DNA from: Sphaerochaeta associata
GTDB taxonomy: Bacteria > Spirochaetota > Spirochaetia > Sphaerochaetales > Sphaerochaetaceae
Length of the DNA stretch: 64,000 nt
Direction: 5' to 3'
NCBI RefSeq assembly: GCF_022869165.1
Contig: NZ_CP094929.1
Location: forward strand, 2,666,001 to 2,730,000
Positions 1 to 64,000 of this stretch are shown one piece after another (positions within the stretch are counted from its first letter, which is position 1; each line of letters begins with the position of its first letter). The notes under the pieces are model-generated. The model made no database searches. It was given only the letters and a program-made list of their open reading frames with translations, and was not told where the DNA came from. The translations under genes were made by a program, and so were the position numbers.

Positions 1-1131
1 TCGCTCGGAAAGCAGGTAGAGCAAATCCTTTTGTTGTTCGTTGTTGTCCTGAAACTCGTCAATCATAATGTACTTGTACGCCTGCTTGTAGTATCGGCGC
101 AAATTCTTGTTCCGCTTGAGAATGTCTACGGCAAGAGAGGAGACATCGGAAAAGGTCAGCACCCCGCTTTGCCGTTTCTGCTTTTGATACGAGGCAATAT
201 ACTCGTTCATGAAGTGAAGGACAGCCTCAAGTTTCGATTCACCCAGCAGAATGGAAAGGGCGATGCAGAGTTTCTTTCTCAACTGCACCAGCATATCAAG
301 GGTGTCCTTGATGTATAGCAGCTGTTCAGCCTTCCCCCCTCCGGGCTTTCGGAAATATCCTAGATTCGAGCACAGGATGCGATGCGTCTCTGCAAGATTG
401 GAACTACCCTCCAACGAGGATCGAAGCAGCAGGGCAGCGTCTCTGGCAGTCTGAACGGTCTTGGAAGAGTCGGTCAGGTTCGCGTAGCTATCCAGAAGTG
501 TTGTGAAGGGCAGCCAGCTCTGGTCATACACAGAGCGGACGGCAGAGAGAATCTGCTGCTTCGCATCGGAAGGAAGCACTCCGGGAAGGCAGTAGCTGTA
601 GCTGGCCAGTCGGACCAGTACCTCGTCAATCAGCTTGTCGGGAGTGTACAAGCCGCTGAGGAGCCGAGCACCTTCCTGCTGCGGCCAAGTGTCAAGCAAT
701 TCAGTGGCGCACCGTCGGGCATTTCTAAGGTTCTGCTCATCATCGATGATAAAATCCTGGGCGATGCCGTAGTAAAGGGAGTCACTTCGCACAATCTGGC
801 TGCAGAAGCTGTCGAGGGTGGATATGGAGGCTTCACTAAAACCGGCGAGCTGGCGTGCAACCTCACTATCATTACGGCAGGAAAGCAGGTGGTGATGAAT
901 ACGCTGGTGCATCTCTCGAGCCGCTTTTCGGGTAAAGGTGAGGGTGAGAATCTGATGTACCTCAGCCTTTGCTTCCAACACGAGACGCAAAAAACGGTAA
1001 CTGAGGACGGTCGTTTTTCCCGACCCCGCCCCTGCACTTACCACACAGTTGACGTCACAATGCACAGCCTCAAGCTGATGCTTATCCAGATTTGCCTTGC
1101 TCTGCAGCAAAAAGTCCTCAAATTTGCTCAT
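1..1131 (-). CDS. addA: AddA/UvrD-type ATP-dependent helicase-nuclease subunit, C-terminus outside window
   Basis: The first 377 residues of a superfamily I helicase are visible; the gene runs off the left edge. Walker A GAGSGKT lies at residues 34-40, followed by the motif Ia-like LTFTRKAAREM, and a Walker B DEFQD lies near residue 358. The start ATG overlaps the TGA of the upstream nuclease gene as ATGA, so the two are translationally coupled. With the AddB-type partner this should be the motor subunit of a RecBCD/AddAB-like enzyme that resects double-strand breaks for RecA-dependent repair. The large insertion between Walker A and B fits AddA/RecB better than plain UvrD or PcrA. Whether the C-terminal nuclease domain is present cannot be seen, so a RecB-like or UvrD-like name remains possible. 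Confidence 0.82.
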   Translation of the reverse strand, partial: MSKFEDFLLQSKANLDKHQLEAVHCDVNCVVSAGAGSGKTTVLSYRFLRLVLEAKAEVHQILTLTFTRKAAREMHQRIHHHLLSCRNDSEVARQLAGFSEASISTLDSFCSQIVRSDSLYYGIAQDFIIDDEQNLRNARRCATELLDTWPQQEGARLLSGLYTPDKLIDEVLVRLASYSYCLPGVLPSDAKQQILSAVRSVYDQSWLPFTTLLDSYANLTDSSKTVQTARDAALLLRSSLEGSSNLAETHRILCSNLGYFRKPGGGKAEQLLYIKDTLDMLVQLRKKLCIALSILLGESKLEAVLHFMNEYIASYQKQKRQSGVLTFSDVSSLAVDILKRNKNLRRYYKQAYKYIMIDEFQDNNEQQKDLLYLLSER

Positions 1132-3743
1132 CGGGTTGCAAACCTCCTTCGACAAAGCGGGCGGTAGTCACAACCACTGCAGTGTTGCTTGGATGGCGTA
1201 GCCATAAAGGCACCACCCTCAAGTGCATCGGAAATGGAGCTCAAACATCCATCAAGCAGCTCCTCTCCGAGCAGAGCTTCTTCACTATCTTCATACGTCC
1301 AGAGACTTCGGTACCGCTCTTCCTTGATGCTGTAATACGCGGCATGGGAAGCATCTGCTTTGAGCACCTGCTGGACCAATACCCGATAGAGCGGCAGCTG
1401 ATAGGATTCAAGCGGCTCCTTGAGTCTCGTCATCGGTGCCTCTCCTTTCTTGTAGTCGATGACTGCATAGTGCCTGCCATCGGGGGGATTGAGACAGATG
1501 ATGCGGTCGATGCGTCCATGCAAAAGCATGGCATCACGCTCAAAGGAGAGCTCATGCTCGAACAGAATCGATTGGGTGTGGCTGAACAGCTTTGCTTCCT
1601 GCTCGAGAATGGCAAGCACCTTCTCCCTGTACTCGGCGATGATCCAGCTGCGGATCGAAGGAGTGGGGCCTTCACTGCCATATAGCTCGGTGAGCGTGCT
1701 GTCGAACAACGAAGCAAGCTGATTGCGATACTGATCAAGCAATGCAGGATCAAAGTTCCCAACTGATGAGAAGAACCGTTGATAGACCAGGTGCAGCAGG
1801 TTCCCGATCATCAGATGGTCGACCCGCTGTACGTCAAAATCCTCTTTTGTGACCTTATAGAGGTAGTGAACAAGCCACGCATACGGACAGCGGTTGAAGA
1901 GATCTATTTTAGTAGGGGACAATTCAAGCAGTGCTTTTCCCTCACGCTCCTCAAGAAGCCGACTCACCAAGGTTTTTGGAATCGGATGGCGGGTGTAATC
2001 GTCTCTGCGCGGCAGGAGGGAGGTTCTAGAGGCTTGCAGGAAAAACCGTATCTGACTGTCCAAAGAGCGAGCCACCGCTCGCTGATTTTGGCTGTAGAGT
2101 TCCAGCTCTTGCAAATAGGGATCCTCAGAAAGGTTGGGACTTGATTCATGATTGAGCAGCGCATCCTCCTCCATGAACAAAGACGGTGGCAGCATCTCAC
2201 CTTCATACCGCTTGGCATGGCAGGAGAGAGTGACCCTTCCATCGCCCAAACTAGCAGCAAGCAAGTTGGCCCTGGTGGTATCGATTTCCTTGCGATATGA
2301 TTCCTCAATCTGAGAGGGAAGAAACGCAAGAGGCCTTTCAATGGTAGCGGCACTCTCCCCGTCCAGAGCAAGTATGAAGAGATGGTCTGCGATTACCGTC
2401 GCTGCCTGCGGCCAGGCATAGACGGCGATACCGCCTTTGCGCTGTTGCGGTACGTAGAGTTTAGTCTGAAGATAGGAGAGCAGGTAGGAAAAAAGGTTTG
2501 GATACACTACGAGCGAACATCGCTGCATGGCACTCTTGATGTGGTCGATGGCATCGAGGCAGAAGGAGTATACATCCTCACCCTCGGTACCCTTCCACTG
2601 CTCGGGTGTGAAATAGGTATCCTGGAAGTGGTTGAGCTTGCGTCTGAGCATCTCAATGTCATTTGCAGTTACAATGTCGATGATGCTCTGCTTCAGGCCG
2701 CGGTACCAGGAACGCAGGTCATTGTCTGCAAGCATTTGTGTGAATTGATCGTGTGTTTTCAACGAGCCATGGACGATTGACTTGTCCACCGCACGCCTGA
2801 GGAAGCGGTGATGCAACTCGCGGTCCTTATAAGGGATGCCGGGGTCGAGCAACAGGGACTTCAGGCTCTCCAGGCTGAATTGATTGTCATAGACCTCCTG
2901 CAGGCGCTGAAGGAACCTGCCGCTGGGGTACTGCAGGGCAAGCTTGCCCTCCCGGATGACCAAGGGAACATCGTACAACGCCGCCTCTTCCTCAAGCACG
3001 GGCAGCAGGATGTCCGAAGCTGCACAGCCGATGACGATGGAATGAGCGGAAACTCCTTCAGATAGCAGGCTGCGGATCCTGCGCAATGTTGTCTTGATTT
3101 CCATCACATGGTTGCCAAAGACTTCCAAGGTGGCAAGCTTTACCGCCGGAGTCGGACGCAAGGTCAACCAAGCTGGACAACCCAATGAAGTGAAGAGGTC
3201 TTGCGCCCCTCCGATGGTGTCGGTAAACAAAATGCAGTACCGTTTGGAAAGGTCCCAATCACCGCTCAGGCATGGCTGTGCATATCGTGGTTCGAAGAGC
3301 GAGTGTTCGGCTAGAAACTGCTGATACAGCTGGTAGAGCAAAAGCAGATCCCGCTGCATCTCATCGGCGAGCAAGGGGAGAGCCTCTGCTTCGATGGCTT
3401 CTCTCAGTGAGGGCAGAATCGAGGAAATATAGCTGATGAAACGGCCGTTTGCCTCCGGATATCGCGGATTGACCAAGCTGGGCAGGGCAAGCCCACCAGC
3501 AAGCATTTGGTGTACGAACAAACTTCTTATCAGGGAATTGGCGGGGACAAGGTGTTCTTCGTGCTTAAGAAACATCGAGCGGAAGGTATCGAAGGAGATT
3601 GCACGCTCGGAAAGTATTGCACGCTTGTTGCTGTGCAAGGCGTAGTCGACCAGATATGAGCGAGCCGCCACTTCGGTGGGAAACACACACACAAATCCTT
3701 CATCAAATGCTTGTTGTACGTAGCTACGTTTACTGCTCACCAT
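1128..3743 (-). CDS. addB: AddB-like PD-(D/E)XK exonuclease subunit
   Basis: An 871-residue protein if started at the ATG giving MVSSKRSYV; a longer reading would cross into the divergent gene. The C-terminal third carries a PD-(D/E)XK nuclease core with VIDYKKGE, one upstream cysteine in NRCPYAW, and a terminal CSGCDYRPLC cluster. This four-cysteine arrangement is the iron-sulfur staple known from AddB-type nucleases. The N-terminal part has no Walker A, as expected for the inactivated helicase of AddB. It is shorter than Bacillus AddB (about 1,160 residues), so it may equally be called a PD-(D/E)XK family helicase-exonuclease. It is the promoter-proximal gene of the pair with addA. Confidence 0.8.
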   Translation of the reverse strand: MVSSKRSYVQQAFDEGFVCVFPTEVAARSYLVDYALHSNKRAILSERAISFDTFRSMFLKHEEHLVPANSLIRSLFVHQMLAGGLALPSLVNPRYPEANGRFISYISSILPSLREAIEAEALPLLADEMQRDLLLLYQLYQQFLAEHSLFEPRYAQPCLSGDWDLSKRYCILFTDTIGGAQDLFTSLGCPAWLTLRPTPAVKLATLEVFGNHVMEIKTTLRRIRSLLSEGVSAHSIVIGCAASDILLPVLEEEAALYDVPLVIREGKLALQYPSGRFLQRLQEVYDNQFSLESLKSLLLDPGIPYKDRELHHRFLRRAVDKSIVHGSLKTHDQFTQMLADNDLRSWYRGLKQSIIDIVTANDIEMLRRKLNHFQDTYFTPEQWKGTEGEDVYSFCLDAIDHIKSAMQRCSLVVYPNLFSYLLSYLQTKLYVPQQRKGGIAVYAWPQAATVIADHLFILALDGESAATIERPLAFLPSQIEESYRKEIDTTRANLLAASLGDGRVTLSCHAKRYEGEMLPPSLFMEEDALLNHESSPNLSEDPYLQELELYSQNQRAVARSLDSQIRFFLQASRTSLLPRRDDYTRHPIPKTLVSRLLEEREGKALLELSPTKIDLFNRCPYAWLVHYLYKVTKEDFDVQRVDHLMIGNLLHLVYQRFFSSVGNFDPALLDQYRNQLASLFDSTLTELYGSEGPTPSIRSWIIAEYREKVLAILEQEAKLFSHTQSILFEHELSFERDAMLLHGRIDRIICLNPPDGRHYAVIDYKKGEAPMTRLKEPLESYQLPLYRVLVQQVLKADASHAAYYSIKEERYRSLWTYEDSEEALLGEELLDGCLSSISDALEGGAFMATPSKQHCSGCDYRPLCRRRFATR

Positions 3744-3750
3744 GCATTGC

Positions 3751-3759
3751 AGTATACCA
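3751..3759 (-). promoter_or_regulatory. Extended -10 element of addB
   Basis: On the minus strand the sequence reads TGGTATACT, an extended -10 hexamer (TATACT preceded by TGG), only 7 bases before the addB start codon. No good Shine-Dalgarno sequence fits between, so the transcript may start at or next to the ATG. No convincing -35 was found. Confidence 0.5.
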
Positions 3760-3786
3760 TGATTGTGTGTAGGATAAGCCTGTGTG

Positions 3787-4653
3787 ATGAAAAAAGCGAT
3801 GAAAAATCTCCCTAAACACAGTGAAGTCGACACTACCTATGAAGCTAAGCCGTTGGCTTTCGCCTTGTCCATGGTACTTTCCTTGCTTATGTGGCTTTTG
3901 CTGGGCCCTTCGCTTTCCCGCCTGCTCCGACCACTGGGTATCCCCTACCTCACCGCCAATGCTCCATTTCTTGCAATGGTCGGCGGTTTCCTGGCATCCA
4001 AGCAGATTTTGCTCAAGCAGCCGCTGAAAAGCCTTCTCACCGACCACCCCGTGTTCCAGACATCGCTGTTCATCAAATCTTTTCTCATCTATTTCCTATC
4101 GGCGACAGCATTCCTGCTGGTTGACGTCCTGCTCAACCCGCATTACTACCAGCCGATGACGGGCTCGTCTCCATCGACATACCTGTTGATGCTGCCTTTG
4201 GTCCTTCTCCTCACCCCCCTGCAGACGAGTGCAGAGGAACTGGTGCTGCGCATGCTCCCGGTAAGGGCAATCAACAAGGGTCGGTTGAGTCGGGATTCAA
4301 GATTACAACTGGTCACCAGCTTGGTTTCAGCACTCCTGTTCGCCGTCCCCCACCTCGGCAACCTCGAACTGACAATCGCCTCGAACCGCTTGGTGGTCGT
4401 CCTCTACTATGCCCTCTTCGGCTTTGTGGTCACCTACCTGTGCTTGAAACACAGGGGCTTTGAAATTGCTCTGGCAATCCATGCGGCGAACAACCTCTTC
4501 ATCGCCTTGGTCTGCAACCACCCATCATCCTCCCTTCCCAGCCTTCCGCTGCTCGAGACAAGCAGGCCGATCGGAACCGTATACGACCTCCGCCAGCTGT
4601 GCATCAGCCTAGCCTTGGTAGCATTACTTACCAGAAACCAAAAAGAAAGCTGA
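3787..4653 (+). CDS. CPBP family intramembrane glutamic protease
   Basis: A 288-residue multi-pass membrane protein with the CPBP (Abi/CAAX-processing-like) signature: EELVLR followed by FAVPHLGN and, near the C-terminus, HAANNLF. The glutamate pair and the two histidines are the family's catalytic residues. Members cleave membrane substrates such as prenylated proteins or anti-sigma factors or serve in bacteriocin immunity; the substrate here is unknown. The start ATG is preceded in frame by a GTG that could also be used. It is divergent from addB with only 43 bases between them. Confidence 0.8.
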   Translation: MKKAMKNLPKHSEVDTTYEAKPLAFALSMVLSLLMWLLLGPSLSRLLRPLGIPYLTANAPFLAMVGGFLASKQILLKQPLKSLLTDHPVFQTSLFIKSFLIYFLSATAFLLVDVLLNPHYYQPMTGSSPSTYLLMLPLVLLLTPLQTSAEELVLRMLPVRAINKGRLSRDSRLQLVTSLVSALLFAVPHLGNLELTIASNRLVVVLYYALFGFVVTYLCLKHRGFEIALAIHAANNLFIALVCNHPSSSLPSLPLLETSRPIGTVYDLRQLCISLALVALLTRNQKES

Positions 4654-4678
4654 CAACCAATCACTCCTATGGTATGGT
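4650..4678 (+). promoter_or_regulatory. Promoter of the Wzi-like gene
   Basis: A -35-like CTGACA (4650-4655) and a -10 TATGGT (4673-4678) are separated by 17 bases and lie 33 bases upstream of the next start codon, which has its own AAGGAG ribosome-binding site. Confidence 0.55.
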
Positions 4679-4711
4679 ACAAACCATGTATTTCAGAATA
4701 AAGGAGTCCTT

Positions 4712-6445
4712 ATGCGCAGCAAATCCACTATATTGATCAGCATCGTTCTCATCTCAAGCACGTTGCTGTGGGCAGGCAATCTGCAGAAAGTCCATCCGCT
4801 TGACAGCCCCTTGTACCGTAATCTTGCCACCCTGTACATCCTGCAAGGCAAAGCCCTGCCTTCCACCTCCCTTCCCTATAATGAGGATGAGGCCAAACGG
4901 CTGCTCGATCGAATAGACAAAACCAACCTTACAAGCGAAGCCGAACTGGCATTGTACGAGGCAATCAGGAAGGAACTGCAACCAAGCAGAAAGCAAGCAG
5001 GAAATTTAGGCTACGATATCAATCTCGATCTCACAACCGAGGTGTATGCTCATATCAATACCTCCGATTTCACTGCAGAACAAGACTGGACGTATGGCTA
5101 TGGAGAAAGAAAGAGCTTGGGGAACCTCAGTTTCGAAACCTGGCCCGTTGACTCCTTCTACAGCTATTTCGAGCTCTCGCTGATGAACAATTTCGGGGTA
5201 GTTTCACAACCCGGATATGATCCTACAAATCCCAATACCCAGCCCAATACGCTGTATGGAAAGTCACCCCTCACCACCAACATCATCATGGTCGAACCCA
5301 ACAGGATTGAGAACATCGACCTCAACTTCCCCTACCGGGCCTTCGTCAGTCTGGGCTCTGAGCATTGGAACATACAGGTGGGAAGGGACAAGCTGAGCTG
5401 GGGGGCCGGCAAGAGCGGAAACCTGATGGTCAGCAACAACATGCCCTACCAGCAGTTCGGCAGGTTCACCACCGGTTTCGACCGCTTCAAGTACACCCTG
5501 CTCTCCTCGTTCTATACACATCCCCAAGTATACACTTCCAATTATATAGGAGCCAACGCCCAGGACATTTTGGCCGACGGCATCAAGATGTTCTTGGCCC
5601 ACAGGGTTGAGTTCAGGTTCCTTCAGGACAAGCTTGGATTGGCTGTCAGTGAGTCAATGATGTATCAGAGCGCAACAGGGTCGATTGACCTGCGCTTTCT
5701 CAATCCCGTGGGGTTCTACCACAACCAGTACATCAGGGGCAACTCGAACTCCATGCTGGTTTTCGAGGCAGACTACACCCCGGTCAAGGCATTGAACCTC
5801 TATGCCCAACTGGCCATCGACGAGATTGCCTTTGGTGAGGATGTACCTCCTGCAGCCAACTCAAAACCCAATGCCTTCGGCTATCTGGCAGGATTGCAAG
5901 GAGCTCTTGGAATTGGTAAGGGAGTTTTCACCTACTCGCTGGAGGGTGCCTATACCGATCCATTCATGTACATGCGCGAGCAGTACGATCCAACTACCAA
6001 GCAGTTCGGAGTCGGCTACGATGTCATCGTACGGGTGCTCTCCCACAGTATGGAGAACCTGCGCTACTGGCAGGGCTACCCCTACGGAGGGGATGCCATC
6101 GTCGCCCAGCTGAACCTAGGGTACGAAAAGCCCGGCAAGATTCGACTGGAAGCGTCGACGATGTTCATGGTGCATGGAATCCTGGATATCAACAGCACGT
6201 GGACCTTGTACAATGGCTCGGGGACCATCGTAACCACTCCTACAACCGAGAACCCCTTCGACAACACGGAAACAGGGTCCATTTCCTACACCCTGCTTCC
6301 CACCTTTCTTGCCGAATATTCGCTGAACGATAACTTCAGCGGCATGGTGAACATCGCCGTCCCGATGATCTGGAACAAAGGCAATGACCCAAAAGCCTTC
6401 ACCTATGATGTACAGCTGAGCCTAGGAGTAACGTACTCGATCTAA
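4712..6445 (+). CDS. Wzi-like capsule-assembly family outer-membrane protein
   Basis: 577 residues starting with a basic n-region, a hydrophobic core and a cleavage site near LLWAG, so it is exported by Sec. The remainder is rich in alternating aromatic strands (for example YRAFVSLGSEHWNIQVGRD, then repeated Y/F-x-Y/F strands) ending in VTYSI, a typical C-terminal beta-barrel strand. The family match is from pattern recognition of the capsule assembly Wzi type, an 18-stranded barrel binding surface polysaccharide. Sphaerochaeta-like spirochaetes have an outer membrane, so this location is reasonable. A role in exopolysaccharide anchoring is an inference; it could be another porin-like barrel. 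Confidence 0.65.
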   Translation: MRSKSTILISIVLISSTLLWAGNLQKVHPLDSPLYRNLATLYILQGKALPSTSLPYNEDEAKRLLDRIDKTNLTSEAELALYEAIRKELQPSRKQAGNLGYDINLDLTTEVYAHINTSDFTAEQDWTYGYGERKSLGNLSFETWPVDSFYSYFELSLMNNFGVVSQPGYDPTNPNTQPNTLYGKSPLTTNIIMVEPNRIENIDLNFPYRAFVSLGSEHWNIQVGRDKLSWGAGKSGNLMVSNNMPYQQFGRFTTGFDRFKYTLLSSFYTHPQVYTSNYIGANAQDILADGIKMFLAHRVEFRFLQDKLGLAVSESMMYQSATGSIDLRFLNPVGFYHNQYIRGNSNSMLVFEADYTPVKALNLYAQLAIDEIAFGEDVPPAANSKPNAFGYLAGLQGALGIGKGVFTYSLEGAYTDPFMYMREQYDPTTKQFGVGYDVIVRVLSHSMENLRYWQGYPYGGDAIVAQLNLGYEKPGKIRLEASTMFMVHGILDINSTWTLYNGSGTIVTTPTTENPFDNTETGSISYTLLPTFLAEYSLNDNFSGMVNIAVPMIWNKGNDPKAFTYDVQLSLGVTYSI

Positions 6446-6553
6446 AGGCGGAATTCCCTTGCCTTGATACAGAGATGGACAATCTTGCTTTGTGGTTGTA
6501 TCTTTATACCGTAGCAATGATTGTCCTCTTACAGAGAGAAAGGGGGATGCATC

Positions 6554-7312
6554 GTGAGAGTGCAGAAACATTCGGTTTTCAGCTTCCTGGCCCTGTTGTG
6601 GTTCGTAGCCTCTTCTCTGGTCGATGTCCTTTTTCCAAAGGAAATCTATTTATCGCCTGAACTCTATGCCACCTTCTACCCCAACGATGTCATCAATCTC
6701 TTCCTGGGCGGTGTTGCGTTGCTGCTGTCTACACTCAAGACAGTAAGAAAGAGTAGATTCTTCCTTCCTTTCCGATCAGGTATGCTGCTCTTCATCCTGT
6801 ACAATGCAATTGCATCGGCCTACGCAAACACGAACGGCATGGACATCGTTCTGCTGCTCCTTGCAATTGCAGCGGTGCTGACACTGGTTGAGGCTGAAGA
6901 GTACCAAAATCTGCTTACTCTGGGATTCTCCCCTGGCCATGCAAAACGCTATGCATCCCTGCTCATCGTCATGGCCGGCCTCTTCATCCTGCGGGCAGCA
7001 CTGCAGCTTTTCGGCAAAGAGGTTTCTCCCGGTGAGAAAGGGGTATCCCTTGCAGACGTCCTGCTCTGCACGCTGTGGCTTGCCAATGGAATCGGATTTC
7101 TCAGAAATGCTGCTAAATGCTTTATCGCAGCCTTCATCTGCTATATCCACGGCAGCCTGCTGTTTCTCTCACTTTTATTGCTTTTCATACTCCAACCGCT
7201 TCTATTGGGGACAGCATTCCCATTTGTTGACTTTGTCGTAATTGCAATGATGAGCACAGCCTTCTTCATACCCTTGGCACTCTTGGCTAAGGAGATGCAA
7301 CAGCTCCCTTGA
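6554..7312 (+). CDS. Multi-pass membrane protein, unknown function
   Basis: A 252-residue hydrophobic protein with roughly six to seven predicted membrane segments (for example LLFILYNAIASAY, LLIVMAGLFIL, LLFLSLLLLFILQPLLL). The GTG at 6554 is preferred because AAGGGGGA lies eight bases upstream; an upstream ATG would add eleven residues without a ribosome-binding site. I do not recognise the family; a Yip1-like arrangement is possible but unsupported by a motif. It lies about 100 bases downstream of the Wzi-like gene in the same direction and may be cotranscribed. Confidence 0.6.
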   Translation: MRVQKHSVFSFLALLWFVASSLVDVLFPKEIYLSPELYATFYPNDVINLFLGGVALLLSTLKTVRKSRFFLPFRSGMLLFILYNAIASAYANTNGMDIVLLLLAIAAVLTLVEAEEYQNLLTLGFSPGHAKRYASLLIVMAGLFILRAALQLFGKEVSPGEKGVSLADVLLCTLWLANGIGFLRNAAKCFIAAFICYIHGSLLFLSLLLLFILQPLLLGTAFPFVDFVVIAMMSTAFFIPLALLAKEMQQLP

Positions 7313-7344
7313 GAATAATGAAAGGTTTACACTCTTAACGCAAC

Positions 7345-7372
7345 AGAGGCCACCGCAGTTGCGATGGCCTCT
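7345..7372 (-). terminator. Hairpin downstream of enolase
   Basis: AGAGGCCA (7345-7352) pairs perfectly with TGGCCTCT (7365-7372) around a 12-base loop, 22 bases after the enolase stop. There is only a weak T-rich tract on the minus strand, so it may be an mRNA-stabilising or bidirectional terminator. Confidence 0.55.
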
Positions 7373-7393
7373 GAATACATTGCAATACTAATC

Positions 7394-8722
<1,329 letters not shown>

Positions 8723-8725
8723 CTA

Positions 8726-8757
8726 AATATATTCGTATCTTTTAACGCTAATGTCAA
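8726..8757 (-). promoter_or_regulatory. Likely enolase promoter
   Basis: On the minus strand TTGACA (8752-8757) is followed by TATATT (8726-8731). The 20-base spacing is longer than optimal, so a shifted -10 within the A/T-rich stretch is possible. It lies about 40 bases upstream of the enolase ATG. Confidence 0.4.
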
Positions 8758-8799
8758 GGCAAGCGACTTTCTTGGATTTCGTATCCTGCAATGCTTTTC

Positions 8800-9117
8800 A
8801 TGAAATCCGACATGCAGCACAAGCATGAGAACCTGTCTGCTTTTAGCAAAAAAGCTGTCGATAATGTGTTGGATCTGTCTACTTCGGGAAACGCATGAGC
8901 AAGTGCACAGCGCTTGATCGCCTCCCTTGAAAAAGCAATAACCGACAGAACATTGAATCCCGAAGGATTTGAACCAGTACGAACGTGCAAGGTCAGACTC
9001 CATCGCTATTACAGAATCCATATCAAGCGGTTCACACTCTACTATGTTGTCCTCGATGGCACTATGGAAATACGTAGATTCGTATGGCCAAGACGAGACT
9101 ACTCGAAGCTCCTCTAG
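8800..9117 (+). pseudogene. RelE/ParE-family toxin gene interrupted by an in-frame TGA
   Basis: One reading frame from ATG 8800 runs 32 codons to a TGA at 8896-8898 and then continues in the same frame to a stop at 9117. The downstream part ends in YRIHIKRFTLYYVV and EIRRFVWPRRDYSKLL, which is the typical C-terminal end of ParE/RelE toxins, including the RR-DY-LL tail. The upstream part (FSKKAVDNVLDL) reads as the matching N-terminal helices. No antitoxin gene is visible next to it. The simplest reading is a nonsense-inactivated toxin remnant. A short product from TTG 8914 (67 residues) or TGA readthrough cannot be excluded. Confidence 0.55.
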
Positions 9118-9138
9118 CCAGATGAAAAAACAGGCGGT

Positions 9139-10119
9139 ATGATACAAGCCATGGAAACTGTTGCCTACCACATGCCACCGCTTACCGAGGATCTGCTTGG
9201 GTCGATCATCTTTGCCATGGAGGACCAAGTCAGTGATTATTTTCTCGATCTCAAAGACGGATCTTTGATCAGCGAGGAAGAGATGCGTTACCTTGAGGAG
9301 GATGAAGAGGCGGAGGAGAGCTTTTCTGATGAGCGCTTTGTCTCAATTCCCGATTGGGAGCCCTCGGATGGCTTTCATCTGATGGAAATGTTCGCCAATC
9401 GCGTACGCAACCCCCTGTATAGAGAACGTCTGCTCTCTTGCTTGAACAGCGGCAAAGGGGTCTTCCGTAAATTCAAGGATGCCCTTGGAGAACTGCCGGT
9501 TCTGGAGAGAAAGTGGTTCTCCTTCAAGGATGAACAGCTCAAGCGTGTAGTTATAACCTGGTATCGGGAGCAGGAGGGAACGCTGGGGTTGCTGAAACTG
9601 AAGGAGGATGTGGAGGACCTGACGGAGGACATCCTTTTGGAGGATTTCACCTTCGAAACCTTTGAGGGAACCCCCTCCAGCGAAATCGAAGCCTTCATAC
9701 AGATAATTCTCGAGGAACTGGAGAACGGCAGGGAACAGGAAGGCCTTGCAAGCCTGTTGCTTTCACGCAGGTTCGAAAGCGAGATGCCCCAGCACTACCA
9801 GCTTGCACGAAGTCAGGATGGTAATCTTGCGGCCATGCTCGCCTACATCCCGCTTACCGATGCAGTGGTGGAGGTTCCTTTCTTCGCGGTGAAGCAGGAG
9901 TGCCGGGGCTTGGGCCTTTTCCGATTATTGTTCGACGCCTTCAGCCGCCAGATGGCACGCTTTCACTACCGCACGATCATCGTCAATCTTGCAGGATCAG
10001 CGGTCTCCTTGGAACGGATATTCTCCCCCTTCTCAGCCCAGACGGCCACCAAGCAGATGGTGCTTTCAACAAGTACGTGGAACAGCAACCACCCCAGCAG
10101 CGAAGAAGCTTTTCTCTAG
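9139..10119 (+). CDS. UPF0158 domain fused to a GNAT-like acetyltransferase domain
   Basis: 326 residues. About residues 18-165 resemble UPF0158: IIFAMEDQVSDYFLDLKDG, then FVSIPDWEPSDGFHLMEMF, a central helix, and WFSFKDEQLKRVVITWY. The C-terminal third looks like a GNAT fold with VEVPFFAVKQECRGLGLFR, where Q/RxxGxG-like residues would bind acetyl-CoA, and a following strand TIIVNLAGS. The combination suggests N-acetylation of an unknown target. There is no clear ribosome-binding site. A second ATG at 9151 lies 7 bases after TATGAT and could be the start of a leaderless message. nagB follows 59 bases downstream. Confidence 0.65.
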   Translation: MIQAMETVAYHMPPLTEDLLGSIIFAMEDQVSDYFLDLKDGSLISEEEMRYLEEDEEAEESFSDERFVSIPDWEPSDGFHLMEMFANRVRNPLYRERLLSCLNSGKGVFRKFKDALGELPVLERKWFSFKDEQLKRVVITWYREQEGTLGLLKLKEDVEDLTEDILLEDFTFETFEGTPSSEIEAFIQIILEELENGREQEGLASLLLSRRFESEMPQHYQLARSQDGNLAAMLAYIPLTDAVVEVPFFAVKQECRGLGLFRLLFDAFSRQMARFHYRTIIVNLAGSAVSLERIFSPFSAQTATKQMVLSTSTWNSNHPSSEEAFL

Positions 10120-10178
10120 GGTACTACAAACGATGCCCCTCTTCGGGTACACTGAAGTATCTGGGAGGATCTACTACT

Positions 10179-10925
10179 ATGCGCGTCACCATCTGTGAAG
10201 ACAAACACGACATGGGCTATCAGGCTGCCAAGCTCGGCATTTCCCTTATCAAGGAAGCAATCGAGCAGAAGGGCCGGGCGGTTGTCGTTGTAGCCACCGG
10301 ACTCAGCCAATTCTCCCTCTACGCACATTTGGGAGATGCCGACCTTGATTGGAGCAAGGTCGAGGCTTTCGGCCTGACCGAGTATGTGAACCTGCCTGAC
10401 ACCCATCCTTCAAGCTTTCGCTACTACCTCAAGACCCGCTTCGTCAAGAAAGTGCAGAACCTCGGCTCTTTTTATGCGATCAACGGCGATGCCGAAAACC
10501 TGCATGCAGAAGTCGAGCGTCTCAACACCCTGATACGGGAAAAAGATGTCGATGTCGCCTTTTTAGGCATCGGTGAGAACGGGCATATCGGTTTCAACGA
10601 CCCTCCGGCGAACTTTGAGACCAACGACCCCTACATCATCGTCGACCTGGAGGAACGTTGCCGCCGTCAGCAGGTCAGCGAGGGCTGGTTCCCCACCCTC
10701 GACGAAGTTCCACAGAAAGCCATCACCATGTCGGTGCGCCAGATTCTCAGGGCCAAGAACCTGATCTGCTCGGTTCCCGACCAGCGCAAGGCACGGGCTG
10801 TGGCCATGTGCCTGTACGACCAGATTTCCGTCTATGCACCCTGCGCGGCGCTTCGCACCAAGAAGGAGTGCACCCTGCTCTTGGATAAAACCTCATCCAT
10901 GCTGATCATGGGAGACAGAAGGTAG
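10179..10925 (+). CDS. nagB: Glucosamine-6-phosphate deaminase
   Basis: 248 residues, the usual length for NagB. It converts glucosamine 6-phosphate to fructose 6-phosphate and ammonia, feeding amino sugars into glycolysis. The hallmark GIGENGHIGFNDPP with the catalytic aspartate/histidine region is present, as is FGLTEYVNLP and the loop EVPQKAITMSVRQIL. The ATG at 10179 has GGGAGGA upstream at good spacing; longer readings in this frame overlap the preceding gene and are not needed. It is not adjacent to nagA or a sugar transporter in this window. Confidence 0.93.
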   Translation: MRVTICEDKHDMGYQAAKLGISLIKEAIEQKGRAVVVVATGLSQFSLYAHLGDADLDWSKVEAFGLTEYVNLPDTHPSSFRYYLKTRFVKKVQNLGSFYAINGDAENLHAEVERLNTLIREKDVDVAFLGIGENGHIGFNDPPANFETNDPYIIVDLEERCRRQQVSEGWFPTLDEVPQKAITMSVRQILRAKNLICSVPDQRKARAVAMCLYDQISVYAPCAALRTKKECTLLLDKTSSMLIMGDRR

Positions 10926-10974
10926 CAAATCTGCTGAAAAATCCTACAAAAGAAGAAGAAAAATCGCCGTCCTC

Positions 10975-11020
10975 TTGCATCTAATATATTAGTATGCTAG
11001 AGTATTAGTATAAACATAGT
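10975..11020 (+). promoter_or_regulatory. Candidate uxu promoter/operator with repeated ATTAGTAT
   Basis: A 12-base perfect palindrome CTAATATATTAG (10981-10992) overlaps two direct copies of ATTAGTAT (10988-10995 and 11004-11011) whose starts are 16 bases apart, directly upstream of uxuA. TTGCAT at 10975 is a possible -35. A GntR/FCD regulator is encoded in the same gene set, so this is a natural place for its binding site. The assignment is inference. Confidence 0.45.
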
Positions 11021-11035
11021 ATGGAGGCAATCACC

Positions 11036-12112
11036 ATGATGCATATGTCACTTCGTTGGTTCGGCTCAAAGCACGATACCGTCTCATTGGAAAAAATCAA
11101 GCAGATTCCCGGCGTAGAGGGAGTAATCACCACCCTGTACGATATACCCGCAGGCCAGGTATGGCCGCTTGCACGCATCCAGGCTCTTAAGGCTGAAGTA
11201 GAGGCATCGGGCTTGAAGATATTGGGCATCGAAAGTGTCAACATTCATGACTCCATCAAGATCGGCAGTCCGGACCGCGAAGCGTACATCGCCAACTACA
11301 TCGAGACGCTGGACAATTTGGGCAAAGAGGGCATCACCACCGTTTGCTACAACTTCATGCCCGTCTTCGACTGGACCCGCACCGATCTGTTCAAGAAGCG
11401 CCCCGACGGCTCGACCGTTCTTGCCTACGACCAGAAAATCGTTGATGCAATCGACCCCGAGGTATTTTTCAACCAGACCAACTCCAGTGCACAGGGCTTT
11501 GAGATGCCTGGTTGGGAACCGGAGCGCCTTGCAAAGGTGAAGGACCTGTTCGAAGCCTACAAGGACGTCAGTGAGGAGAAGCTTTTTGACAACCTGGTGT
11601 ACTTCCTCAAGGCCATCCAGCCGACCTGCGAGAAATGGGGCATCAAGATGGCGATCCATCCCGATGATCCGGCCTGGCCCGTATTCGGACTGCCGCGCAT
11701 CATCACCAGCAAGGAGAAGATCCTGAAAGTCATGAAAGCTGTGGACGCCCCCTTCAACGGGCTCACATTCTGTGCAGGTTCCTTCGGCACCAATCCGAAG
11801 AATGATCTGCCGGGCATCATCCGCTCTCTTCCTGGAAGAATCCACTTCGCTCACATCCGCAATCTCCACCACTTTGAAAGCGGTGTATTTGAAGAAGCGG
11901 CACACCTGTCCAGCGACGGCTCCTTTGATCTGTATGAAATTGTAAAAGCGCTGCATGACATTGGCTTTGAAGGTCCTGCCCGCCCCGACCACGGTAGAAT
12001 GATCTGGGGAGAGGTAGCCATGCCTGGATATGGCTTGTATGACCGTGCTTTGGGAGCCTCCTACATCCTTGGGTTGTATGAAGCCATCCAGAAGAACGAG
12101 CAGAGGCAGTAA
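11036..12112 (+). CDS. uxuA: Mannonate dehydratase
   Basis: 358 residues from the ATG preceded by GGAGG eight bases upstream (an ATG at 11021 overlaps that site and is rejected). It dehydrates D-mannonate to 2-keto-3-deoxy-gluconate in hexuronate catabolism. The sequence shows SLRWFG near the start, the conserved VCYNFMPVFDWTRTDL stretch, MAIHPDDPAWPVFGLPRI and a C-terminal RPDHGRMIWGE, all typical of the UxuA TIM barrel with its metal-binding histidine and cysteine residues. It is the first gene of a set with a GntR regulator and fructuronate reductase. Confidence 0.96.
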   Translation: MMHMSLRWFGSKHDTVSLEKIKQIPGVEGVITTLYDIPAGQVWPLARIQALKAEVEASGLKILGIESVNIHDSIKIGSPDREAYIANYIETLDNLGKEGITTVCYNFMPVFDWTRTDLFKKRPDGSTVLAYDQKIVDAIDPEVFFNQTNSSAQGFEMPGWEPERLAKVKDLFEAYKDVSEEKLFDNLVYFLKAIQPTCEKWGIKMAIHPDDPAWPVFGLPRIITSKEKILKVMKAVDAPFNGLTFCAGSFGTNPKNDLPGIIRSLPGRIHFAHIRNLHHFESGVFEEAAHLSSDGSFDLYEIVKALHDIGFEGPARPDHGRMIWGEVAMPGYGLYDRALGASYILGLYEAIQKNEQRQ

Positions 12113-12114
12113 AG

Positions 12115-12828
12115 ATGGCGACCATTGTCCGAGTTACAGCATCGGAGGAGATTTACCAGACGCTCCGTTCGGAAATTCTTTCCCTTCGGTTCAAGCCTGG
12201 CGAGGAACTGAATCTGCAGCTGCTGTCCACGCAGCTGCAGGTCAGCCGCTCTCCTGTTCGCGATGCATTGATGCGCCTTTCAAGCGACAACCTGGTCGAC
12301 ATCTTCCCCCAGAAGGGAACCAGGGTCTCCCTGATCAACCTCAAGCAGGTGGAAGAGGAGCGCTTCTTGCGTAAAAGCCTGGAAGAGAATGCGGTAAAAA
12401 AGTTCATCTATCAGGGAAGGCCCGAGCATTTTTCAGCAATGGATAAAGCTATCGAGAGCCAGATCGAGGCCATGAAGAGCAACGACTTCATCACCTTCCT
12501 GGACGAGGACGACCGATTCCACTCCACTATCTTCAATGCCATCGGCATGCAGAGAATCTGGTCGATCATCAAGGCACAGGGAGGCAACCATCACCGCATC
12601 CGCCTCCTCTCCTTCTATGAGAAGAATGTCCTTTCCAACATTATCGAACAACACAAAAACATGGTGGAAGCCCTCAGATCCAAGCAATTGGATGTGATGC
12701 TCAACCTCGAGGACAAACACTTGTCCAAACTTCTGCAGGAAACCGAGTGCATGGTCGGACGCTATCCCTCGTATTTCAAGCAGGAGAACGGCTACAGCGG
12801 CCTGCAATTACGGGTTGCCAACCAATAG
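12115..12828 (+). CDS. GntR-family transcriptional regulator, FCD-type ligand domain
   Basis: 237 residues. The N-terminal winged helix-turn-helix (EIYQTLRSEILSLRFKPGEEL, then LSTQLQVSRSPVRDALMRL) is classic GntR. The C-terminal all-helical domain has DDRFHSTIF and later conserved histidines, as in FCD domains that bind hexuronate-type acids through a metal. It starts two bases after the uxuA stop and sits between uxuA and uxuB, so it probably regulates this operon in response to glucuronate, galacturonate or their keto-sugar products. Specificity is inferred. Confidence 0.88.
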   Translation: MATIVRVTASEEIYQTLRSEILSLRFKPGEELNLQLLSTQLQVSRSPVRDALMRLSSDNLVDIFPQKGTRVSLINLKQVEEERFLRKSLEENAVKKFIYQGRPEHFSAMDKAIESQIEAMKSNDFITFLDEDDRFHSTIFNAIGMQRIWSIIKAQGGNHHRIRLLSFYEKNVLSNIIEQHKNMVEALRSKQLDVMLNLEDKHLSKLLQETECMVGRYPSYFKQENGYSGLQLRVANQ

Positions 12829-12837
12829 GAGTCATAG

Positions 12838-14442
12838 ATGAAACTTACTGATTCAGGATTGCAAGAAAGAAGCAGCTGGGAAGCCAAAGGCTACACACTC
12901 CCATCCTTCGACCGTGCTGCCATGCAGCAGGAGACCAGGAAGAATCCCCTATGGGTTCACTTTGGTGCGGGCAATATCTTCCGGGTTTTCCCTGCAGCCC
13001 TGCAGCAGCAGCTGCTTAATGAGGGCTTGAGCAAGGCCGGCATCATCGTAGGTGAAGGCTTCGACTACCAGATCATCGACAAGGTGTATGCCAAGCACGA
13101 CAACCTCACCCTCATGGTGACACTGAAGAGCGACGGCTCGATCGAGAAGGAAGTCATCGCCTCGGTGGCCTACGCCTATAAGTGTGACCCGCAGTTCGAG
13201 GAGGAGTGGAAGTTCTTCAGCGAAACCTTCACCAAGCCCAGTTTGCAGATGGTGAGCTTCACCATCACCGAAAAAGGCTACTCACTGAAGGGCGGCAACG
13301 GCGCCTATTATCCCCAGGTCGTCGAGGACCTGGCAAACGGCCCGTCCAAGCCGATCATGTTCCTCTCCAAGCTCACCGCCCTGGTCTATAAACGCTATCA
13401 GGCCAAGGCTGGAAAACTCGCCTTGGTGAGTATGGACAACTGCTCGCACAACGGCCAGAAACTCTACGATGCGGTGATGGAAATCGCCCGCATCTGGGAA
13501 CAGAACGGCCTGGTCGAGAAGGGTTTCTGCAGCTATCTGGACAACAGCGTCTCCTTCCCTTGGTCGATGATCGACAAAATCACCCCGCGCCCGGACGCCA
13601 AGGTGGAGGCAATGCTCAAGGCCGACGGCTTTGAGGACACCACGCTTGTCATCACCGACAAGAACACCTACACCGCCCCCTTCGTAAACGCAGAACAGTC
13701 TCAGTACCTTGTCATCGAGGACCTGTTTGCCAATGGAAGACCCGCCCTTGAAAAGGCCGGTGTCTACTTCACCGATCGCGACACCGTCAACAAGGTGGAG
13801 CGGATGAAGGTGACAACCTGCCTCAATCCCTTGCACACCGCCCTTGCAATCTTTGGATGCCTGTTGGGGCACACCCTGATCAGCGAGGAGATGCGGGATG
13901 CCGAGTTGAAGAAGCTCGTTGAAGGCATCGGATATACTGAAGGAATGCCGGTGGTCGTCGACCCGAAGATTCTCGATCCCAAGGCTTTCATCAGCGAGGT
14001 CCTGAACACGCGTTTCCCCAATCCGTTCATGCCCGACACCCCCCAGCGCATTGCCACCGACACGTCCCAGAAGCTTGCCATTCGTTTCGGTGAGACGATC
14101 AAGGCATACGATGCCGATCCCAAGCTTGAGGTGAAGAATCTGAAACTCATCCCGTTGGTATTCGCCGGATGGCTGCGCTATCTGATGGCCATCGACGATG
14201 AGCTGAACAGCTTCACTCCCAGTTCCGATCCACGTCTTGCTGAGGCGCAGGCCTATGTGAAAGACATCAGGATCGGAGACAAGCCAACGGTTGAGCAGCT
14301 CAAGGGACTGCTTTCGGATGCAACGATCTTCGGTGTCGATTTGCTCGAGCTTGGACTTGCCGACTTGGTTGTTTCCTACTTCACCAGCCTCATTGAAGGC
14401 AAGGGTGCAGTACGCAGGACCTTGCAACAGTACGTCCATTGA
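12838..14442 (+). CDS. uxuB: Fructuronate reductase (mannitol dehydrogenase family)
   Basis: 534 residues with a Rossmann motif WVHFGAGNIFR near residue 40 and the family C-terminal domain containing CLNPLHTALAIFG, where the mannitol dehydrogenase family keeps its catalytic Lys/Asn/His set. It should reduce D-fructuronate to D-mannonate with NADH, the step before UxuA. AGGAG sits just upstream of the ATG. It is ten bases after the GntR gene, completing a uxuA-regulator-uxuB operon. No isomerase uxaC or kdgK is in the window, so those steps must be encoded elsewhere. Confidence 0.92.
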   Translation: MKLTDSGLQERSSWEAKGYTLPSFDRAAMQQETRKNPLWVHFGAGNIFRVFPAALQQQLLNEGLSKAGIIVGEGFDYQIIDKVYAKHDNLTLMVTLKSDGSIEKEVIASVAYAYKCDPQFEEEWKFFSETFTKPSLQMVSFTITEKGYSLKGGNGAYYPQVVEDLANGPSKPIMFLSKLTALVYKRYQAKAGKLALVSMDNCSHNGQKLYDAVMEIARIWEQNGLVEKGFCSYLDNSVSFPWSMIDKITPRPDAKVEAMLKADGFEDTTLVITDKNTYTAPFVNAEQSQYLVIEDLFANGRPALEKAGVYFTDRDTVNKVERMKVTTCLNPLHTALAIFGCLLGHTLISEEMRDAELKKLVEGIGYTEGMPVVVDPKILDPKAFISEVLNTRFPNPFMPDTPQRIATDTSQKLAIRFGETIKAYDADPKLEVKNLKLIPLVFAGWLRYLMAIDDELNSFTPSSDPRLAEAQAYVKDIRIGDKPTVEQLKGLLSDATIFGVDLLELGLADLVVSYFTSLIEGKGAVRRTLQQYVH

Positions 14443-14469
14443 TGAATACTTCCCTTCAGGGGAGGATGT

Positions 14470-15396
14470 ATGAATACTACTCATAAGCGCCTCGCTCTCG
14501 AGGCGCTCTATCTTATTGGAGGGACTGCGTTGGCAGGGTTTGCCGTCGCAGTCTTCATTACCCCGGCCAAAATCGCCAGTGGAGGCGTAAACGGGGTGGC
14601 GACCATCATCTACCACCTCAGCGGCTGGGATACCGGCTTTGTCATGCTCTTGATCAGCGTACCGCTCTTTCTGATCGGCATGTCGATCTTTGGAAAAACC
14701 TACGGGGCGAAAAGTCTTGCAGGAACCCTGCTGCTCAGCCTCTGGGTCAGTCTCTTCGGCCAGTTGACCGATTACAACGGCTTCCTTCCCTACATCGACC
14801 GTATGGACACCCTCCTTTCGGCCATATTCGGAGGAGTGTTGCTGGGCGGCGGCATCGGTATTGTCATGCGATCAGGTGCAAACACCGGAGGAACGGACAT
14901 CATCGCCCAGATTCTCTCGCGCTTTACACCGCTTCCGTTGGGAACCGCACTGTTTCTCAGCGACGCATCGGTGATCGTACTGGGCGCGGTGGTCTTCGGC
15001 CTCGAACGGGCATTATTTGCCGTAATCACCCTCTATCTCTCAGGTCAGATGGTCAATTTCGTCGTCATGAACCTCGGCACCAAGTATGCAAAAACCGCCT
15101 ACATCGTCAGTGAGCGTCACGAGGCCATCGGCAAGAGGATTATTACTGAACTTCACCACGGTGGAACGCTGATCAGCGGCGTTGGTATTTTCACCGGACG
15201 CGAGCGGACCATGCTGCTGGCGGTGGTGCACAACCAGCAGATCAACCACCTCACCCAGATTGTCCACCAAGAGGACCCGAAAGCTTTCATGTTCGTACAT
15301 GAAACCTATCAAGCCCTGGGCGAGGGGTTCGTACCGATGCAGAAGTTGATCAAGCTAGAAGAAAAGCGGAGCAAGCAAAACCGTCCAAATCGCTGA
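14470..15396 (+). CDS. YitT family membrane protein (DUF161/DUF2179)
   Basis: 308 residues. The N-terminal part has five to six membrane segments with the YitT signature (TPAKIASGGVNGVATI, GANTGGTDIIAQIL). The C-terminal cytosolic domain, ending EDPKAFMFVHETYQALGEGF, matches DUF2179, a small ligand-binding module. The function of YitT proteins is unsettled. GGGGAGGATG precedes the start. Its last 42 bases overlap the end of the convergent lrgB gene, so transcription through the ends may interfere. Confidence 0.88.
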   Translation: MNTTHKRLALEALYLIGGTALAGFAVAVFITPAKIASGGVNGVATIIYHLSGWDTGFVMLLISVPLFLIGMSIFGKTYGAKSLAGTLLLSLWVSLFGQLTDYNGFLPYIDRMDTLLSAIFGGVLLGGGIGIVMRSGANTGGTDIIAQILSRFTPLPLGTALFLSDASVIVLGAVVFGLERALFAVITLYLSGQMVNFVVMNLGTKYAKTAYIVSERHEAIGKRIITELHHGGTLISGVGIFTGRERTMLLAVVHNQQINHLTQIVHQEDPKAFMFVHETYQALGEGFVPMQKLIKLEEKRSKQNRPNR

Positions 15397-16035
15397 CAAG
15401 CTGATGGAAATGGAGCTCATGGCGCCCTCGATCTCACCGATTTCGAGGGCTTTGCTTGTGCCCAAGGCGTGGCTGCACGCCCCGATGCCGACCCCGTGGG
15501 CCACCGGGTCGGTGATACCGAATACTTTAGGCAGCACCGGTGCCAGCAGGTTTCCCGCAAGGCCTGTGATAATCGTCGAGGCGATGGTCAATGCCGGAAT
15601 GCCGCCGAACTGCTCGGTGAGTGCGATTGCCACCGGAGTGGTGACCGACTTGGAAAGCAGACTGGCCAGTATCGTTCGGTCCAGGCCCAGAAGGTCGCAG
15701 CTGATGCGCACCGTCGCCAACGCAGCAACTGCGCCCGCAAGCGTTCCTAGAAGTACAGGAAGGAAGGAGCCCAGCAAGGTCTTGCGCTGACGATAGATGG
15801 TCAAGGCCAACACTGCAGTGACAGGGGCAAGGAACATGAGAATGAAGGAAGAGCCTTCCTCATATACTTCAACTGGGATACCGAAGGCGCTCAGAAAGCC
15901 TACGACCAGCAGCATGGCGATGATCAGGGGATTGGCCAGGGGCGTTTTCAGTTTCTTGTTCACCCACATCCCGATTCTGAAAGCTACGATGGACAGTGCT
16001 ATGCCAAACAAGGGGGAGCTGAGAATCTCAAGCAT
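15355..16035 (-). CDS. lrgB: LrgB family membrane protein
   Basis: 226 residues from the ATG giving MLEILSSP, which has a GGAGG just upstream. The hydrophobic multi-pass sequence shows LLSKSVTTPVAIALTEQFGG and GVGIGACSHALGTSKALEIGEIEGAMSS, diagnostic of LrgB/CidB. LrgAB proteins are implicated in murein hydrolase control and pyruvate or glycolate transport in other bacteria. It overlaps the lrgA stop by eight bases and so is coupled to it. Its 3' end overlaps yitT on the other strand. Confidence 0.93.
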   Translation of the reverse strand: MLEILSSPLFGIALSIVAFRIGMWVNKKLKTPLANPLIIAMLLVVGFLSAFGIPVEVYEEGSSFILMFLAPVTAVLALTIYRQRKTLLGSFLPVLLGTLAGAVAALATVRISCDLLGLDRTILASLLSKSVTTPVAIALTEQFGGIPALTIASTIITGLAGNLLAPVLPKVFGITDPVAHGVGIGACSHALGTSKALEIGEIEGAMSSISISLSAIWTVLLAPLFF

Positions 16036-16399
16036 GCCTCCTCCCTGCCAGTGCTTTCTGCACCCGGCCCACAAGCACCACCGTCCAGCTTGCAGCTGCA
16101 AAACAGGTGATGACACTGACGATATTGACGAGCAGCAACTGCCACCAGATGCTGTTGATGATGTCCATATAACGGATGATGCTCACCCCGGGGGGAATGA
16201 AGAAGAAGGTCATGTTGCGCAGCATGAAATCCGCACTTTCACCGAGGGCTTGCTCCTTGAGAAGCTTGGTTGAGAGCAGGACAAGAACCAGCAGCATGCT
16301 GACGACACTGCCGGGAAATGAGAATGGAAGGAGAGCGGAAATCAGATCTCCCACCAAACAAAGGCCAAAGATTACTGCAAGCTGGGTGAGGTATTTCAT
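16028..16399 (-). CDS. lrgA: LrgA/CidA family holin-like protein
   Basis: 123 residues with four membrane helices and the motif FSFPGSVVSMLLVLVLL followed by NMTFFFIPPGVSII, as in CidA/LrgA. It partners with LrgB encoded immediately downstream. A TATGGT hexamer sits eight bases before the ATG on the minus strand, again leaving almost no leader. The role (overflow transport of pyruvate-like acids or lysis control) is known only for other species. Confidence 0.9.
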   Translation of the reverse strand: MKYLTQLAVIFGLCLVGDLISALLPFSFPGSVVSMLLVLVLLSTKLLKEQALGESADFMLRNMTFFFIPPGVSIIRYMDIINSIWWQLLLVNIVSVITCFAAASWTVVLVGRVQKALAGRRHA

Positions 16400-16418
16400 G
16401 AGCCTTTACCATACCCTA

Positions 16419-16447
16419 TTGGAAGGCTTTCTGGGAAGAGGTAGTAT
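16419..16447 (+). promoter_or_regulatory. Promoter of the nitroreductase gene
   Basis: TTGGAA (16419-16424) and TAGTAT (16442-16447) are spaced by 17 bases; the start codon follows 18 bases later with a GGAGGAGG ribosome-binding site. Confidence 0.5.
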
Positions 16448-16465
16448 GGACGGAGGAGGCAGCAC

Positions 16466-16972
16466 ATGAACAACATACTACAGAGTCTGCTCAGCAGACG
16501 CAGCGTTCGGAATTTCACCGACCGGCAGATACAGGATGAGGAGCTGGACTTGATTTTACAGGCGGCAATTCTTGCCCCGAACGGAAGAAACCAGGAGCCA
16601 TGGCACTTCACAGCCTTGCAGGATGCAAAGAAACTGAGAAAGCTCGATGAGCTGGTCGTGGGCAAAGGCGCATCCTTCTTCTACTACGCCCCTACTTTGA
16701 TCCTCGTATCCATCCAGGAAGGCAATGCTTATGAGAAGGAGGATACCGCCTGTGCACTGACCAACATGATGCAGGCCGCCCATGCCCTGGGATTGGGATC
16801 GGTGTGGTGCAACCGCATCAACGGCAATCATGAGCTCGATACAAAGCTGGGCGAATTCGGCATTCCCCAAGGCTATCGTGTAACCGGCACCCTGGCGGTG
16901 GGGTACATCAAGGGAGAGCTGCCGCCAGGAAGAATTCCCAAGGAAGGGACGATTACCATCGTCCGTTCGTAA
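16466..16972 (+). CDS. Nitroreductase family flavoprotein
   Basis: 168 residues. The N-terminal LLSRRSVRNFTDRQI with the FMN-phosphate-binding arginines, then APNGRNQEPWHF and a C-terminal VTGTLAVGYIKGELPP, place it in the NfsB/NADH-oxidase-like nitroreductase fold, which uses FMN and NAD(P)H. The substrate is not predictable. It is a single gene under its own promoter, between the divergent lrgAB and a nuclease gene. Confidence 0.88.
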   Translation: MNNILQSLLSRRSVRNFTDRQIQDEELDLILQAAILAPNGRNQEPWHFTALQDAKKLRKLDELVVGKGASFFYYAPTLILVSIQEGNAYEKEDTACALTNMMQAAHALGLGSVWCNRINGNHELDTKLGEFGIPQGYRVTGTLAVGYIKGELPPGRIPKEGTITIVRS

Positions 16973-17002
16973 CCTCCCCATCGGTACGTGGTTCCTCTCC
17001 TA

Positions 17003-17043
17003 GAGAGCTGCCGGTTTTCAAGCCTGCAGCTCTCGGGTATACT
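17003..17043 (+). promoter_or_regulatory. Inverted repeat and promoter ahead of the nuclease gene
   Basis: GAGAGCTGC (17003-17011) and GCAGCTCTC (17026-17034) form a perfect nine-base inverted repeat. It may end the nitroreductase transcript. TTTTCA (17015-17020) and TATACT (17038-17043), spaced 17 bases, form a promoter overlapping the repeat. Confidence 0.45.
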
Positions 17044-17067
17044 CGGGTTCTTGAAGGAGAGGCAACG

Positions 17068-18123
17068 ATGGCGAAGCAGAAAAAGACAAATCGTATACAA
17101 AAACAAGTGGGAAAGGCGAAGAAGCGGGGCAAGCGACTGCTTATACTGCTTACCGTCCTCATCGTGCTTTGGATCCTCACCCTGATTTTCGCCCCCAACG
17201 AGCAACCGTCACTTCAAAGCTCTTCCACCTACATACAAGATTTGGAACTTCCGCTCCATCAAAAGGGAGATCCGGTGGTAAGCCACCCGGGATACACCCT
17301 TCTCTATGACGAGGAGCATGAGCAGCCGCGCTGGGTGGCCTACCATCTCAGCCGCGAAGAGCTGTACGGCAGTCATGATCGGGGGGATGACTTCAGGGCC
17401 GATCCTTCCATCCTTACCGGCTCAGCAACACTGGACGATTACCGAGGCAGCGGCTATGATCGCGGCCACCTGATTCCTGCAGCCGACCTGTCCTGGTCTG
17501 AGGATGCTATGAGCGGTTCCTTTTATATGAGCAACATGAGCCCGCAGGTCGGTGATTTCAACCGGGGAATTTGGAGCAAGCTCGAAGCAACCGTACGCAA
17601 TTTCGCCGATACCGAAGGAGCCGTATACGTAGTAACCGGACCGGTGCTCACCGACGGCCCGTACAAGACCATCGGCAAGAACAAGGTATCGGTGCCCAAT
17701 GCCTACTACAAGGTGGTTCTCGACTATCAAGAACCTGAATACAAGGCCATCGGCTTCGTGCTGCCCAACGAGGGCTCCAAGAAGGACCTGCAGACATTCA
17801 CAACGAGCATAGACGAGGTTGAGGAGCTTACCGGCCTCGACTTCTTCCACCGGTTGAAGGACACAGAAGAGAATGAACTTGAGGCATCGTTCGATGTTTC
17901 TCAGTGGGACTTCTCCACCTTCAGTGCAAGCGCAAAGGACCGCGAAGCATTCCAGGCAGGAAACCTACCTGCAAAGGTGCAGGACAAGCCATCAGGAATC
18001 TACTCGTTTGCAAAAGGTACGCTGTCGACCATTCTGTACGTAGTGAAGAAAGAGAGTGTGAACATCATCGAGCTCTTCGTTCCCAAGGCTACACTCAGAG
18101 AGGCTGCACCCTTCCTCTATTGA
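17068..18123 (+). CDS. Membrane-anchored DNA/RNA non-specific endonuclease
   Basis: 351 residues. A basic N-terminus (KQKKTNRIQKQVGKAKKRGK) precedes one membrane segment (LLILLTVLIVLWILTLIF), so the rest faces outward. The nuclease domain contains the YDRGHL active-site motif of the NUC1/Serratia nuclease family, then SFYMSNMSPQVGDFNRGIW with the conserved Asn and Glu/Arg partners. Such enzymes degrade external nucleic acids for nutrients. GAAGGAGAGG precedes the start. It ends seven bases inside the convergent sulfoquinovosidase gene. Confidence 0.88.
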   Translation: MAKQKKTNRIQKQVGKAKKRGKRLLILLTVLIVLWILTLIFAPNEQPSLQSSSTYIQDLELPLHQKGDPVVSHPGYTLLYDEEHEQPRWVAYHLSREELYGSHDRGDDFRADPSILTGSATLDDYRGSGYDRGHLIPAADLSWSEDAMSGSFYMSNMSPQVGDFNRGIWSKLEATVRNFADTEGAVYVVTGPVLTDGPYKTIGKNKVSVPNAYYKVVLDYQEPEYKAIGFVLPNEGSKKDLQTFTTSIDEVEELTGLDFFHRLKDTEENELEASFDVSQWDFSTFSASAKDREAFQAGNLPAKVQDKPSGIYSFAKGTLSTILYVVKKESVNIIELFVPKATLREAAPFLY

Positions 18124-20123
18124 ATCGAGGAGAAGAGCGAGGCGAAGCTACTTGCTTTGCGGTAGAATACTGGAGGGCGTAACAGAGGAGCTTCGATGCA
18201 GTGCCTGCCCCCATGGTACTCGACCTTGGTAAAGAGGTGCACCCACTCGTCATCAGGAAGCGTTACGACAACCGAATTGGCGCCGGCTTCCAAGACAGGA
18301 GCAACCAAGAGGTCCCGCCCCAAGAGGTAGGAATCCTTTACACTCATGAACGATTCCAGTTCATAGTGCAAGAAGATCGGTCTGATAACCGGAATTCCCT
18401 GGTCTGCGTTCTCGGCAACCAGATGCATCAGATAGGGCTTGAGCTGCACATGCACATCAGTCATCCGGGCAATTGCCTCGATGGTTTCCTGATCACTGTC
18501 AAACTGCCAGTTGTCCTTGGGTCGATTTCCCTCATGAGTGCGCATCAAGGGCGAGAAGGCTGCCTGTTCGGCCCACCGAATCAAGAGCTCCTTGCTGCGC
18601 TTCATGCCGTAGAGTGTGGTGTAGCCCCCGATGTCACTATGATTGAGGCCCATGCCGCTCATCGCAAGCGACAGGGTTGCCGTGAGGACTGAAGGAAGGC
18701 CGTCGTCCTCGGACCAATCCACATTCTGATCCCCCGCCCACATCATCGGGCATGAAGCAAGGCTCTGGACACATCCGGCACGCATGAAAAAGAGGATCTC
18801 ATCACTCTTGCCGCACTCCTCTATCGCAGCCTTGTTGACCTCGGCCCAGTAGCCCGGCCACCTGTTGTGCTCGAGCATGGCGTCTTTGCCCCCTGCGAGC
18901 ACCACATCGGTAGGAAGGTACTCTCCAAAGTCGGCCATCCAACCGGACAGGCCGAAGCCAATGAGCTCGCGCTTTATCACTTCCTTATACCAGGCAACCG
19001 CTTCAGGTTTGGTGAAATCCACAATGGCCGCATCGAACTCACCGAAGTCGACCAGGTAAACCGAACCATCCACCCGCTTTCCCAGCAAGTCCAGACGCAA
19101 GGCTTCCTCATAGAGCGGGTGATCGACAAGCACATAGGGGTTGATATACCCCAACACACGCACGCCTTCCTCTCTCAAACGTACAATTTCTCGATCCAAG
19201 CCCGGGTAGAGCTGCCGGTCCCACTGCCAGTTCCACCTCAGGCGCTTGCCGAAGCTGGTGTACTTCTCCCCTTCCCAATCCTGAAGCCACAGAGCGGCAA
19301 CCTTGACAGAAGCGTTCTGCATTTTCTCAAGCTTCTCCAAACATGTCTGGGTTCCACCTTGCATTCCCAGGATAATGCCGTCGTACACCCAGGAGGGAAG
19401 GTATTGCTGTCTTCCAAGCAAACGGGAGATGTCCTGAACCACTTCCAACAGGGTGGGCTTGACCGATATCACAATACCTGCCGGGACATCCCAGAACTCA
19501 AGCTGGTGACAGCCGGGATTGGAGAAATCAAAGTCGGCATACCCATAGGTATCGGCATGCACGAAGTAACGTCGGCTTGAGACGAAGGTGGGCTGCGGGT
19601 AGAAGGTGGTGTGATAGTCCCCTCCTGCACGGTCGAGGCGGTCGGCCGTCCGGGTGATTTCAGTCTGCTTGTTTCTGCCCACACCCTGTTCCTGCGTCCA
19701 AAGGGGGTAGTTTTTCCCCCTGAGGTTGAAGTGGGAGAACTGCTCCCCGCAACCCCATACACACTCTTGTTCAGTGGCGAAGAGTCGAAGGGCCAGCCGG
19801 TTATAGGGGGCAGGGAGAGGGGAACAGCGCAGGTGCAGACGCCCGTCGCGCTCGCTCAGCTCCAGGGAGAAGGACGTTTGCCCTGCAGAGAACGTAAGCG
19901 TTGAAACTCCCCTTCCTTCGCTGTACGACTCACTGAGCAGATAGGAACCAAGGGGCAACGTAGTTATCGTCTCATCCTCGATGAAGTAGTTGCCCCGATA
20001 CATGTCCACCGTCTCTTTCCCCTGCTTCAGGGTGATGAGTGGACAGCTGTCGCTGTGTTCGAGAATCTTGAGTTGGTTGTAGAAGACGGAGAGCCTGCCG
20101 TTCTGCTTGGAAAAGCTGATCAT
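18117..20123 (-). CDS. yihQ: Sulfoquinovosidase, GH31 family
   Basis: 668 residues, the size of E. coli YihQ. It should hydrolyse alpha-sulfoquinovosides such as sulfoquinovosyl glycerol to sulfoquinovose. The catalytic nucleophile is Asp398 in WMADFGEYLP and the acid/base is Asp465 in WAGDQNVDW. The residues that bind the sulfonate in E. coli YihQ (the QQRW set Q262, Q288, R301, W304, plus Y508) appear here as Q255, Q281, R294, W297 and Y501, all at a constant offset of seven, as are the two catalytic aspartates (405, 472). There is no signal peptide, so it acts in the cytosol on imported glycosides. It is the last gene of the leftward transport operon, starting two bases after the permease stop. 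Confidence 0.93.
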   Translation of the reverse strand: MISFSKQNGRLSVFYNQLKILEHSDSCPLITLKQGKETVDMYRGNYFIEDETITTLPLGSYLLSESYSEGRGVSTLTFSAGQTSFSLELSERDGRLHLRCSPLPAPYNRLALRLFATEQECVWGCGEQFSHFNLRGKNYPLWTQEQGVGRNKQTEITRTADRLDRAGGDYHTTFYPQPTFVSSRRYFVHADTYGYADFDFSNPGCHQLEFWDVPAGIVISVKPTLLEVVQDISRLLGRQQYLPSWVYDGIILGMQGGTQTCLEKLEKMQNASVKVAALWLQDWEGEKYTSFGKRLRWNWQWDRQLYPGLDREIVRLREEGVRVLGYINPYVLVDHPLYEEALRLDLLGKRVDGSVYLVDFGEFDAAIVDFTKPEAVAWYKEVIKRELIGFGLSGWMADFGEYLPTDVVLAGGKDAMLEHNRWPGYWAEVNKAAIEECGKSDEILFFMRAGCVQSLASCPMMWAGDQNVDWSEDDGLPSVLTATLSLAMSGMGLNHSDIGGYTTLYGMKRSKELLIRWAEQAAFSPLMRTHEGNRPKDNWQFDSDQETIEAIARMTDVHVQLKPYLMHLVAENADQGIPVIRPIFLHYELESFMSVKDSYLLGRDLLVAPVLEAGANSVVVTLPDDEWVHLFTKVEYHGGRHCIEAPLLRPPVFYRKASSFASLFSSIQ

Positions 20124-20125
20124 AC

Positions 20126-20968
20126 CTACCCCTTCACCCCACCGGCGGTCAAACCACCGATGATCTTGTCATGGAGAAACACGTAGCCTACGATGCTGGG
20201 AATTATGGTGATGATCACCGCTGCATACATGCTTGCATAGTCGGTGATGAACTGGCTGGTGAAGAACTTGATGCCGAGTTGAATGGTCCTCGATTCGATC
20301 GAGGAGGTAAGCAGCATGGCCATCAGAAACTCATTCCAGCTGTAGATGAAGCAGAAGGTTGCCGCGGTGACAAGGCCTGAACGTGAGAGCGGGAGGATGA
20401 TCACCGAGAATCGCTTGAAGAAGCCGCAGCCGTCGATGACACTCGCCTCCTCCAGCTCCCGGGGAATGGACTTCATGAAGGCGGTGACCAGAAAAATCGA
20501 GACTGGAATATTCACCGCAGTATAGACAAGCACCAGTGCAAGCAAGGTGTTGTACAACCCGCTCTTGGTGATGAAGGAGAAGTAGGGAACCATGAAGGAG
20601 ATGACGGGAACCAGGACTCCGGCGGTAAATACAGTATACAGCACATCGCGGCCTCGAAAGCGTTCACGGGAAAGAATGAAGGAAGCCATGGCGGTCACGA
20701 TGCTGTTGAGAATGACGGCGCTGGCTGCAACCACCACCGAATTGAGCAAGAGCCGTGGCAGGCTCGCCATGGCAAGGGCCTTGGCATAGTTGACCCACTG
20801 TAATTTCTCAGGCCAGCCGAAGGGGTTGGTCTGCAGCTCCAAATTCGTCCTCAGCGAGCTGACCAACAACCAGAGAAGGGGCAGCAGTGCTACGGCAAGC
20901 AGGGAAACCAGAAGAATCCACTTCAGGAGGTTGGCGATGATTTGAGCCGGTGCATAATAGTGTTTCAT
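20126..20968 (-). CDS. Carbohydrate ABC transporter permease (MalG type), likely for sulfoquinovosides
   Basis: About 280 residues with six membrane helices and the ATPase-coupling EAA loop EEASVIDGCGFFKRFSVIILPLS. Three ATG codons occur in tandem; the third (MKHYYAPAQ) has the best distance to AGGAG. It belongs to the CUT1 class, which uses a shared MsmX/MalK-type ATPase; no ATPase gene is present in this cluster, so one from elsewhere is probably borrowed. Position directly before the sulfoquinovosidase gene suggests that sulfoquinovose or its glycerol glycoside is the cargo. Confidence 0.88.
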   Translation of the reverse strand: MKHYYAPAQIIANLLKWILLVSLLAVALLPLLWLLVSSLRTNLELQTNPFGWPEKLQWVNYAKALAMASLPRLLLNSVVVAASAVILNSIVTAMASFILSRERFRGRDVLYTVFTAGVLVPVISFMVPYFSFITKSGLYNTLLALVLVYTAVNIPVSIFLVTAFMKSIPRELEEASVIDGCGFFKRFSVIILPLSRSGLVTAATFCFIYSWNEFLMAMLLTSSIESRTIQLGIKFFTSQFITDYASMYAAVIITIIPSIVGYVFLHDKIIGGLTAGGVKG

Positions 20969-20977
20969 CATCATCTC

Positions 20978-21871
20978 CTATTGCGCCATCTCGCTCATCG
21001 GATCCGAAGAGCCGAAGATCTTGCGAAGGACGGTGATCACCACCGTTCCCATCAGTATCAGAAATACCCCGGCAGTACTGGCCTCGCTGTACCGCAGTGC
21101 ATCCATTTTCAGATAGAGGTCGATTCCCATGGTGGTGGTGGCATACGCCGGGCCGCCGCCGGTCATCAGGAAGGTCGATTCAAAGTGACGCATGCCATAG
21201 GCCATGGCCAGCGTCATGGTAGTGATGAGGCTGCCCCGCAGCATCGGAAGAGTGATGTTCAATTCCTGCTGGAAGGTGCTTGCCCCGTCGATCTCGGCGG
21301 CTTCGTAGAGCGAGCGGGGAATATTCATTGCCGAGGCGAGCAGGATGATCATAAAATACCCGATATAGATGACAGTCTGGAAAATAACAGCAAAGAGAGC
21401 GGTATCGGGGTTGCCCAGCCAGTTTCTCTTCTCTGCACCAAACAAGGCACCCAGTATTGCATTCAAAGGACCCTCCACATTGTATATGGCTACCCAGACC
21501 ATCGCCAAGGCGACGGTGGAGATGACGTTGGGAAGGTAGTAAATGGTTCTCAATGAGCGCCAGAAGTGAGGCTTTCGCACCAGGATCATGGCAACCAGGC
21601 AGGCCAGGGGAACTTGGATGAACCCTTGTGAAAGAGCCCATATCACATTGTTTCCCAGAGCCTTGCGAAAGGTTGGATCGCCGAGCAGCTTGGTATAGTT
21701 GGCAAGACCGTTGAATTTCATCGACCCGATTCCTCTCCAACTGGTGAAACTCGTGTAGATGGTAAAGAGGAATGGATAGATGAAAAAGAAGAAAAACAAG
21801 ATGGAGACCGGCAGCAAGAACAAAACTCTCGCCCCCCAGACCCGACTTCGCTGTGTACCGACTGCTTGCAT
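20978..21871 (-). CDS. Carbohydrate ABC transporter permease (MalF type)
   Basis: 297 residues from the ATG giving MQAVGTQ, with GGAG upstream; a longer reading would extend into the substrate-binding protein gene. Six helices are apparent and the EAA loop reads YEAAEIDGASTFQQELNITLPML. It pairs with the MalG-type permease downstream. Family CUT1. Substrate is inferred from the neighbouring sulfoquinovosidase. Confidence 0.88.
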   Translation of the reverse strand: MQAVGTQRSRVWGARVLFLLPVSILFFFFFIYPFLFTIYTSFTSWRGIGSMKFNGLANYTKLLGDPTFRKALGNNVIWALSQGFIQVPLACLVAMILVRKPHFWRSLRTIYYLPNVISTVALAMVWVAIYNVEGPLNAILGALFGAEKRNWLGNPDTALFAVIFQTVIYIGYFMIILLASAMNIPRSLYEAAEIDGASTFQQELNITLPMLRGSLITTMTLAMAYGMRHFESTFLMTGGGPAYATTTMGIDLYLKMDALRYSEASTAGVFLILMGTVVITVLRKIFGSSDPMSEMAQ

Positions 21872-21935
21872 ATCGTGCTCCTGATTAGCTGCATGAAATG
21901 CCGCCGTCTCGCGACGGCAGCACGACAGGATGTTT

Positions 21936-23201
21936 CTAGCGTTCGATCTTGCGGTCGACCAGAGCGCAGAACTCTTCTGCACTGATGCGTCCGAGGGCAA
22001 GAGCTCCGAGCTGCTGGGCAAACTCCAGCGTTACTTCTGCACCAAGGGCTGCTTCGAGGTCGAAGGCTGTGGTCTTGGCTGCGTCGGCAACATCATAGAA
22101 TTGCTTCTGCAGGGCCTTGACCGGACGATAATCGGTCTTGATGGCGAACATGGCACCACTGGTCTCGGCAATCTTGGAGATGGAGGGTGCACTGGTCAGG
22201 AACTTGAGGAAGTCGACAATTGCTGCCTCGCGCGCCTTATCCTTTGAGGAGGCTGCACAGATGTTGGCCTGCAGACGGCTGATCATGAAGTCCTTGGTGG
22301 AACCTGCGGCAGGAAGACCTGCAATCTTGATGGAGTTGAAGAACGGAGTGGCGGCAAGGTCTGCACGGCCGGCATACCAAGGCCCGTTGGAGAAGACTGC
22401 GGTGCGACCGGCGAGGAAGTGACCGCCGCTTCCGCCTGCTCCCAGTCCGACTGCATCAGTGGTGGAGTATTCGACGATCATGCGCTTGGTCAGCTTGGCT
22501 GCCTCAACGAATGCAGGATCGGTAAAGCTCTTGTCCCATACATTGGTTCCACCCAAGGAGACGGCGAAATGGCTGAACCAGATCATGGAGGTCCAAGCAT
22601 TGGTATCGCCGGTCATCTGACTGGTCGGGGTGATTCCGGCGGCCTTCAGCTTGTCAAAGGCGGAGAACATGCCCTCAATGGTGGTCGGAAGCTCGGAAAT
22701 ACCGGCTTTCTTGAAGGCATCCATGTTGTACCAGATCGGCAGGATGGCAGTCTCCATCGGCAACGATTTAAGCATCCCGTCGACGGTGGACTGCTCGATC
22801 GAGCCGGCATCGAAGCTCTGCTTCCAAGGAGTATCCATGACCTTTGCAAAATCCATGAGCAGGTTGCTTTGGTAGAAGGTGGCGGTAGTCGGATTGAACT
22901 TGATCGTGAAGATGTCAGCCGGTGCCTGACCTGCAGCAAGGCTGGTTCTCACCTTCTGCTCGTAGGCGTTGTAGTCGGGCTGTGGTTCAACGACGACCTT
23001 GATTTTGCCGGCATTCTTGGCATTGTACTCAGCCACCAAGGCTTCAACGGCGGGGGCCTTGCTGTCGTTTCCGACCCAAATGCTTGCCCAGCGCAGCTCG
23101 ATCTCTTTGGCAGGCGCATTCTCAACCTGACCCTGGGCAACAAGCGGGAAGACCAGGCAGAGCATCAGCAGAAGGGCGATTAATCTCGATTTTTTCAACA
23201 T
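21936..23201 (-). CDS. ABC transporter solute-binding protein, candidate sulfoquinovoside receptor
   Basis: 421 residues with a Sec signal peptide (KKSRLIALLLMLCLVFPLVAQG) and no lipobox cysteine. The mature part is a family 1 sugar-binding protein (ELRWASIWVGNDSKAPAVEALVAEYNAKN, a conserved DIFTIKF, and WAGRADL-like hinge segments). A CUT1 binding protein (SmoF) is known to bind sulfoquinovosyl glycerol in Agrobacterium; this protein would have the same job but need not be an orthologue. AAAGGAG precedes the start, and a stem-loop lies just upstream. Confidence 0.85.
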   Translation of the reverse strand: MLKKSRLIALLLMLCLVFPLVAQGQVENAPAKEIELRWASIWVGNDSKAPAVEALVAEYNAKNAGKIKVVVEPQPDYNAYEQKVRTSLAAGQAPADIFTIKFNPTTATFYQSNLLMDFAKVMDTPWKQSFDAGSIEQSTVDGMLKSLPMETAILPIWYNMDAFKKAGISELPTTIEGMFSAFDKLKAAGITPTSQMTGDTNAWTSMIWFSHFAVSLGGTNVWDKSFTDPAFVEAAKLTKRMIVEYSTTDAVGLGAGGSGGHFLAGRTAVFSNGPWYAGRADLAATPFFNSIKIAGLPAAGSTKDFMISRLQANICAASSKDKAREAAIVDFLKFLTSAPSISKIAETSGAMFAIKTDYRPVKALQKQFYDVADAAKTTAFDLEAALGAEVTLEFAQQLGALALGRISAEEFCALVDRKIER

Positions 23202-23222
23202 AGCAATCTCCTTTGTATCCTA

Positions 23223-23243
23223 TTTTTGCCTTACAGGCAAAAA
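23223..23243 (-). other. Stem-loop between isomerase and binding-protein genes
   Basis: TTTTTGCCT (23223-23231) and AGGCAAAAA (23235-23243) form a perfect nine-base stem with a three-base loop, symmetric on both strands. It lies in the 77-base gap before the binding-protein gene. Such stems often stabilise or partly terminate transcripts so that the binding protein is made in excess. The start codon of the downstream gene is about 20 bases further on. Confidence 0.5.
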
Positions 23244-23278
23244 GTTTGTATGGTAATGGATGAAAAAGGCATATGAAT

Positions 23279-24595
23279 CTAGCAAATCACCTTCCAACCC
23301 TTGATCTTGGCAACCAATTCCAGGGCCCGGATATAGGTGCCGTACACCACCGATGAGTGATGGGCAAGACCGTTGTCCAGAACAAGGTTCAAGACATCTT
23401 TAACCGGCCTGTCGAACACCACTTTCATGTAGGTACCCTTGAGCAGCTTCTCCATCGGAATGGCCTTTGCCTTCTGCAGGAACATCCGATATCCACCACG
23501 GGCTGAATCGATGCGAAGCACTGAAAGCTCTCCGCTTTTAAGTACAAAGTCGGCGGTCACACCCTTGCCGCCGGCAAAGTAGGTGTCCAGACTGCGATTG
23601 CACACGCCGTCCCACAGGTTGCATGGGGCAACCCCGCAATGCCAAAACAGGGCGAAATCCTGTTCGAAATCAACTTGGGAGAAATCAAAAAGGAAAGGGG
23701 TTTCTGCTCCAAGGGCCTTGTGGGCGATCATCGAAAGGGCCCCGTCGATATCCCCTTCGCAGGCGAGTATCAGACCTTCGGACTGCAACAACGACATCGC
23801 TGCACAAGGAGAGACTCCGAAGTCCCGGGCGAACTCGGGCCAACAGCGGATGGCAAGGGCGGACAGGCCGTTTGCATGGTAGAATGCATCCAGCTTTGCA
23901 GATAGTCGGGAGACCTTGTCCAATTGGTATGCAGACAGTGTTGAGACATCAAAGGTGTCGGCAAGCTGCTTTCGCCTTCGTGAAACCTCTTCATCACGTA
24001 CCTCATAGTTGTGCACTTCACTCAGTTCATAGTGATCGACCAAGGCACCCGTCTGTCCGAACAGCAGGTTGTCCTGTACCCCGACATTGAAGAATCCGTC
24101 GGCCCGGTAGCCGATGATGCCGATCTTCGATCCTTTCATCGCCTTGATCACCCGCAGGGCATCGATCCAATCCTGATCTACGGTATTCTGGATGATGACC
24201 GTGTAGTCATCGAACCCGCTCTTATAGAGGTTTGAGGCATTGAGGTTCACTCCGCACACTGAATTAAGCCGGATCTTCCCCCCGTTGTACGGCAGCTCGG
24301 GAAGTCCCCACAAAAGGACGGGAACCGCAAGCTCGCGCTTGAGCATGAGAACCAGATGGCCCAGATGGAACGTACCGGAGATGCAGATCAGCCCATCGAC
24401 GTGCTCGCCGGCGAGCTTCTTGGCTGCTGCCAGCCCATCCTCCTGGCTGATCACCAGCTCATCAATGAAGCACCACTGGACCGCTTCGACGCTCTTCAAG
24501 TCTTCGCGAATCTTGGAATAGAGCTCCCCTGCTGCACCAAAGTCATAGGTTTTTCTGGCAAGGCACACGACTGCTATCTTGACGGGATGTTTCAC
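23279..24595 (-). CDS. L-fucose/arabinose isomerase-family protein, proposed sulfoquinovose isomerase
   Basis: 438 residues from a GTG preceded by AAGGAG. The fold family is evident from LLWGLPELPYNGGKIRLNSVCGVNL, RCWPEFARDFGVSPCAAMSLL, CEGDIDGALSMIAHKALG (metal-ligand Glu/Asp region) and the C-terminal HHSSVVYG. Family members interconvert aldoses and ketoses with a divalent metal. In this gene set the needed step is sulfoquinovose to 6-deoxy-6-sulfofructose; isomerases called SqvD do this in Firmicutes, and I believe they are of this family, but that recall should be checked. A real fucose or arabinose isomerase is less likely because no matching kinase or aldolase is present. It is the first gene of the leftward operon. 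Confidence 0.75.
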   Translation of the reverse strand: MKHPVKIAVVCLARKTYDFGAAGELYSKIREDLKSVEAVQWCFIDELVISQEDGLAAAKKLAGEHVDGLICISGTFHLGHLVLMLKRELAVPVLLWGLPELPYNGGKIRLNSVCGVNLNASNLYKSGFDDYTVIIQNTVDQDWIDALRVIKAMKGSKIGIIGYRADGFFNVGVQDNLLFGQTGALVDHYELSEVHNYEVRDEEVSRRRKQLADTFDVSTLSAYQLDKVSRLSAKLDAFYHANGLSALAIRCWPEFARDFGVSPCAAMSLLQSEGLILACEGDIDGALSMIAHKALGAETPFLFDFSQVDFEQDFALFWHCGVAPCNLWDGVCNRSLDTYFAGGKGVTADFVLKSGELSVLRIDSARGGYRMFLQKAKAIPMEKLLKGTYMKVVFDRPVKDVLNLVLDNGLAHHSSVVYGTYIRALELVAKIKGWKVIC

Positions 24596-24645
24596 GCTCT
24601 GCTCCTTATGGATGGAAGGGAGAAGGCCGAGCTTCACCCTATATA

Positions 24646-24690
24646 GTTACTTTCCATAAGTAAGTAAATACCACAATACTGTGTTCGTCA
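24646..24690 (-). promoter_or_regulatory. Promoter and palindromic operator of the leftward sulfoquinovose operon
   Basis: On the minus strand TTGACG (24685-24690) and TTTACT (24662-24667) are spaced by 17 bases. The palindrome TTACTT-N5-AAGTAA occupies 24646-24662, so it begins on the last base of the -10. The same palindrome with the same placement occurs before the rightward operon (25962-25978). Binding by the ROK regulator encoded between them would block both promoters. Confidence 0.7.
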
Positions 24691-24708
24691 ATGAAAACTT
24701 TCGTTTTT

Positions 24709-25872
24709 TTAGCGGAAGTACTCCTGCAACACCAAGTCGCTAGCTCCCTTTTGGGCGAGCAACGGATCGTAGGCGGTGGCGAAAATCCTCGGTTTCTCAC
24801 AGCAGAAGGCATCGGGTTCGCTCATCAGGTGCTCGACCTGCTCACAGAGGGCCTGCGCGACTGTCTCACAACATCCTACGAAGAGGAATGATTTTGGTGC
24901 CAGCAGGCGGGTGAGAACCTTCATCGCAATTACCAGATACCCTGCAGCCCGTTCAATGGTTCGCTTTGCTGCCGCATCGCCTTCTTGCAGCTTCTCATCG
25001 AGCCCCTCGAACAGGGCCAACCGCAGTTCCACCGAATTCGGGTCGAGGTCCTGCAGATACGCCTGCAGACAACCACGACTGCCGCAGCTGCAGCGCGGGC
25101 CGTCGCTGTCGATGGGAATGTGGCCGCACTCGATCGTCTGGTTTTGGCTGTTCACATAGATCTCATCGTCATGGACAAAAGCCCCGTTCACCCCGGTTCT
25201 CAGCAGGAAGGTAAACATGCTGCCGCTATGATCGAATCCCCCGTAGCGGTACTCGCTGAAGGCAAGCGCGCTGCAGTTGTTGTGAATCATCACCGCAAGG
25301 CCGAGCCGGCTCGACAGCTCGTCAACCAGTGCAATATCCTTCATGCCCTCGATACGGGGATAGTAGCGCACCCGCTGTTGGGCAAGGTCCACCTGGCCGG
25401 GGGCGGCAACCCCAACCCCGATGACCTTCTTTTTGGGGATGGACAGTTCGCCGAGTATCCGGTTGATCTCACCTACAATGAGGTCGATGACCTGGCTTGC
25501 CCCAACCGACTCGGCAAGCGGATGCATGACCGAATAGATACGCTCTCCTTGGAAGTCGAAGACACCAAGGGATAGGAAGGCGGTCCAGAATTCGAGGCCC
25601 ACCGTGTAGCGCGCATGCTTGGAAACCACATAGAGCACAGGTCGTCTGCCCTTCTTGGCCACCGTCTCCTCCCCGTTGCTTTGAGCGGGAACTATGAGGC
25701 CCTCCTCTTCAAGGGAGGAGAATATGCGAAAAATAGTAGGGGCTTTCAACCCGGTTTTTTGGACGACTTCCGATTGGCTGGTTCCCAGATTCTTGGAAGC
25801 GTGAATCAGCGAGAGCACCATATTCTGATTATGGACCCGCAAATCTGATGCCCTCAGTGGATTTCCTTGCAT
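24709..25872 (-). CDS. ROK-family (XylR/NagC-type) transcriptional repressor
   Basis: 387 residues. An N-terminal winged helix (NMVLSLIHASKNLGTSQSEVVQKTGLKAPTIFRI) precedes a ROK sugar-binding domain with VGVAAPGQVD, the ligand loop ECGHIPIDSDG and the zinc motif CSCGSRGCLQAY. ROK repressors of this type release DNA when a sugar binds. Encoded between the two arms of the sulfoquinovose gene set, it is the obvious regulator, with sulfoquinovose or an intermediate as inducer. Its operators are probably the two TTACTT-N5-AAGTAA sites. Its gene is divergent from the transketolase operon. Confidence 0.88.
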   Translation of the reverse strand: MQGNPLRASDLRVHNQNMVLSLIHASKNLGTSQSEVVQKTGLKAPTIFRIFSSLEEEGLIVPAQSNGEETVAKKGRRPVLYVVSKHARYTVGLEFWTAFLSLGVFDFQGERIYSVMHPLAESVGASQVIDLIVGEINRILGELSIPKKKVIGVGVAAPGQVDLAQQRVRYYPRIEGMKDIALVDELSSRLGLAVMIHNNCSALAFSEYRYGGFDHSGSMFTFLLRTGVNGAFVHDDEIYVNSQNQTIECGHIPIDSDGPRCSCGSRGCLQAYLQDLDPNSVELRLALFEGLDEKLQEGDAAAKRTIERAAGYLVIAMKVLTRLLAPKSFLFVGCCETVAQALCEQVEHLMSEPDAFCCEKPRIFATAYDPLLAQKGASDLVLQEYFR

Positions 25873-25933
25873 TGCACCCTCCCTTGTGGGACCAGTCTAA
25901 TCCCATCGATGAAAAAAATCCACAAGAAGTGAC

Positions 25934-25978
25934 TTTACAAGCTGGAAGGAATGGAATATATTTACTTTCACTAAGTAA
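25934..25978 (+). promoter_or_regulatory. Promoter and palindromic operator of the rightward sulfo-TK operon
   Basis: TTTACA (25934-25939) and TATATT (25957-25962) are spaced by 17 bases. The palindrome TTACTT-N5-AAGTAA spans 25962-25978, starting on the last -10 base exactly as in the leftward promoter. The two sites agree in TTACTTTC and TAAGTAA, differing only in the two central bases between these blocks. Confidence 0.72.
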
Positions 25979-25997
25979 CTAAAAGAGAGGTATCTTC

Positions 25998-26819
25998 ATG
26001 CTCACCTCGCAGGAACTGCAGCAACTCTCGGATTTTGCCAAGGAAATCCGCAAAAAAACCCTGTATGCCATTGGAAATCTCGGCGTCGGACACATCGGTG
26101 GCTCCCTCTCGATCGCCGACTTGTTGGCCCTGCTCTACGGCAAGGTGATGCGTATCGATCCCGACAATCCACAATGGGAGCAACGGGACTTGCTCGTATT
26201 GTCCAAGGGGCATGCAGGACCCGCCTTGTACGCAACCCTGGCGCTCAAGGGCTATTTCCCCTTATCCGAGCTGGACACCCTCAATGTGGGAGGAACCAAC
26301 CTGCCCAGTCACTGCGACCGGACCAAGACGCCGGGCATCGACATGACCACCGGCTCTCTCGGCCAAGGCCTGAGTGCTGCCTGCGGCCTTGCGTATGCAC
26401 GCAGAGTCGACGGCAATACGTGCCATGTCTATGCCATCATCGGTGACGGCGAATCACAGGAAGGACAGAACTGGGAAGCGGCGATGTTTGCTTCCCACTA
26501 CAAGCTCGACCACCTTATTACCTTTACCGACAACAACAAGATGCAGATCGACGGATTGACCGAGCAGATTATGGGACTGGGCGACCTTGAGGCGAAGTGG
26601 AACAGTTTCGGCTGGTTCACCCAGCGGGTCGACGGGCATGATCTGAAAGCGATGGATGAAGCCATCGAGCGAGCCAAGGCACAATCGGGCAAACCCTCGA
26701 TGATCATATTGGACACCATCAAGGGCAAAGGCGCTTCGTTCTGCGAGGGAAAGGTGACCAACCACAATATGAACTTCGATCTGCAAACCGCCAATGCGGC
26801 GATTGCCGAGCTGGGATAA
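25998..26819 (+). CDS. sqwG: Transketolase N-terminal subunit, proposed sulfofructose transketolase
   Basis: 273 residues, the thiamine-diphosphate-binding half of a split transketolase. It has IGGSLSIADLLALLYG, SKGHAGPALY, TGSLGQGLSAACGLAYA and the diphosphate motif GDGESQEGQNWEAAMFA ending in DNNKMQIDG. The C-terminal half follows at once. In the sulfo-TK pathway (SqwGH of a Clostridium) such an enzyme moves two-carbon units from sulfofructose and then from sulfoerythrulose to glyceraldehyde 3-phosphate, giving xylulose 5-phosphate, sulfoerythrose and sulfoacetaldehyde. A housekeeping transketolase is an alternative, but the partner genes argue against it. AGAGAGG precedes the ATG. Confidence 0.85.
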   Translation: MLTSQELQQLSDFAKEIRKKTLYAIGNLGVGHIGGSLSIADLLALLYGKVMRIDPDNPQWEQRDLLVLSKGHAGPALYATLALKGYFPLSELDTLNVGGTNLPSHCDRTKTPGIDMTTGSLGQGLSAACGLAYARRVDGNTCHVYAIIGDGESQEGQNWEAAMFASHYKLDHLITFTDNNKMQIDGLTEQIMGLGDLEAKWNSFGWFTQRVDGHDLKAMDEAIERAKAQSGKPSMIILDTIKGKGASFCEGKVTNHNMNFDLQTANAAIAELG

Positions 26820-26829
26820 GGAGGAAATG

Positions 26830-27774
26830 ATGGAAACCAAGGAGATGCGTGCAGTCTACTGCGACACCCTTATCGAGCTTGCACAATCGGATGAGAGGAT
26901 CATGGTGGTGGAAGCGGACCTCATGCGTGCAACCGGCACCATGAAATTCAAGGAAGCCTACCCCGAGCGTGCGGTGGACGTCGGGGTGGCCGAGGCAAAC
27001 CTGGTGGGGGTGAGCTCAGGGCTCAGCGCCGGAGGGAAGATTCCCTTTGCCGCAACCTTTGGGTGCTTTGCATCACGCAGGGCGTTTGACCAGTTCTTCC
27101 TCTCGGCAAACTATGCCAAATTGAATGTCAAACTGGTGGGAACAGACCCCGGCATCAGTGCAGCATTCAACGGGGGAACGCACATGCCTTTCGAAGACAT
27201 CGGTCTGATGCGCATGATACCGGGCCTGACCATCGTCGAGCCGTCCGACCCCGTCAGCCTCAAGGCACTGACCAAAGCAGCGGCACAGATTGAAGGATGC
27301 GTGTACATGCGCCTGCACCGAAAGGCAGTCGCTGCGCTGTACGAAGAGGGAGAATCATTCACCCTGGGCAAAGGCAAAGTGCTTGCCGACGGAAGCGACG
27401 TCACCATCATAGCCCTGGGGGCCATCCTGGTTCCCGAGGCCCTCAAGGCACGACAGTTGCTCACGCAGCAAGGGTATGAGGCTGCAGTAATCGACATGCA
27501 TACCGTCAAACCCTTGGATGAGGAGCTCATCCTCTCCTATGCCAGGAAAACAGGGTGCATTGTGACGGCTGAGAACCACCAAACGGCCGGAGGATTGGGA
27601 AGTGCAGTTGCAAACTTCCTTTCTCAAACCCATCCCACCCCGATGGCGATGGTGGGAATCCACGATGAATTCGGTCAGGTAGGCACACAAGCCTGGCTTG
27701 CTCAGCACTACCGTCTCACAGCAGAAGAAATTTCACGCAAGGCTCTTGCACTGATCAAGGGCAGGAAGGAGTGA
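26830..27774 (+). CDS. sqwH: Transketolase C-terminal subunit, proposed sulfofructose transketolase
   Basis: 314 residues, the pyrimidine-binding and C-terminal domains of the split transketolase. The catalytic glutamate is in VGVAEANLVG, and the substrate channel shows FASRRAFDQFF and GGTHMPFEDIGLMR. AAGGAGGAA precedes tandem ATGs; the second (METKEMRA) has the better spacing. It lies ten bases after the N-terminal subunit gene and four bases before the RpiB-like gene. It is expected to form a heterotetramer with its partner. Confidence 0.85.
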   Translation: METKEMRAVYCDTLIELAQSDERIMVVEADLMRATGTMKFKEAYPERAVDVGVAEANLVGVSSGLSAGGKIPFAATFGCFASRRAFDQFFLSANYAKLNVKLVGTDPGISAAFNGGTHMPFEDIGLMRMIPGLTIVEPSDPVSLKALTKAAAQIEGCVYMRLHRKAVAALYEEGESFTLGKGKVLADGSDVTIIALGAILVPEALKARQLLTQQGYEAAVIDMHTVKPLDEELILSYARKTGCIVTAENHQTAGGLGSAVANFLSQTHPTPMAMVGIHDEFGQVGTQAWLAQHYRLTAEEISRKALALIKGRKE

Positions 27775-27777
27775 CGT

Positions 27778-28248
27778 ATGACCATAGCAATTGCAAGCGA
27801 CCTCAGCGGCTTTCCCCTCAAGAAGGAGTTGGTCGAGCATCTGAAAGAGAGCGGTTACACCGTCCTTGATTTCGGCATCGAAAACGAGAACGCTCCCCAG
27901 CCCTACTTCATCCAGGCCCCCAAGGTAGCCAAGGCGATCCAGGAGGGAAAAGCGGAGAAAGGGATTTTGGTCTGCGGGACCGGACAAGGAATGGCCATTG
28001 TGGCAAACAAGCACAAAGGCATCTACGCTTGTGTGGTGGATGACATTTTCAGTGCAGAGCGATCGAAGATCGTCAATAATGCCAATGTCATCACGCTCGG
28101 CGGTTGGATCACAGCCCCCTTTGCGGGGAAGCAGATCGTCGATGCATGGCTTGCCATGAGTTTTACCCAGAAGATGGAGTTCAAGAAAGACTTCCTGACC
28201 AACGCCTTCGCCCAGGTCCAGGCGATCGAGGAGGAGAACCTCAAATGA
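27778..28248 (+). CDS. sqwI: RpiB/LacAB-family isomerase, proposed 4-deoxy-4-sulfoerythrose isomerase
   Basis: 156 residues with the RpiB fold: catalytic Cys66 in LVCGTGQGMAIVANK aligns exactly with Cys66 of E. coli RpiB. The residues that handle the phosphate ester and ring in RpiB are changed: His10 of the CDH motif becomes Leu9, His99 becomes Val99, and Arg133, His134 and Arg137 of GGRHQQR become Met133, Glu134 and Lys137. Loss of phosphate ligands with retention of the catalytic cysteine fits a sulfonate sugar substrate. In the sulfo-TK route SqwI converts sulfoerythrose to sulfoerythrulose. The stop codon overlaps the next start as ATGA. Confidence 0.82.
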   Translation: MTIAIASDLSGFPLKKELVEHLKESGYTVLDFGIENENAPQPYFIQAPKVAKAIQEGKAEKGILVCGTGQGMAIVANKHKGIYACVVDDIFSAERSKIVNNANVITLGGWITAPFAGKQIVDAWLAMSFTQKMEFKKDFLTNAFAQVQAIEEENLK

Positions 28249-29414
28249 TTGAAAGCCTGCAGAGTACTGTTCACATCCTCAGCGTATCCGATCTGGACGC
28301 CGACACACTATCACAGATACTCACCTTTTCAGCGAACAAGGCAGGCAGGCCCACCGTCTGTGCAGTCATAGACAACGCACCCATTCCCGCCAAGGATGTA
28401 CTGCTCAAGGATCTGGAGCGCCATGCAATCGTACACCGGTTCGACCAAGTGCAACCGAATCCCCGGACGGTGGATATCATGCGCATGTATGAAGACCCCG
28501 AATTTGCATCATGCGATGTGGTACTGGGTATCGGGGGAGGCAGCACTCTCGACTCCGCAAAGGCTCTGGCAATGCTCGCTTCCAATGGGGGGAGTCTTGC
28601 CGAGTACCTTGGGAACAAGCCGCTGCGTACGATCACCGAACGTGCAAAAACTCTCGTTCTGATCCCGACCACCGCCGGTACGGGATCGGAGGTGACCAAG
28701 GTCGGCGTCTACACCGATCCCCTTGGAAGGAAGTACACCCTCGGCTCGCCCTTGATGAGCGCCCGCACGGCAGTCTTGGCTTCCTCGCTGCTGGAGGGCG
28801 TTCCCCCATCTCTCTGTGCTGCTACAGGCTTGGATGCCTTGGACCATGCATTGGAATCAATTTGGAACAAGAATAGTACCCCGTTGACCAAAACAATAGC
28901 CCGTAATGCTGCTATTGAGATACTTGAAACACTGCCAAAGCTGTATCAGGCCATCAAAAAGCAGAGTCCCGACAAGCAATCTCTCATCCGATCGATGCTC
29001 GCCGCATCCACGAAAGCAGGAATTGCCTTCAACCTTACCGGAACAGCCGCCGGGCATGCCATCTCTTTCATTCTCAGCGAGGAGTGGCATGTTCCCCACG
29101 GCCTGGCATGCGCCTTCACGTTGCTGGAAGTCTTCGATTGGGCGGTACAGGACGAGTCGAATCGAAAAGAACTTGCCCAAATAGGCAAGCATTTCCATCC
29201 GACTTTCGGAGATGACCAAGCCCTGGAAGCTCTGAGAGAAGACATTTCCTCCCTGATGCAAAGACTCGCAATACCAACCAAATTTGCGGACATCAAGGTG
29301 GATCTCACCGACCTATCGGTCTTTGATCGCTGCCTTGACGATCCGAAGCTGCTCAACCAGCTTCCGCCTCTGGGCAAGAAAGATCTCCATCGCATCATCG
29401 AGGCCAAGCGATGA
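28245..29414 (+). CDS. sqwF: Iron-containing alcohol dehydrogenase, proposed sulfoacetaldehyde reductase
   Basis: 389 residues from the ATG overlapping the upstream TGA; GAGGAGGAG lies upstream. The NAD(P)-binding GIGGGSTLDSAKA and the iron-site region TGLDALDHALES with a later GHAISFIL and HVPHGLACA show a group III, iron-dependent alcohol dehydrogenase; PTTAGTGSEVT is also present. SqwF-type enzymes reduce sulfoacetaldehyde to isethionate, regenerating NAD+ in fermenting cells. Other aldehydes are possible substrates; the assignment rests on operon context, including the exporter next door. Confidence 0.82.
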   Translation: MIESLQSTVHILSVSDLDADTLSQILTFSANKAGRPTVCAVIDNAPIPAKDVLLKDLERHAIVHRFDQVQPNPRTVDIMRMYEDPEFASCDVVLGIGGGSTLDSAKALAMLASNGGSLAEYLGNKPLRTITERAKTLVLIPTTAGTGSEVTKVGVYTDPLGRKYTLGSPLMSARTAVLASSLLEGVPPSLCAATGLDALDHALESIWNKNSTPLTKTIARNAAIEILETLPKLYQAIKKQSPDKQSLIRSMLAASTKAGIAFNLTGTAAGHAISFILSEEWHVPHGLACAFTLLEVFDWAVQDESNRKELAQIGKHFHPTFGDDQALEALREDISSLMQRLAIPTKFADIKVDLTDLSVFDRCLDDPKLLNQLPPLGKKDLHRIIEAKR

Positions 29415-30154
29415 GTGCCATCCTGGCAAGCGGAGTGGTCGTGTTGATCACCCACGCACTTGAGGCTGTAACCGGCTTCGGGTGCGCCGTCCTTGCCATG
29501 CCCTTTGTCAGCGCCCTGCTCGGGGTGAAAACGGCTGTGAAGGTTATTACCATCCTGGCATGGCTGTTGGCACTGTACCTTGCAGTACGCAATTACCGCA
29601 GGATCGACTTCAAGCAATATGCAATCATTACCGGATGCATGCTCGCAGGTCTTCCAGTGGGCATGTACCTCTTTCGCAGCCAGGATACATCCGTCCTTTC
29701 AATCATCCTGGCCGTCTTTATTGTGCTTGTATCGGTAAGCCAGCTGTACCGACTCCTGCATAAAGGAGAACAAGCCGAACTTCCTCAGGGAGGAAGGGCG
29801 CTTTTCTACTACCTGTTGCTTGTGCTGGGGGGCATCGTTCATGGCATGTTCTCCTCCGGCGGCCCCCTGGTGGTGTTGTACGCCACCCGCGCCCTCCCGG
29901 ACAAGGGCTCGTTTCGAGCTACGCTCTGCCTGCTGTGGACGACGCTGAACACCATCATCATCGCAACCTACCTGGCTGAAGGTTCTCTTGATCAGGGCAC
30001 GGTCAACACGACCGCCCTGCTCATACCCTTTGTTGCGGCGGGCGTCATCATTGGAGAACGGGTGCACGACAAGGTTGATGAGAGAAAGTTCTCCCTCATT
30101 GTGTTTTCCATGCTATTGTTGACCGGAATCTTCATGTTGGCATTTACGAGGTAA
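29411..30154 (+). CDS. TauE/SafE family sulfonate exporter, proposed isethionate export
   Basis: 247 residues, about seven to eight membrane helices. The repeated family motif appears as EAVTGFGCAVLAMPFV in the first half and VHGMFSSGGPLVVLYA in the second. TauE/SafE proteins export organosulfonates in several sulfur pathways, including sulfoacetate and isethionate. The ATG overlaps the dehydrogenase stop (ATGA), so export is tied to formation of the end product. No other role fits the operon as well. Confidence 0.87.
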   Translation: MSAILASGVVVLITHALEAVTGFGCAVLAMPFVSALLGVKTAVKVITILAWLLALYLAVRNYRRIDFKQYAIITGCMLAGLPVGMYLFRSQDTSVLSIILAVFIVLVSVSQLYRLLHKGEQAELPQGGRALFYYLLLVLGGIVHGMFSSGGPLVVLYATRALPDKGSFRATLCLLWTTLNTIIIATYLAEGSLDQGTVNTTALLIPFVAAGVIIGERVHDKVDERKFSLIVFSMLLLTGIFMLAFTR

Positions 30155-30157
30155 ACC

Positions 30158-30859
30158 ATGCACCCATCTTTCTATCGAGTTCCCGACGCACTGATCACTG
30201 AGAATCCCCATCGTATGATTCACCGCATCGACTCATCCCGTTTCAACCAATACGGGACGTTGCTGCCTGATCTGAAGGTAACAGACCTCATTGAAACAGC
30301 TCAAAAACTCACGGCAATTCCACAGGAGGGCAACGTCTATGTTGCCTCACTACCAGAATTGGAAGCCCTCGCCGAGACTGCAAGCCTGCAGTCCTACTTC
30401 AATGGACAGAGTATCCAGGTTGGATACTGCAACGGACGCAATATCTCGATCAACGGGGCCGAGTATCACAAAAGTCCCGAGCTGTTCATCGCTGTAACCG
30501 ACTGTCTTCAATTCCTGACCCCGTTCAACCAGCTCAAGGATTTCAGAGCAGTGCATACAAATGCTGCAGAACTCTTCTACTTTCCCAAGGGCTCGGTGGC
30601 TCTCATCAAGGAGAAGGTGCTGCACCTTGCTCCGTTGTGTGTGCATCAAGAGGGATTCAAATCCATCATCGTCCTGCCAAAAGGAACCAATGAGCCGCTT
30701 GACACAGGTATTGTCCACAACCCGGAGAACGATGAGGACAAGCTGTTGTTCAAGCAGAACAAGTGGATGCTCGCCCATCCCGACCGCATCCAGCTTACCA
30801 GCCAAGGGGTGACGGTAGGACTTGAGGGAGAGAATCTCAGTATCAGGCCGCTGAACTAA
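30158..30859 (+). CDS. DUF4867 family protein, unknown role in the sulfo-TK operon
   Basis: 233 residues. It has no signal peptide or membrane segment. The pattern is cupin-like: a beta-rich core with GAEYHKSPELFIAV (His and Glu as possible metal ligands), FYFPKGSVALIKEKVLHLAPLC and a further histidine in CVHQEGF. I recognise it as DUF4867, a family I recall only from sugar gene sets of Gram-positive bacteria, with no function known to me. Being the last gene of the operon, three bases after the exporter, it may be a mutarotase or isomerase for sulfo-sugars, or a regulator; this is speculation. Confidence 0.7.
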   Translation: MHPSFYRVPDALITENPHRMIHRIDSSRFNQYGTLLPDLKVTDLIETAQKLTAIPQEGNVYVASLPELEALAETASLQSYFNGQSIQVGYCNGRNISINGAEYHKSPELFIAVTDCLQFLTPFNQLKDFRAVHTNAAELFYFPKGSVALIKEKVLHLAPLCVHQEGFKSIIVLPKGTNEPLDTGIVHNPENDEDKLLFKQNKWMLAHPDRIQLTSQGVTVGLEGENLSIRPLN

Positions 30860-30863
30860 AAAG

Positions 30864-30927
30864 GACCGGCCGAAACGGCCGGTCTGACGAGTAGGGACAC
30901 TGAAGGCCGCTCTCAGGCGGCCTTCAG
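30864..30927. terminator. Two strong hairpins ending the sulfo-TK operon and the facing gene
   Basis: GACCGGCCG/CGGCCGGTC (30864-30884, three-base loop) is preceded by an A-run, so it ends in a U-run on the minus strand. A second perfect 11-base stem CTGAAGGCCGC/GCGGCCTTCAG (30900-30927) follows. Together they form a bidirectional terminator between convergent genes. Confidence 0.75.
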
Positions 30928-30934
30928 GTGAACA

Positions 30935-31642
30935 TTACTTGGAAATGAGCATGGTCTTGGGATCGAGGCTGACCCCCATAGGCTTTTCGACCATCTCCCC
31001 ATGAGCCTTCACTGCAGTCATGACTACCTTGTCACGCTCCTCATTATAGATAAGTCCGATCAGGACATCGATCAAGTCAACATACTTATGCATGGTATTG
31101 GGAACACCATACTTGTCATACACCACATCGGCACGAACAGGAGATACGCTGAACCACACCTCCAGATTCATGCTCTGGGCGAACTGCTTTATTTTCTTGA
31201 CATCGTCCTCTGTTGCGATGGTCAGCTTGTACCCATCGAAGAGAATTGCGTCTGCTTTGAAAGAACCATGCTTGATCAAGGTTTCCAGACTGGAAAGCAC
31301 CTTTTCAATGGTGACATTTTCCTGGCTGAAGTTCATGACCACACGGTTGGAGAGAATATTATTGTACACCGATGCTGCATCATCAAGACTGCGGCCTTCG
31401 GAAACTTCCCGGAAGACTTCCTTGTACCAATTGATGACGTGCTCGACATTGCCGGAGAAAGAGACGTGGATGACATGCTCACCCCTGAGCAGTTTATCGG
31501 TGGCCAGGTGTACCAGACATGCTGTTTTCCCAACCCCGTGACGAGAAACGAGGACCCCGAGGTTTCCACGACCGAGCCCGCCGCCCAGTGACTCATCAAA
31601 AACGCGAAGAGGACTCAAGTCGTTCAACTCTTGAATTTCCAT
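30935..31642 (-). CDS. RecA/KaiC-like P-loop ATPase, unknown function
   Basis: 235 residues from the ATG with GGAGG upstream. Walker A is SRHGVGKTA and a Walker B-like hydrophobic stretch ends in AILFDGYK. The overall pattern (target-protein loading domain absent, short RecA fold, VSFSGNVEHVINWY) resembles single-domain KaiC/RadA-type ATPases. No partner gene is adjacent; it stands alone between the sulfo-TK terminator and EF-G. I do not know a described function. A TATACT hexamer occurs about 40 bases upstream. Confidence 0.6.
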   Translation of the reverse strand: MEIQELNDLSPLRVFDESLGGGLGRGNLGVLVSRHGVGKTACLVHLATDKLLRGEHVIHVSFSGNVEHVINWYKEVFREVSEGRSLDDAASVYNNILSNRVVMNFSQENVTIEKVLSSLETLIKHGSFKADAILFDGYKLTIATEDDVKKIKQFAQSMNLEVWFSVSPVRADVVYDKYGVPNTMHKYVDLIDVLIGLIYNEERDKVVMTAVKAHGEMVEKPMGVSLDPKTMLISK

Positions 31643-31733
31643 ATTGCTCACCTCCAAGTAGTATTTAGGTTCCCCCTTAGTATACTATGGAAATCGCCGA
31701 TTGGGTACAAATTTACACAGAGGCCCAAAGAAG

Positions 31734-31767
31734 AACCCCCACAGGGAGGTATCTCCTTATGGGGGTT
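31734..31767 (-). terminator. Terminator of EF-G
   Basis: AACCCCCA (31734-31741) pairs with TGGGGGTT (31760-31767), with an inner GGAG/CTCC stem; the minus-strand 3' side continues into TTCTTCTTT. It lies 23 bases after the fusA stop. Confidence 0.7.
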
Positions 31768-31789
31768 GTATTGTAATTTGAAGAGAAGC

Positions 31790-33898
31790 TTACTTCTGAT
31801 CTCGCTTGCGCTTTTCCTGGTAATCCTTCTTCAGCTGCTCGGAAACACCGGAAGGTACGCGGCCGTACTTGCCGATTTCCATGGTGAACTCGCCCTTTCC
31901 CTGTGTCAGGGAGCGGAGCACCGTGGAGTAGCCGAACATCTCGGAGAGGGGAACCTCAGCGAGAACAGTACACATGGCATTGTCTTCGGTGGAGCTGACG
32001 ATCAAACCACGTCTCTGGTTGATCGAAGCAAATACACCGCCCTGGAACTCGTTCGGGGCAACAACTTCGACCTTCATGATCGGCTCAAGGATGACAGGCT
32101 TCGCCTTCTCAAAGGCTTCGCGGAAAGCACCCAAGGCAGCGGTCTGGAAGGCTTGGTCTGAGGAGTCAACCGGGTGCCAGGCACCATCGTTGACCACAGC
32201 CTTGACTCCGATGACCGGGAAGCCGACCTGGCTGCCCTTCTTGACAGCGAGCTGGAAACCCTTGTCACAGGAAGGAATATACTCGGTCGGAATGGCTCCA
32301 CCCTTGACCTCGTCCACAAACTCGTAGTCCTTGTACTCTTCGCCCTCGACAGGATCCGGAAGCGGCTCGAAATATCCGGCGACACGTGCGTACTGACCGG
32401 AACCACCAGTCTGCTTCTTGTGGGTGTAGTTGAAGTCGGCACGGGCTGTGATGGCCTCGCGGTAGGCAACCTCGGGTTGACCGACCTCGACCTCGGCCTT
32501 GTACTCGCGCTTCATACGCTCGACATAGACTTCAAGGTGCAGCTCGCCCATACCCTGGATGATCGTCTGATTGGACTCAGGGTCTACATAACTGCGGAAC
32601 GTCGGGTCTTCCTTGGTAAAGCGGTTGAGAGCCTTACCCATATTGTCGGAAGCCTTCTTGTCCACCGGCTTGATGGCCAGTGAGATAACAGGATTGGGGA
32701 CGTACATGGAGGAGAGGGAGTAGTTGAGTTTCGGATCGCAGAACGTGTCACCACTGGCGCACTCGATGCCAAAGAGGGCTGCAATTTCACCGCAACCGGC
32801 TTCAGTCAAGTCTTCCATGGCGGCAGCATGCATGCGGATCAAGCGACCAACACGGAACTTCTTCTTGGATCGGGTGTTGTAGAGCTCATCGCCCTTCTTC
32901 ACCTTACCCTGATAGACACGAATGTAGGTAAGCTGACCGTACTGGCCGTCTTCAAGTTTGAAAGCAAGAATGACAGGAGGAAGATCGTCGTCGGACTTGA
33001 GGATGACCTCTTCTTCGTTCTTGTCCAGATCGAGAGCCCTGTTCACAACTTCGGTAGGATTGGGCAGGTAGCTGACTACTGCATCGAGCAATGCCTGGAT
33101 GCCCTTGTTCTTGTAGGCCGAGCCCATGAATACCGGGCAGAGCTCAAGACGGATGGTAGCATCGTGAATCGCCTTGCGCAGAAGTTCAACAGTTACATTG
33201 TCCTCAAGCATGGCTTCCATCAGCTCATCGGAGCACATGGAAACACCGTCAAGCAATTCTTCACGCTTGGCAGTAGCTTCTTCCAAGAGGTGGGCGGGAA
33301 TCTCTTCTTCGCGAACCTGGTCGGCGTTTGCTCCGGCATCGAAGTAGAGAGCCTTCATGGTCACCAAGTCAACGACACCTTCAAGACGTTCCTCAAGCCC
33401 GATGGGAATCTGCATCAAAACAGCATTCAGGCCGAGCTTCTCAACGAGCTGCTTCTTGACGCGGTACGGATTGGCACCGGTTCGGTCGCACTTGTTGATG
33501 AAAGCAATACGGGGAACATGGTAGCGCTTCATCTGCCGGTCGACGGTGATCGACTGGCTCTGCACACCACCTACGGAGCAAAGTACCAATACGGCACCGT
33601 CAAGTACGCGCAGCGAGCGCTCGACTTCAATGGTGAAGTCGACGTGGCCCGGAGTGTCGATGACGTTGATCTCCGTGCCTTTCCAAGTGACGTTAGTTGC
33701 AGCTGAGGCAATCGTAATGCCCCGTTCACGCTCGAGCTCCATGCTATCCATGGTGGCGCCAACGCCATCCTTACCACGAACTTCATGAATTTCGTGGATC
33801 TTATTGCAGTAGTAGAGGATGCGTTCGGAGAGAGTCGTCTTTCCCGAGTCAATGTGGGCACTGATTCCGATGTTCCTCAAGTTTTGCAAACTAGCCAT
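31790..33898 (-). CDS. fusA: Elongation factor G, spirochaete EF-G1 type
   Basis: 702 residues. It drives ribosomal translocation by GTP hydrolysis. Seen are [10 protein letters not shown] (P-loop), ERERGITI (switch I), DTPGHVDFT (G3), NKCDRTGA (G4), and the domain IV/V sequences ending in [17 protein letters not shown]. The Ser in IDSGKTT in place of Ala, shared with mitochondrial EF-G1, is typical of the spirochaetal translocase (spdEFG1); a second EF-G for ribosome recycling is expected elsewhere in the genome. AGAGG precedes the ATG. Confidence 0.96.
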
Positions 33899-34161
33899 TC
33901 TGTATAACCTCTATAAAATAGAATAAAAACGAATCCACAGGTATCCCTGCAGTTCCGAACAACACCCGATGAAAAGGTCTTTCTTCCTTTACACACATCA
34001 GGTTAGCTTCTGAAGGGATTGGAAGGGACAAAGAACTATCTCAGCTGTCCCACCGTACCCCGTGGATAATAGTATATCTGCTTATTTTGTGCAATCCCTT
34101 TTCCCAATACAATCCTTTTCCGACTCGACACTTGTGTGCTACAATGGCTCTGAGGTGTGCC

Positions 34162-34563
34162 ATGGAAACGATTTTCACAAAGATTTTGAAAGGGGAAATA
34201 CCCAGTGTTAAACTTCATGAGGACGAACTTTGCTTTGCCATCCTCGACATCAATCCAGTCAACAAAGGGCACCTGTTGCTGATCACCAACGAGCCCTATC
34301 CTGATCTGCAGTCATGCCCTGACGAAGTTCTCGCCCATCTGATAAGACTGGCAAAATTAGCTGATGCAAAGCTCAGGGAGCACCTGCACTGCGACGCCAC
34401 CAACTTGGTTGTAAACAATGGCAGGGAGAGCGGACAGGAAGTACCTCACTTTCATCTGCACGTAATACCACGCTGGAAGGGCGATCATAAAAACATCCAG
34501 CTATCGAAAGAGACCTATACCGACGGCCAGATGGCCGAGTATGGAAAACAATTGGAGTTCTAG
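34162..34563 (+). CDS. HIT family nucleotide hydrolase
   Basis: 133 residues from the ATG giving METIFTKIL, with GAGGTG upstream and a TACAAT -10 at 34138. The HIT triad is QEVPHFHLHVIPR, and the N-terminal FTKILKGEIPS is the conserved start of Hint-type proteins. These act on nucleoside phosphoramidates or AMP-linked substrates in the cytosol. It is followed two bases later by a small cysteine-rich gene, so the two are likely cotranscribed. Confidence 0.93.
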   Translation: METIFTKILKGEIPSVKLHEDELCFAILDINPVNKGHLLLITNEPYPDLQSCPDEVLAHLIRLAKLADAKLREHLHCDATNLVVNNGRESGQEVPHFHLHVIPRWKGDHKNIQLSKETYTDGQMAEYGKQLEF

Positions 34564-34565
34564 CT

Positions 34566-34847
34566 ATGCGTGCATGCCATCACTGTCACACGCCTATCGA
34601 CGCCATGACCGGCATCGGGTATTCGACGCTCTGCCCAACCTGCTCAAAAAGCCTGCACAGTTGCGTCAACTGTCGTTTTTACAGCCCCGGAATCTATCAC
34701 GACTGCCTTGAAGGAGTGGAAGAGTATATCGAGGATAAGATGGAGGCAAACTATTGCGACTCTTTCATGCTTGGAGAGGACTCCAAAGAGGAAGCAAAGC
34801 GCAAAGAACAAGCCAAGGCACGGGCTGAGGCTTTCTTCAACTTCTAA
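34566..34847 (+). CDS. Small cysteine-rich, probable zinc-binding protein
   Basis: 93 residues. The N-terminal half has CHHC, CPTC, CVNC and further cysteines in CLEG and YCDS, suggesting one or two zinc ribbons. The C-terminal third is a charged helix (EEAKRKEQAKARAEAFF). The family is not one I can name. Gene order (HIT protein, this protein, lipoprotein) and tight spacing suggest one transcript. Confidence 0.7.
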   Translation: MRACHHCHTPIDAMTGIGYSTLCPTCSKSLHSCVNCRFYSPGIYHDCLEGVEEYIEDKMEANYCDSFMLGEDSKEEAKRKEQAKARAEAFFNF

Positions 34848-34861
34848 GGACACGGAACACT

Positions 34862-36586
34862 ATGAACAAACGCTGGTTACTGCCCATTCTTCTCGTCATT
34901 CTCCTCTTTACCGCCGGCTGCCAAAGCTATACAGCCCGGCAGGGAAAGTCTGCCATAACCATTCCTGCCGCCGACGAGGTGCAGGTGGTCACCAAGTACT
35001 CCACCTTGGAAGCAGAAAGACAAGCAATCCTCGAAGCCGAGCTTGCCAGGCAAGAATTCGAGCAGGAGGCCGAGGCAGCGAGAGTCAAAGCTGAGCAGGA
35101 AGCCTTGAGAGCACAACAGCAACGAGAGGTGGAAGAAAGGCGGCTGCTTGAGCAGCAACAGCTGGAGCAGAGCAGACAGCAGGCATGGGACGAAGCCCAG
35201 GCCACCATTGCCTCGCTGACTGAAAAGAATGCATTACTGGAACAATCCAAGAAGGACCTTGAAAGCCGCCTCGATACAACCCTCCAGGCATTGGCCGCGA
35301 GTAAAGGAGAGTCGGGATCCACCAGCGAACAGCTGGTTTCAACCATGCAGCAACTGGATGACCTGACCCAAGCCTACCAAACCCTTACCTATCATGCGAA
35401 TGAGCTGGAAGGACTGTTGACCGAGCAACAGGTCATCAATCGTGAACTGCAACGCGTGCTCGCCGAAAACGAGGAAGCAAGGCTTGCCAATGAATCATCT
35501 ATGCAGAGCCAGCATGCACTAGAGGTGCAAATCCTGCAGGCAACCATCCAAAATCTCGGAGAAGAGATGGCCATCCTGAAAATCCAGCTGGAAGAGAAAG
35601 CCTCGACCCTGGAAGAGAAACTCAGGCTTGAGCAGGAACGTGAAGCAGAAGCCAAGCGGCTTGCAGAACAAAAGCAACAGGAGCTTGCCCAGCGGGAAGC
35701 CGAACAGCAACGATTGGAGGAAGAGGAGAGAATCAGGGAAGCTGCGCTGCAGGCACAGTATCGACAGATTCCCCCATTGGCTTCCCTCACCTTCCCCAGA
35801 GTATATGCAACCGACACCCCCACCATATTGCTCACAGATCAAAGCCAGTTGCACGTCATGCTGCTCCCCCTCGATGATACCCCTTGGAGTGAGAAGGGTA
35901 TGGCCTTGGAGGTCAAGAACAGCATCAAGGACCTCTCCTATCCTGTGATATTCCTAACAGGTCACATGCAGAATGTCATCGACGTGGTACGAGAGATCGG
36001 AGTGCATGCCGTATTGGTGGACGGGGGAGCCATCATCACCACGCTGCCTATCGTCAGCTCCAGCAAACATGGTGCCAGCGTGCAATTCAGCGAGAAGAAG
36101 ACGCTCAGACTAGCACTCTCCTACCTGCCCGAGTATGAGGTGCTCTCCACCTTCGCATCCGGTGGTGATTGGAAAGCAATCCAAAAGGAGATCACCGGCT
36201 CACGACAGGAGAAGCTGAAAGCTATTATTGGTGAAGGTTCGATCACCGAGCCGACACTCATCGCTTCGAGTCTCTTCGAGCCTTCGCATCAGGATTGGAA
36301 TACCTTCAGTCCGATTACCTATCGGCAAGTCGATTACCTCTGGCCGCTGACCACCCTGCTGGAAGATGAGCAGTTCTACGATGCCTATCGGGCAACGCAC
36401 TTTTCCAGTGCAACCGATGCTGGAAACACATTCCTTAAAGGCAATCTCAAGGAACGTATAGACTATCTGTTCAGCCGCAAGCTGCTTCCTCTCTCCTCCT
36501 CCATGCTTACCATCGGAGGCGAGTCGGTCGCCGATGCGAACGGCATCGCACGCTACGGTCTCGTCGCTTCCTTCCTTGTCCCTTAG
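34862..36586 (+). CDS. Coiled-coil lipoprotein
   Basis: 574 residues. A lipobox-type signal (ILLFTAGC, cysteine at about residue 20) indicates lipid anchoring. Residues roughly 55-300 are a long Glu/Gln/Ala-rich coiled coil with heptads. The C-terminal 270 residues form a globular domain without a motif I recognise (for example VIFLTGHMQNVIDVVREIGVHAVLVDGG). It may bridge the envelope layers or organise an envelope complex; this is inference. It ends by sharing four bases with the convergent membrane-protein gene. Confidence 0.75.
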   Translation: MNKRWLLPILLVILLFTAGCQSYTARQGKSAITIPAADEVQVVTKYSTLEAERQAILEAELARQEFEQEAEAARVKAEQEALRAQQQREVEERRLLEQQQLEQSRQQAWDEAQATIASLTEKNALLEQSKKDLESRLDTTLQALAASKGESGSTSEQLVSTMQQLDDLTQAYQTLTYHANELEGLLTEQQVINRELQRVLAENEEARLANESSMQSQHALEVQILQATIQNLGEEMAILKIQLEEKASTLEEKLRLEQEREAEAKRLAEQKQQELAQREAEQQRLEEEERIREAALQAQYRQIPPLASLTFPRVYATDTPTILLTDQSQLHVMLLPLDDTPWSEKGMALEVKNSIKDLSYPVIFLTGHMQNVIDVVREIGVHAVLVDGGAIITTLPIVSSSKHGASVQFSEKKTLRLALSYLPEYEVLSTFASGGDWKAIQKEITGSRQEKLKAIIGEGSITEPTLIASSLFEPSHQDWNTFSPITYRQVDYLWPLTTLLEDEQFYDAYRATHFSSATDAGNTFLKGNLKERIDYLFSRKLLPLSSSMLTIGGESVADANGIARYGLVASFLVP

Positions 36587-37185
36587 GGTTCGTCCACCAC
36601 GACAGCTTCAGCCTCGATCGTCCGGGTGCTGAACTGTCGGTTGATCTTGCGGATGCGGTACGACCAGAGAATCATACCAAGACCTGTAGCAATAAGCACA
36701 ACCCCGAAGAGCTTTATCAGCATGCTGCCGATTTGCTCGGGGAATACGAACAACAGAACCGCCACGATCAAGGAAAATACACCTTCGGAAAGCAGCCCTG
36801 AAATGGCAATGTCGCTCTTTCTCAAGAGCAGAGCATCAAGGAAGGAGATGACTGCAGAGAATACCAGCTCAACAGCGATGACATACAAGAGAATCTTCCA
36901 GCTCACATCGGCAGCAGCCAAAGGAACAATGACAGCCACCAAGCCCAGCCCCAGACTGATCAGGGCCTTGATGAGTGTAGCGGTCTTTGTCCGCTTACCC
37001 AGGTTGTAGCGTTTCAGTGAAAACAGGGAGGTCAAGCCCGACCCAGCCAAGAACATGCCAAGAATAGAGATGAAAATCCTGATGAATGAGTCCTGTTGGA
37101 ACATCAAGAAAATACCCAGAATGGTAAGCAACGCCCCGAAGAGGGTTGAAAGCATCAAGTGGCGTTTAAGAAAACTATCCTGCAT
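36583..37185 (-). CDS. DUF308/HdeD-like membrane protein
   Basis: 200 residues from the ATG giving MQDSFLKRH, preceded by AAGGAG. Six membrane helices arranged as two-helix repeats (GALLTILGIFLMF, GLVAVIVPLAA, VFPEQIGSMLIKLFGVVLIATGL) match the HdeD/DUF308 pattern. Members have been linked to acid resistance in enterics, but that role is not established here. The stop codon lies inside the last codons of the convergent lipoprotein gene. Confidence 0.75.
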   Translation of the reverse strand: MQDSFLKRHLMLSTLFGALLTILGIFLMFQQDSFIRIFISILGMFLAGSGLTSLFSLKRYNLGKRTKTATLIKALISLGLGLVAVIVPLAAADVSWKILLYVIAVELVFSAVISFLDALLLRKSDIAISGLLSEGVFSLIVAVLLFVFPEQIGSMLIKLFGVVLIATGLGMILWSYRIRKINRQFSTRTIEAEAVVVDEP

Positions 37186-37272
37186 TGACAACTCCTTATT
37201 CCGGTATTGCACCACCGGAGGGTTTTTCTTTATGGTACAGACAAGCACAACCTAAGTAAAGGATGACAGAGC

Positions 37273-37968
37273 ATGTACCGCTATCTTTTCTTTGACGCAG
37301 ATGGAACCTTGTTCGACTTCGAACAGGCTGAGTACCAGGCTTTCGCCCTGATGGCACAAGAGATGGGCCTTCCCATCGAAGGCGAACACTTTTTGCAGTA
37401 CAAAGCCTGCAATGCATCCTGCTGGAAGGAGTTTGAAAGGGGAACGCTGACACTGGATTCGCTGAAGACCAAGCGGTTTGAACGTTTCAGTGCAGAGACC
37501 AACCTCCCTTTGGATCCAGTTTTTGCTTCCCAAAGCTACCAACATCACCTTGCAGCACAGGGCATATTGTTCGACCACAGCCTGCCCGTACTCTCAACTC
37601 TCGTTTCACGGGGCTACACCCTCTTCATCGCAACCAACGGCATCGCCGATGTGCAGTGGGGCCGGTTCAAGAAAAGCGGCATCACACACTTCTTTCAGGA
37701 TATTTTCATCAGCGAGGAGCTTGGCTGCCAGAAACCCGATACCCGGTACTTCACAGCAATGCTGGAACGCTCACAACTGAAGGAAAAGAAACAGCACTGC
37801 CTGATGATCGGAGACAGCCCGGCAAGCGACATACAAGGGGCGGTGGACAGCGGCATCGATTCACTGTGGTACAATCCCCACAACCAGGCACTACCTTCAC
37901 CGCTGAAGGCAACATACACGGTGCATCGGCTTGAGGAGATACTGAACTTGCTTACAAAGCCTGTTTAA
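37273..37968 (+). CDS. YjjG-type HAD nucleotidase
   Basis: 231 residues with the four HAD motifs: FDADGTLFDF (nucleophile Asp), ATNG, the lysine in CQKPDTRYF, and GDSPASDIQGA. The cap sequence and length match YjjG, a noncanonical pyrimidine nucleotidase that dephosphorylates dUMP-type nucleotides. Other small phosphates are possible. Its last 17 bases overlap the end of the convergent FKBP gene. Confidence 0.85.
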   Translation: MYRYLFFDADGTLFDFEQAEYQAFALMAQEMGLPIEGEHFLQYKACNASCWKEFERGTLTLDSLKTKRFERFSAETNLPLDPVFASQSYQHHLAAQGILFDHSLPVLSTLVSRGYTLFIATNGIADVQWGRFKKSGITHFFQDIFISEELGCQKPDTRYFTAMLERSQLKEKKQHCLMIGDSPASDIQGAVDSGIDSLWYNPHNQALPSPLKATYTVHRLEEILNLLTKPV

Positions 37969-38737
37969 TCGCCTTAAGTTCGACTTCCACAATCAAAAGG
38001 GTGTTGGGTTCAATGGTTTGCGTCCCGTCCTTCCCATAGGCAAGGTCTGGATGAATCCAGAAACGATATTTGGAGCCGACGTTCATGAGCTTCACCCCTT
38101 CGATGAATCCCGGTACCATGATCGCCTTCAACTGGAATGTTGAACTCTGAGAACGTTCATAGCTGCTGTCGATTATCCTGCCATTGGAAAGCATGATCTG
38201 GTAATCGACTTCGACAATGCTCTCCTCGGTGGGCATATCACCCTGCCCTTCAGCCAATACCTCATATTGCAGACCTGACTCCGTGGAATTGACTTTCTCT
38301 CGAGTGGCGTTGTTTGCAAGGAAATCCTCGGCGGTTTTCAGATTCTTTTCGGCAAGGACTTCAAGCTCCTGCTGGGCTATCTGAAGCATGTTGGTCTGCA
38401 CTTCATACAGGATTTGGCTCATCTCCTCCTGGGAGAAGAACCCTTTCTGCTTTGCTGAATCCAAGGCACCCTTGGCGAAATACGAAGCATCCAGATTGCC
38501 AAAGCCCTGCTGTTGCAGTGTTGCATAGAGCATATACCCGTAGGTGTAGCTGAAGCGGTCATCCAAATCGACAGGCTTGATCAGGTCATTGATGAGATCA
38601 GTCTCTCGTATGATCGGTTTCTGAGTTGCAGCGGGTACACTCGGCGGTGCAACCTGGGGAACATCCTCTTTGGAACAACCGATAAGCAGGAGCATCAAGA
38701 GATAGGGTGCGAGGCGCACGGCCATATAATTCTTCAC
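37952..38737 (-). CDS. FKBP-type peptidyl-prolyl isomerase lipoprotein
   Basis: 261 residues from a GTG with GGAAGGA at good spacing; an upstream ATG adds residues without a signal. The start is a lipoprotein signal ending in LLLIGC. Residues about 60-150 resemble the FKBP N-terminal dimerisation domain (FSYTYGYMLYATLQQQG), and the C-terminal domain is FKBP: VEVDYQIML, VPGFIEGVKLMNVGSKYRFWIHPDLAYG. It should assist folding of exported proteins in the periplasm. Confidence 0.9.
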   Translation of the reverse strand: MKNYMAVRLAPYLLMLLLIGCSKEDVPQVAPPSVPAATQKPIIRETDLINDLIKPVDLDDRFSYTYGYMLYATLQQQGFGNLDASYFAKGALDSAKQKGFFSQEEMSQILYEVQTNMLQIAQQELEVLAEKNLKTAEDFLANNATREKVNSTESGLQYEVLAEGQGDMPTEESIVEVDYQIMLSNGRIIDSSYERSQSSTFQLKAIMVPGFIEGVKLMNVGSKYRFWIHPDLAYGKDGTQTIEPNTLLIVEVELKAIKQAL

Positions 38738-38790
38738 GGTTTGTCCTTCCGTTTTACATGATTTACCCCCCACCTTTCCATAAGGAAAGA

Positions 38791-38823
38791 AAAAGGCTCT
38801 TCAGTCACCCCAAGATGAAGAGG
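38791..38823 (-). terminator. Terminator of the leftward fumarase operon
   Basis: On the minus strand CTCTTCA and TGAAGAG form a stem around a 12-base loop, followed by GCC and TTTTTCTTT. It stands about 80 bases after the fumarase beta stop and is a standard factor-independent terminator. Confidence 0.7.
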
Positions 38824-38900
38824 CTTGCAAGGGAGGCTTGCATACAGGAAACTGTACCCCACCTCCAACGAAACGTCCAGTAAAAAGAATGTAAACTAGA

Positions 38901-39425
38901 CTAATAAGCGAAAACACTCCCCTGTTGGCTATCAATGGCCACGATGGCGGGGAATTTTTCAACCTCCAGAAGTAAAAGAGCTTCCGGCCCGAGGTGTTCG
39001 AATGCGATTATTCGGGCGGACTTCACCGTAGAGGCATAAAGTGCCCCACATCCACCGAAGGCCTGAAGGTATACAGCCTTGTTTCGCCTGATGGCATCAA
39101 CCACACTCTGGCTGCGCGGTCCTTTTCCGATCATGACTTTCAAGCCATGATCAAGCAACAGTGGCGAGAAAGGGTCCATTCTCGCGCTGGTGGTTGGTCC
39201 GCAGGAACCGATCACCTTCCCTTCGGGAGCAGGCGAAGGACCCATATAATAGATGGCCTCTCCTTCAAGTGAAAACGGGAGGTCCTCATTGCGCTGAATG
39301 CATTCAAAGAGCAGACTGTGAACCTGGTCACGTCCCACATAGAGTTTTCCGGTTAAAAGGACCTGATCATATGCCTTCAGGCTGGCAATGTCTCCCTCGG
39401 AGAGCGGAAGCTGCAGTTCACGCAT
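38901..39425 (-). CDS. Class I fumarate hydratase, beta subunit
   Basis: 174 residues. It holds GKLYVGRDQVH, the conserved GPTTSARMD and VMIGKG, FGGCGALYA and a C-terminal FPAIVAIDSQG, all typical of the C-terminal half of iron-sulfur fumarase/tartrate dehydratase. With the alpha subunit it interconverts malate and fumarate; tartrate dehydratase is the alternative. It overlaps the alpha gene by eight bases and ends the long leftward chain at a terminator. Confidence 0.92.
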   Translation of the reverse strand: MRELQLPLSEGDIASLKAYDQVLLTGKLYVGRDQVHSLLFECIQRNEDLPFSLEGEAIYYMGPSPAPEGKVIGSCGPTTSARMDPFSPLLLDHGLKVMIGKGPRSQSVVDAIRRNKAVYLQAFGGCGALYASTVKSARIIAFEHLGPEALLLLEVEKFPAIVAIDSQQGSVFAY

Positions 39426-40263
39426 CCTCTCCCTCCTTCCATTCTACGACAGCCTTTCGGTCGGCCCAACAGTTGATCGATACGGCAAGAGGAAGACCTG
39501 CTATGTGGGTGCTCTCCTCTTCAATGGCGACATGCAAGGCCGTGATGGATCCCCCGAGCCCGCCGCTGCCGATGCCCAGGCTCTGGATTGCGGCGAGTAT
39601 GTCCTGTTCCAACTTAGCATACCGCGGATCACTGTGAGAGAGACGAACGTCACGAAGCAGGGCGCGTTTGCTCAGGTATGCCGCCCTATCCATCGTGCCT
39701 CCCAACCCCACTCCGACAAAAATCGGCGGGCAGGGTTTACCTCCGGCCGTCTTGACTATCTGCTTGACTGCCTCCACTACCGCTTCTTTGCCGCCGGTGG
39801 GATTGAGCATCCTTACCGAGCTGCAGTTCTCACTGCCGAAGCCCTTGAGGAGAATCCGGATCTGAAGACCGTTGCCGTCGACACTGTTCCACCAGATGAC
39901 CGGCGGCAGATTGGTTTGCGTGTTGATTCGGTCGAAAACCGGCTCCTTAACAATCGAGCGACGGAAATACGCCTGCTCCACCGCCATACTGCAGCCTTCC
40001 ATAATGGATGCTTCAATCTCTCTGAGAGAGAGGGGACAGCTTCGCCCCACATCTGCAAAGACCAACAACAGCCCGGTATCCTGACACATCGGCAACCCGG
40101 TTTCCTTTGCAAGCGCAAGGTTTTTCAGAATTGCCTGCAGCACAGCCTTGGGCGCCTCGAACTGTTCCCTCTCAAATGCCGTTTGGATGGCAGCGAGCAC
40201 ATCCTCATCCAGTTCCACCACAGCATGCTTGAGAGCGTCTCGTATGCGTTCAGCGAGTTTCAT
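39418..40263 (-). CDS. Class I fumarate hydratase, alpha subunit
   Basis: 281 residues from the ATG giving MKLAERIRD; upstream sequence in this frame overlaps the VanZ gene. It contains MCQDTGLLLVFADVG, TNLPPVIWW, and VGVGLGGTMDRAAYLSKRALLRD, with the cysteines that hold the [4Fe-4S] cluster. It forms the catalytic subunit with the beta protein. Fumarase without a visible full citrate cycle in the window fits a fermentative or reductive branch to fumarate; the wider pathway cannot be seen. Confidence 0.92.
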   Translation of the reverse strand: MKLAERIRDALKHAVVELDEDVLAAIQTAFEREQFEAPKAVLQAILKNLALAKETGLPMCQDTGLLLVFADVGRSCPLSLREIEASIMEGCSMAVEQAYFRRSIVKEPVFDRINTQTNLPPVIWWNSVDGNGLQIRILLKGFGSENCSSVRMLNPTGGKEAVVEAVKQIVKTAGGKPCPPIFVGVGLGGTMDRAAYLSKRALLRDVRLSHSDPRYAKLEQDILAAIQSLGIGSGGLGGSITALHVAIEEESTHIAGLPLAVSINCWADRKAVVEWKEGEDA

Positions 40264-40762
40264 CCATCTCATCCTTCCAATTCGGATCATAAAGCCACGG
40301 GCGGTCGGTAAAATAGGATCCGACCAGCTTGAGAAACAGGAGGACCACCGCAACACCGACCACCAGACCCATGAAATCGGCGGCCAGGTCGAGCCACTCA
40401 CGTGTCCTTCCAAACCGTGGTTGCAGCAACTCCACCACTCCGCCGAGAATCAGGCCTGTCACCAAGGTGTACATGATCGACCGCCCCGCCCAACTGGTGA
40501 TATGCAAGGTTGAGTGAACCTTTGTCCGGGACTTGCGTTGCTTGCCTGAGCCTGGTATCTGCAGTGTCGCCAAAAAGAAGGAGAACCCAAAGGCTGCATA
40601 AGCCGCCATATGGTCGCCCTTATCGGCAAACGGTATCCAAGAGATGTTTGGATAGGTCTCCTTGGGCATGAAGGAAAACACCATGATGAGGCTGACCACT
40701 AAAAGCGTGAGTACAATACCTGTTATTCGGACTATCCTTTGCAATGGAATCCTTCCACTCAT
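40250..40762 (-). CDS. VanZ-like membrane protein
   Basis: 170 residues with four to five helices and the VanZ-family core FADKGDHMAAYAAFGF, followed by GGVVELLQPRFGRTREWLDLAADFMGLVVG. The first Asp-Lys-xxH-based motif and the second ExxQ...D-x2-D motif are family hallmarks. Function is unknown outside the teicoplanin-resistance VanZ. It overlaps the fumarase alpha gene and shares ATGA with the radical SAM gene upstream. Confidence 0.82.
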   Translation of the reverse strand: MSGRIPLQRIVRITGIVLTLLVVSLIMVFSFMPKETYPNISWIPFADKGDHMAAYAAFGFSFFLATLQIPGSGKQRKSRTKVHSTLHITSWAGRSIMYTLVTGLILGGVVELLQPRFGRTREWLDLAADFMGLVVGVAVVLLFLKLVGSYFTDRPWLYDPNWKDEMDETR

Positions 40763-41754
40763 ACCAAATCCCCTTGTACCCAGCCATGTGTTTGCATACT
40801 ACGCGTTACCTGTTCAAGAAACTGGTGCTTATCAGGAAACGACCGAGGAGAAACACGTCTATGACTAGGAGTTTCGCACATCATCCGCTCGATGACAACC
40901 GAGCCCTCCAGATGCCGGAGAAAGAAAATACAATCACTGACATGACGTTTCAGTGAAGCAGTACACACCTCTCCCTGCCGATGCCAAGCATCCAAGCGCG
41001 TCCCCGTACAGACATGCAGGTTATGGATTTTCACTGCATCACTGTGCACCCGATTAACCAACCTTGCCGTTGCAAGATAGTCATCACGTCCTTCATACGG
41101 GAGTCCAAGCATCACATGAGTACAAACACCGATACTGCGCAAATGTAACGCTTCTACTGCACGAATATAACATTCTGTGTCATGATTTCGCCCCAAAAGG
41201 TCCAGACTGCACTGGTTTGCACTCTCCAGACCAATCTCAACCCAGACCTTTTCCACTTGGTCGGTGTACGATGCCAACAGCTCAACAACCTGCTCGGACA
41301 AACAGTCGGGACGGGTGGAGACGATGAACTCCACGAATGGGCCGCAGGTCAAAGCGGCATCGAACAACGCCTTTAGGTTCTCGATGCTGTCGTAGGTATT
41401 GGTATAGGACTGAAAGTAAAGGCTGAATCGCTGGGCTTTATATCGTCGCTTTACAAAAGCCTTACCCCGCTCGATCTGGGATTGAATGAGACCGATCCGC
41501 TCTCCAAGCGATTTGGTTGCAACATTGCTCGCACAGGCAACGTCATCGCCGGTAAAACCCAATCTGCTCAAGGCGTGTTCTTCGGTGCGATGATAGACAG
41601 CCGAGCTCCCTCTTCCATCGCAAAAGGCACAGCCGCCTGTTCCATCACTATGGCGGTTCGGACACGAAAAGAGTGCATCAACCCCAATTCGATAGACACG
41701 ACTTCCATACACACTGCCAAGGTGTCGTGCATAGCTTTGATACGGGAGCTCCAT
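40759..41754 (-). CDS. Radical SAM protein of the YhcC/TIGR01212 type
   Basis: 331 residues. The N-terminal YGSRVYRIGVDALFSCPNR and GCAFCDGRGSS give the family cysteine set (C-x8-12-C-x2-C), and ESANQCSLDLLGRNHD with later MLGLPYEGRDDY matches the YhcC group. It uses a [4Fe-4S] cluster and S-adenosylmethionine; substrate unknown, with an RNA-modification role often proposed. The ATG shares one base with the TGA of the patatin gene (TGATG). Confidence 0.88.
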   Translation of the reverse strand: MELPYQSYARHLGSVYGSRVYRIGVDALFSCPNRHSDGTGGCAFCDGRGSSAVYHRTEEHALSRLGFTGDDVACASNVATKSLGERIGLIQSQIERGKAFVKRRYKAQRFSLYFQSYTNTYDSIENLKALFDAALTCGPFVEFIVSTRPDCLSEQVVELLASYTDQVEKVWVEIGLESANQCSLDLLGRNHDTECYIRAVEALHLRSIGVCTHVMLGLPYEGRDDYLATARLVNRVHSDAVKIHNLHVCTGTRLDAWHRQGEVCTASLKRHVSDCIFFLRHLEGSVVIERMMCETPSHRRVSPRSFPDKHQFLEQVTRSMQTHGWVQGDLV

Positions 41755-43967
41755 CAATACACTCCGACAGCGATGGTAACAAAACCCCCCAGACTGGCTC
41801 CGAAACTGAGCAGAACCTCCCCAAGGGGTGCCACCAGGCCCAGAACAACACCCAATCCCATATCCCAGACCATAGTGGAGAAGTAGCTGTCATCGGCAGG
41901 AGGAATGGCTGTATAAGGGTCGTAGGAGTCAAAGAAGCCGGTGCGCAAAATGACCTTGCAATAGGTGGGGTATCCAAGAACTTCGCTCAGGCGATGCTGC
42001 CAACTCAGTCCTGCATAGAGTGCATCACGTTTGAGTGACAGGGGGCTGTACCCGGGAATTCCTTCGACGATTCCCAGATCGGCGTAACTGTCAAGCAGGG
42101 GGAACGGCCTGCGGATCAGGGAGAGATGCAGGTCATACCCAAGGCTGTCCAGGTAGGAGAGGGCAAACCTCTGGTTCCATCCAAAGCGCATGCTGCTCAG
42201 CATTTGACCTAAATACCCGATGGAAAGAAGCGCATCCAACCTGATTCCGCTGGGAGTAAAACGGCTTCGCAGGCTGTTGTACAGCAAGCTTGCCTCCAAT
42301 TCGGGAAAAGCGAGGAATGCATCGGGGAACTGGTTGTCGTGCAGTGAGACAAGGTGGTAGGACCCGACAAGTGAAGCCAGGCCGTATTCATTGAAACGGA
42401 GGTCCAGACAAAGATCGGCGTGGAAAGCCCGATCCAAAGGGGCTGTTCTGGCCGCGTTCACCACCGTACTCTTGGTGCTCAAGCTACCGCTGCCGTAGAA
42501 CAGACCGAGTTTTACATCGACCTGCCCCCAGCTGGTAAACGCAAACGGATAACTCAGGGCTATCTGCATGCTGGTCTTCTGGCCCAAGGTTGCATTGAGC
42601 AATAAGGAAAGCTCGCTATTCCAAAAGTCGTTGAGATATGCGTCAAGGAACACATCCGCTCTGTACCAAGCCAGCGAGGAGGGCAAGGCGTTGGAAAAGC
42701 CTGCGTCGCTTTGCAGGCCGAGACTTATGTTGCGATTGCGCTTCTCAAAACCACGACCTGATATCAACAGCGTACCATCAAGGGCCATTTCGTACGAGAG
42801 GCTTGCAAGCCCATTGGCCTTTCGGATTTCCCGAAGCTTCAGGTTGAGCTCTTCGGCGGTCTGCTTGTTGAGCTTCCGTCCCAAAAAGGAAGCAAACTGA
42901 CTCGTATGCGGCATACGATGGTCTTTATTGAGTGAAATATCCTGGATGGCAATCTGCAGGATGGTAGGGACCGAGAGCAAATCATACGCACCATCGCGGT
43001 TGCTGTCCAAAACAGACAAGGTACGGGTTTCCCCTAATCGCCGGGCCAAAGCTGAAAGCTCATCCTGTTTCTCCTGCACAGCCAGCCTGCCTCGCTCGAT
43101 GATCAGGTCGGTGTTGGTGAAGTCCAGTGCATTGATGTCTCTCAGGTCGGGGAAGATCAGTAGGTCCGCCAGTTGATGCTGCACCGCAGCCTTCTCCTGG
43201 GTGACCAAGATAACCGTCTGCATCGCCATCGCCGATAGGCTCTCCAGCTGCTCGTAGGTTTGCAGCTGCATGGCGTTCACGTCGCTGGCGATGACGATAT
43301 CGGCACCCAACGAGCGGGCCAGGGCGATGGGGAGGTTGTCCACCACTCCTCCGTCAACCACCAATCGGTCGTCCTCATACGGATAGGGGGAGAACACCAA
43401 GGGAATGGAAATACTGCTTCGGATGGCACTGACAAGGGAACCCGACTCGTGTACGATGCGCTCTCCGGTCACCGCATCGGCGGATACACAACGGAATGGA
43501 ATCGGCAAATCGTCGAAATCGATGGTGTTGGGGTACTTGGAAAAAAGATAGCCCAGCAGCTCAAGTATCTTCTGGTCGCCGATCAGGGAGGGGGCGTCAC
43601 CGAAGGCTGAGTCACTGAATCCAAGGGAGAAGACATGGTCATGCATATAGGAGAACGCAGTGTCCTGAACACGAACTGAATCAAGTGCGGGTTCGGAGAA
43701 CAGCCCAACCATATCGGTTTCATCGAGAAGCCTCAGGATATCCTTGGGAGAGTACCCGCTGCTGTACAGCCCCCCAACAAGCGAACCCATGCTGGTTCCC
43801 AGCACCATGTCGATGGGGATCCCCTCTTCTTCAAGCGCCTGCAGCACGGCTATGTGTGCAAGCCCGCGTGCACCACCGCCGCTGAGGACGAGGGCGACTT
43901 TCGGTCTGGAAGCGCTGAGAGGAATACATGCAAGCACCAAAAGTACCAACAACAGTGCTCTCTTCAT
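41754..43967 (-). CDS. Patatin-like phospholipase with C-terminal beta-barrel (type Vd autotransporter-like)
   Basis: 737 residues from the ATG giving MKRALLLV. A signal peptide ends near PLSAS. The patatin domain follows with SGGGARGLAHIAVL (oxyanion hole), GTSMGSLVGGLY (catalytic Ser) and DGGVVDNLP (catalytic Asp). The C-terminal 350 residues show a POTRA-like segment and many alternating strands like a BamA/Omp85 barrel, ending in TIAVGVY. This is the PlpD layout of the type Vd secretion system, with a surface-exposed or periplasmic lipase. It lies four bases after fmt in a leftward chain. Confidence 0.88.
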   Translation of the reverse strand: MKRALLLVLLVLACIPLSASRPKVALVLSGGGARGLAHIAVLQALEEEGIPIDMVLGTSMGSLVGGLYSSGYSPKDILRLLDETDMVGLFSEPALDSVRVQDTAFSYMHDHVFSLGFSDSAFGDAPSLIGDQKILELLGYLFSKYPNTIDFDDLPIPFRCVSADAVTGERIVHESGSLVSAIRSSISIPLVFSPYPYEDDRLVVDGGVVDNLPIALARSLGADIVIASDVNAMQLQTYEQLESLSAMAMQTVILVTQEKAAVQHQLADLLIFPDLRDINALDFTNTDLIIERGRLAVQEKQDELSALARRLGETRTLSVLDSNRDGAYDLLSVPTILQIAIQDISLNKDHRMPHTSQFASFLGRKLNKQTAEELNLKLREIRKANGLASLSYEMALDGTLLISGRGFEKRNRNISLGLQSDAGFSNALPSSLAWYRADVFLDAYLNDFWNSELSLLLNATLGQKTSMQIALSYPFAFTSWGQVDVKLGLFYGSGSLSTKSTVVNAARTAPLDRAFHADLCLDLRFNEYGLASLVGSYHLVSLHDNQFPDAFLAFPELEASLLYNSLRSRFTPSGIRLDALLSIGYLGQMLSSMRFGWNQRFALSYLDSLGYDLHLSLIRRPFPLLDSYADLGIVEGIPGYSPLSLKRDALYAGLSWQHRLSEVLGYPTYCKVILRTGFFDSYDPYTAIPPADDSYFSTMVWDMGLGVVLGLVAPLGEVLLSFGASLGGFVTIAVGVY

Positions 43968-43971
43968 GATC

Positions 43972-44916
43972 TCACCCAAGCCTTGCACCAAGAAAACCTT
44001 GGTTGCCGTTTAAAAAGGAAGTCCAGTCCATCTCCTTGCGTTTCTCCAGCTGCAACGAAGTGACCCAAAGCAGCCCGTCGCCGGTTGCAATGGCGATACC
44101 CTTTCCTTTTTGCTTGCGTACCACCGTTCCTACCGGAACACCGGCTTCCACCTTCTCCTCTCCCGCCTCATGCACCGTGCCGTACACGCCGGTAAGCAAC
44201 AGATTCTGGTTGTTGTACAGCGTACGTGCCTTCGGCCACGGGTAGAGGGCGCGAATCCGGGCATGGATCTCTTTCGCACTTAGGCTGAAATCTACAAGCG
44301 CCATTTCTGCACTGATCAAGGTAGTATAAGTAGCCTCCCCTGATTGACGGACAAACACTGCGTTCCCCGTCTGTAAGGAAGATATGGCCCGGACAGCCAG
44401 ATCGGCAGCCTTCAGGCTGACATAGGAGGAAAGGCTTTCCGAAGTCTCATCGCCCTGTAACGGGAAAGATTCACACGCAAGCAAATCCCCCGAGTCCATC
44501 TCGGAAGCAATACGCTGGATGCTGATTCCGCTCTCTGTCAGTTGATTGAGAATAGCCCCCTGGATGGGACTCGGCCCTCGCAGAACGGGAAGCATCGAAG
44601 GATGAATATTCAACTTCTCCCCGGCAAAAAGGGAGAGGAATTTTGGTCCGAACATTCGTCCGTAGGCAAAGCAGACGAGCGTATCGCAGCCGGTCTCTGA
44701 AACAGCCATCCGGGCTTCCGCACCCAGACGGTCGAACTGCAGGACATCGAGGCCGAGCTCGATCGCCTCTCGCTTCACTGCAGACGGAACAAGGGCCTTG
44801 CCCCTCGCACCCGGTTTGTCGGTATTGGTTAACACTGCACCGATCTCAAAGTGCTCTGACAAGGCCCTCAGGGTGGGGACTGCAATCTCTGGAGTTCCTG
44901 CGAAGAGGATTCTCAC
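43972..44916 (-). CDS. fmt: Methionyl-tRNA formyltransferase
   Basis: 314 residues. It formylates initiator Met-tRNA with 10-formyltetrahydrofolate. Seen are FAGTPEIAVPTL, LVCFAYGRMFG, NIHPSMLPVLRGPSPIQGAIL (catalytic Asn-His region) and the C-terminal domain with YPWPKARTLY. It starts two bases after the def stop, the common def-fmt pair. Confidence 0.96.
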   Translation of the reverse strand: MRILFAGTPEIAVPTLRALSEHFEIGAVLTNTDKPGARGKALVPSAVKREAIELGLDVLQFDRLGAEARMAVSETGCDTLVCFAYGRMFGPKFLSLFAGEKLNIHPSMLPVLRGPSPIQGAILNQLTESGISIQRIASEMDSGDLLACESFPLQGDETSESLSSYVSLKAADLAVRAISSLQTGNAVFVRQSGEATYTTLISAEMALVDFSLSAKEIHARIRALYPWPKARTLYNNQNLLLTGVYGTVHEAGEEKVEAGVPVGTVVRKQKGKGIAIATGDGLLWVTSLQLEKRKEMDWTSFLNGNQGFLGARLG

Positions 44917-44918
44917 CG

Positions 44919-45422
44919 TCAGCGTCTCCTTTTTGCCGTCTTGGCCCGCTTTTCGTAAGCCTTCACCATTTTCTGCCGTTCCTCGTCATCGAGACGGTCG
45001 ATGAAGAGCACACCATTGAGGTGATCATACTCGTGTTGAATGGCACGGGCGAGCAAACCTTCAGCTTTTACCGTGAAAACCTTGCCCTCGGTGTCCTGAG
45101 CCTGAACGGTCACCCTGGCGGGACGCTGTACATCGTGCCAGACTCCGGGTATGGAGAGGCAGCCCTCTTCAGAAGTATCAGTCTCGATCGAGGTTTCGAT
45201 TATTTGAGGATTGATATACGCACGCTTCTCCGAGCCCTGGATGTGAATTACAAACAACCGGCTGTTCACACCGACCTGCGGGGCTGCAAGGCCGACGCCG
45301 TCGGCTTCCGACATGGTGTCGAACATCGCATCCACCAGGATTCTCAGCGCGTTATCAAATTTGGTTACAGGTTGGCACTTCTGAGTAAGTACCTCATCTC
45401 CAAGTGTATAAATATCTAACAT
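44919..45422 (-). CDS. def: Peptide deformylase
   Basis: 167 residues with the three deformylase motifs GVGLAAPQVG, EEGCLSIPG (metal Cys) and QHEYDH (metal His and catalytic Glu). It removes the N-formyl group from nascent proteins. It is the first gene of a leftward chain that runs through fmt, patatin, radical SAM, VanZ and fumarase to the terminator near 38800. Its promoter sits directly on the start codon. Confidence 0.97.
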   Translation of the reverse strand: MLDIYTLGDEVLTQKCQPVTKFDNALRILVDAMFDTMSEADGVGLAAPQVGVNSRLFVIHIQGSEKRAYINPQIIETSIETDTSEEGCLSIPGVWHDVQRPARVTVQAQDTEGKVFTVKAEGLLARAIQHEYDHLNGVLFIDRLDDEERQKMVKAYEKRAKTAKRRR

Positions 45423-45431
45423 AGTAGCTCA

Positions 45432-45460
45432 ACTATACCAACACAAAACACTATGGTCAA
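45432..45460 (-). promoter_or_regulatory. def promoter giving a leaderless or near-leaderless mRNA
   Basis: On the minus strand TTGACC (45455-45460), a 17-base spacer and TGG-preceded TATAGT (45432-45437) form a strong extended -10 promoter. Only nine bases separate the -10 from the def ATG, so transcription would begin within a few bases of the start codon; no Shine-Dalgarno sequence is present. Confidence 0.7.
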
Positions 45461-45611
45461 CGCAAGCCCAGTGAGTACACCCAGAGGACAAAGCGGGTTG
45501 TTCTCTTGGCAATATATCTATACAGATTTATAATTGTGTACAGTAAAATGCATTTGAATCCCCCTCGATCTTTTTCAGTTCAGCCACCCGTAGGACCAGA
45601 AGGAGGCACCT

Positions 45612-46064
45612 ATGCGCACCATGTTCATTGCTCTTCTTTGCCTTGTTCTTCTTAGCTTCGTTTCCTGCGACCAGGATGGAGGATTCGTCCCCAACCCAAA
45701 TCAAGAGAGAATTCAGCTGCTGCTCGATGAACTGTACCTTGCCGACTAGGAGGTGATGCAGTACAAAGCTGCCAATGCTGGGGCACTCCCTGCAGGGTAT
45801 ACGGAAGCCGCCGGCACCTGGACGTATACCAGCTATACAAACGCCAATGGCACCCTCATCGACGGAACCGACAACCTGTCAGCCCCTCCTCCACCCCAAT
45901 ACGGACAGACGGACATGGACTTCAGCGGTGGTGAAGTAGGCACACTCACCCGGCTTCGCCTGAACATGACCATACCGGCGAGCGGATCGAGGACGGTTAC
46001 TTTCTGGCATCTCGATGATACTGATGTCATGGCGGACGCACAGACGCTTTTTGAACACCAATAG
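45612..46064 (+). pseudogene. Small lipoprotein gene interrupted by an in-frame TAG
   Basis: An ATG with AGGAGG upstream opens a lipoprotein signal ending in LSFVSC, and the frame stops at TAG 45747-45749 after 45 codons. The same frame then continues without another stop to 46064 (QYKAANAGALPAGYTEAAG through FEHQ), for a total of 150 codons if TAG is ignored. The continuation has a plausible extracellular, Thr/Ser/Gly-rich composition (GTLTRLRLNMTIPASGS). A single CAG-to-TAG change would explain it. Alternatives are a short 45-residue lipoprotein plus a second coupled product (GGAGG overlaps the stop), or a sequencing error. Confidence 0.55.
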
Positions 46065-46067
46065 AAG

Positions 46068-48032
46068 CTAGAGCAGCTGCAGCGGATCGATATCCACTTC
46101 CAAGTACACCGCCGAGGGGGGGGTATAGGAAGCAAGGGCTGTCGCCACCAAATGGTGTGCCGAAGAGCCGTCCTTCGCTGAGACCAGGATATGGAACCGG
46201 TAGTTGGAGGCGATCATCTCAAGCGGGCACTCTCCCGAGGTAAGCACCTCGGCCGGAATATAAGCCGATGCAGCATTGAGCAGCTCTTCCAACTTGTGAG
46301 TCTCTGCCTCCACCTTCTTCTGGTTTCGGCCTCTGAGCACCAGGTTGATGAGCCTGCTGTACGGTGGGAATGCAGTATCGCGTCGTACCACCAGTTCCTC
46401 ATGATAAAACCCTTCAACATCGCCGGCGAGAGCGTATTGGATCGCAGGATTGTCAGGATGGAAGGTTTGGATGATAACCTTTCCTTGGTCGTTGTACCGT
46501 CCCGCCCTTCCGGAGACCTGGACCAGCAGGCTGAACGTCCGTTCCTGACTTCGGAAGTCGGGAATGTTCATACCGCTGTCGGCGAGTACGATGCCGACAA
46601 GTTCGACTTTGGGGAAGTTGAGACCCTTGGCTACCATTTGGGTTCCGAGCAGGATATCGATCGAGCCTTGGCGGAACTCGGAAAGTGTCTTCTGCACATG
46701 GCCTTTTTCCTTGGCGCTGTCGGTATCCAGGCGCTCTACCCGGGCCTTGGGGAAGAGCGTACGAATCTCCTGTTCAACCATCTCGGTACCGAAGCCGCTG
46801 TAGGTTACATCGACGCTGCGGCACTCGGGACAGACCCGCATCGGTGAAGTACGGTAGCCGCAATAGTGGCATACCATCTGCTCGCTCTTCTTGTGATAGG
46901 TCAGGGCCACCGAGCAGTGGGGGCAGTGAAGTTCATAGCCGCAGCTGTTGCAGTGGAAAAAGTAGGAAAACCCCCTGCGATTGAGGAACAGGATCACCTG
47001 CTTTTTCTTGTCCAGTGTCGCCTTGATGCCCTGCTTCAACGCAGCGCTGACCAAGGATTTCTCAAGGGCGAGGTTCACCACCTCGACGGCGGGCATGCTT
47101 CCACCGGCCACCCGCTTGGTCAGGTGCAGGGCACCTACCTGAGTGCCGTCCTGCATGAGGCTGTAGGCCTCGAGGGATGGGGTTGCGCTTCCCATGACCA
47201 ACGTCGCCCCTTCCTGCTGACAACGCCGCTGGGCGACCTGCCTGGCATGGTAGCGGGGGGTGTTCCCGCTCTTGTAGCTGTTCTCATGCTCCTCGTCGAG
47301 GATGATCAGACCAAGATTTTCAAACGGGGCGAAGACAGCACTGCGGGCCCCGATGGCAAGGCTCACTTCACCGGCTATGATGCGCTTCCACTCCTTCAGC
47401 CGTTGACTGGGAGTAAGGGCGGAGTGAAGTATCGCCACCTTGTTGACAAACCGGGAGGAAACTTGTTGGGCCAACTGATGAGTCAACGTTATTTCGGGAA
47501 CCAGATATATAACCGCTTTCCCTTGTGCTATCACAGCTTCGGCACAGCGCAGGAAGACTTCGCTCTTGCCGCTGCCGGTCACTCCGTAGAGATAGTACAT
47601 CGGCTTTTCGCTTCGTAGAATCGTCTGGACGGCCGCATCCTGCTCATCACTGAGCTGCTCGATACGTGCAAAGCTGAGGTCCTCCTCCACTTCAAGGGCC
47701 GGGAGACCCAACTCCCTTCGTCCTCCGGGGATCATCATGCTCAACGCCTCGCCGAGCGAGCAGAGGTAGTACCGGCTCATCCATGCAGCCAGATCGATGG
47801 TCTGCCTGCCGTACAGAGGCGATGCATCGATGACGCGCTTGATCGGCTTGAGCTCGTACGTAGCACTGAAGGCATCCAGAAGCTCAATGACATAGCCGGT
47901 CATCTCTCGCTTTCCAAAAGGGACGACCACTCGATGGCCTACTTCGACCTTCTTTGCCATCTCTGGGTCAATGGTATACGTAAACGACTGTTTGAGAGGC
48001 AAATCCAGTGCCACTTGGGCAAACAAGGCCAT
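46068..48032 (-). CDS. priA: Primosomal protein N' (replication restart helicase PriA)
   Basis: 654 residues. The helicase has Walker A YGVTGSGKSEV, DEEHENSYK, a conserved TLVMGSATPSLE and SGRAGRYND. Between the helicase lobes lies the PriA zinc module with eight cysteines (CNSCGYELHCPHC then CHYCGY and CPEC). It reloads the replisome at stalled forks. Its ATG shares one base with the stop of the uracil-DNA glycosylase gene, ending a leftward chain of genome-maintenance and RNA genes. Confidence 0.96.
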   Translation of the reverse strand: MALFAQVALDLPLKQSFTYTIDPEMAKKVEVGHRVVVPFGKREMTGYVIELLDAFSATYELKPIKRVIDASPLYGRQTIDLAAWMSRYYLCSLGEALSMMIPGGRRELGLPALEVEEDLSFARIEQLSDEQDAAVQTILRSEKPMYYLYGVTGSGKSEVFLRCAEAVIAQGKAVIYLVPEITLTHQLAQQVSSRFVNKVAILHSALTPSQRLKEWKRIIAGEVSLAIGARSAVFAPFENLGLIILDEEHENSYKSGNTPRYHARQVAQRRCQQEGATLVMGSATPSLEAYSLMQDGTQVGALHLTKRVAGGSMPAVEVVNLALEKSLVSAALKQGIKATLDKKKQVILFLNRRGFSYFFHCNSCGYELHCPHCSVALTYHKKSEQMVCHYCGYRTSPMRVCPECRSVDVTYSGFGTEMVEQEIRTLFPKARVERLDTDSAKEKGHVQKTLSEFRQGSIDILLGTQMVAKGLNFPKVELVGIVLADSGMNIPDFRSQERTFSLLVQVSGRAGRYNDQGKVIIQTFHPDNPAIQYALAGDVEGFYHEELVVRRDTAFPPYSRLINLVLRGRNQKKVEAETHKLEELLNAASAYIPAEVLTSGECPLEMIASNYRFHILVSAKDGSSAHHLVATALASYTPPSAVYLEVDIDPLQLL

Positions 48033-48781
48033 TATGACCTCCTTGGCAGCTGAATATCCAAATAGGCCGCGACTTTCTTCAAATCATCCCATACCGGTCG
48101 TTTCAGCTCCATATTGCGCAGCACCGCAGCCGGGTGATAGGTAACCACCACGGGAGTGCCTTCATAGCGAAGGAACCGGCCGCGGAGCTTTCCAACCCCG
48201 TCAGGCACACCAAGCAGGGAGCGTGCGGCGACACTACCGACCAGAAGGATGATCTGCGGCTTTACCAGCTGGATCTGCCGCTTCAAGTACGGAAGACACG
48301 CCGCCACCTCATCGACTTCGGGGTCACGATTCTCAGGTGGACGGCACTTGACGATATTGGCAATATACACAGCATTGTTGCGGTCGAGATGAATTGCGCC
48401 CAGCCAGCTGTCCAGATACTTTCCAGCCTTGCCGACAAACGGTTTGCCGCTTGCATCCTCTTCGAACCCAGGCCCCTCGCCGATGACCATCAAGCGTGCA
48501 GGAACCGAGCCCTCGCCGAATACTACACGGCCCCTTCCTTCGCATAGACGACACTTGGTGCATCCTTCGGCCAACATCTGCAGCTGCCGCATATTGGTTC
48601 CTTGAATGGAATCCTTGTCGACAGGAAGAGGAAGCAAGGTATCCAGCAGCACAGAGAAATCCCGTTCTCCACTGCCCTGCACTTCTGCATTTCCAATCAC
48701 CGCCTCTGCCTCATCACAGAGGTCTACAAAGCTCTGCAGTGCAGAGGCAAGGGCGTCTCGTTTCTTCAGGATGTCACTCAT
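48032..48781 (-). CDS. Uracil-DNA glycosylase, family 4 (UDGa)
   Basis: 249 residues from the ATG giving MSDILKKRD. The central part has CTKCRLCEGRGRVVFGEG (iron-sulfur cysteines), VIGEGPGFEEDASGKPFVGKAG (motif with the catalytic region), IANIVKCRPPENRDP and VVTYHPAAVLRN. These define family 4 uracil-DNA glycosylases, which remove uracil from DNA. It overlaps truA by eight bases at its start and priA by one base at its end. Confidence 0.95.
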   Translation of the reverse strand: MSDILKKRDALASALQSFVDLCDEAEAVIGNAEVQGSGERDFSVLLDTLLPLPVDKDSIQGTNMRQLQMLAEGCTKCRLCEGRGRVVFGEGSVPARLMVIGEGPGFEEDASGKPFVGKAGKYLDSWLGAIHLDRNNAVYIANIVKCRPPENRDPEVDEVAACLPYLKRQIQLVKPQIILLVGSVAARSLLGVPDGVGKLRGRFLRYEGTPVVVTYHPAAVLRNMELKRPVWDDLKKVAAYLDIQLPRRS

Positions 48782-49619
48782 CGCCTTCCCCCTCGAACCA
48801 CGCATACTCCGCCGGGTCATAGCTTATCCGGTACAAATACAGACCGCAGGCGCTGGCTGTGCGGCCGGCGCGGCTCCGATCCAAAGACGCAAGGATACCG
48901 GCAAACTCATCTGCACTCACCTGCTTGTGGGCGAACTCCATCATCGAGCCTACCAGTGAACGGACCATCTTATACAGAAAAGCATTGCCGCAGATGGTGT
49001 AGGTCAACAACTCGTTGCCGAAACGGTCGGTCTCCATCCTCCAATACGATTCATAGATATCCCGATACCGGGAAGGGCAGATATCCCCGCTTGCCGTAAA
49101 GGTGGTAAAGTCATGCGTCCCCTGCAACAGATGGGCATAGGAGTTCAACAATCCAAGGTCGGGGAACTGCTTTACCTTTGCAACCAGCTGCTCATCGAAG
49201 GCTGTCATATCGCATTCACGTTTGTAGTAGTAGCGATACATCCGCGCCATGGTGGTGAAGCGGGCATGAAAGGTCCCATCGACCTCGCTTGAGTCGAGGA
49301 TTCTGATATCGGCGGGAAGCAGACGGTTGAGGGCGGGGGCGAACTTCTCTGCTTTCACCCTGGTATTGGCAATGTCCATATGGCAAACTTGCCCAAGCGC
49401 ATGCACCCCGCTGTCGGTCCTGCCGCTGCCGACCACCAGCACATCCTCGTCGATCATCTCCTTGACCTTTTCCTCGATGATTTCGGCCACTGCCTTTGCA
49501 TTGGATTGTTTTTGCCAGCCGCTGTAATGGCTGCCATGGTAGGAGACTGTCATACGGATTCTTCTCAGATTTGAGGCCAGCGGCTCCAAGTCCGGTCGTT
49601 TCCAATCAGAGCGAGCCAT
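48774..49619 (-). CDS. truA: tRNA pseudouridine(38-40) synthase TruA
   Basis: 281 residues from the ATG giving MARSDWKRPD. The catalytic aspartate is in SGRTDSGVHALGQ; YHGSHYSGWQKQ at the N-terminus and ARMYRYYY in the middle are also conserved. It modifies the anticodon stem-loop of tRNA. It overlaps acpS at its start (14 bases) and the glycosylase gene at its end. Confidence 0.95.
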   Translation of the reverse strand: MARSDWKRPDLEPLASNLRRIRMTVSYHGSHYSGWQKQSNAKAVAEIIEEKVKEMIDEDVLVVGSGRTDSGVHALGQVCHMDIANTRVKAEKFAPALNRLLPADIRILDSSEVDGTFHARFTTMARMYRYYYKRECDMTAFDEQLVAKVKQFPDLGLLNSYAHLLQGTHDFTTFTASGDICPSRYRDIYESYWRMETDRFGNELLTYTICGNAFLYKMVRSLVGSMMEFAHKQVSADEFAGILASLDRSRAGRTASACGLYLYRISYDPAEYAWFEGEGDE

Positions 49620-49983
49620 CGCCGCCTCCTTGGAGTACGACCATCGCCACGGCAACCGGTTGATCGTGGCTGATCGAGAGCATGGCGGTTCGAGTTCCCA
49701 TCAATGCCTTCGCTCTCCCTGAAAAACAGAGTCTTGGGCTGCCGTCAGCTTGTTTCTCCACCCAAATTTCCTGCAGGCTTATGCCTTTCAGCCCCGTACC
49801 CAAGGCCTTGCCCACGGCTTCCTTGGCCGCAAAGCGACCGGCAAGGAACTCACTTTGAACACCACCGGCCAAGGAGGAGGCTTCCTTGAGCTCCTGCGGG
49901 TGAAACAAACGCTGTTTTACTGCATCTGAGAGTTTACCGATCCGCTCTATATTCACTACGTCGACGCCGATACCTTCAATCAT
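49606..49983 (-). CDS. acpS: Holo-[acyl-carrier-protein] synthase
   Basis: 125 residues. It transfers phosphopantetheine from CoA to acyl carrier protein. GIGVDVVNIERI with the metal Asp, and FLAGRFAAKEAVGKALGTG with the catalytic Glu, are present. Its ATG shares one base with the cdaR stop (TGATG), the common cdaR-acpS linkage. Confidence 0.95.
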   Translation of the reverse strand: MIEGIGVDVVNIERIGKLSDAVKQRLFHPQELKEASSLAGGVQSEFLAGRFAAKEAVGKALGTGLKGISLQEIWVEKQADGSPRLCFSGRAKALMGTRTAMLSISHDQPVAVAMVVLQGGGDGSL

Positions 49984-50390
49984 CAGGTTCCGCTCCCCGC
50001 TGTGAAGAGAATCCGATATTGGGTGGGACTTGCCTCCAAGGCAATTTCTGCACTATCAAAGAGTTGTTCATCAAAGACCAATATCACTGGAGCGGTGGCA
50101 ATCCCCTCCTTGTTCACAGCAGAGAAGTCCACGCTCGCTTGGATGGAATTGGGGTTGATCAGGTAGATGATGTCCTCATTGCCTCGAATGGAAACCTCTA
50201 CAGAGGAGGGCACCAGACTCTGCGCTTCATAGTTGGAAGGAAGGGTAACGCTCAAAGGGAGGGTTACCACCCTCGCCCCCAAGGTCGAATACTGGATGAA
50301 GGCGTATACCAACAGGGCGAACACCAAGGAGAGAACCTTGGCCGGCCAGTTATAGAGGAATGCCTGCAGGTGTTTATTCAGCTTCGTCAC
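49983..50390 (-). CDS. YbbR/CdaR-like regulator of diadenylate cyclase
   Basis: 135 residues: one N-terminal membrane helix (VLSLVFALLVYAFIQYSTLG) and one extracytoplasmic YbbR repeat (VEVSIRGNEDIIYLI, ASVDFSAVNKEGIATAPV). Firmicute CdaR carries several YbbR repeats, so this one is minimal. It overlaps cdaA by 17 bases and probably tunes its activity through the membrane. Confidence 0.82.
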   Translation of the reverse strand: MTKLNKHLQAFLYNWPAKVLSLVFALLVYAFIQYSTLGARVVTLPLSVTLPSNYEAQSLVPSSVEVSIRGNEDIIYLINPNSIQASVDFSAVNKEGIATAPVILVFDEQLFDSAEIALEASPTQYRILFTAGSGT

Positions 50391-51195
50391 TGCCAGCCTC
50401 CTGCAACAGTTCTTCGGGAGTAATATCGTTGTAACTGAACAAGGCGAGCAACATCCGCTTGATCGTAGGCGTTTCCAAATCGTAGTAGAGGTTGGCGTTG
50501 TACGTCATACTGATGGCCCCGGTCTCCTCGCTGACGATGAGAACCACGGCATCAGACTCCTCGGCCAGTCCCAGTGCAGCCCGGTGACGGGTGCCGAAAC
50601 TCTTCTTGATATCGGTCTGTTCGCTGAGCGGCAGATAACAGCCGGCTGCAACGATGCGCCCGCCTTGGATAACCATCGCACCATCGTGCAACGGAGTATC
50701 GTGGTCGAATACGGTGAGGATCAGACTGGTGGAGAGGTCGGCATTGAGCCTTGTTCCACTGTCAATGATGTTCTTGATGCCCAACCGGCGGGGAAATACG
50801 ATCAGGGCACCCCTGCGTTTATTCACCAACACGTTGCAGGCATTGAGTATGGAGTCTATCTGGTCGGAGCTGGTAGTCTGTGTTCCTATCCGGAACAGTC
50901 GCGAGCGGCCGCTCCACAGCTGGGTGAACGACCGTCTCAATTCCGGCTGATATACAATGCAGATGAAAATGGTTGCAGGGACCGAGATATACCGGAAAAA
51001 CCAGAGCAATACATCCAGTTTGAGGATGTAACTCACGGCAAAGGCGGCGAACAAGACCACGACAACCTTTACCAATTGTTGCGCCTTGGTCTGTGCTATC
51101 GTTACATAGAAACGATAGAACACCCATGCAAGCACTCCCACCTGTAGGGCGGGGCGAATGAATGAGAGCACACCTTGCATTGCATCCAGAACCAT
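50374..51195 (-). CDS. cdaA: Diadenylate cyclase CdaA
   Basis: 273 residues. Three N-terminal membrane helices (VGVLAWVFYRFYVTI, VVVVLFAAFAVSYIL) precede the DAC domain with DHDTPLHDGAMVIQG and GTRHRAALGLAE, the DGA and RHR motifs that bind ATP. It makes the second messenger cyclic di-AMP. It starts nine bases after glpK in the same direction, so a glycerol kinase gene may be the first gene of this operon. Confidence 0.95.
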   Translation of the reverse strand: MVLDAMQGVLSFIRPALQVGVLAWVFYRFYVTIAQTKAQQLVKVVVVLFAAFAVSYILKLDVLLWFFRYISVPATIFICIVYQPELRRSFTQLWSGRSRLFRIGTQTTSSDQIDSILNACNVLVNKRRGALIVFPRRLGIKNIIDSGTRLNADLSTSLILTVFDHDTPLHDGAMVIQGGRIVAAGCYLPLSEQTDIKKSFGTRHRAALGLAEESDAVVLIVSEETGAISMTYNANLYYDLETPTIKRMLLALFSYNDITPEELLQEAGSDEAE

Positions 51196-51204
51196 CAGGA
51201 ACTC

Positions 51205-52719
51205 CTACTGTTCATCCTCTTGCGTACCGACCCAGTCAAGGGTGCGATTCACTGCTTTCTTCCAGAACCGAATTTTCTCACATCGAATCTCATCGGCCAT
51301 CCTGGGTTCCCATCGGCGCTCTTCCTTCCAATAGGAAGCCAGCTCATCAAGATTCTTCCATACCCCCACCGACAAGCCTGCCGCATAGGCGGCACCCAAG
51401 GCGGTGGTTTCCACAACCAACGGACGGATGACAGGAATACCCAACAGGTCGGCTTGGAACTCCATCAGCGGCTTGCTGTTGGTAAGCCCTCCATCAACCT
51501 TCAGCGTAGTCATCTCAATGCCGCTGTCCTTTTCCATCCCCTTGAAAATATCATGGGCTTGGAAAGCAGTTGCTTCCAGAATGGCCCTGGCAAGGTGGGC
51601 ACGGGTAACATAGCCGGTAAGACCGGCGATTACTCCTCGTGCATCAGATCTCCAGTATGGGGCAAAAAGCCCGCTGAAAGCAGGAACGATGTACACTCCG
51701 CCGCAGTCTGGCACAGAGGAGGCCAGTTTGTCCAGTTCCTGTGGATTCTCTACAATCTTCAGGTTGTCCCGAGCCCACTGGACCAGAGAGCCTGCCACCG
51801 CAATGGAACCTTCCAAGGCGTACATCGGAGGCTCGCTTCCCAGTTGGTAGGCGACGGTGGTCAACAGACCTTGGGCACTGGTAACCAGTTTTCGTCCGGT
51901 ATTCACCAAGAGGAAACAGCCGGTGCCATAGGTGCTCTTGCCCAATCCTTCGGTGAAACAGGCCTGGCCGAACAGTGCTGCCTGCTGGTCTCCAAGGATT
52001 CCACAGACAGGCACTTCACTACGCAGCGGTCCGCTTGGGGTGGTTGTTGCATACACCATGCCTGAAGAGGGAACGATGGCGGGCAGGGCTTTCCTGGGAA
52101 TGTTGAAGAGCTCAAGCAACTCGTCATCCCACTGGCAGCTTTCGATGTTCATCAAAAGGTAACGTGAAGCGTTGGTAACATCGGTGACCAAGGCCTTCCC
52201 CCCGGTCAGGTTCCACGTAAGCCAGGTGTCGATGGTGCCGAAGACCACTTCACCCTTCTCGGCCTCATCACGAAGGCCTTCCACATGATCCAAGAGCCAG
52301 GCAATTTTCGAGGCTGCGAAATACGGGCTGAAAAGCAGTCCGCTTTTTTGTTGGAGAAACGAAGCATCGACATGCTCTTTCAACTGCTCGATGAGCTCAG
52401 AGCCCCTGAGGTCCTGCCAGACGATTGCATTGTGCCAGACCTTGCCGGTTTTTGGATTCCAGGCAATGATTGTCTCTCTCTGGTTGGTGATGCCGATGCC
52501 CGCAATGTCACTGCCTTTGAGGTTGGCCGCCTTCAGAGCCTTGCTGATGCACTCCGAGCTGTTGTCCCAAATCTCCCAAGGATCGTGCTCGACCCAACCG
52601 GGCTGGGGATAAATCTGCTGGTGTTCCAGCTGATACGACGAGACGAGACTTCCTTTCTGGTCAAACACAATAAAACGGGTACTGGTCGTGCCCTGGTCCA
52701 AAGCTCCAACGTATTTCAC
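51205..52719 (-). CDS. glpK: Glycerol kinase
   Basis: 504 residues from a GTG preceded by GAGGAGG; earlier codons in frame overlap the divergent promoter. The FGGY fold is clear: GALDQGTTSTRFIVFD, GITNQRETI, and the C-terminal AFSGLFAPYWRSDARG then GLTNSKPLMEFQADLLG. It phosphorylates glycerol. In this genome it could use glycerol released from sulfoquinovosyl glycerol or glycerophosphodiesters; that link is inference. A TATACT -10 lies 22 bases upstream. Confidence 0.95.
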   Translation of the reverse strand: MKYVGALDQGTTSTRFIVFDQKGSLVSSYQLEHQQIYPQPGWVEHDPWEIWDNSSECISKALKAANLKGSDIAGIGITNQRETIIAWNPKTGKVWHNAIVWQDLRGSELIEQLKEHVDASFLQQKSGLLFSPYFAASKIAWLLDHVEGLRDEAEKGEVVFGTIDTWLTWNLTGGKALVTDVTNASRYLLMNIESCQWDDELLELFNIPRKALPAIVPSSGMVYATTTPSGPLRSEVPVCGILGDQQAALFGQACFTEGLGKSTYGTGCFLLVNTGRKLVTSAQGLLTTVAYQLGSEPPMYALEGSIAVAGSLVQWARDNLKIVENPQELDKLASSVPDCGGVYIVPAFSGLFAPYWRSDARGVIAGLTGYVTRAHLARAILEATAFQAHDIFKGMEKDSGIEMTTLKVDGGLTNSKPLMEFQADLLGIPVIRPLVVETTALGAAYAAGLSVGVWKNLDELASYWKEERRWEPRMADEIRCEKIRFWKKAVNRTLDWVGTQEDEQ

Positions 52720-52823
52720 GCAAATCCTCCTCTTTAGGCCAGTATAGCTTCTCACCTTTCTTTTTGAAAGGCAAAAAGAGTAAAACGACCCTGAGTTTTG
52801 CCTACCGTTACGGCCCTTGTCCA

Positions 52824-52832
52824 TGGTATACT
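52824..52832 (+). promoter_or_regulatory. Extended -10 ahead of the DRTGG gene
   Basis: TGGTATACT ends seven bases before the ATG at 52840; no ribosome-binding site fits between, so the mRNA is probably leaderless. No clear -35. Confidence 0.5.
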
Positions 52833-52839
52833 CTCACCT

Positions 52840-53184
52840 ATGAAACTCAAAGATATTCTTGCATGTGTTGATGGGAAACTCGTCTGCGGAGAGTCCCATC
52901 TGGAAGATGAAGTGATGAGAGGCTTCGCCAGCGACCTCATGAGCGATGTCCTGACCATTTTGGAGGATGACATCATCCTCATCACCGGCTTGTCCAACAA
53001 CCAAGCCATCAGAACGGCGGAGATGAGCGACATCAGCAATATTCTCTTGGTTCGCAACAAGAAGCCGAGCCAGAGCATGATTGATATGGCGAACGAGCTG
53101 AATATCTCCCTCTCCTACACCTCCTTCTCCCTCTTCAAGGCAAGCGGACTGCTCTATCAACAAGGATTAAAGCCGGTATATTAG
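52840..53184 (+). CDS. DRTGG domain protein
   Basis: 114 residues. The sequence (MKLKDILACVDGKLVCG, then ILITGLSNNQAIRTAEMSDI and ILLVRNKKPSQSMIDMANELNISL) follows the DRTGG domain pattern, a small ligand-binding fold also found in CBS/DRTGG proteins and phosphotransacetylases. In other anaerobes it sits beside a HATPase and a hydrogenase-like protein, as here. No biochemical function is established. It is the first gene of a three-gene operon. Confidence 0.75.
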   Translation: MKLKDILACVDGKLVCGESHLEDEVMRGFASDLMSDVLTILEDDIILITGLSNNQAIRTAEMSDISNILLVRNKKPSQSMIDMANELNISLSYTSFSLFKASGLLYQQGLKPVY

Positions 53185-53185
53185 G

Positions 53186-53608
53186 ATGCACCAAGAGTAC
53201 CTCGTTCCAGCACAGGACTTCTCGGTGGCAGGGGTTGCTGCAAGCAATCTCAAACGGTTGCTCAAGCAGCTGAACATCCCACCCTTGACGATCAAGCGCA
53301 TCATAGTCGCGGTCTTCGAGGCTGAAGTCAACGTCATAGCCCACTCCTACGGGGGGAGGATTCTCTGTGACTTCGAGGAGGACGAAATTCACGTGCAGGT
53401 CATCGACACAGGTCCCGGCATCCCCGACCTGGAACTGGCCATGACCGAAGGTTGGTCCACCGCCAGCGATGAAGTCCGCGAGCTGGGATATGGGGCCGGT
53501 ATGGGACTGCCGAACATAGCAAAGAGCTGTGATGAACTCTCCATCTATACGAAAGCCGGCGATCATACACGCCTGAGCATGCTCTTCCGTCTCAAGGAGA
53601 AAGCATGA
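53186..53608 (+). CDS. Anti-sigma-factor-like HATPase
   Basis: 140 residues with the GHKL ATPase boxes: FEAEVNVIAHSYGG (N box), VIDTGPGIPD (G1) and GYGAGMGLPNIAKSCDEL (G2). There is no histidine kinase dimerisation domain, so it resembles SpoIIAB/RsbW-type serine kinases or anti-sigma factors. It begins one base after the DRTGG stop and overlaps the iron-sulfur protein start by ATGA. It may pass a redox signal from its neighbour. Confidence 0.83.
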   Translation: MHQEYLVPAQDFSVAGVAASNLKRLLKQLNIPPLTIKRIIVAVFEAEVNVIAHSYGGRILCDFEEDEIHVQVIDTGPGIPDLELAMTEGWSTASDEVRELGYGAGMGLPNIAKSCDELSIYTKAGDHTRLSMLFRLKEKA

Positions 53609-54942
53609 GCACACAGATTTTCCATCATGCCCTCTACATCGTCGAGCCTGCCTGCAAGGGGTGTACGCACTGCATGAAACGCTGTCCCACCCAGGCCATC
53701 CGTATAGCCAAAGGGAAAGCCCGTATAGACAACGATTTGTGCATCGAATGCGGCCAGTGCATGGCCGTCTGTCCGAACAATGCCATCGCCATCGAGCAGG
53801 ATTCATTGTCCCAGCTTCAAGCCTATACCACCCGCGTGGCCATTATCCCGGCAGTTTTTTTCGCCCAGTTCGATGACTCGGTGACACTTGGACACATCAC
53901 CGGTGCATTATATGCGCTTGGATTCACCCACCTCTATCTTGCCGAGACCGGTGTGGATATACTCACAGTCCTTGAGGCGGAGGACCAGGGTGCAGGACGC
54001 CCCTTGATCAGCAATTTCTGTCCATCGGTCCAACGCCTGATCCAAGTACGCTTTCCTCTCTTGGTGGACAACCTGAGCACTCTTCGCTCTCCCGCCCAAG
54101 TTACGGCCATGTTCGCCCGTAGTGAACTGCCGGGTTTGTCCGATGGCTTGGGAATCTTCTACTTCAGCCCCTGTGCTGCTAAAATCGCCCAATTCAAGAC
54201 CGAAGGATCGGAGGAGCACCGACTCTTCGACGGCATCATCAACTTCGATACCGCCTACAATCTGGTCTGCACCCACCTTGCAAAGCATAAAGGAGAGATG
54301 CAAGAGGGAAAAAGCTCGTTCAGTTTCCCTGTCTGCACCCGCAAAGCCTTGCGGTGGAGTCTGGTCAAGGGACAGAGCTCGCATCACAGTGGACGTTGCC
54401 TGGCCGTCGATGAGATGCATAATGTCATAGAGTTTTTGGAGATTCTGGAAGACGAGCAGGATACAAACCTGCAGTTTCTGGAACTCGACGCCTGTGCAGA
54501 GGGGTGCGTCGGGGGAATCCTTACCGTCCGCAACCGTTTCCTTGCCACCGAACGGCTCAGACACTGGTCAAGCACGGTCCCCAAGCAGCTGGACCAGGAC
54601 TTGTGTGAACGCATCCTCAAGCAGAAAAAGGCTTTCGAGAAAAACCTCAATCTGGAACCTGTGCTCCCCCTGCAGGTGCTGGGACTCGATACCGACCATG
54701 CAAAGGCCCTGCAGAAACTCCGCAAAGCCGAGCGCATTCTCGCCGCACTTCCGCTCATCGACTGCGGACTGTGCGGCAGCCCCTCCTGCAAGGCCTTGGC
54801 GGAGGACATTGCAAAAAGCAAGGCAAGCATCCGTCAATGCGCCGTACTCAAGCTCAAATCGGCCAAGGATCTCAACTCCCTGGCCCGTATTTGGGGTGAG
54901 CGGTCTACAGCGGCAGACGGACTGCAGGACGATCAAGCATAG
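53605..54942 (+). CDS. [FeFe]-hydrogenase-like iron-sulfur protein, putative redox or H2 sensor
   Basis: 445 residues. The N-terminus has two [4Fe-4S] ferredoxin motifs (CKGCTHCMKRCP and CIECGQCMAVCP). The middle domain is the [FeFe]-hydrogenase catalytic fold with SNFCPSVQRLI, SPCAAKI and DACAEGCVGG, so the cysteines holding the H-cluster are in place though the usual MPC and TSCCP side chains differ. The C-terminus has CGLCGSPSC and a further cysteine, a second iron-sulfur module. Sensory (group D-like) hydrogenases of anaerobes have this composition and neighbours; catalytic activity is uncertain. Its last 38 bases overlap the convergent M16 protease gene. Confidence 0.78.
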   Translation: MSTQIFHHALYIVEPACKGCTHCMKRCPTQAIRIAKGKARIDNDLCIECGQCMAVCPNNAIAIEQDSLSQLQAYTTRVAIIPAVFFAQFDDSVTLGHITGALYALGFTHLYLAETGVDILTVLEAEDQGAGRPLISNFCPSVQRLIQVRFPLLVDNLSTLRSPAQVTAMFARSELPGLSDGLGIFYFSPCAAKIAQFKTEGSEEHRLFDGIINFDTAYNLVCTHLAKHKGEMQEGKSSFSFPVCTRKALRWSLVKGQSSHHSGRCLAVDEMHNVIEFLEILEDEQDTNLQFLELDACAEGCVGGILTVRNRFLATERLRHWSSTVPKQLDQDLCERILKQKKAFEKNLNLEPVLPLQVLGLDTDHAKALQKLRKAERILAALPLIDCGLCGSPSCKALAEDIAKSKASIRQCAVLKLKSAKDLNSLARIWGERSTAADGLQDDQA

Positions 54943-57856
54943 GATGCTTCACCTTCTCTGCTTCGAGCAATTGCGAACCGGCCAGCACCACATAGGAATC
55001 CTCGGTCTTTGCCAAGTCCAACAACGCCTGGGCCCCTTTGTTCAGTTGCTCGCTATCCATACCCAGCAGCTGCTCCCTTCTCATATGCCTGAACTCGTCG
55101 CTGATGCCATAGAGCAACCGACGGAACGCAAGAATGGAGTCCTGACTGGGTGAGAGCGGTCTCAGTTCCGATCCGACGGTCGATATCAATGCATTCTCAA
55201 TATGCTTTGCTTCGATACTCTGTGTAGCATACTTGGCAAGAACCCGCTTGAAATCACTGAGCGAGCCGATGATCCTGGGATCGCGATACGTGGAGAACAC
55301 AAACATCTGTTCCATCACATCGGCATTCGCCGACACTCCGTACGCTCCGCCTTGGCCGCGGATAACCTCCCACAGGTCGTTGCCTGTGAGAATCTGACCG
55401 AGCAGGACCTGAGCGGCTTGTTCGTTGCTGCCTCGGGGACTGGTTCGCAGGGCATATGCTGCATAACTGACAGTGGAAGGCAGGCGATAGAGCTGCACCT
55501 CATGCACTTCGCCTCTGCTGACTTCTCCATAGCTCCGATTTTTTGCAATAATCGGGCCATTATCCTCAAAACCCGAGACAAAACGTTCCCAAACAGGAAC
55601 CAAGGTCTCAACAATCTCCTCGTCACAGCCAAGGTGGTTGATCAATCGCTTTCGATTATTCAGCTTCTGCTGCAAGGCCCGCATCTCGACCGCCAAAGAG
55701 GGAAGATCGTCCTCGGTCAACGAATCAAGGAAGAACCATTGATGCAGACCCGAAAGCTGTTCTCCCTCGTATTGAATCGGACTGAAGACACTGGCTGCAC
55801 ATAAGGAAGCGTAACTGTGGGCGCTGTAGGTTATACTGTCGGCGAAATCGGTCTTATAGTTGTTCAATACCTGCTTGATCTGCTTGATGTCATCGACCTT
55901 GGCCTCAAACAGCAGCCGCTGAATGAACTGCATCGCTTCCTCGAAATCCTCACAAAGCATCTTTGTCCTGCAGAGGAGAATCAAGACATCCTTGTCATTG
56001 CACGCCGATCCCATCTCTACAAAGAGATTGAAGTCCCCGGTCAGATGCTTGAGCTTGGTGGCAACCTGGACGTAAGAGAGCTCTCCCATTCCGGTCATCT
56101 GCACCAAACGGGTATAGAACGGCAGCAACAGCAGCTCCCGCTCGGAAAAATCCTCGATGTTCAAGCCGATATCGGCATAGACTATCTGATTGCAGAATTG
56201 TGACCTGATGAAGAGGTCCTGACCGGCAAGCTGTACATGCTCGTGCGTATTCGGCTTGATGGTGCTGGGAAGGTCGCTCAGATGAAGATACGGGACGGTT
56301 GCCAGAGCCTGGGGGGTATCGCCTTCCTGCTCAAAGCGTGCAAACCGCTCGTTCTGCAAGGCCAGCTGCTTCAGCCCCTTCTTTCCCAATTCATCCTTGA
56401 TTTGATTGGCATATCGAGCAATCCCCTCGCTTTGTCGCTTCTGATGGTCGGCATCCCCTTTGACGGTGACCAGGCACCTATGAGGGTTGTCGATGAGATT
56501 GACCTGGATCCAATCCTCGAAATACCGTGGATTCGCTTCCAATTTCCGTTCGAGCTGCTCAAGCAGGGGTGCTGAATGGATGGTGGCGCTCGGCCCGAGG
56601 TCGAAGAGCCAGCCGCGCAGGCTTCGATTCAACGCCCTCAGCCCATTGGGGATGCCCCCGGGAATCTCAAGCTGCTTGAAGCGCGCACGCTTGAGACTGG
56701 AGGCGACCAAATCGCTGTCCAACCCTTCCTTAACGATGGCACAGAGTGCGTCCAAAATGCAATTCCGTGCTTGCTCAGCCTTATCGGCCTCAATTCCCTT
56801 GAAGCCTACAAGAAACGGCATCTGACGAAAGTCGGCGCTCATGCCGCTTTCAGATGAGATGTCCATACCGAGCTCACTGTCAAGCAATGCCTTGTACAAG
56901 GGAGCGGCGGGATTGCCGAGCAGGATGTCCACCAGCGTCGAAAGGGTGATCACCTCCAAGGAATCGGTCACCTCGCTGGTAGCCCAGGAAAGAACAACCG
57001 AGGAGCTCTCCTTGGTCTGCCCCTCTTCCATCGGGCTGGTGAAGGTGACGCTGCGCTCCTGCTTCCAGCGCTGGGCGAGCTTGCAGGTGCTGTGTACATG
57101 CAGCGACCCGCGGGTCTTCAGGTATTCCTGGTCCAGATATGCAAGCTTCTCTCCGATCGGCAGATTGCCATATATAAAGAGTTTGCAATTGGATGGATGG
57201 TAGAACTGGCTGTAGAAGGAGAGAAACTGCTGGTAGTCGAGGCGAATGATCTGCTCGGGATTCCCTCCCGACTCGAACGCATAGGGAGTGTCGGGAAAGA
57301 GTGAACGGACACTGCTCTTACCGACTATCGAGTCGTGGTCCGACCCATCGCCGAGCATCTCGTTGTAGACCACCCCTTCAAAGCGGCAGGTCTCCCCGTC
57401 GGTGACCAGACGCACACCCTCCTGCCAGAAGGTCTCCTCACGCAAAAGCGGAGCGAATACGGCATCGGTATAGACAGAAAAGAGGTTGTCAAAGTCCTTC
57501 TTCAGCGGACTGGCCGCTGGATACAGGGTCTTATCCGGGTAGGTCATAGCGTTCATGAAGGTATTGGTGCTGCCCTTGAGCAACGCCATGAACGGGTCGC
57601 GCACCGGATAACGCTCAGAGCCTGCAAGCACGCAGTGCTCCAGGATATGAGCAATGCCGCAGTCGTTGCTCGGCAGCGTCTTGAATACATAGCTGAAGAA
57701 GAGCTCGCTGTCCTCATTGACCACCTGAAACACTTCCATATTGGTTTCAATATGTCGAAAAAGGTACCCGACACCCTTGTACTCCGGTAGGGTGGAAATC
57801 TCAACCAACTGAAAACCGGATAGCTCATCACCAAGGGCCCATTGCCGTTCGCTCAT
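54905..57856 (-). CDS. M16C zinc metalloprotease, PreP-like
   Basis: 983 residues. The inverted zinc motif HILEH lies near residue 67, followed by ERYPVRDPFMALLKGSTNTFMNAMT and Tyr-rich substrate-binding sequence; EGVVYNEMLG supplies the third zinc ligand. The size and the single-chain clam-shell layout match presequence protease and its bacterial relatives, which degrade short peptides. No signal peptide is seen, so it acts in the cytosol. GAGGAG precedes the ATG. Confidence 0.93.
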   Translation of the reverse strand: MSERQWALGDELSGFQLVEISTLPEYKGVGYLFRHIETNMEVFQVVNEDSELFFSYVFKTLPSNDCGIAHILEHCVLAGSERYPVRDPFMALLKGSTNTFMNAMTYPDKTLYPAASPLKKDFDNLFSVYTDAVFAPLLREETFWQEGVRLVTDGETCRFEGVVYNEMLGDGSDHDSIVGKSSVRSLFPDTPYAFESGGNPEQIIRLDYQQFLSFYSQFYHPSNCKLFIYGNLPIGEKLAYLDQEYLKTRGSLHVHSTCKLAQRWKQERSVTFTSPMEEGQTKESSSVVLSWATSEVTDSLEVITLSTLVDILLGNPAAPLYKALLDSELGMDISSESGMSADFRQMPFLVGFKGIEADKAEQARNCILDALCAIVKEGLDSDLVASSLKRARFKQLEIPGGIPNGLRALNRSLRGWLFDLGPSATIHSAPLLEQLERKLEANPRYFEDWIQVNLIDNPHRCLVTVKGDADHQKRQSEGIARYANQIKDELGKKGLKQLALQNERFARFEQEGDTPQALATVPYLHLSDLPSTIKPNTHEHVQLAGQDLFIRSQFCNQIVYADIGLNIEDFSERELLLLPFYTRLVQMTGMGELSYVQVATKLKHLTGDFNLFVEMGSACNDKDVLILLCRTKMLCEDFEEAMQFIQRLLFEAKVDDIKQIKQVLNNYKTDFADSITYSAHSYASLCAASVFSPIQYEGEQLSGLHQWFFLDSLTEDDLPSLAVEMRALQQKLNNRKRLINHLGCDEEIVETLVPVWERFVSGFEDNGPIIAKNRSYGEVSRGEVHEVQLYRLPSTVSYAAYALRTSPRGSNEQAAQVLLGQILTGNDLWEVIRGQGGAYGVSANADVMEQMFVFSTYRDPRIIGSLSDFKRVLAKYATQSIEAKHIENALISTVGSELRPLSPSQDSILAFRRLLYGISDEFRHMRREQLLGMDSEQLNKGAQALLDLAKTEDSYVVLAGSQLLEAEKVKHPMLDRPAVRLPL

Positions 57857-57903
57857 GCTGTATCGCTCCTCTGTAAAGAGGACACTAACACGAGTTCAGA
57901 TGA

Positions 57904-57932
57904 TTGACAACCCTGCCTCAAAGCTCTAGGTT
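57904..57932 (+). promoter_or_regulatory. nfo promoter close to the start codon
   Basis: TTGACA (57904-57909), 17 bases, TAGGTT (57927-57932), then only six bases to the nfo ATG. There is no Shine-Dalgarno sequence, so the mRNA is likely leaderless. Confidence 0.6.
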
Positions 57933-57938
57933 TCTTCT

Positions 57939-58781
57939 ATGCATACCATTGGACCCCACACCAGTATAGCAGGAGGGTTGGAAAACGCCCTTGTCAGGGC
58001 GCATGAGCTTGGCGCCAATGCACTGGGCATGTTCACCAAGAACCAACGGCAGTGGAAGGCCAAGCCGCTTGCCAGCGAAGAAATCGCTCTGTTTGTACAA
58101 ACCTGCACGAAGCTGGGCTTCACGGCCGACCAGGTTCTGGTGCACGACAGCTACCTTATCAATTTGGCCAATCCTGATTCCCAAAAGCGCCAGCAGAGCC
58201 TGGAGGCCTTCATTGATGAGTTGAAGCGGGTGGAACTGCTTGGACTGAAGCTGTTGAACTTCCATCCAGGCTCCCACCTCAACCAGATTGATGCAAAGCA
58301 GGCCTTGCGCCTGGTCGCCGAGAGTCTGGACATCGCCCTCGCCCAAACCGACCGGGCCATTGCCGTCATCGAGAATACGGCGGGCCAAGGCTCAAACCTG
58401 GGCTCGAATTTCGAAGAGCTTGCCTATCTCTATGAACAATGCACCTACAAGGACCGCGTTGGGTTTTGCATAGATACCTGCCACGCACATGCCGCCGGGT
58501 ACGACCTTGGCAGCATCGAGGGCTTTGAGCAGGCCATCCAGCGGTTTGACAACCTGATCGGCCTGGATAAGCTCAGGGGCATGCATCTCAACGATGCAAA
58601 GGCACCCAGTGCAAGTCGACTCGACCGTCATGAAAGCCTTGGGAAAGGCACCATAGGATGGCCGACCTTCGAACACATCTCCTCCGATCCACGATTCGAG
58701 GGTATTCCTTTGGTTCTGGAGACCATCGACACACAATTATGGAACTATGAAGTAGCACGCCTGCGTCGGGGAACCGTATGA
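57939..58781 (+). CDS. nfo: Endonuclease IV
   Basis: 280 residues. It cuts abasic sites in DNA using three zinc ions. Conserved are HTIGPHTSIAGGLENAL, NFHPGSHL, AVIENTAGQGSNLGSNF, CIDTCHAHAAGYD, HLNDAK with SRLDRHESLGKGTIG, and the final LVLETID, which together give the metal ligands. It shares ATGA with the next gene. Confidence 0.97.
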   Translation: MHTIGPHTSIAGGLENALVRAHELGANALGMFTKNQRQWKAKPLASEEIALFVQTCTKLGFTADQVLVHDSYLINLANPDSQKRQQSLEAFIDELKRVELLGLKLLNFHPGSHLNQIDAKQALRLVAESLDIALAQTDRAIAVIENTAGQGSNLGSNFEELAYLYEQCTYKDRVGFCIDTCHAHAAGYDLGSIEGFEQAIQRFDNLIGLDKLRGMHLNDAKAPSASRLDRHESLGKGTIGWPTFEHISSDPRFEGIPLVLETIDTQLWNYEVARLRRGTV

Positions 58782-59500
58782 AACAGAACGTCTTTGACAA
58801 ACCCGTCCTCTTCGGCCACAGGGGCTCCTCGTTCGATCATCCGGAAAACACATTGGACAGCTTCGCTGCCTGTCTGGATCTGCAAATCGACGGCATCGAG
58901 CTCGATGTACAACGGTGCAGGAGCGGAGAGGTGGTGGTCATCCACGACTTCGACCTCAAGCGTGTAGCAGGTTTGGACAGGCGCGTCGATGACCTGGACT
59001 ATGAAGAACTCAAGAAGATCGATGTCGGCAATGGACAGAGGGTCCCTCTCTTTGAGGAGGTGCTTCAGCTCTGTCAGAATAAGGTGTTGTACGACATCGA
59101 GCTGAAAGCCGAGGCAGTCAAGAACCTCGGCTTGGAGCGGGAAGTCTTTGACCTGCTTGCAAAGACCGGGCTGCAGAAACAGGCCTTGGTGAGCTCCTTC
59201 AACCCCGTAAGCCTGCTGCGGTTCAAGCGTATCTGCAGAAACCGCATCCCTACCGCCCTCATCTACAGCGACTCACCTTCCGTTCCGAGCATATTGCGCC
59301 ATGGTCAGGGAAGACATTTGGTGCGACCAACCTATCTCAAGCCGCCGAAGGAGCAGTTTGAACGGGCACGGACGTGGAACTACCAACTTTGCACCTGGAC
59401 TGTTGATGATCCCAAGGAAGCCGAAGTTCTGCTGGGCCAAGGCGCCATGGCCCTTATCAGCAACAATCCCAAAGCATTGCGTCAGTTGTTCAGCGCATGA
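58778..59500 (+). CDS. Glycerophosphodiester phosphodiesterase
   Basis: 240 residues. The GDPD motif FGHRGSSFDHPENTLDSF and DGIELDVQRCRSGEVVVIHD hold the catalytic histidines and metal-binding Glu/Asp; LCTWTVDDPKEAEVLL closes the barrel. It hydrolyses glycerophosphodiesters to glycerol 3-phosphate, with no signal peptide, so in the cytosol (UgpQ-like). It is coupled to nfo by a four-base overlap. Its end overlaps the convergent lipoprotein gene by 11 bases. Confidence 0.94.
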   Translation: MKQNVFDKPVLFGHRGSSFDHPENTLDSFAACLDLQIDGIELDVQRCRSGEVVVIHDFDLKRVAGLDRRVDDLDYEELKKIDVGNGQRVPLFEEVLQLCQNKVLYDIELKAEAVKNLGLEREVFDLLAKTGLQKQALVSSFNPVSLLRFKRICRNRIPTALIYSDSPSVPSILRHGQGRHLVRPTYLKPPKEQFERARTWNYQLCTWTVDDPKEAEVLLGQGAMALISNNPKALRQLFSA

Positions 59501-60896
59501 ACAGGTAGGCGCTGACCAAATAACTTGCTATCGAGCCGAAGCGAAGGAAGGCCTCCTCCCAAGCTTCCTCCATCGACGAACCCGAAGCCACAGCCTCAAC
59601 CTCATTGGTGTCGTAGAGGACACTCTGGTTTGACAGGTCATGCACCCGTACCCGCCCCGAAACGACTACTACATGCTTCTCCCTCACCCGCTCGGATGTC
59701 ACAACTCCCACCGTACCCAAGAGTGCCAATGCCCCTTGAGGGTACAACCGTTGCAACACGCCAAGCTGCTCTTCCAGTTCCACGGAACGCAGGAACACCT
59801 GCTCGACAGCAACAGAGTCGAGCGCAAGCTCTTCGGTGAAGGTTTGCAGAGCTGCCGATCGAGGAAGGAGCGACCCTTGCTGGTTGAACGCCTGGATGAG
59901 TGCAACAATCGGTTGGCCGGTCACCGGAGAGGCGACCGAATAGGGAAATTCGATGCGGCAGGCATCCATGGCAGCAAGAACAGGCTCGATGGCCTGCGCT
60001 TCCAACTCAGCCGAGATCCGGTTGCGCAGGTCGGAGAAGTCCACCGAGAAAATCACCTGTCCACTCTTTTGCAGACCTTGGTTGTAGGGGACAAAGGAAA
60101 AAAATCCGTCGCTTGCCGTATTGAACTGCAGAAAATCAGTATAGGGCCTGCCCAGGCTGTTGCGGGCCTGGAAGGTGGCATGCACCGATGCCTTGAGCAC
60201 CTTCGGTGACAAGAGACGGCTCTTGCGTCGCACAAACACACTCACCGTCGCCTTCGAGGGATCTGCATCACGCAGCGATAGTCGAAGCGAAGCTATGAAG
60301 GTTTCCGCCTTCTCCAAGAGATTGGAAAGCTCGTGCTTCCTGACATTGACCGGTCCCTTGGAGGCGAGTATCGCAGCTTCCAGATAAAGGCGGATGGTAG
60401 TGGTGTCGTCATTGGCTCGATACGCTTTGTCAGCTTCCTTCAGCAGCTCCTCGATGCTTGCGTCACGTTTCAGCATTTCGTTGTAAACACTGGTTCGTTT
60501 GCCGGCAAGCAGGTTTGCATCCAGACGGGCCAGGAGGTAGATTTGGGTTTGTGAACGGCCTTCGCTGCGCTCATACTCATTGGAGATGGAGAGCTTGAAG
60601 TCGGCGATGGCATTGGTGGTGGTAAGCTCCCGATAATAAGCATCGTGCACATTCTCACCGACATACTCGGATATCTGGGCAAGGATGTCCTCGTAGGCAA
60701 GCAGTCTTGCATTGTAAGGAACCGGAGCACTCCCCTGTCCTACAAATGCGACCTGGTCGCTGCGTGTCTGGGGACTGTACACCCACGAGGGAAGACCCTC
60801 AACCTGCGAACGCACCAAGTCGGAAAGCGACGAACAGGAAGAGAGGATCAGGCTGAAAAGGAGCATGAGTAGAAGGGTGCGTACCGCTTGTTTCAT
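59490..60896 (-). CDS. LPP20-like lipoprotein
   Basis: 468 residues with a lipobox (LILSSC). Residues about 30-150 match the LPP20 fold: GLPSWVYSP, VAFVGQGSA, ARLLAYEDILAQISEYVG, then LARLDANLL. The rest has beta-rich domains with no clear name (SVFVRRKSRLLSPKVLKASVHATF). It may be an outer-membrane assembly or adhesion factor. It is coupled to the upstream barrel protein by ATGA. Confidence 0.78.
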   Translation of the reverse strand: MKQAVRTLLLMLLFSLILSSCSSLSDLVRSQVEGLPSWVYSPQTRSDQVAFVGQGSAPVPYNARLLAYEDILAQISEYVGENVHDAYYRELTTTNAIADFKLSISNEYERSEGRSQTQIYLLARLDANLLAGKRTSVYNEMLKRDASIEELLKEADKAYRANDDTTTIRLYLEAAILASKGPVNVRKHELSNLLEKAETFIASLRLSLRDADPSKATVSVFVRRKSRLLSPKVLKASVHATFQARNSLGRPYTDFLQFNTASDGFFSFVPYNQGLQKSGQVIFSVDFSDLRNRISAELEAQAIEPVLAAMDACRIEFPYSVASPVTGQPIVALIQAFNQQGSLLPRSAALQTFTEELALDSVAVEQVFLRSVELEEQLGVLQRLYPQGALALLGTVGVVTSERVREKHVVVVSGRVRVHDLSNQSVLYDTNEVEAVASGSSMEEAWEEAFLRFGSIASYLVSAYLFMR

Positions 60897-61843
60897 AATG
60901 TATAAGTGTACGCTGTTCCGAGATTGAGGAAAAGCCCTTGGCGCTTCAACGTCCCAGCAGAAGCAGAGACATGGTTTCCCCCTCCAACTCTGAACGACCA
61001 GGCTCCACGCTGGTACACAAGCGAGAGGCTTCCTTCAGCAGCATAATACAGGCCTCCTTCCGAAAAGGAAGTCCCTACACCGAACAGGGCCTTTCCCTCA
61101 AGGCTGAGGGAACGCACCAGATGGTTGTTGGGAGAAAAGAGGTGTGAGAAAGGAAGCGCAGCGCCCAGGCCAGCAACCAGATAGCCCTGCTGTAGATCAG
61201 GAGAAGCAAATCCGAAGTGCAGCCGGAAGGGGTACGAGCCGAGCGGATAGGAAGTGCCCACACCCAAGCCCATCGAGCCATCGCCCTGCAGGTACATATT
61301 CACTGAGAGAGGAAACAAGCCCATGGGCTCAAGGCCCATACCCACCAAGAGTTCCTTGCCCGATGTCTGTTGCAGGAAAGCCAATACAGGCTCCTGTCTG
61401 CGTACATGCGAGGCAACCACTACACCACGCTTATTGCCCTGTCCGTCCAGAACCAGGTAGGGGCGGCCTTCAACGAGAGCGGAGCCAGCTGCAAAACCTC
61501 TTTCATGTGAGAATTCCAGGCGTAAAGCGGGAAGCTCCTGCAGCAGGACAAGTCCATCATAGCTGAGATTGGAGACCAGGTAATCCTCAACATCCTTGGT
61601 ATGAGCAGGGATGTTCAGCGTAAGGTGACGATCATCGACGCGAAGCTCAAGGGCCAAGGATGCATCGAGTCGAGCGACAAGAATCTCATCCTCCTTGAGC
61701 AGGGGGAGCATGGAGCGCTCCAAGGCCCGCCTGACCGACAGGCCCATCGACTCGACAACCCCTTCCTCGCTGTCCAGCTCAAGCGATGCAGCCGACAGCG
61801 AAAAGAGGAGAAGGCAGAGAAGGAGAGCCCAAAGCTTCCTCAT
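60893..61843 (-). CDS. Exported beta-barrel-like protein, unknown
   Basis: 316 residues from the ATG giving MRKLWALL. A signal peptide ends near FSLSAA. The C-terminal half consists of short amphipathic strands with glycine-rich turns (GYLVAGLGAALPF, GLYYAAEGSLSLVYQRGAWSFRVGGG) ending in LGTAYTYTL, as in small outer-membrane barrels. The N-terminal part may be a periplasmic domain (EDEILVARLDASLALELRVDD). It shares ATGA with pepT upstream and with the LPP20 gene downstream. Confidence 0.65.
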   Translation of the reverse strand: MRKLWALLLCLLLFSLSAASLELDSEEGVVESMGLSVRRALERSMLPLLKEDEILVARLDASLALELRVDDRHLTLNIPAHTKDVEDYLVSNLSYDGLVLLQELPALRLEFSHERGFAAGSALVEGRPYLVLDGQGNKRGVVVASHVRRQEPVLAFLQQTSGKELLVGMGLEPMGLFPLSVNMYLQGDGSMGLGVGTSYPLGSYPFRLHFGFASPDLQQGYLVAGLGAALPFSHLFSPNNHLVRSLSLEGKALFGVGTSFSEGGLYYAAEGSLSLVYQRGAWSFRVGGGNHVSASAGTLKRQGLFLNLGTAYTYTL

Positions 61844-63084
61844 TTCGAAGCACCAACCTCGACAATCTTGATGATCAGGCGGCAGGCATCCTCCATGGCC
61901 GGAAGGGCAGCCCATTCAAAACGGGAGTGCAGGTTGTGTCCGCCGGTGAATATGTTCGGACAGGGGATGTTGCGTTCATTCGCCATGCGGGCCCCGTCCG
62001 TACCACCGCGAATCAGCGCACTCTGAAGTTCCATGCCAAGCTGACGGCCTGCTTCATACAGGTTCTCCATGGCAAATGGTTTGGCAGCAGCAACCAAGGC
62101 CATGTTGTAGTAGATGTGCTTGGCATCGACGCTCACCTTCCCGTTCGGATAGAGCGCCTCTGTGGCGACGGCAAGACTCTTCAGAGCCTCGATTCTGCGA
62201 TTGAGGATGTCCAGATCGAAATCCCTGAGATAGATGGTAAGGTCCACTTCGGTGCTGGTTCCGCTGATGTTCTGGGCGCAATAGTAGCCGTAGCGACCGT
62301 CGGTTGCCTCCGGACTCTCGGCCTGGGGAAGTGCATTGATGAAGAATGAGGCCATGGTCAATGCGTTGACAAGCCTTCCGCGTGCCATGCCCAAGTGATA
62401 ACTGACACCGCTGAAATGAACCTTCACCGTCGCAGCATTGAAGCATTCGCTCTCGATCTCATAGCGTTTTCCACCGTCGATCGTGTAGCAGTAATCGCAG
62501 CTGATCTTATCATAGGGGAAGGTATTCATGCCTGCTCCCGTCTCCTCGTCGCTGGTGAAAATAAACTCAACAACTCCGTGTTTGACCTCGGGATGGGCGA
62601 CCAGGAAGGCAGCCGCACTCATGATTTCGGCGATGCCGGCTTTGTCATCACTGCCCAACAGGGTATTGCCGTCGGTGACGACAATCGTCTCCCCCACATA
62701 CTTGGAAAGCTCGGGATTCTCCCCTGCGATGAGTGTAAATTGCTCATTGAGCACGATATCCTTGCCGTCGTACGCCTCGATGACTCTCGGTTTCACATTG
62801 TTTCCCATTACATCATCGGCGGTGTCGACATGAGCCATGAAGGCTACGGTGGGTACCGTGTGCTCGATATTGGAAGGAAGTCTTGCAATGACCACCCCGT
62901 TTGCATCGACCTGAATGTCGTTGATGCCGAGGGACTTCAGTTCGTCGACGAGCAGATTCAACAAATCCCACTGACCGTCGGTGGAGGGGTGTTTGACGGC
63001 CACAGCCTGGTCGTCGCTCATGGTATCAATGGCTGCATAGCGGAGAAACCGTGACAGGATTTCATTTCGAAGGGTATTGGACAT
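61840..63084 (-). CDS. pepT: Peptidase T (tripeptide aminopeptidase)
   Basis: 414 residues from the ATG giving MSNTLRNEIL. M20-family zinc peptidase: AFMAHVDTADD (first metal His/Asp), LLGSDDKAGIAEIM (bridging Asp) and FTSDEETGAGM (catalytic Glu), with the C-terminal GGTDGARMANE and GGHNLHSRFEW typical of PepT. It removes N-terminal residues of tripeptides in the cytosol. It is the first gene of a set with the barrel and LPP20-like proteins. Confidence 0.96.
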   Translation of the reverse strand: MSNTLRNEILSRFLRYAAIDTMSDDQAVAVKHPSTDGQWDLLNLLVDELKSLGINDIQVDANGVVIARLPSNIEHTVPTVAFMAHVDTADDVMGNNVKPRVIEAYDGKDIVLNEQFTLIAGENPELSKYVGETIVVTDGNTLLGSDDKAGIAEIMSAAAFLVAHPEVKHGVVEFIFTSDEETGAGMNTFPYDKISCDYCYTIDGGKRYEIESECFNAATVKVHFSGVSYHLGMARGRLVNALTMASFFINALPQAESPEATDGRYGYYCAQNISGTSTEVDLTIYLRDFDLDILNRRIEALKSLAVATEALYPNGKVSVDAKHIYYNMALVAAAKPFAMENLYEAGRQLGMELQSALIRGGTDGARMANERNIPCPNIFTGGHNLHSRFEWAALPAMEDACRLIIKIVEVGASK

Positions 63085-63170
63085 GGCGAGGAGCTCCTTC
63101 CTGATGTATAAGATGCACATAGTATTTCACAAACCACAGGCAGGAGCAACCTCAGAATTGCAGAGCTTGT

Positions 63171-64000
63171 TCAGATACCGAAATTGTACTTGGCCAGCAT
63201 CGGCTTCACCATGTCCACCACGTTGTACAGTGCGAACACACAAATGATGATTCCCGTCACTACGGCACCCCGCTTGAGCGTGTTGCCGACTGCAATCACA
63301 CTCGCAGCCAGGGCATAGGAGAGTTCGGGCTCGGTGGTTACACTGGTCAGCCATTCACCGAAAGACTCATCTATGCTGCCGCCGAATTGATAGTACCTCC
63401 AGATGGACATGACAGTACTGGCCACCACCCCGGTGGCAACGGCGATGGCGGTTGCCGCTGAGACTTTCCCCCAGAACATCACCGATGGGATGCATGCATA
63501 GACGACTCCTGCGGTAAAGAGCACCAGCGTCCTGGTGACCAATTTCTGCATGTCCTTCCAGAAGGCTGCACGTTGACTGGGAGCAAGGCCCCGGCTGAGC
63601 ACCTCTGCCTTGTTCAGCATGAGCGTACGGGCGGACTCCAGCTTTTCATCCAACTCCTGCTGTTTCTGTTCATCCAACAAACCATGGGCGAATGCAACAA
63701 CTTCCTCGATATCTGCATCCGAGCCTACGGTGTAACAGAACTCCAGATATCGGCGGCCCTGCTCCTCGGCCAACGTATTGGCCACTATCTCAGCGGAGCT
63801 CACACCCTGCGACGACAGTCCGCGTTGGAGATCCTCCTCCAGATAGGGCCATACAACATCCTTTTGCTGCTCGATCATCTCTGTTACTGCAGGAAACAGC
63901 TGATCATCGCTGATCTTGGCCTTACTCTGTACCTCCCAGCCCATAGAACATCCGCTGAGAGGCAATACAAGCAGGATCACCACCACCCAATTGCCTACGA
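63171..64000 (-). CDS. Lipoprotein with C-terminal membrane segments, 5' end outside window
   Basis: About 276 residues are visible, and the frame is open to the right edge, so the start may lie beyond it; a GTG at 63986 is the alternative. The start region VVILLVLPLSGC is a lipobox. The body has charged helices (QQELDEKLESARTLML) and then two or three hydrophobic segments (LFTAGVVYACIPSVMFWG, GAVVTGIIICVFALYNVV). I do not recognise the family. Confidence 0.6.
   Translation of the reverse strand, partial: VGNWVVVILLVLPLSGCSMGWEVQSKAKISDDQLFPAVTEMIEQQKDVVWPYLEEDLQRGLSSQGVSSAEIVANTLAEEQGRRYLEFCYTVGSDADIEEVVAFAHGLLDEQKQQELDEKLESARTLMLNKAEVLSRGLAPSQRAAFWKDMQKLVTRTLVLFTAGVVYACIPSVMFWGKVSAATAIAVATGVVASTVMSIWRYYQFGGSIDESFGEWLTSVTTEPELSYALAASVIAVGNTLKRGAVVTGIIICVFALYNVVDMVKPMLAKYNFGI

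Follow-up and report, generated by a model that had tools for sequence, protein, structure and literature searches.

Two operons of Sphaerochaeta associata for the breakdown of sulfoquinovose, a sulfosugar of plants, are read in opposite directions, and the promoters of both carry the palindrome TTACTT-N5-AAGTAA. The initial annotation took these copies for a shared repressor site. We analyzed the window, i.e., the whole stretch of 64,000 nucleotides, together with related genomes, asking whether the palindromes are operators of the ROK-family protein encoded at the locus and which signal would release it.

Gene Content of the Locus

A complete isethionate-forming sulfo-transketolase (sulfo-TK) sulfoquinovose cluster was encoded in the window, with the genes in order on either side of the ROK gene. 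All members known from the reviews of this cluster type (PMC12890257, PMC9594981) were found: SqvD, SqwGH, SqwI, SqwF, and SqwE as well as YihQ and SqvB. Their enzyme activities are predicted, and the single-family matches of SqvD and SqwF lie below the NCBIfam equivalog cut-offs. The sulfo-TK pathway has been reported to be transcribed in rumen Sphaerochaetaceae (PMC13219744).

The left operon, on the minus strand, encodes SqvD, a predicted FucI-like sulfoquinovose isomerase (23279–24595; NF048012, E 1e-59, below the curated cut-off), an ABC sugar transporter recognized by family matches (sugar-binding protein, SBP, 21936–23201; permease A, 20978–21871; permease B, 20126–20974), and a YihQ-type GH31 sulfoquinovosidase (18117–20123; NF007746, E 1e-272, above the cut-off). 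The start of sqvD was placed at GTG 24595, behind a good ribosome-binding site (AAGGAG); GTG 24637, which opens the longest reading frame, is probably too early. The right operon, on the plus strand, encodes a split transketolase, with SqwG (25998–26819) as the N-terminal and SqwH (26803–27774) as the C-terminal subunit, the RpiB-like sulfoerythrose isomerase SqwI (27778–28248), the iron-type alcohol dehydrogenase SqwF (sulfoacetaldehyde reductase, 28248–29414), and the TauE-type exporter SqwE (29411–30154), all assigned by family matches, followed by SqvB (DUF4867, 30158–30859; PF16161, E 1e-65). The ROK gene (24709–25872, minus strand, 387 aa) was, as initially annotated, located between both palindromes, and it is transcribed leftward like the left operon.

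Palindromes and Promoters

The left putative operator occupies positions 24647–24663 (TTACTTTCCATAAGTAA) over the -10/start region of the sqvD–SBP–permease–yihQ operon, and the right one occupies positions 25962–25978 (TTACTTTCACTAAGTAA) over the same region of the sqwGHIFE–sqvB operon; neither is assigned to a strand, and they are 1315 bp apart. The position first given for the right copy was exact, whereas that of the left copy (24646–24662) was one base off. The left promoter (24663–24691, minus strand), as read from the sequence, consists of a -35 box TTGACG (24686–24691), a 17-bp spacer, and a -10 box TTTACT (24663–24668); the right promoter (25934–25962, plus strand) consists of TTTACA (25934–25939), a 17-bp spacer, and TATATT (25957–25962). 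At both promoters the first base of the palindrome is indeed the last one of the -10 box, and this register is conserved across the genus.

The exact palindrome occurred twice in the whole genome (3.55 Mb), both times in the window; the earlier observation that the window holds no third copy thus extends to the entire genome for exact matches, and the many unrelated copies that would have spoken against a specific operator were not found in the genome-wide search. A reversed control pattern gave no copies in the same 3.55 Mb, and 100 dinucleotide-shuffled versions of the window contained no exact match to the palindrome. With up to two mismatches allowed, the genome showed no enrichment (105 matches per strand vs. 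218 for the control), so only near-perfect sites are informative and weak matches carry no information.

Five one-mismatch matches were inspected as candidates for a third genomic site and gave no sign of further targets: three lie inside long open frames, one falls in a MarR-type gene's promoter, within a repeat belonging to that gene, and one lies ahead of an integrase-like gene within a separate longer palindrome. The latter (L070, 5957; about 1699456 on G000:C1) is TACATACTTACTCTATATAAGTAAGTATGTA and is unrelated to the ROK site.

Conservation and Rearrangement in the Genus

Orthologues of the ROK protein, 68–92% identical, were found in 15 other genomes of the genus, and the palindrome preceded sqwG and/or sqvD in all 16 ROK-bearing genomes. 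Its half-sites were far better conserved than their surroundings: 99% in the sqwG promoters (n = 15) vs. 75% in the 20 bp downstream and 65% in the promoter spacer, and 100% in the sqvD-type promoters (n = 16) vs. 57% and 70%, respectively. The promoter boxes were also retained, left-type promoters having TTGACG in 15 of 16 and TTTACT in 15 of 16 cases and right-type promoters having TTTACA or TTGACA and TATATT or TATAGT in 15 of 15. The register of -35 box, -10 box, and palindrome was constant in the genus except for one -35 and one -10 box on the sqvD side.

Among ten genomes of the genus lacking the ROK gene, eight had no exact copy and two had a single copy with unrelated central bases, which is a weak independent test, as G109 and G110 lost ROK, sqvD, and sqwG–E together and G099 and G103 are incomplete. 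Since genomes of the genus without ROK have also lost much of the cluster or are incompletely assembled, only a pair of genomes from another genus (g21, see below) separates ROK from the operon. The loci L108 and L109 (G110 and G109, respectively) belong to nearly complete genomes that keep yihQ, the permeases, and sqvB and have lost ROK, sqvD, SBP, and sqwG–E; they are decayed sulfo-TK loci.

Natural rearrangements show which genes the sites accompany. In G093 the ROK gene is located about 6 kb from sqwG, the palindrome still precedes sqwG, and a one-mismatch copy lies ahead of the SBP gene. G121 has three sites, before sqwG, sqvD, and SBP; in G025 a site precedes SBP, far from ROK; and in G112 a duplicated sqvD promoter, together with a sqvD remnant, carries a third exact copy ahead of a second yihQ. 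The sites thus stay with sqwG, sqvD, or SBP when genes are rearranged; it is the regulated genes that they mark, and not ROK.

A conserved block upstream of the ROK gene (25912–25933, minus strand, CTTCTTGTGGATTTTTT) is probably part of the gene's own promoter. In G093 this block was relocated along with the ROK gene and the operator stayed at sqwG, which suggests the block to be part of the ROK promoter and sqwG to be the gene controlled from the right-hand operator. Autoregulation of ROK through the right-hand site, which we considered, is weakened by the same rearrangement.

Two of these loci have further features. At about 5.1–11.2 kb of L053 (G093), an insertion of ~6 kb separates sqwG from ROK, sqvD no longer occupies its usual position, and ROK is preceded by a distantly homologous isomerase gene (26% identity), apparently a replacement for the sulfoquinovose isomerase. 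In G112 (L061, 5641–7934), the duplicated sqvD promoter and operator are followed by the truncated sqvD remnant and then by the second yihQ (39% identical), which was apparently recruited into the regulon.

Distribution of the Sites in the Phylum

An alignment scan for the ROK protein gave 80 loci, all from Spirochaetota save one Clostridiales-labelled MAG and one unnamed bacterium. Sites were counted if they had no more than one mismatch and lay in the 250 bp ahead of a cluster gene; 48 of 54 ROK-linked sulfo-TK loci had one vs. 4 of 26 loci without sulfo-TK, the latter judged on the available DNA around each ROK locus. The corresponding Fisher p value (1.4e-10) overstates the evidence, as related loci are not independent; the ROK tree has many gains or losses of sulfo-TK linkage. 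Control patterns share the same relatedness and are therefore a better yardstick: in stricter windows excluding the ROK gene, the true pattern was found in 47 of 54 loci, whereas 89 composition-matched control palindromes were found on average in 0.6 loci. The highest control value, 9 loci, belonged to ATTTTC-N5-GAAAAT, discussed below. The result was the same with one representative per group (1–3 promoters each) and the genus of the window excluded (18 of 26 promoters). A TTGACA-like -35 box started exactly 28 bp before the palindrome, the same register as in the window, in 43 of 87 non-redundant promoters.

A near-perfect site was missing from six of the 54 sulfo-TK loci, three of which (L154–L156) carry the variant ATTTTC-N5-GAAAAT. 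Four genomes with ROK, from the genera g21 and g3, have perfect copies of this variant ahead of the sqvD–sqwG operon, with the same 6-5-6 geometry and length of 17 bp as TTACTT-N5-AAGTAA. The variant resembles the AT-rich ROK operators of the NagC/Mlc type. Two further g21 genomes, G126 and G135, have the operon and no ROK gene, and neither the ATTTTC nor the TTACTT motif was present in 19–20 kb of their DNA.

Distant ROK homologues from Rectinema and relatives (L184, L185, L193, L194, L203–L206, L208, and L209) form a clade with neither sulfo-TK genes nor the site in the available locus DNA. The Clostridiales-labelled MAG (Firm_16, L142) carries a full Sphaerochaeta-like cluster with a ROK protein 63% identical to that of the window, owing to horizontal transfer or mis-binning.

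Features of the ROK Protein

The ROK domain was present (PF00480, E 2e-24, 87 bits vs. a cut-off of 22.9), preceded by an N-terminal winged helix-turn-helix with helices at residues 8–25, 33–40, and 44–56 of the predicted model; MarR/IclR helix-turn-helix matches at residues 18–63 were sub-threshold. The best structural match of the model (mean pLDDT 92), aligned over its length, was the operator-bound structure 5F7Q. Scores for the NagC (NF047937, 101 bits vs. a cut-off of 650) and Mlc (NF049930, 73.5 bits vs. 530) equivalogs were far below the cut-offs, so the protein, as judged from these profiles, is a ROK regulator related to NagC and Mlc and a member of neither family.

The kinase residues of the protein were lost, and its sensor motifs were retained. 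EFW stands in place of the ATP motif DxGxT, and an invariant N198–N199 stands where kinases have N-D, with Asn199 at the position of the catalytic Asp; these losses would abolish kinase activity. In 33 homologues, the sugar motif ExGH (E248, G250, H251) was invariant, as were C261, G267, and C268 of the zinc motif CxCGxxGC (CSCGSRGC, 261–268), and C263 and G264 of this motif were kept in at least 90%. All homologues likewise have Arg225, whose counterpart in the alignment to a ROK glucokinase is a small residue; a role of Arg225 in sulfonate binding is speculation.

Proposed Regulation

The local ROK protein very probably represses both operons by blocking RNA polymerase and is released by a sulfosugar; we propose this because the sites are unique, placed on promoters, conserved, and associated with the ROK gene. 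Phylogenetic footprinting, composition-matched controls, rearrangements, and the presence or absence of ROK all support, at the level of sequence, the shared repressor site suggested initially. We infer physical binding, dimeric contact, repression over activation, and the inducer. A ROK dimer would bind TTACTT-N5-AAGTAA with one winged helix per half-site, the recognized site extending on both sides as tttac...gTAAa. It would cover roughly -7 to +10 of the sqvD–SBP–permease–yihQ and sqwGHIFE–sqvB promoters and keep RNA polymerase from loading; such a cover favors repression via polymerase block. A sulfosugar entering the inactivated sugar-kinase pocket would release the repressor and switch on uptake, hydrolysis, and the sulfo-TK pathway together. 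By pathway logic, sulfoquinovose or sulfofructose (6-sulfofructose, made from sulfoquinovose) is the most likely signal, proposed by analogy with XylR (PMC9104551), ROK regulators of Thermotoga (PMC3750489), and CsqR (PMC10991401).

It is possible, at rather low probability, that the ROK protein binds the sites and mainly activates, or represses through a DNA loop joining the sites 1315 bp apart. The two sites do lie one gene apart, and E. coli NagC, a ROK protein, both loops DNA and activates at some promoters. However, both sites lie across the -10/start region, where protein binding keeps polymerase out, and constant spacing, which we considered as a sign of looping, was not found: the distance between sites was 1315, 1439, 1350, and 1367 bp across genomes and over 7 kb in G093. 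A fixed loop is therefore not required.

It is less likely still that the palindromes are operators of another regulator, encoded, e.g., elsewhere in the genome. Co-occurrence alone cannot name the binder; yet ROK is the only regulator among the annotated cluster genes (18117–30859), the sites accompany ROK-linked clusters throughout the phylum, and the pair of g21 genomes that have the sulfo-TK operon and no ROK gene lack the site present in their relatives with ROK.

The palindromes, being inverted repeats near the transcription start, might also be leader hairpins acting at the RNA level; this is very improbable, since the expected start lies inside the palindrome, so that the transcript would hold only a part of it, and what is conserved is the fixed spacing from the -35 box on DNA. 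Coincidence of two similar palindromes on AT-rich -10 regions is refuted by the conservation and the controls to the point of being negligible.

With somewhat less assurance than for repression by the ROK protein at the two promoters, we consider it likely that this ROK clade serves across Spirochaetota as a dedicated sensor of sulfosugars, its pocket directly recognizing sulfoquinovose or sulfofructose, perhaps via Arg225, which takes the place of a small residue next to the sugar site in ROK kinases. If so, the protein would have no predecessor in the literature searched, either as a sulfonate-sensing ROK protein or as a regulator assigned to the sulfo-TK pathway. With operator and regulator defined, responses to sulfoquinovose could be read from genomes and response genes predicted, e.g., the second yihQ of G112; the pair also suggests a simple sulfosugar reporter.

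Comparison with Known Systems

The same gene set, isethionate-forming and with SqwF and SqwE, is known from the sulfo-TK clusters of Clostridium sp. MSTE9 and Sphaerochaetaceae (PMC12890257, PMC9594981, PMC13219744). The words regulator, repressor, and ROK are absent from the main text of these papers, and no ROK regulator of sulfoquinovose genes was found in the open literature, subscription papers lying outside the search; control of the sulfo-TK pathway has apparently not been described earlier. For sulfoquinovose clusters, a local repressor is known in E. coli: CsqR (YihW), which has sulfoquinovose as an effector (PMC10991401); unlike the protein studied here, it belongs to the DeoR family and governs the sulfo-EMP rather than the sulfo-TK pathway.

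Among ROK proteins, Lmo0178 of Listeria (5F7Q) was the best match of the model (TM 0.85, E 1e-28) and likewise combines a helix-turn-helix with a degenerate sugar-kinase domain, the sequence match spanning both the helix-turn-helix and the sensor domain; however, it is about 21% identical to the ROK protein of the window and controls alpha-glucan genes (PMC9104551). The seven ROK regulators of Thermotoga are paralogues specialized on sugar pathways and encoded in the loci that they regulate, although they belong to a different phylum and no sulfosugar is among the effectors named (PMC3750489). XylR of Bacillus and Paenibacillus is a local ROK repressor beside a sugar operon with a palindromic operator (GTTT-N7-AAAC; PMC9104551), and its repression is lifted by the pathway sugar; it differs in the sugar and the half-site, and in the window two operons flank the regulator gene. 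A ROK repressor that controls a neighboring sugar operon from a palindromic operator is thus a known, ordinary kind of switch, and it is the substrate class that is new.
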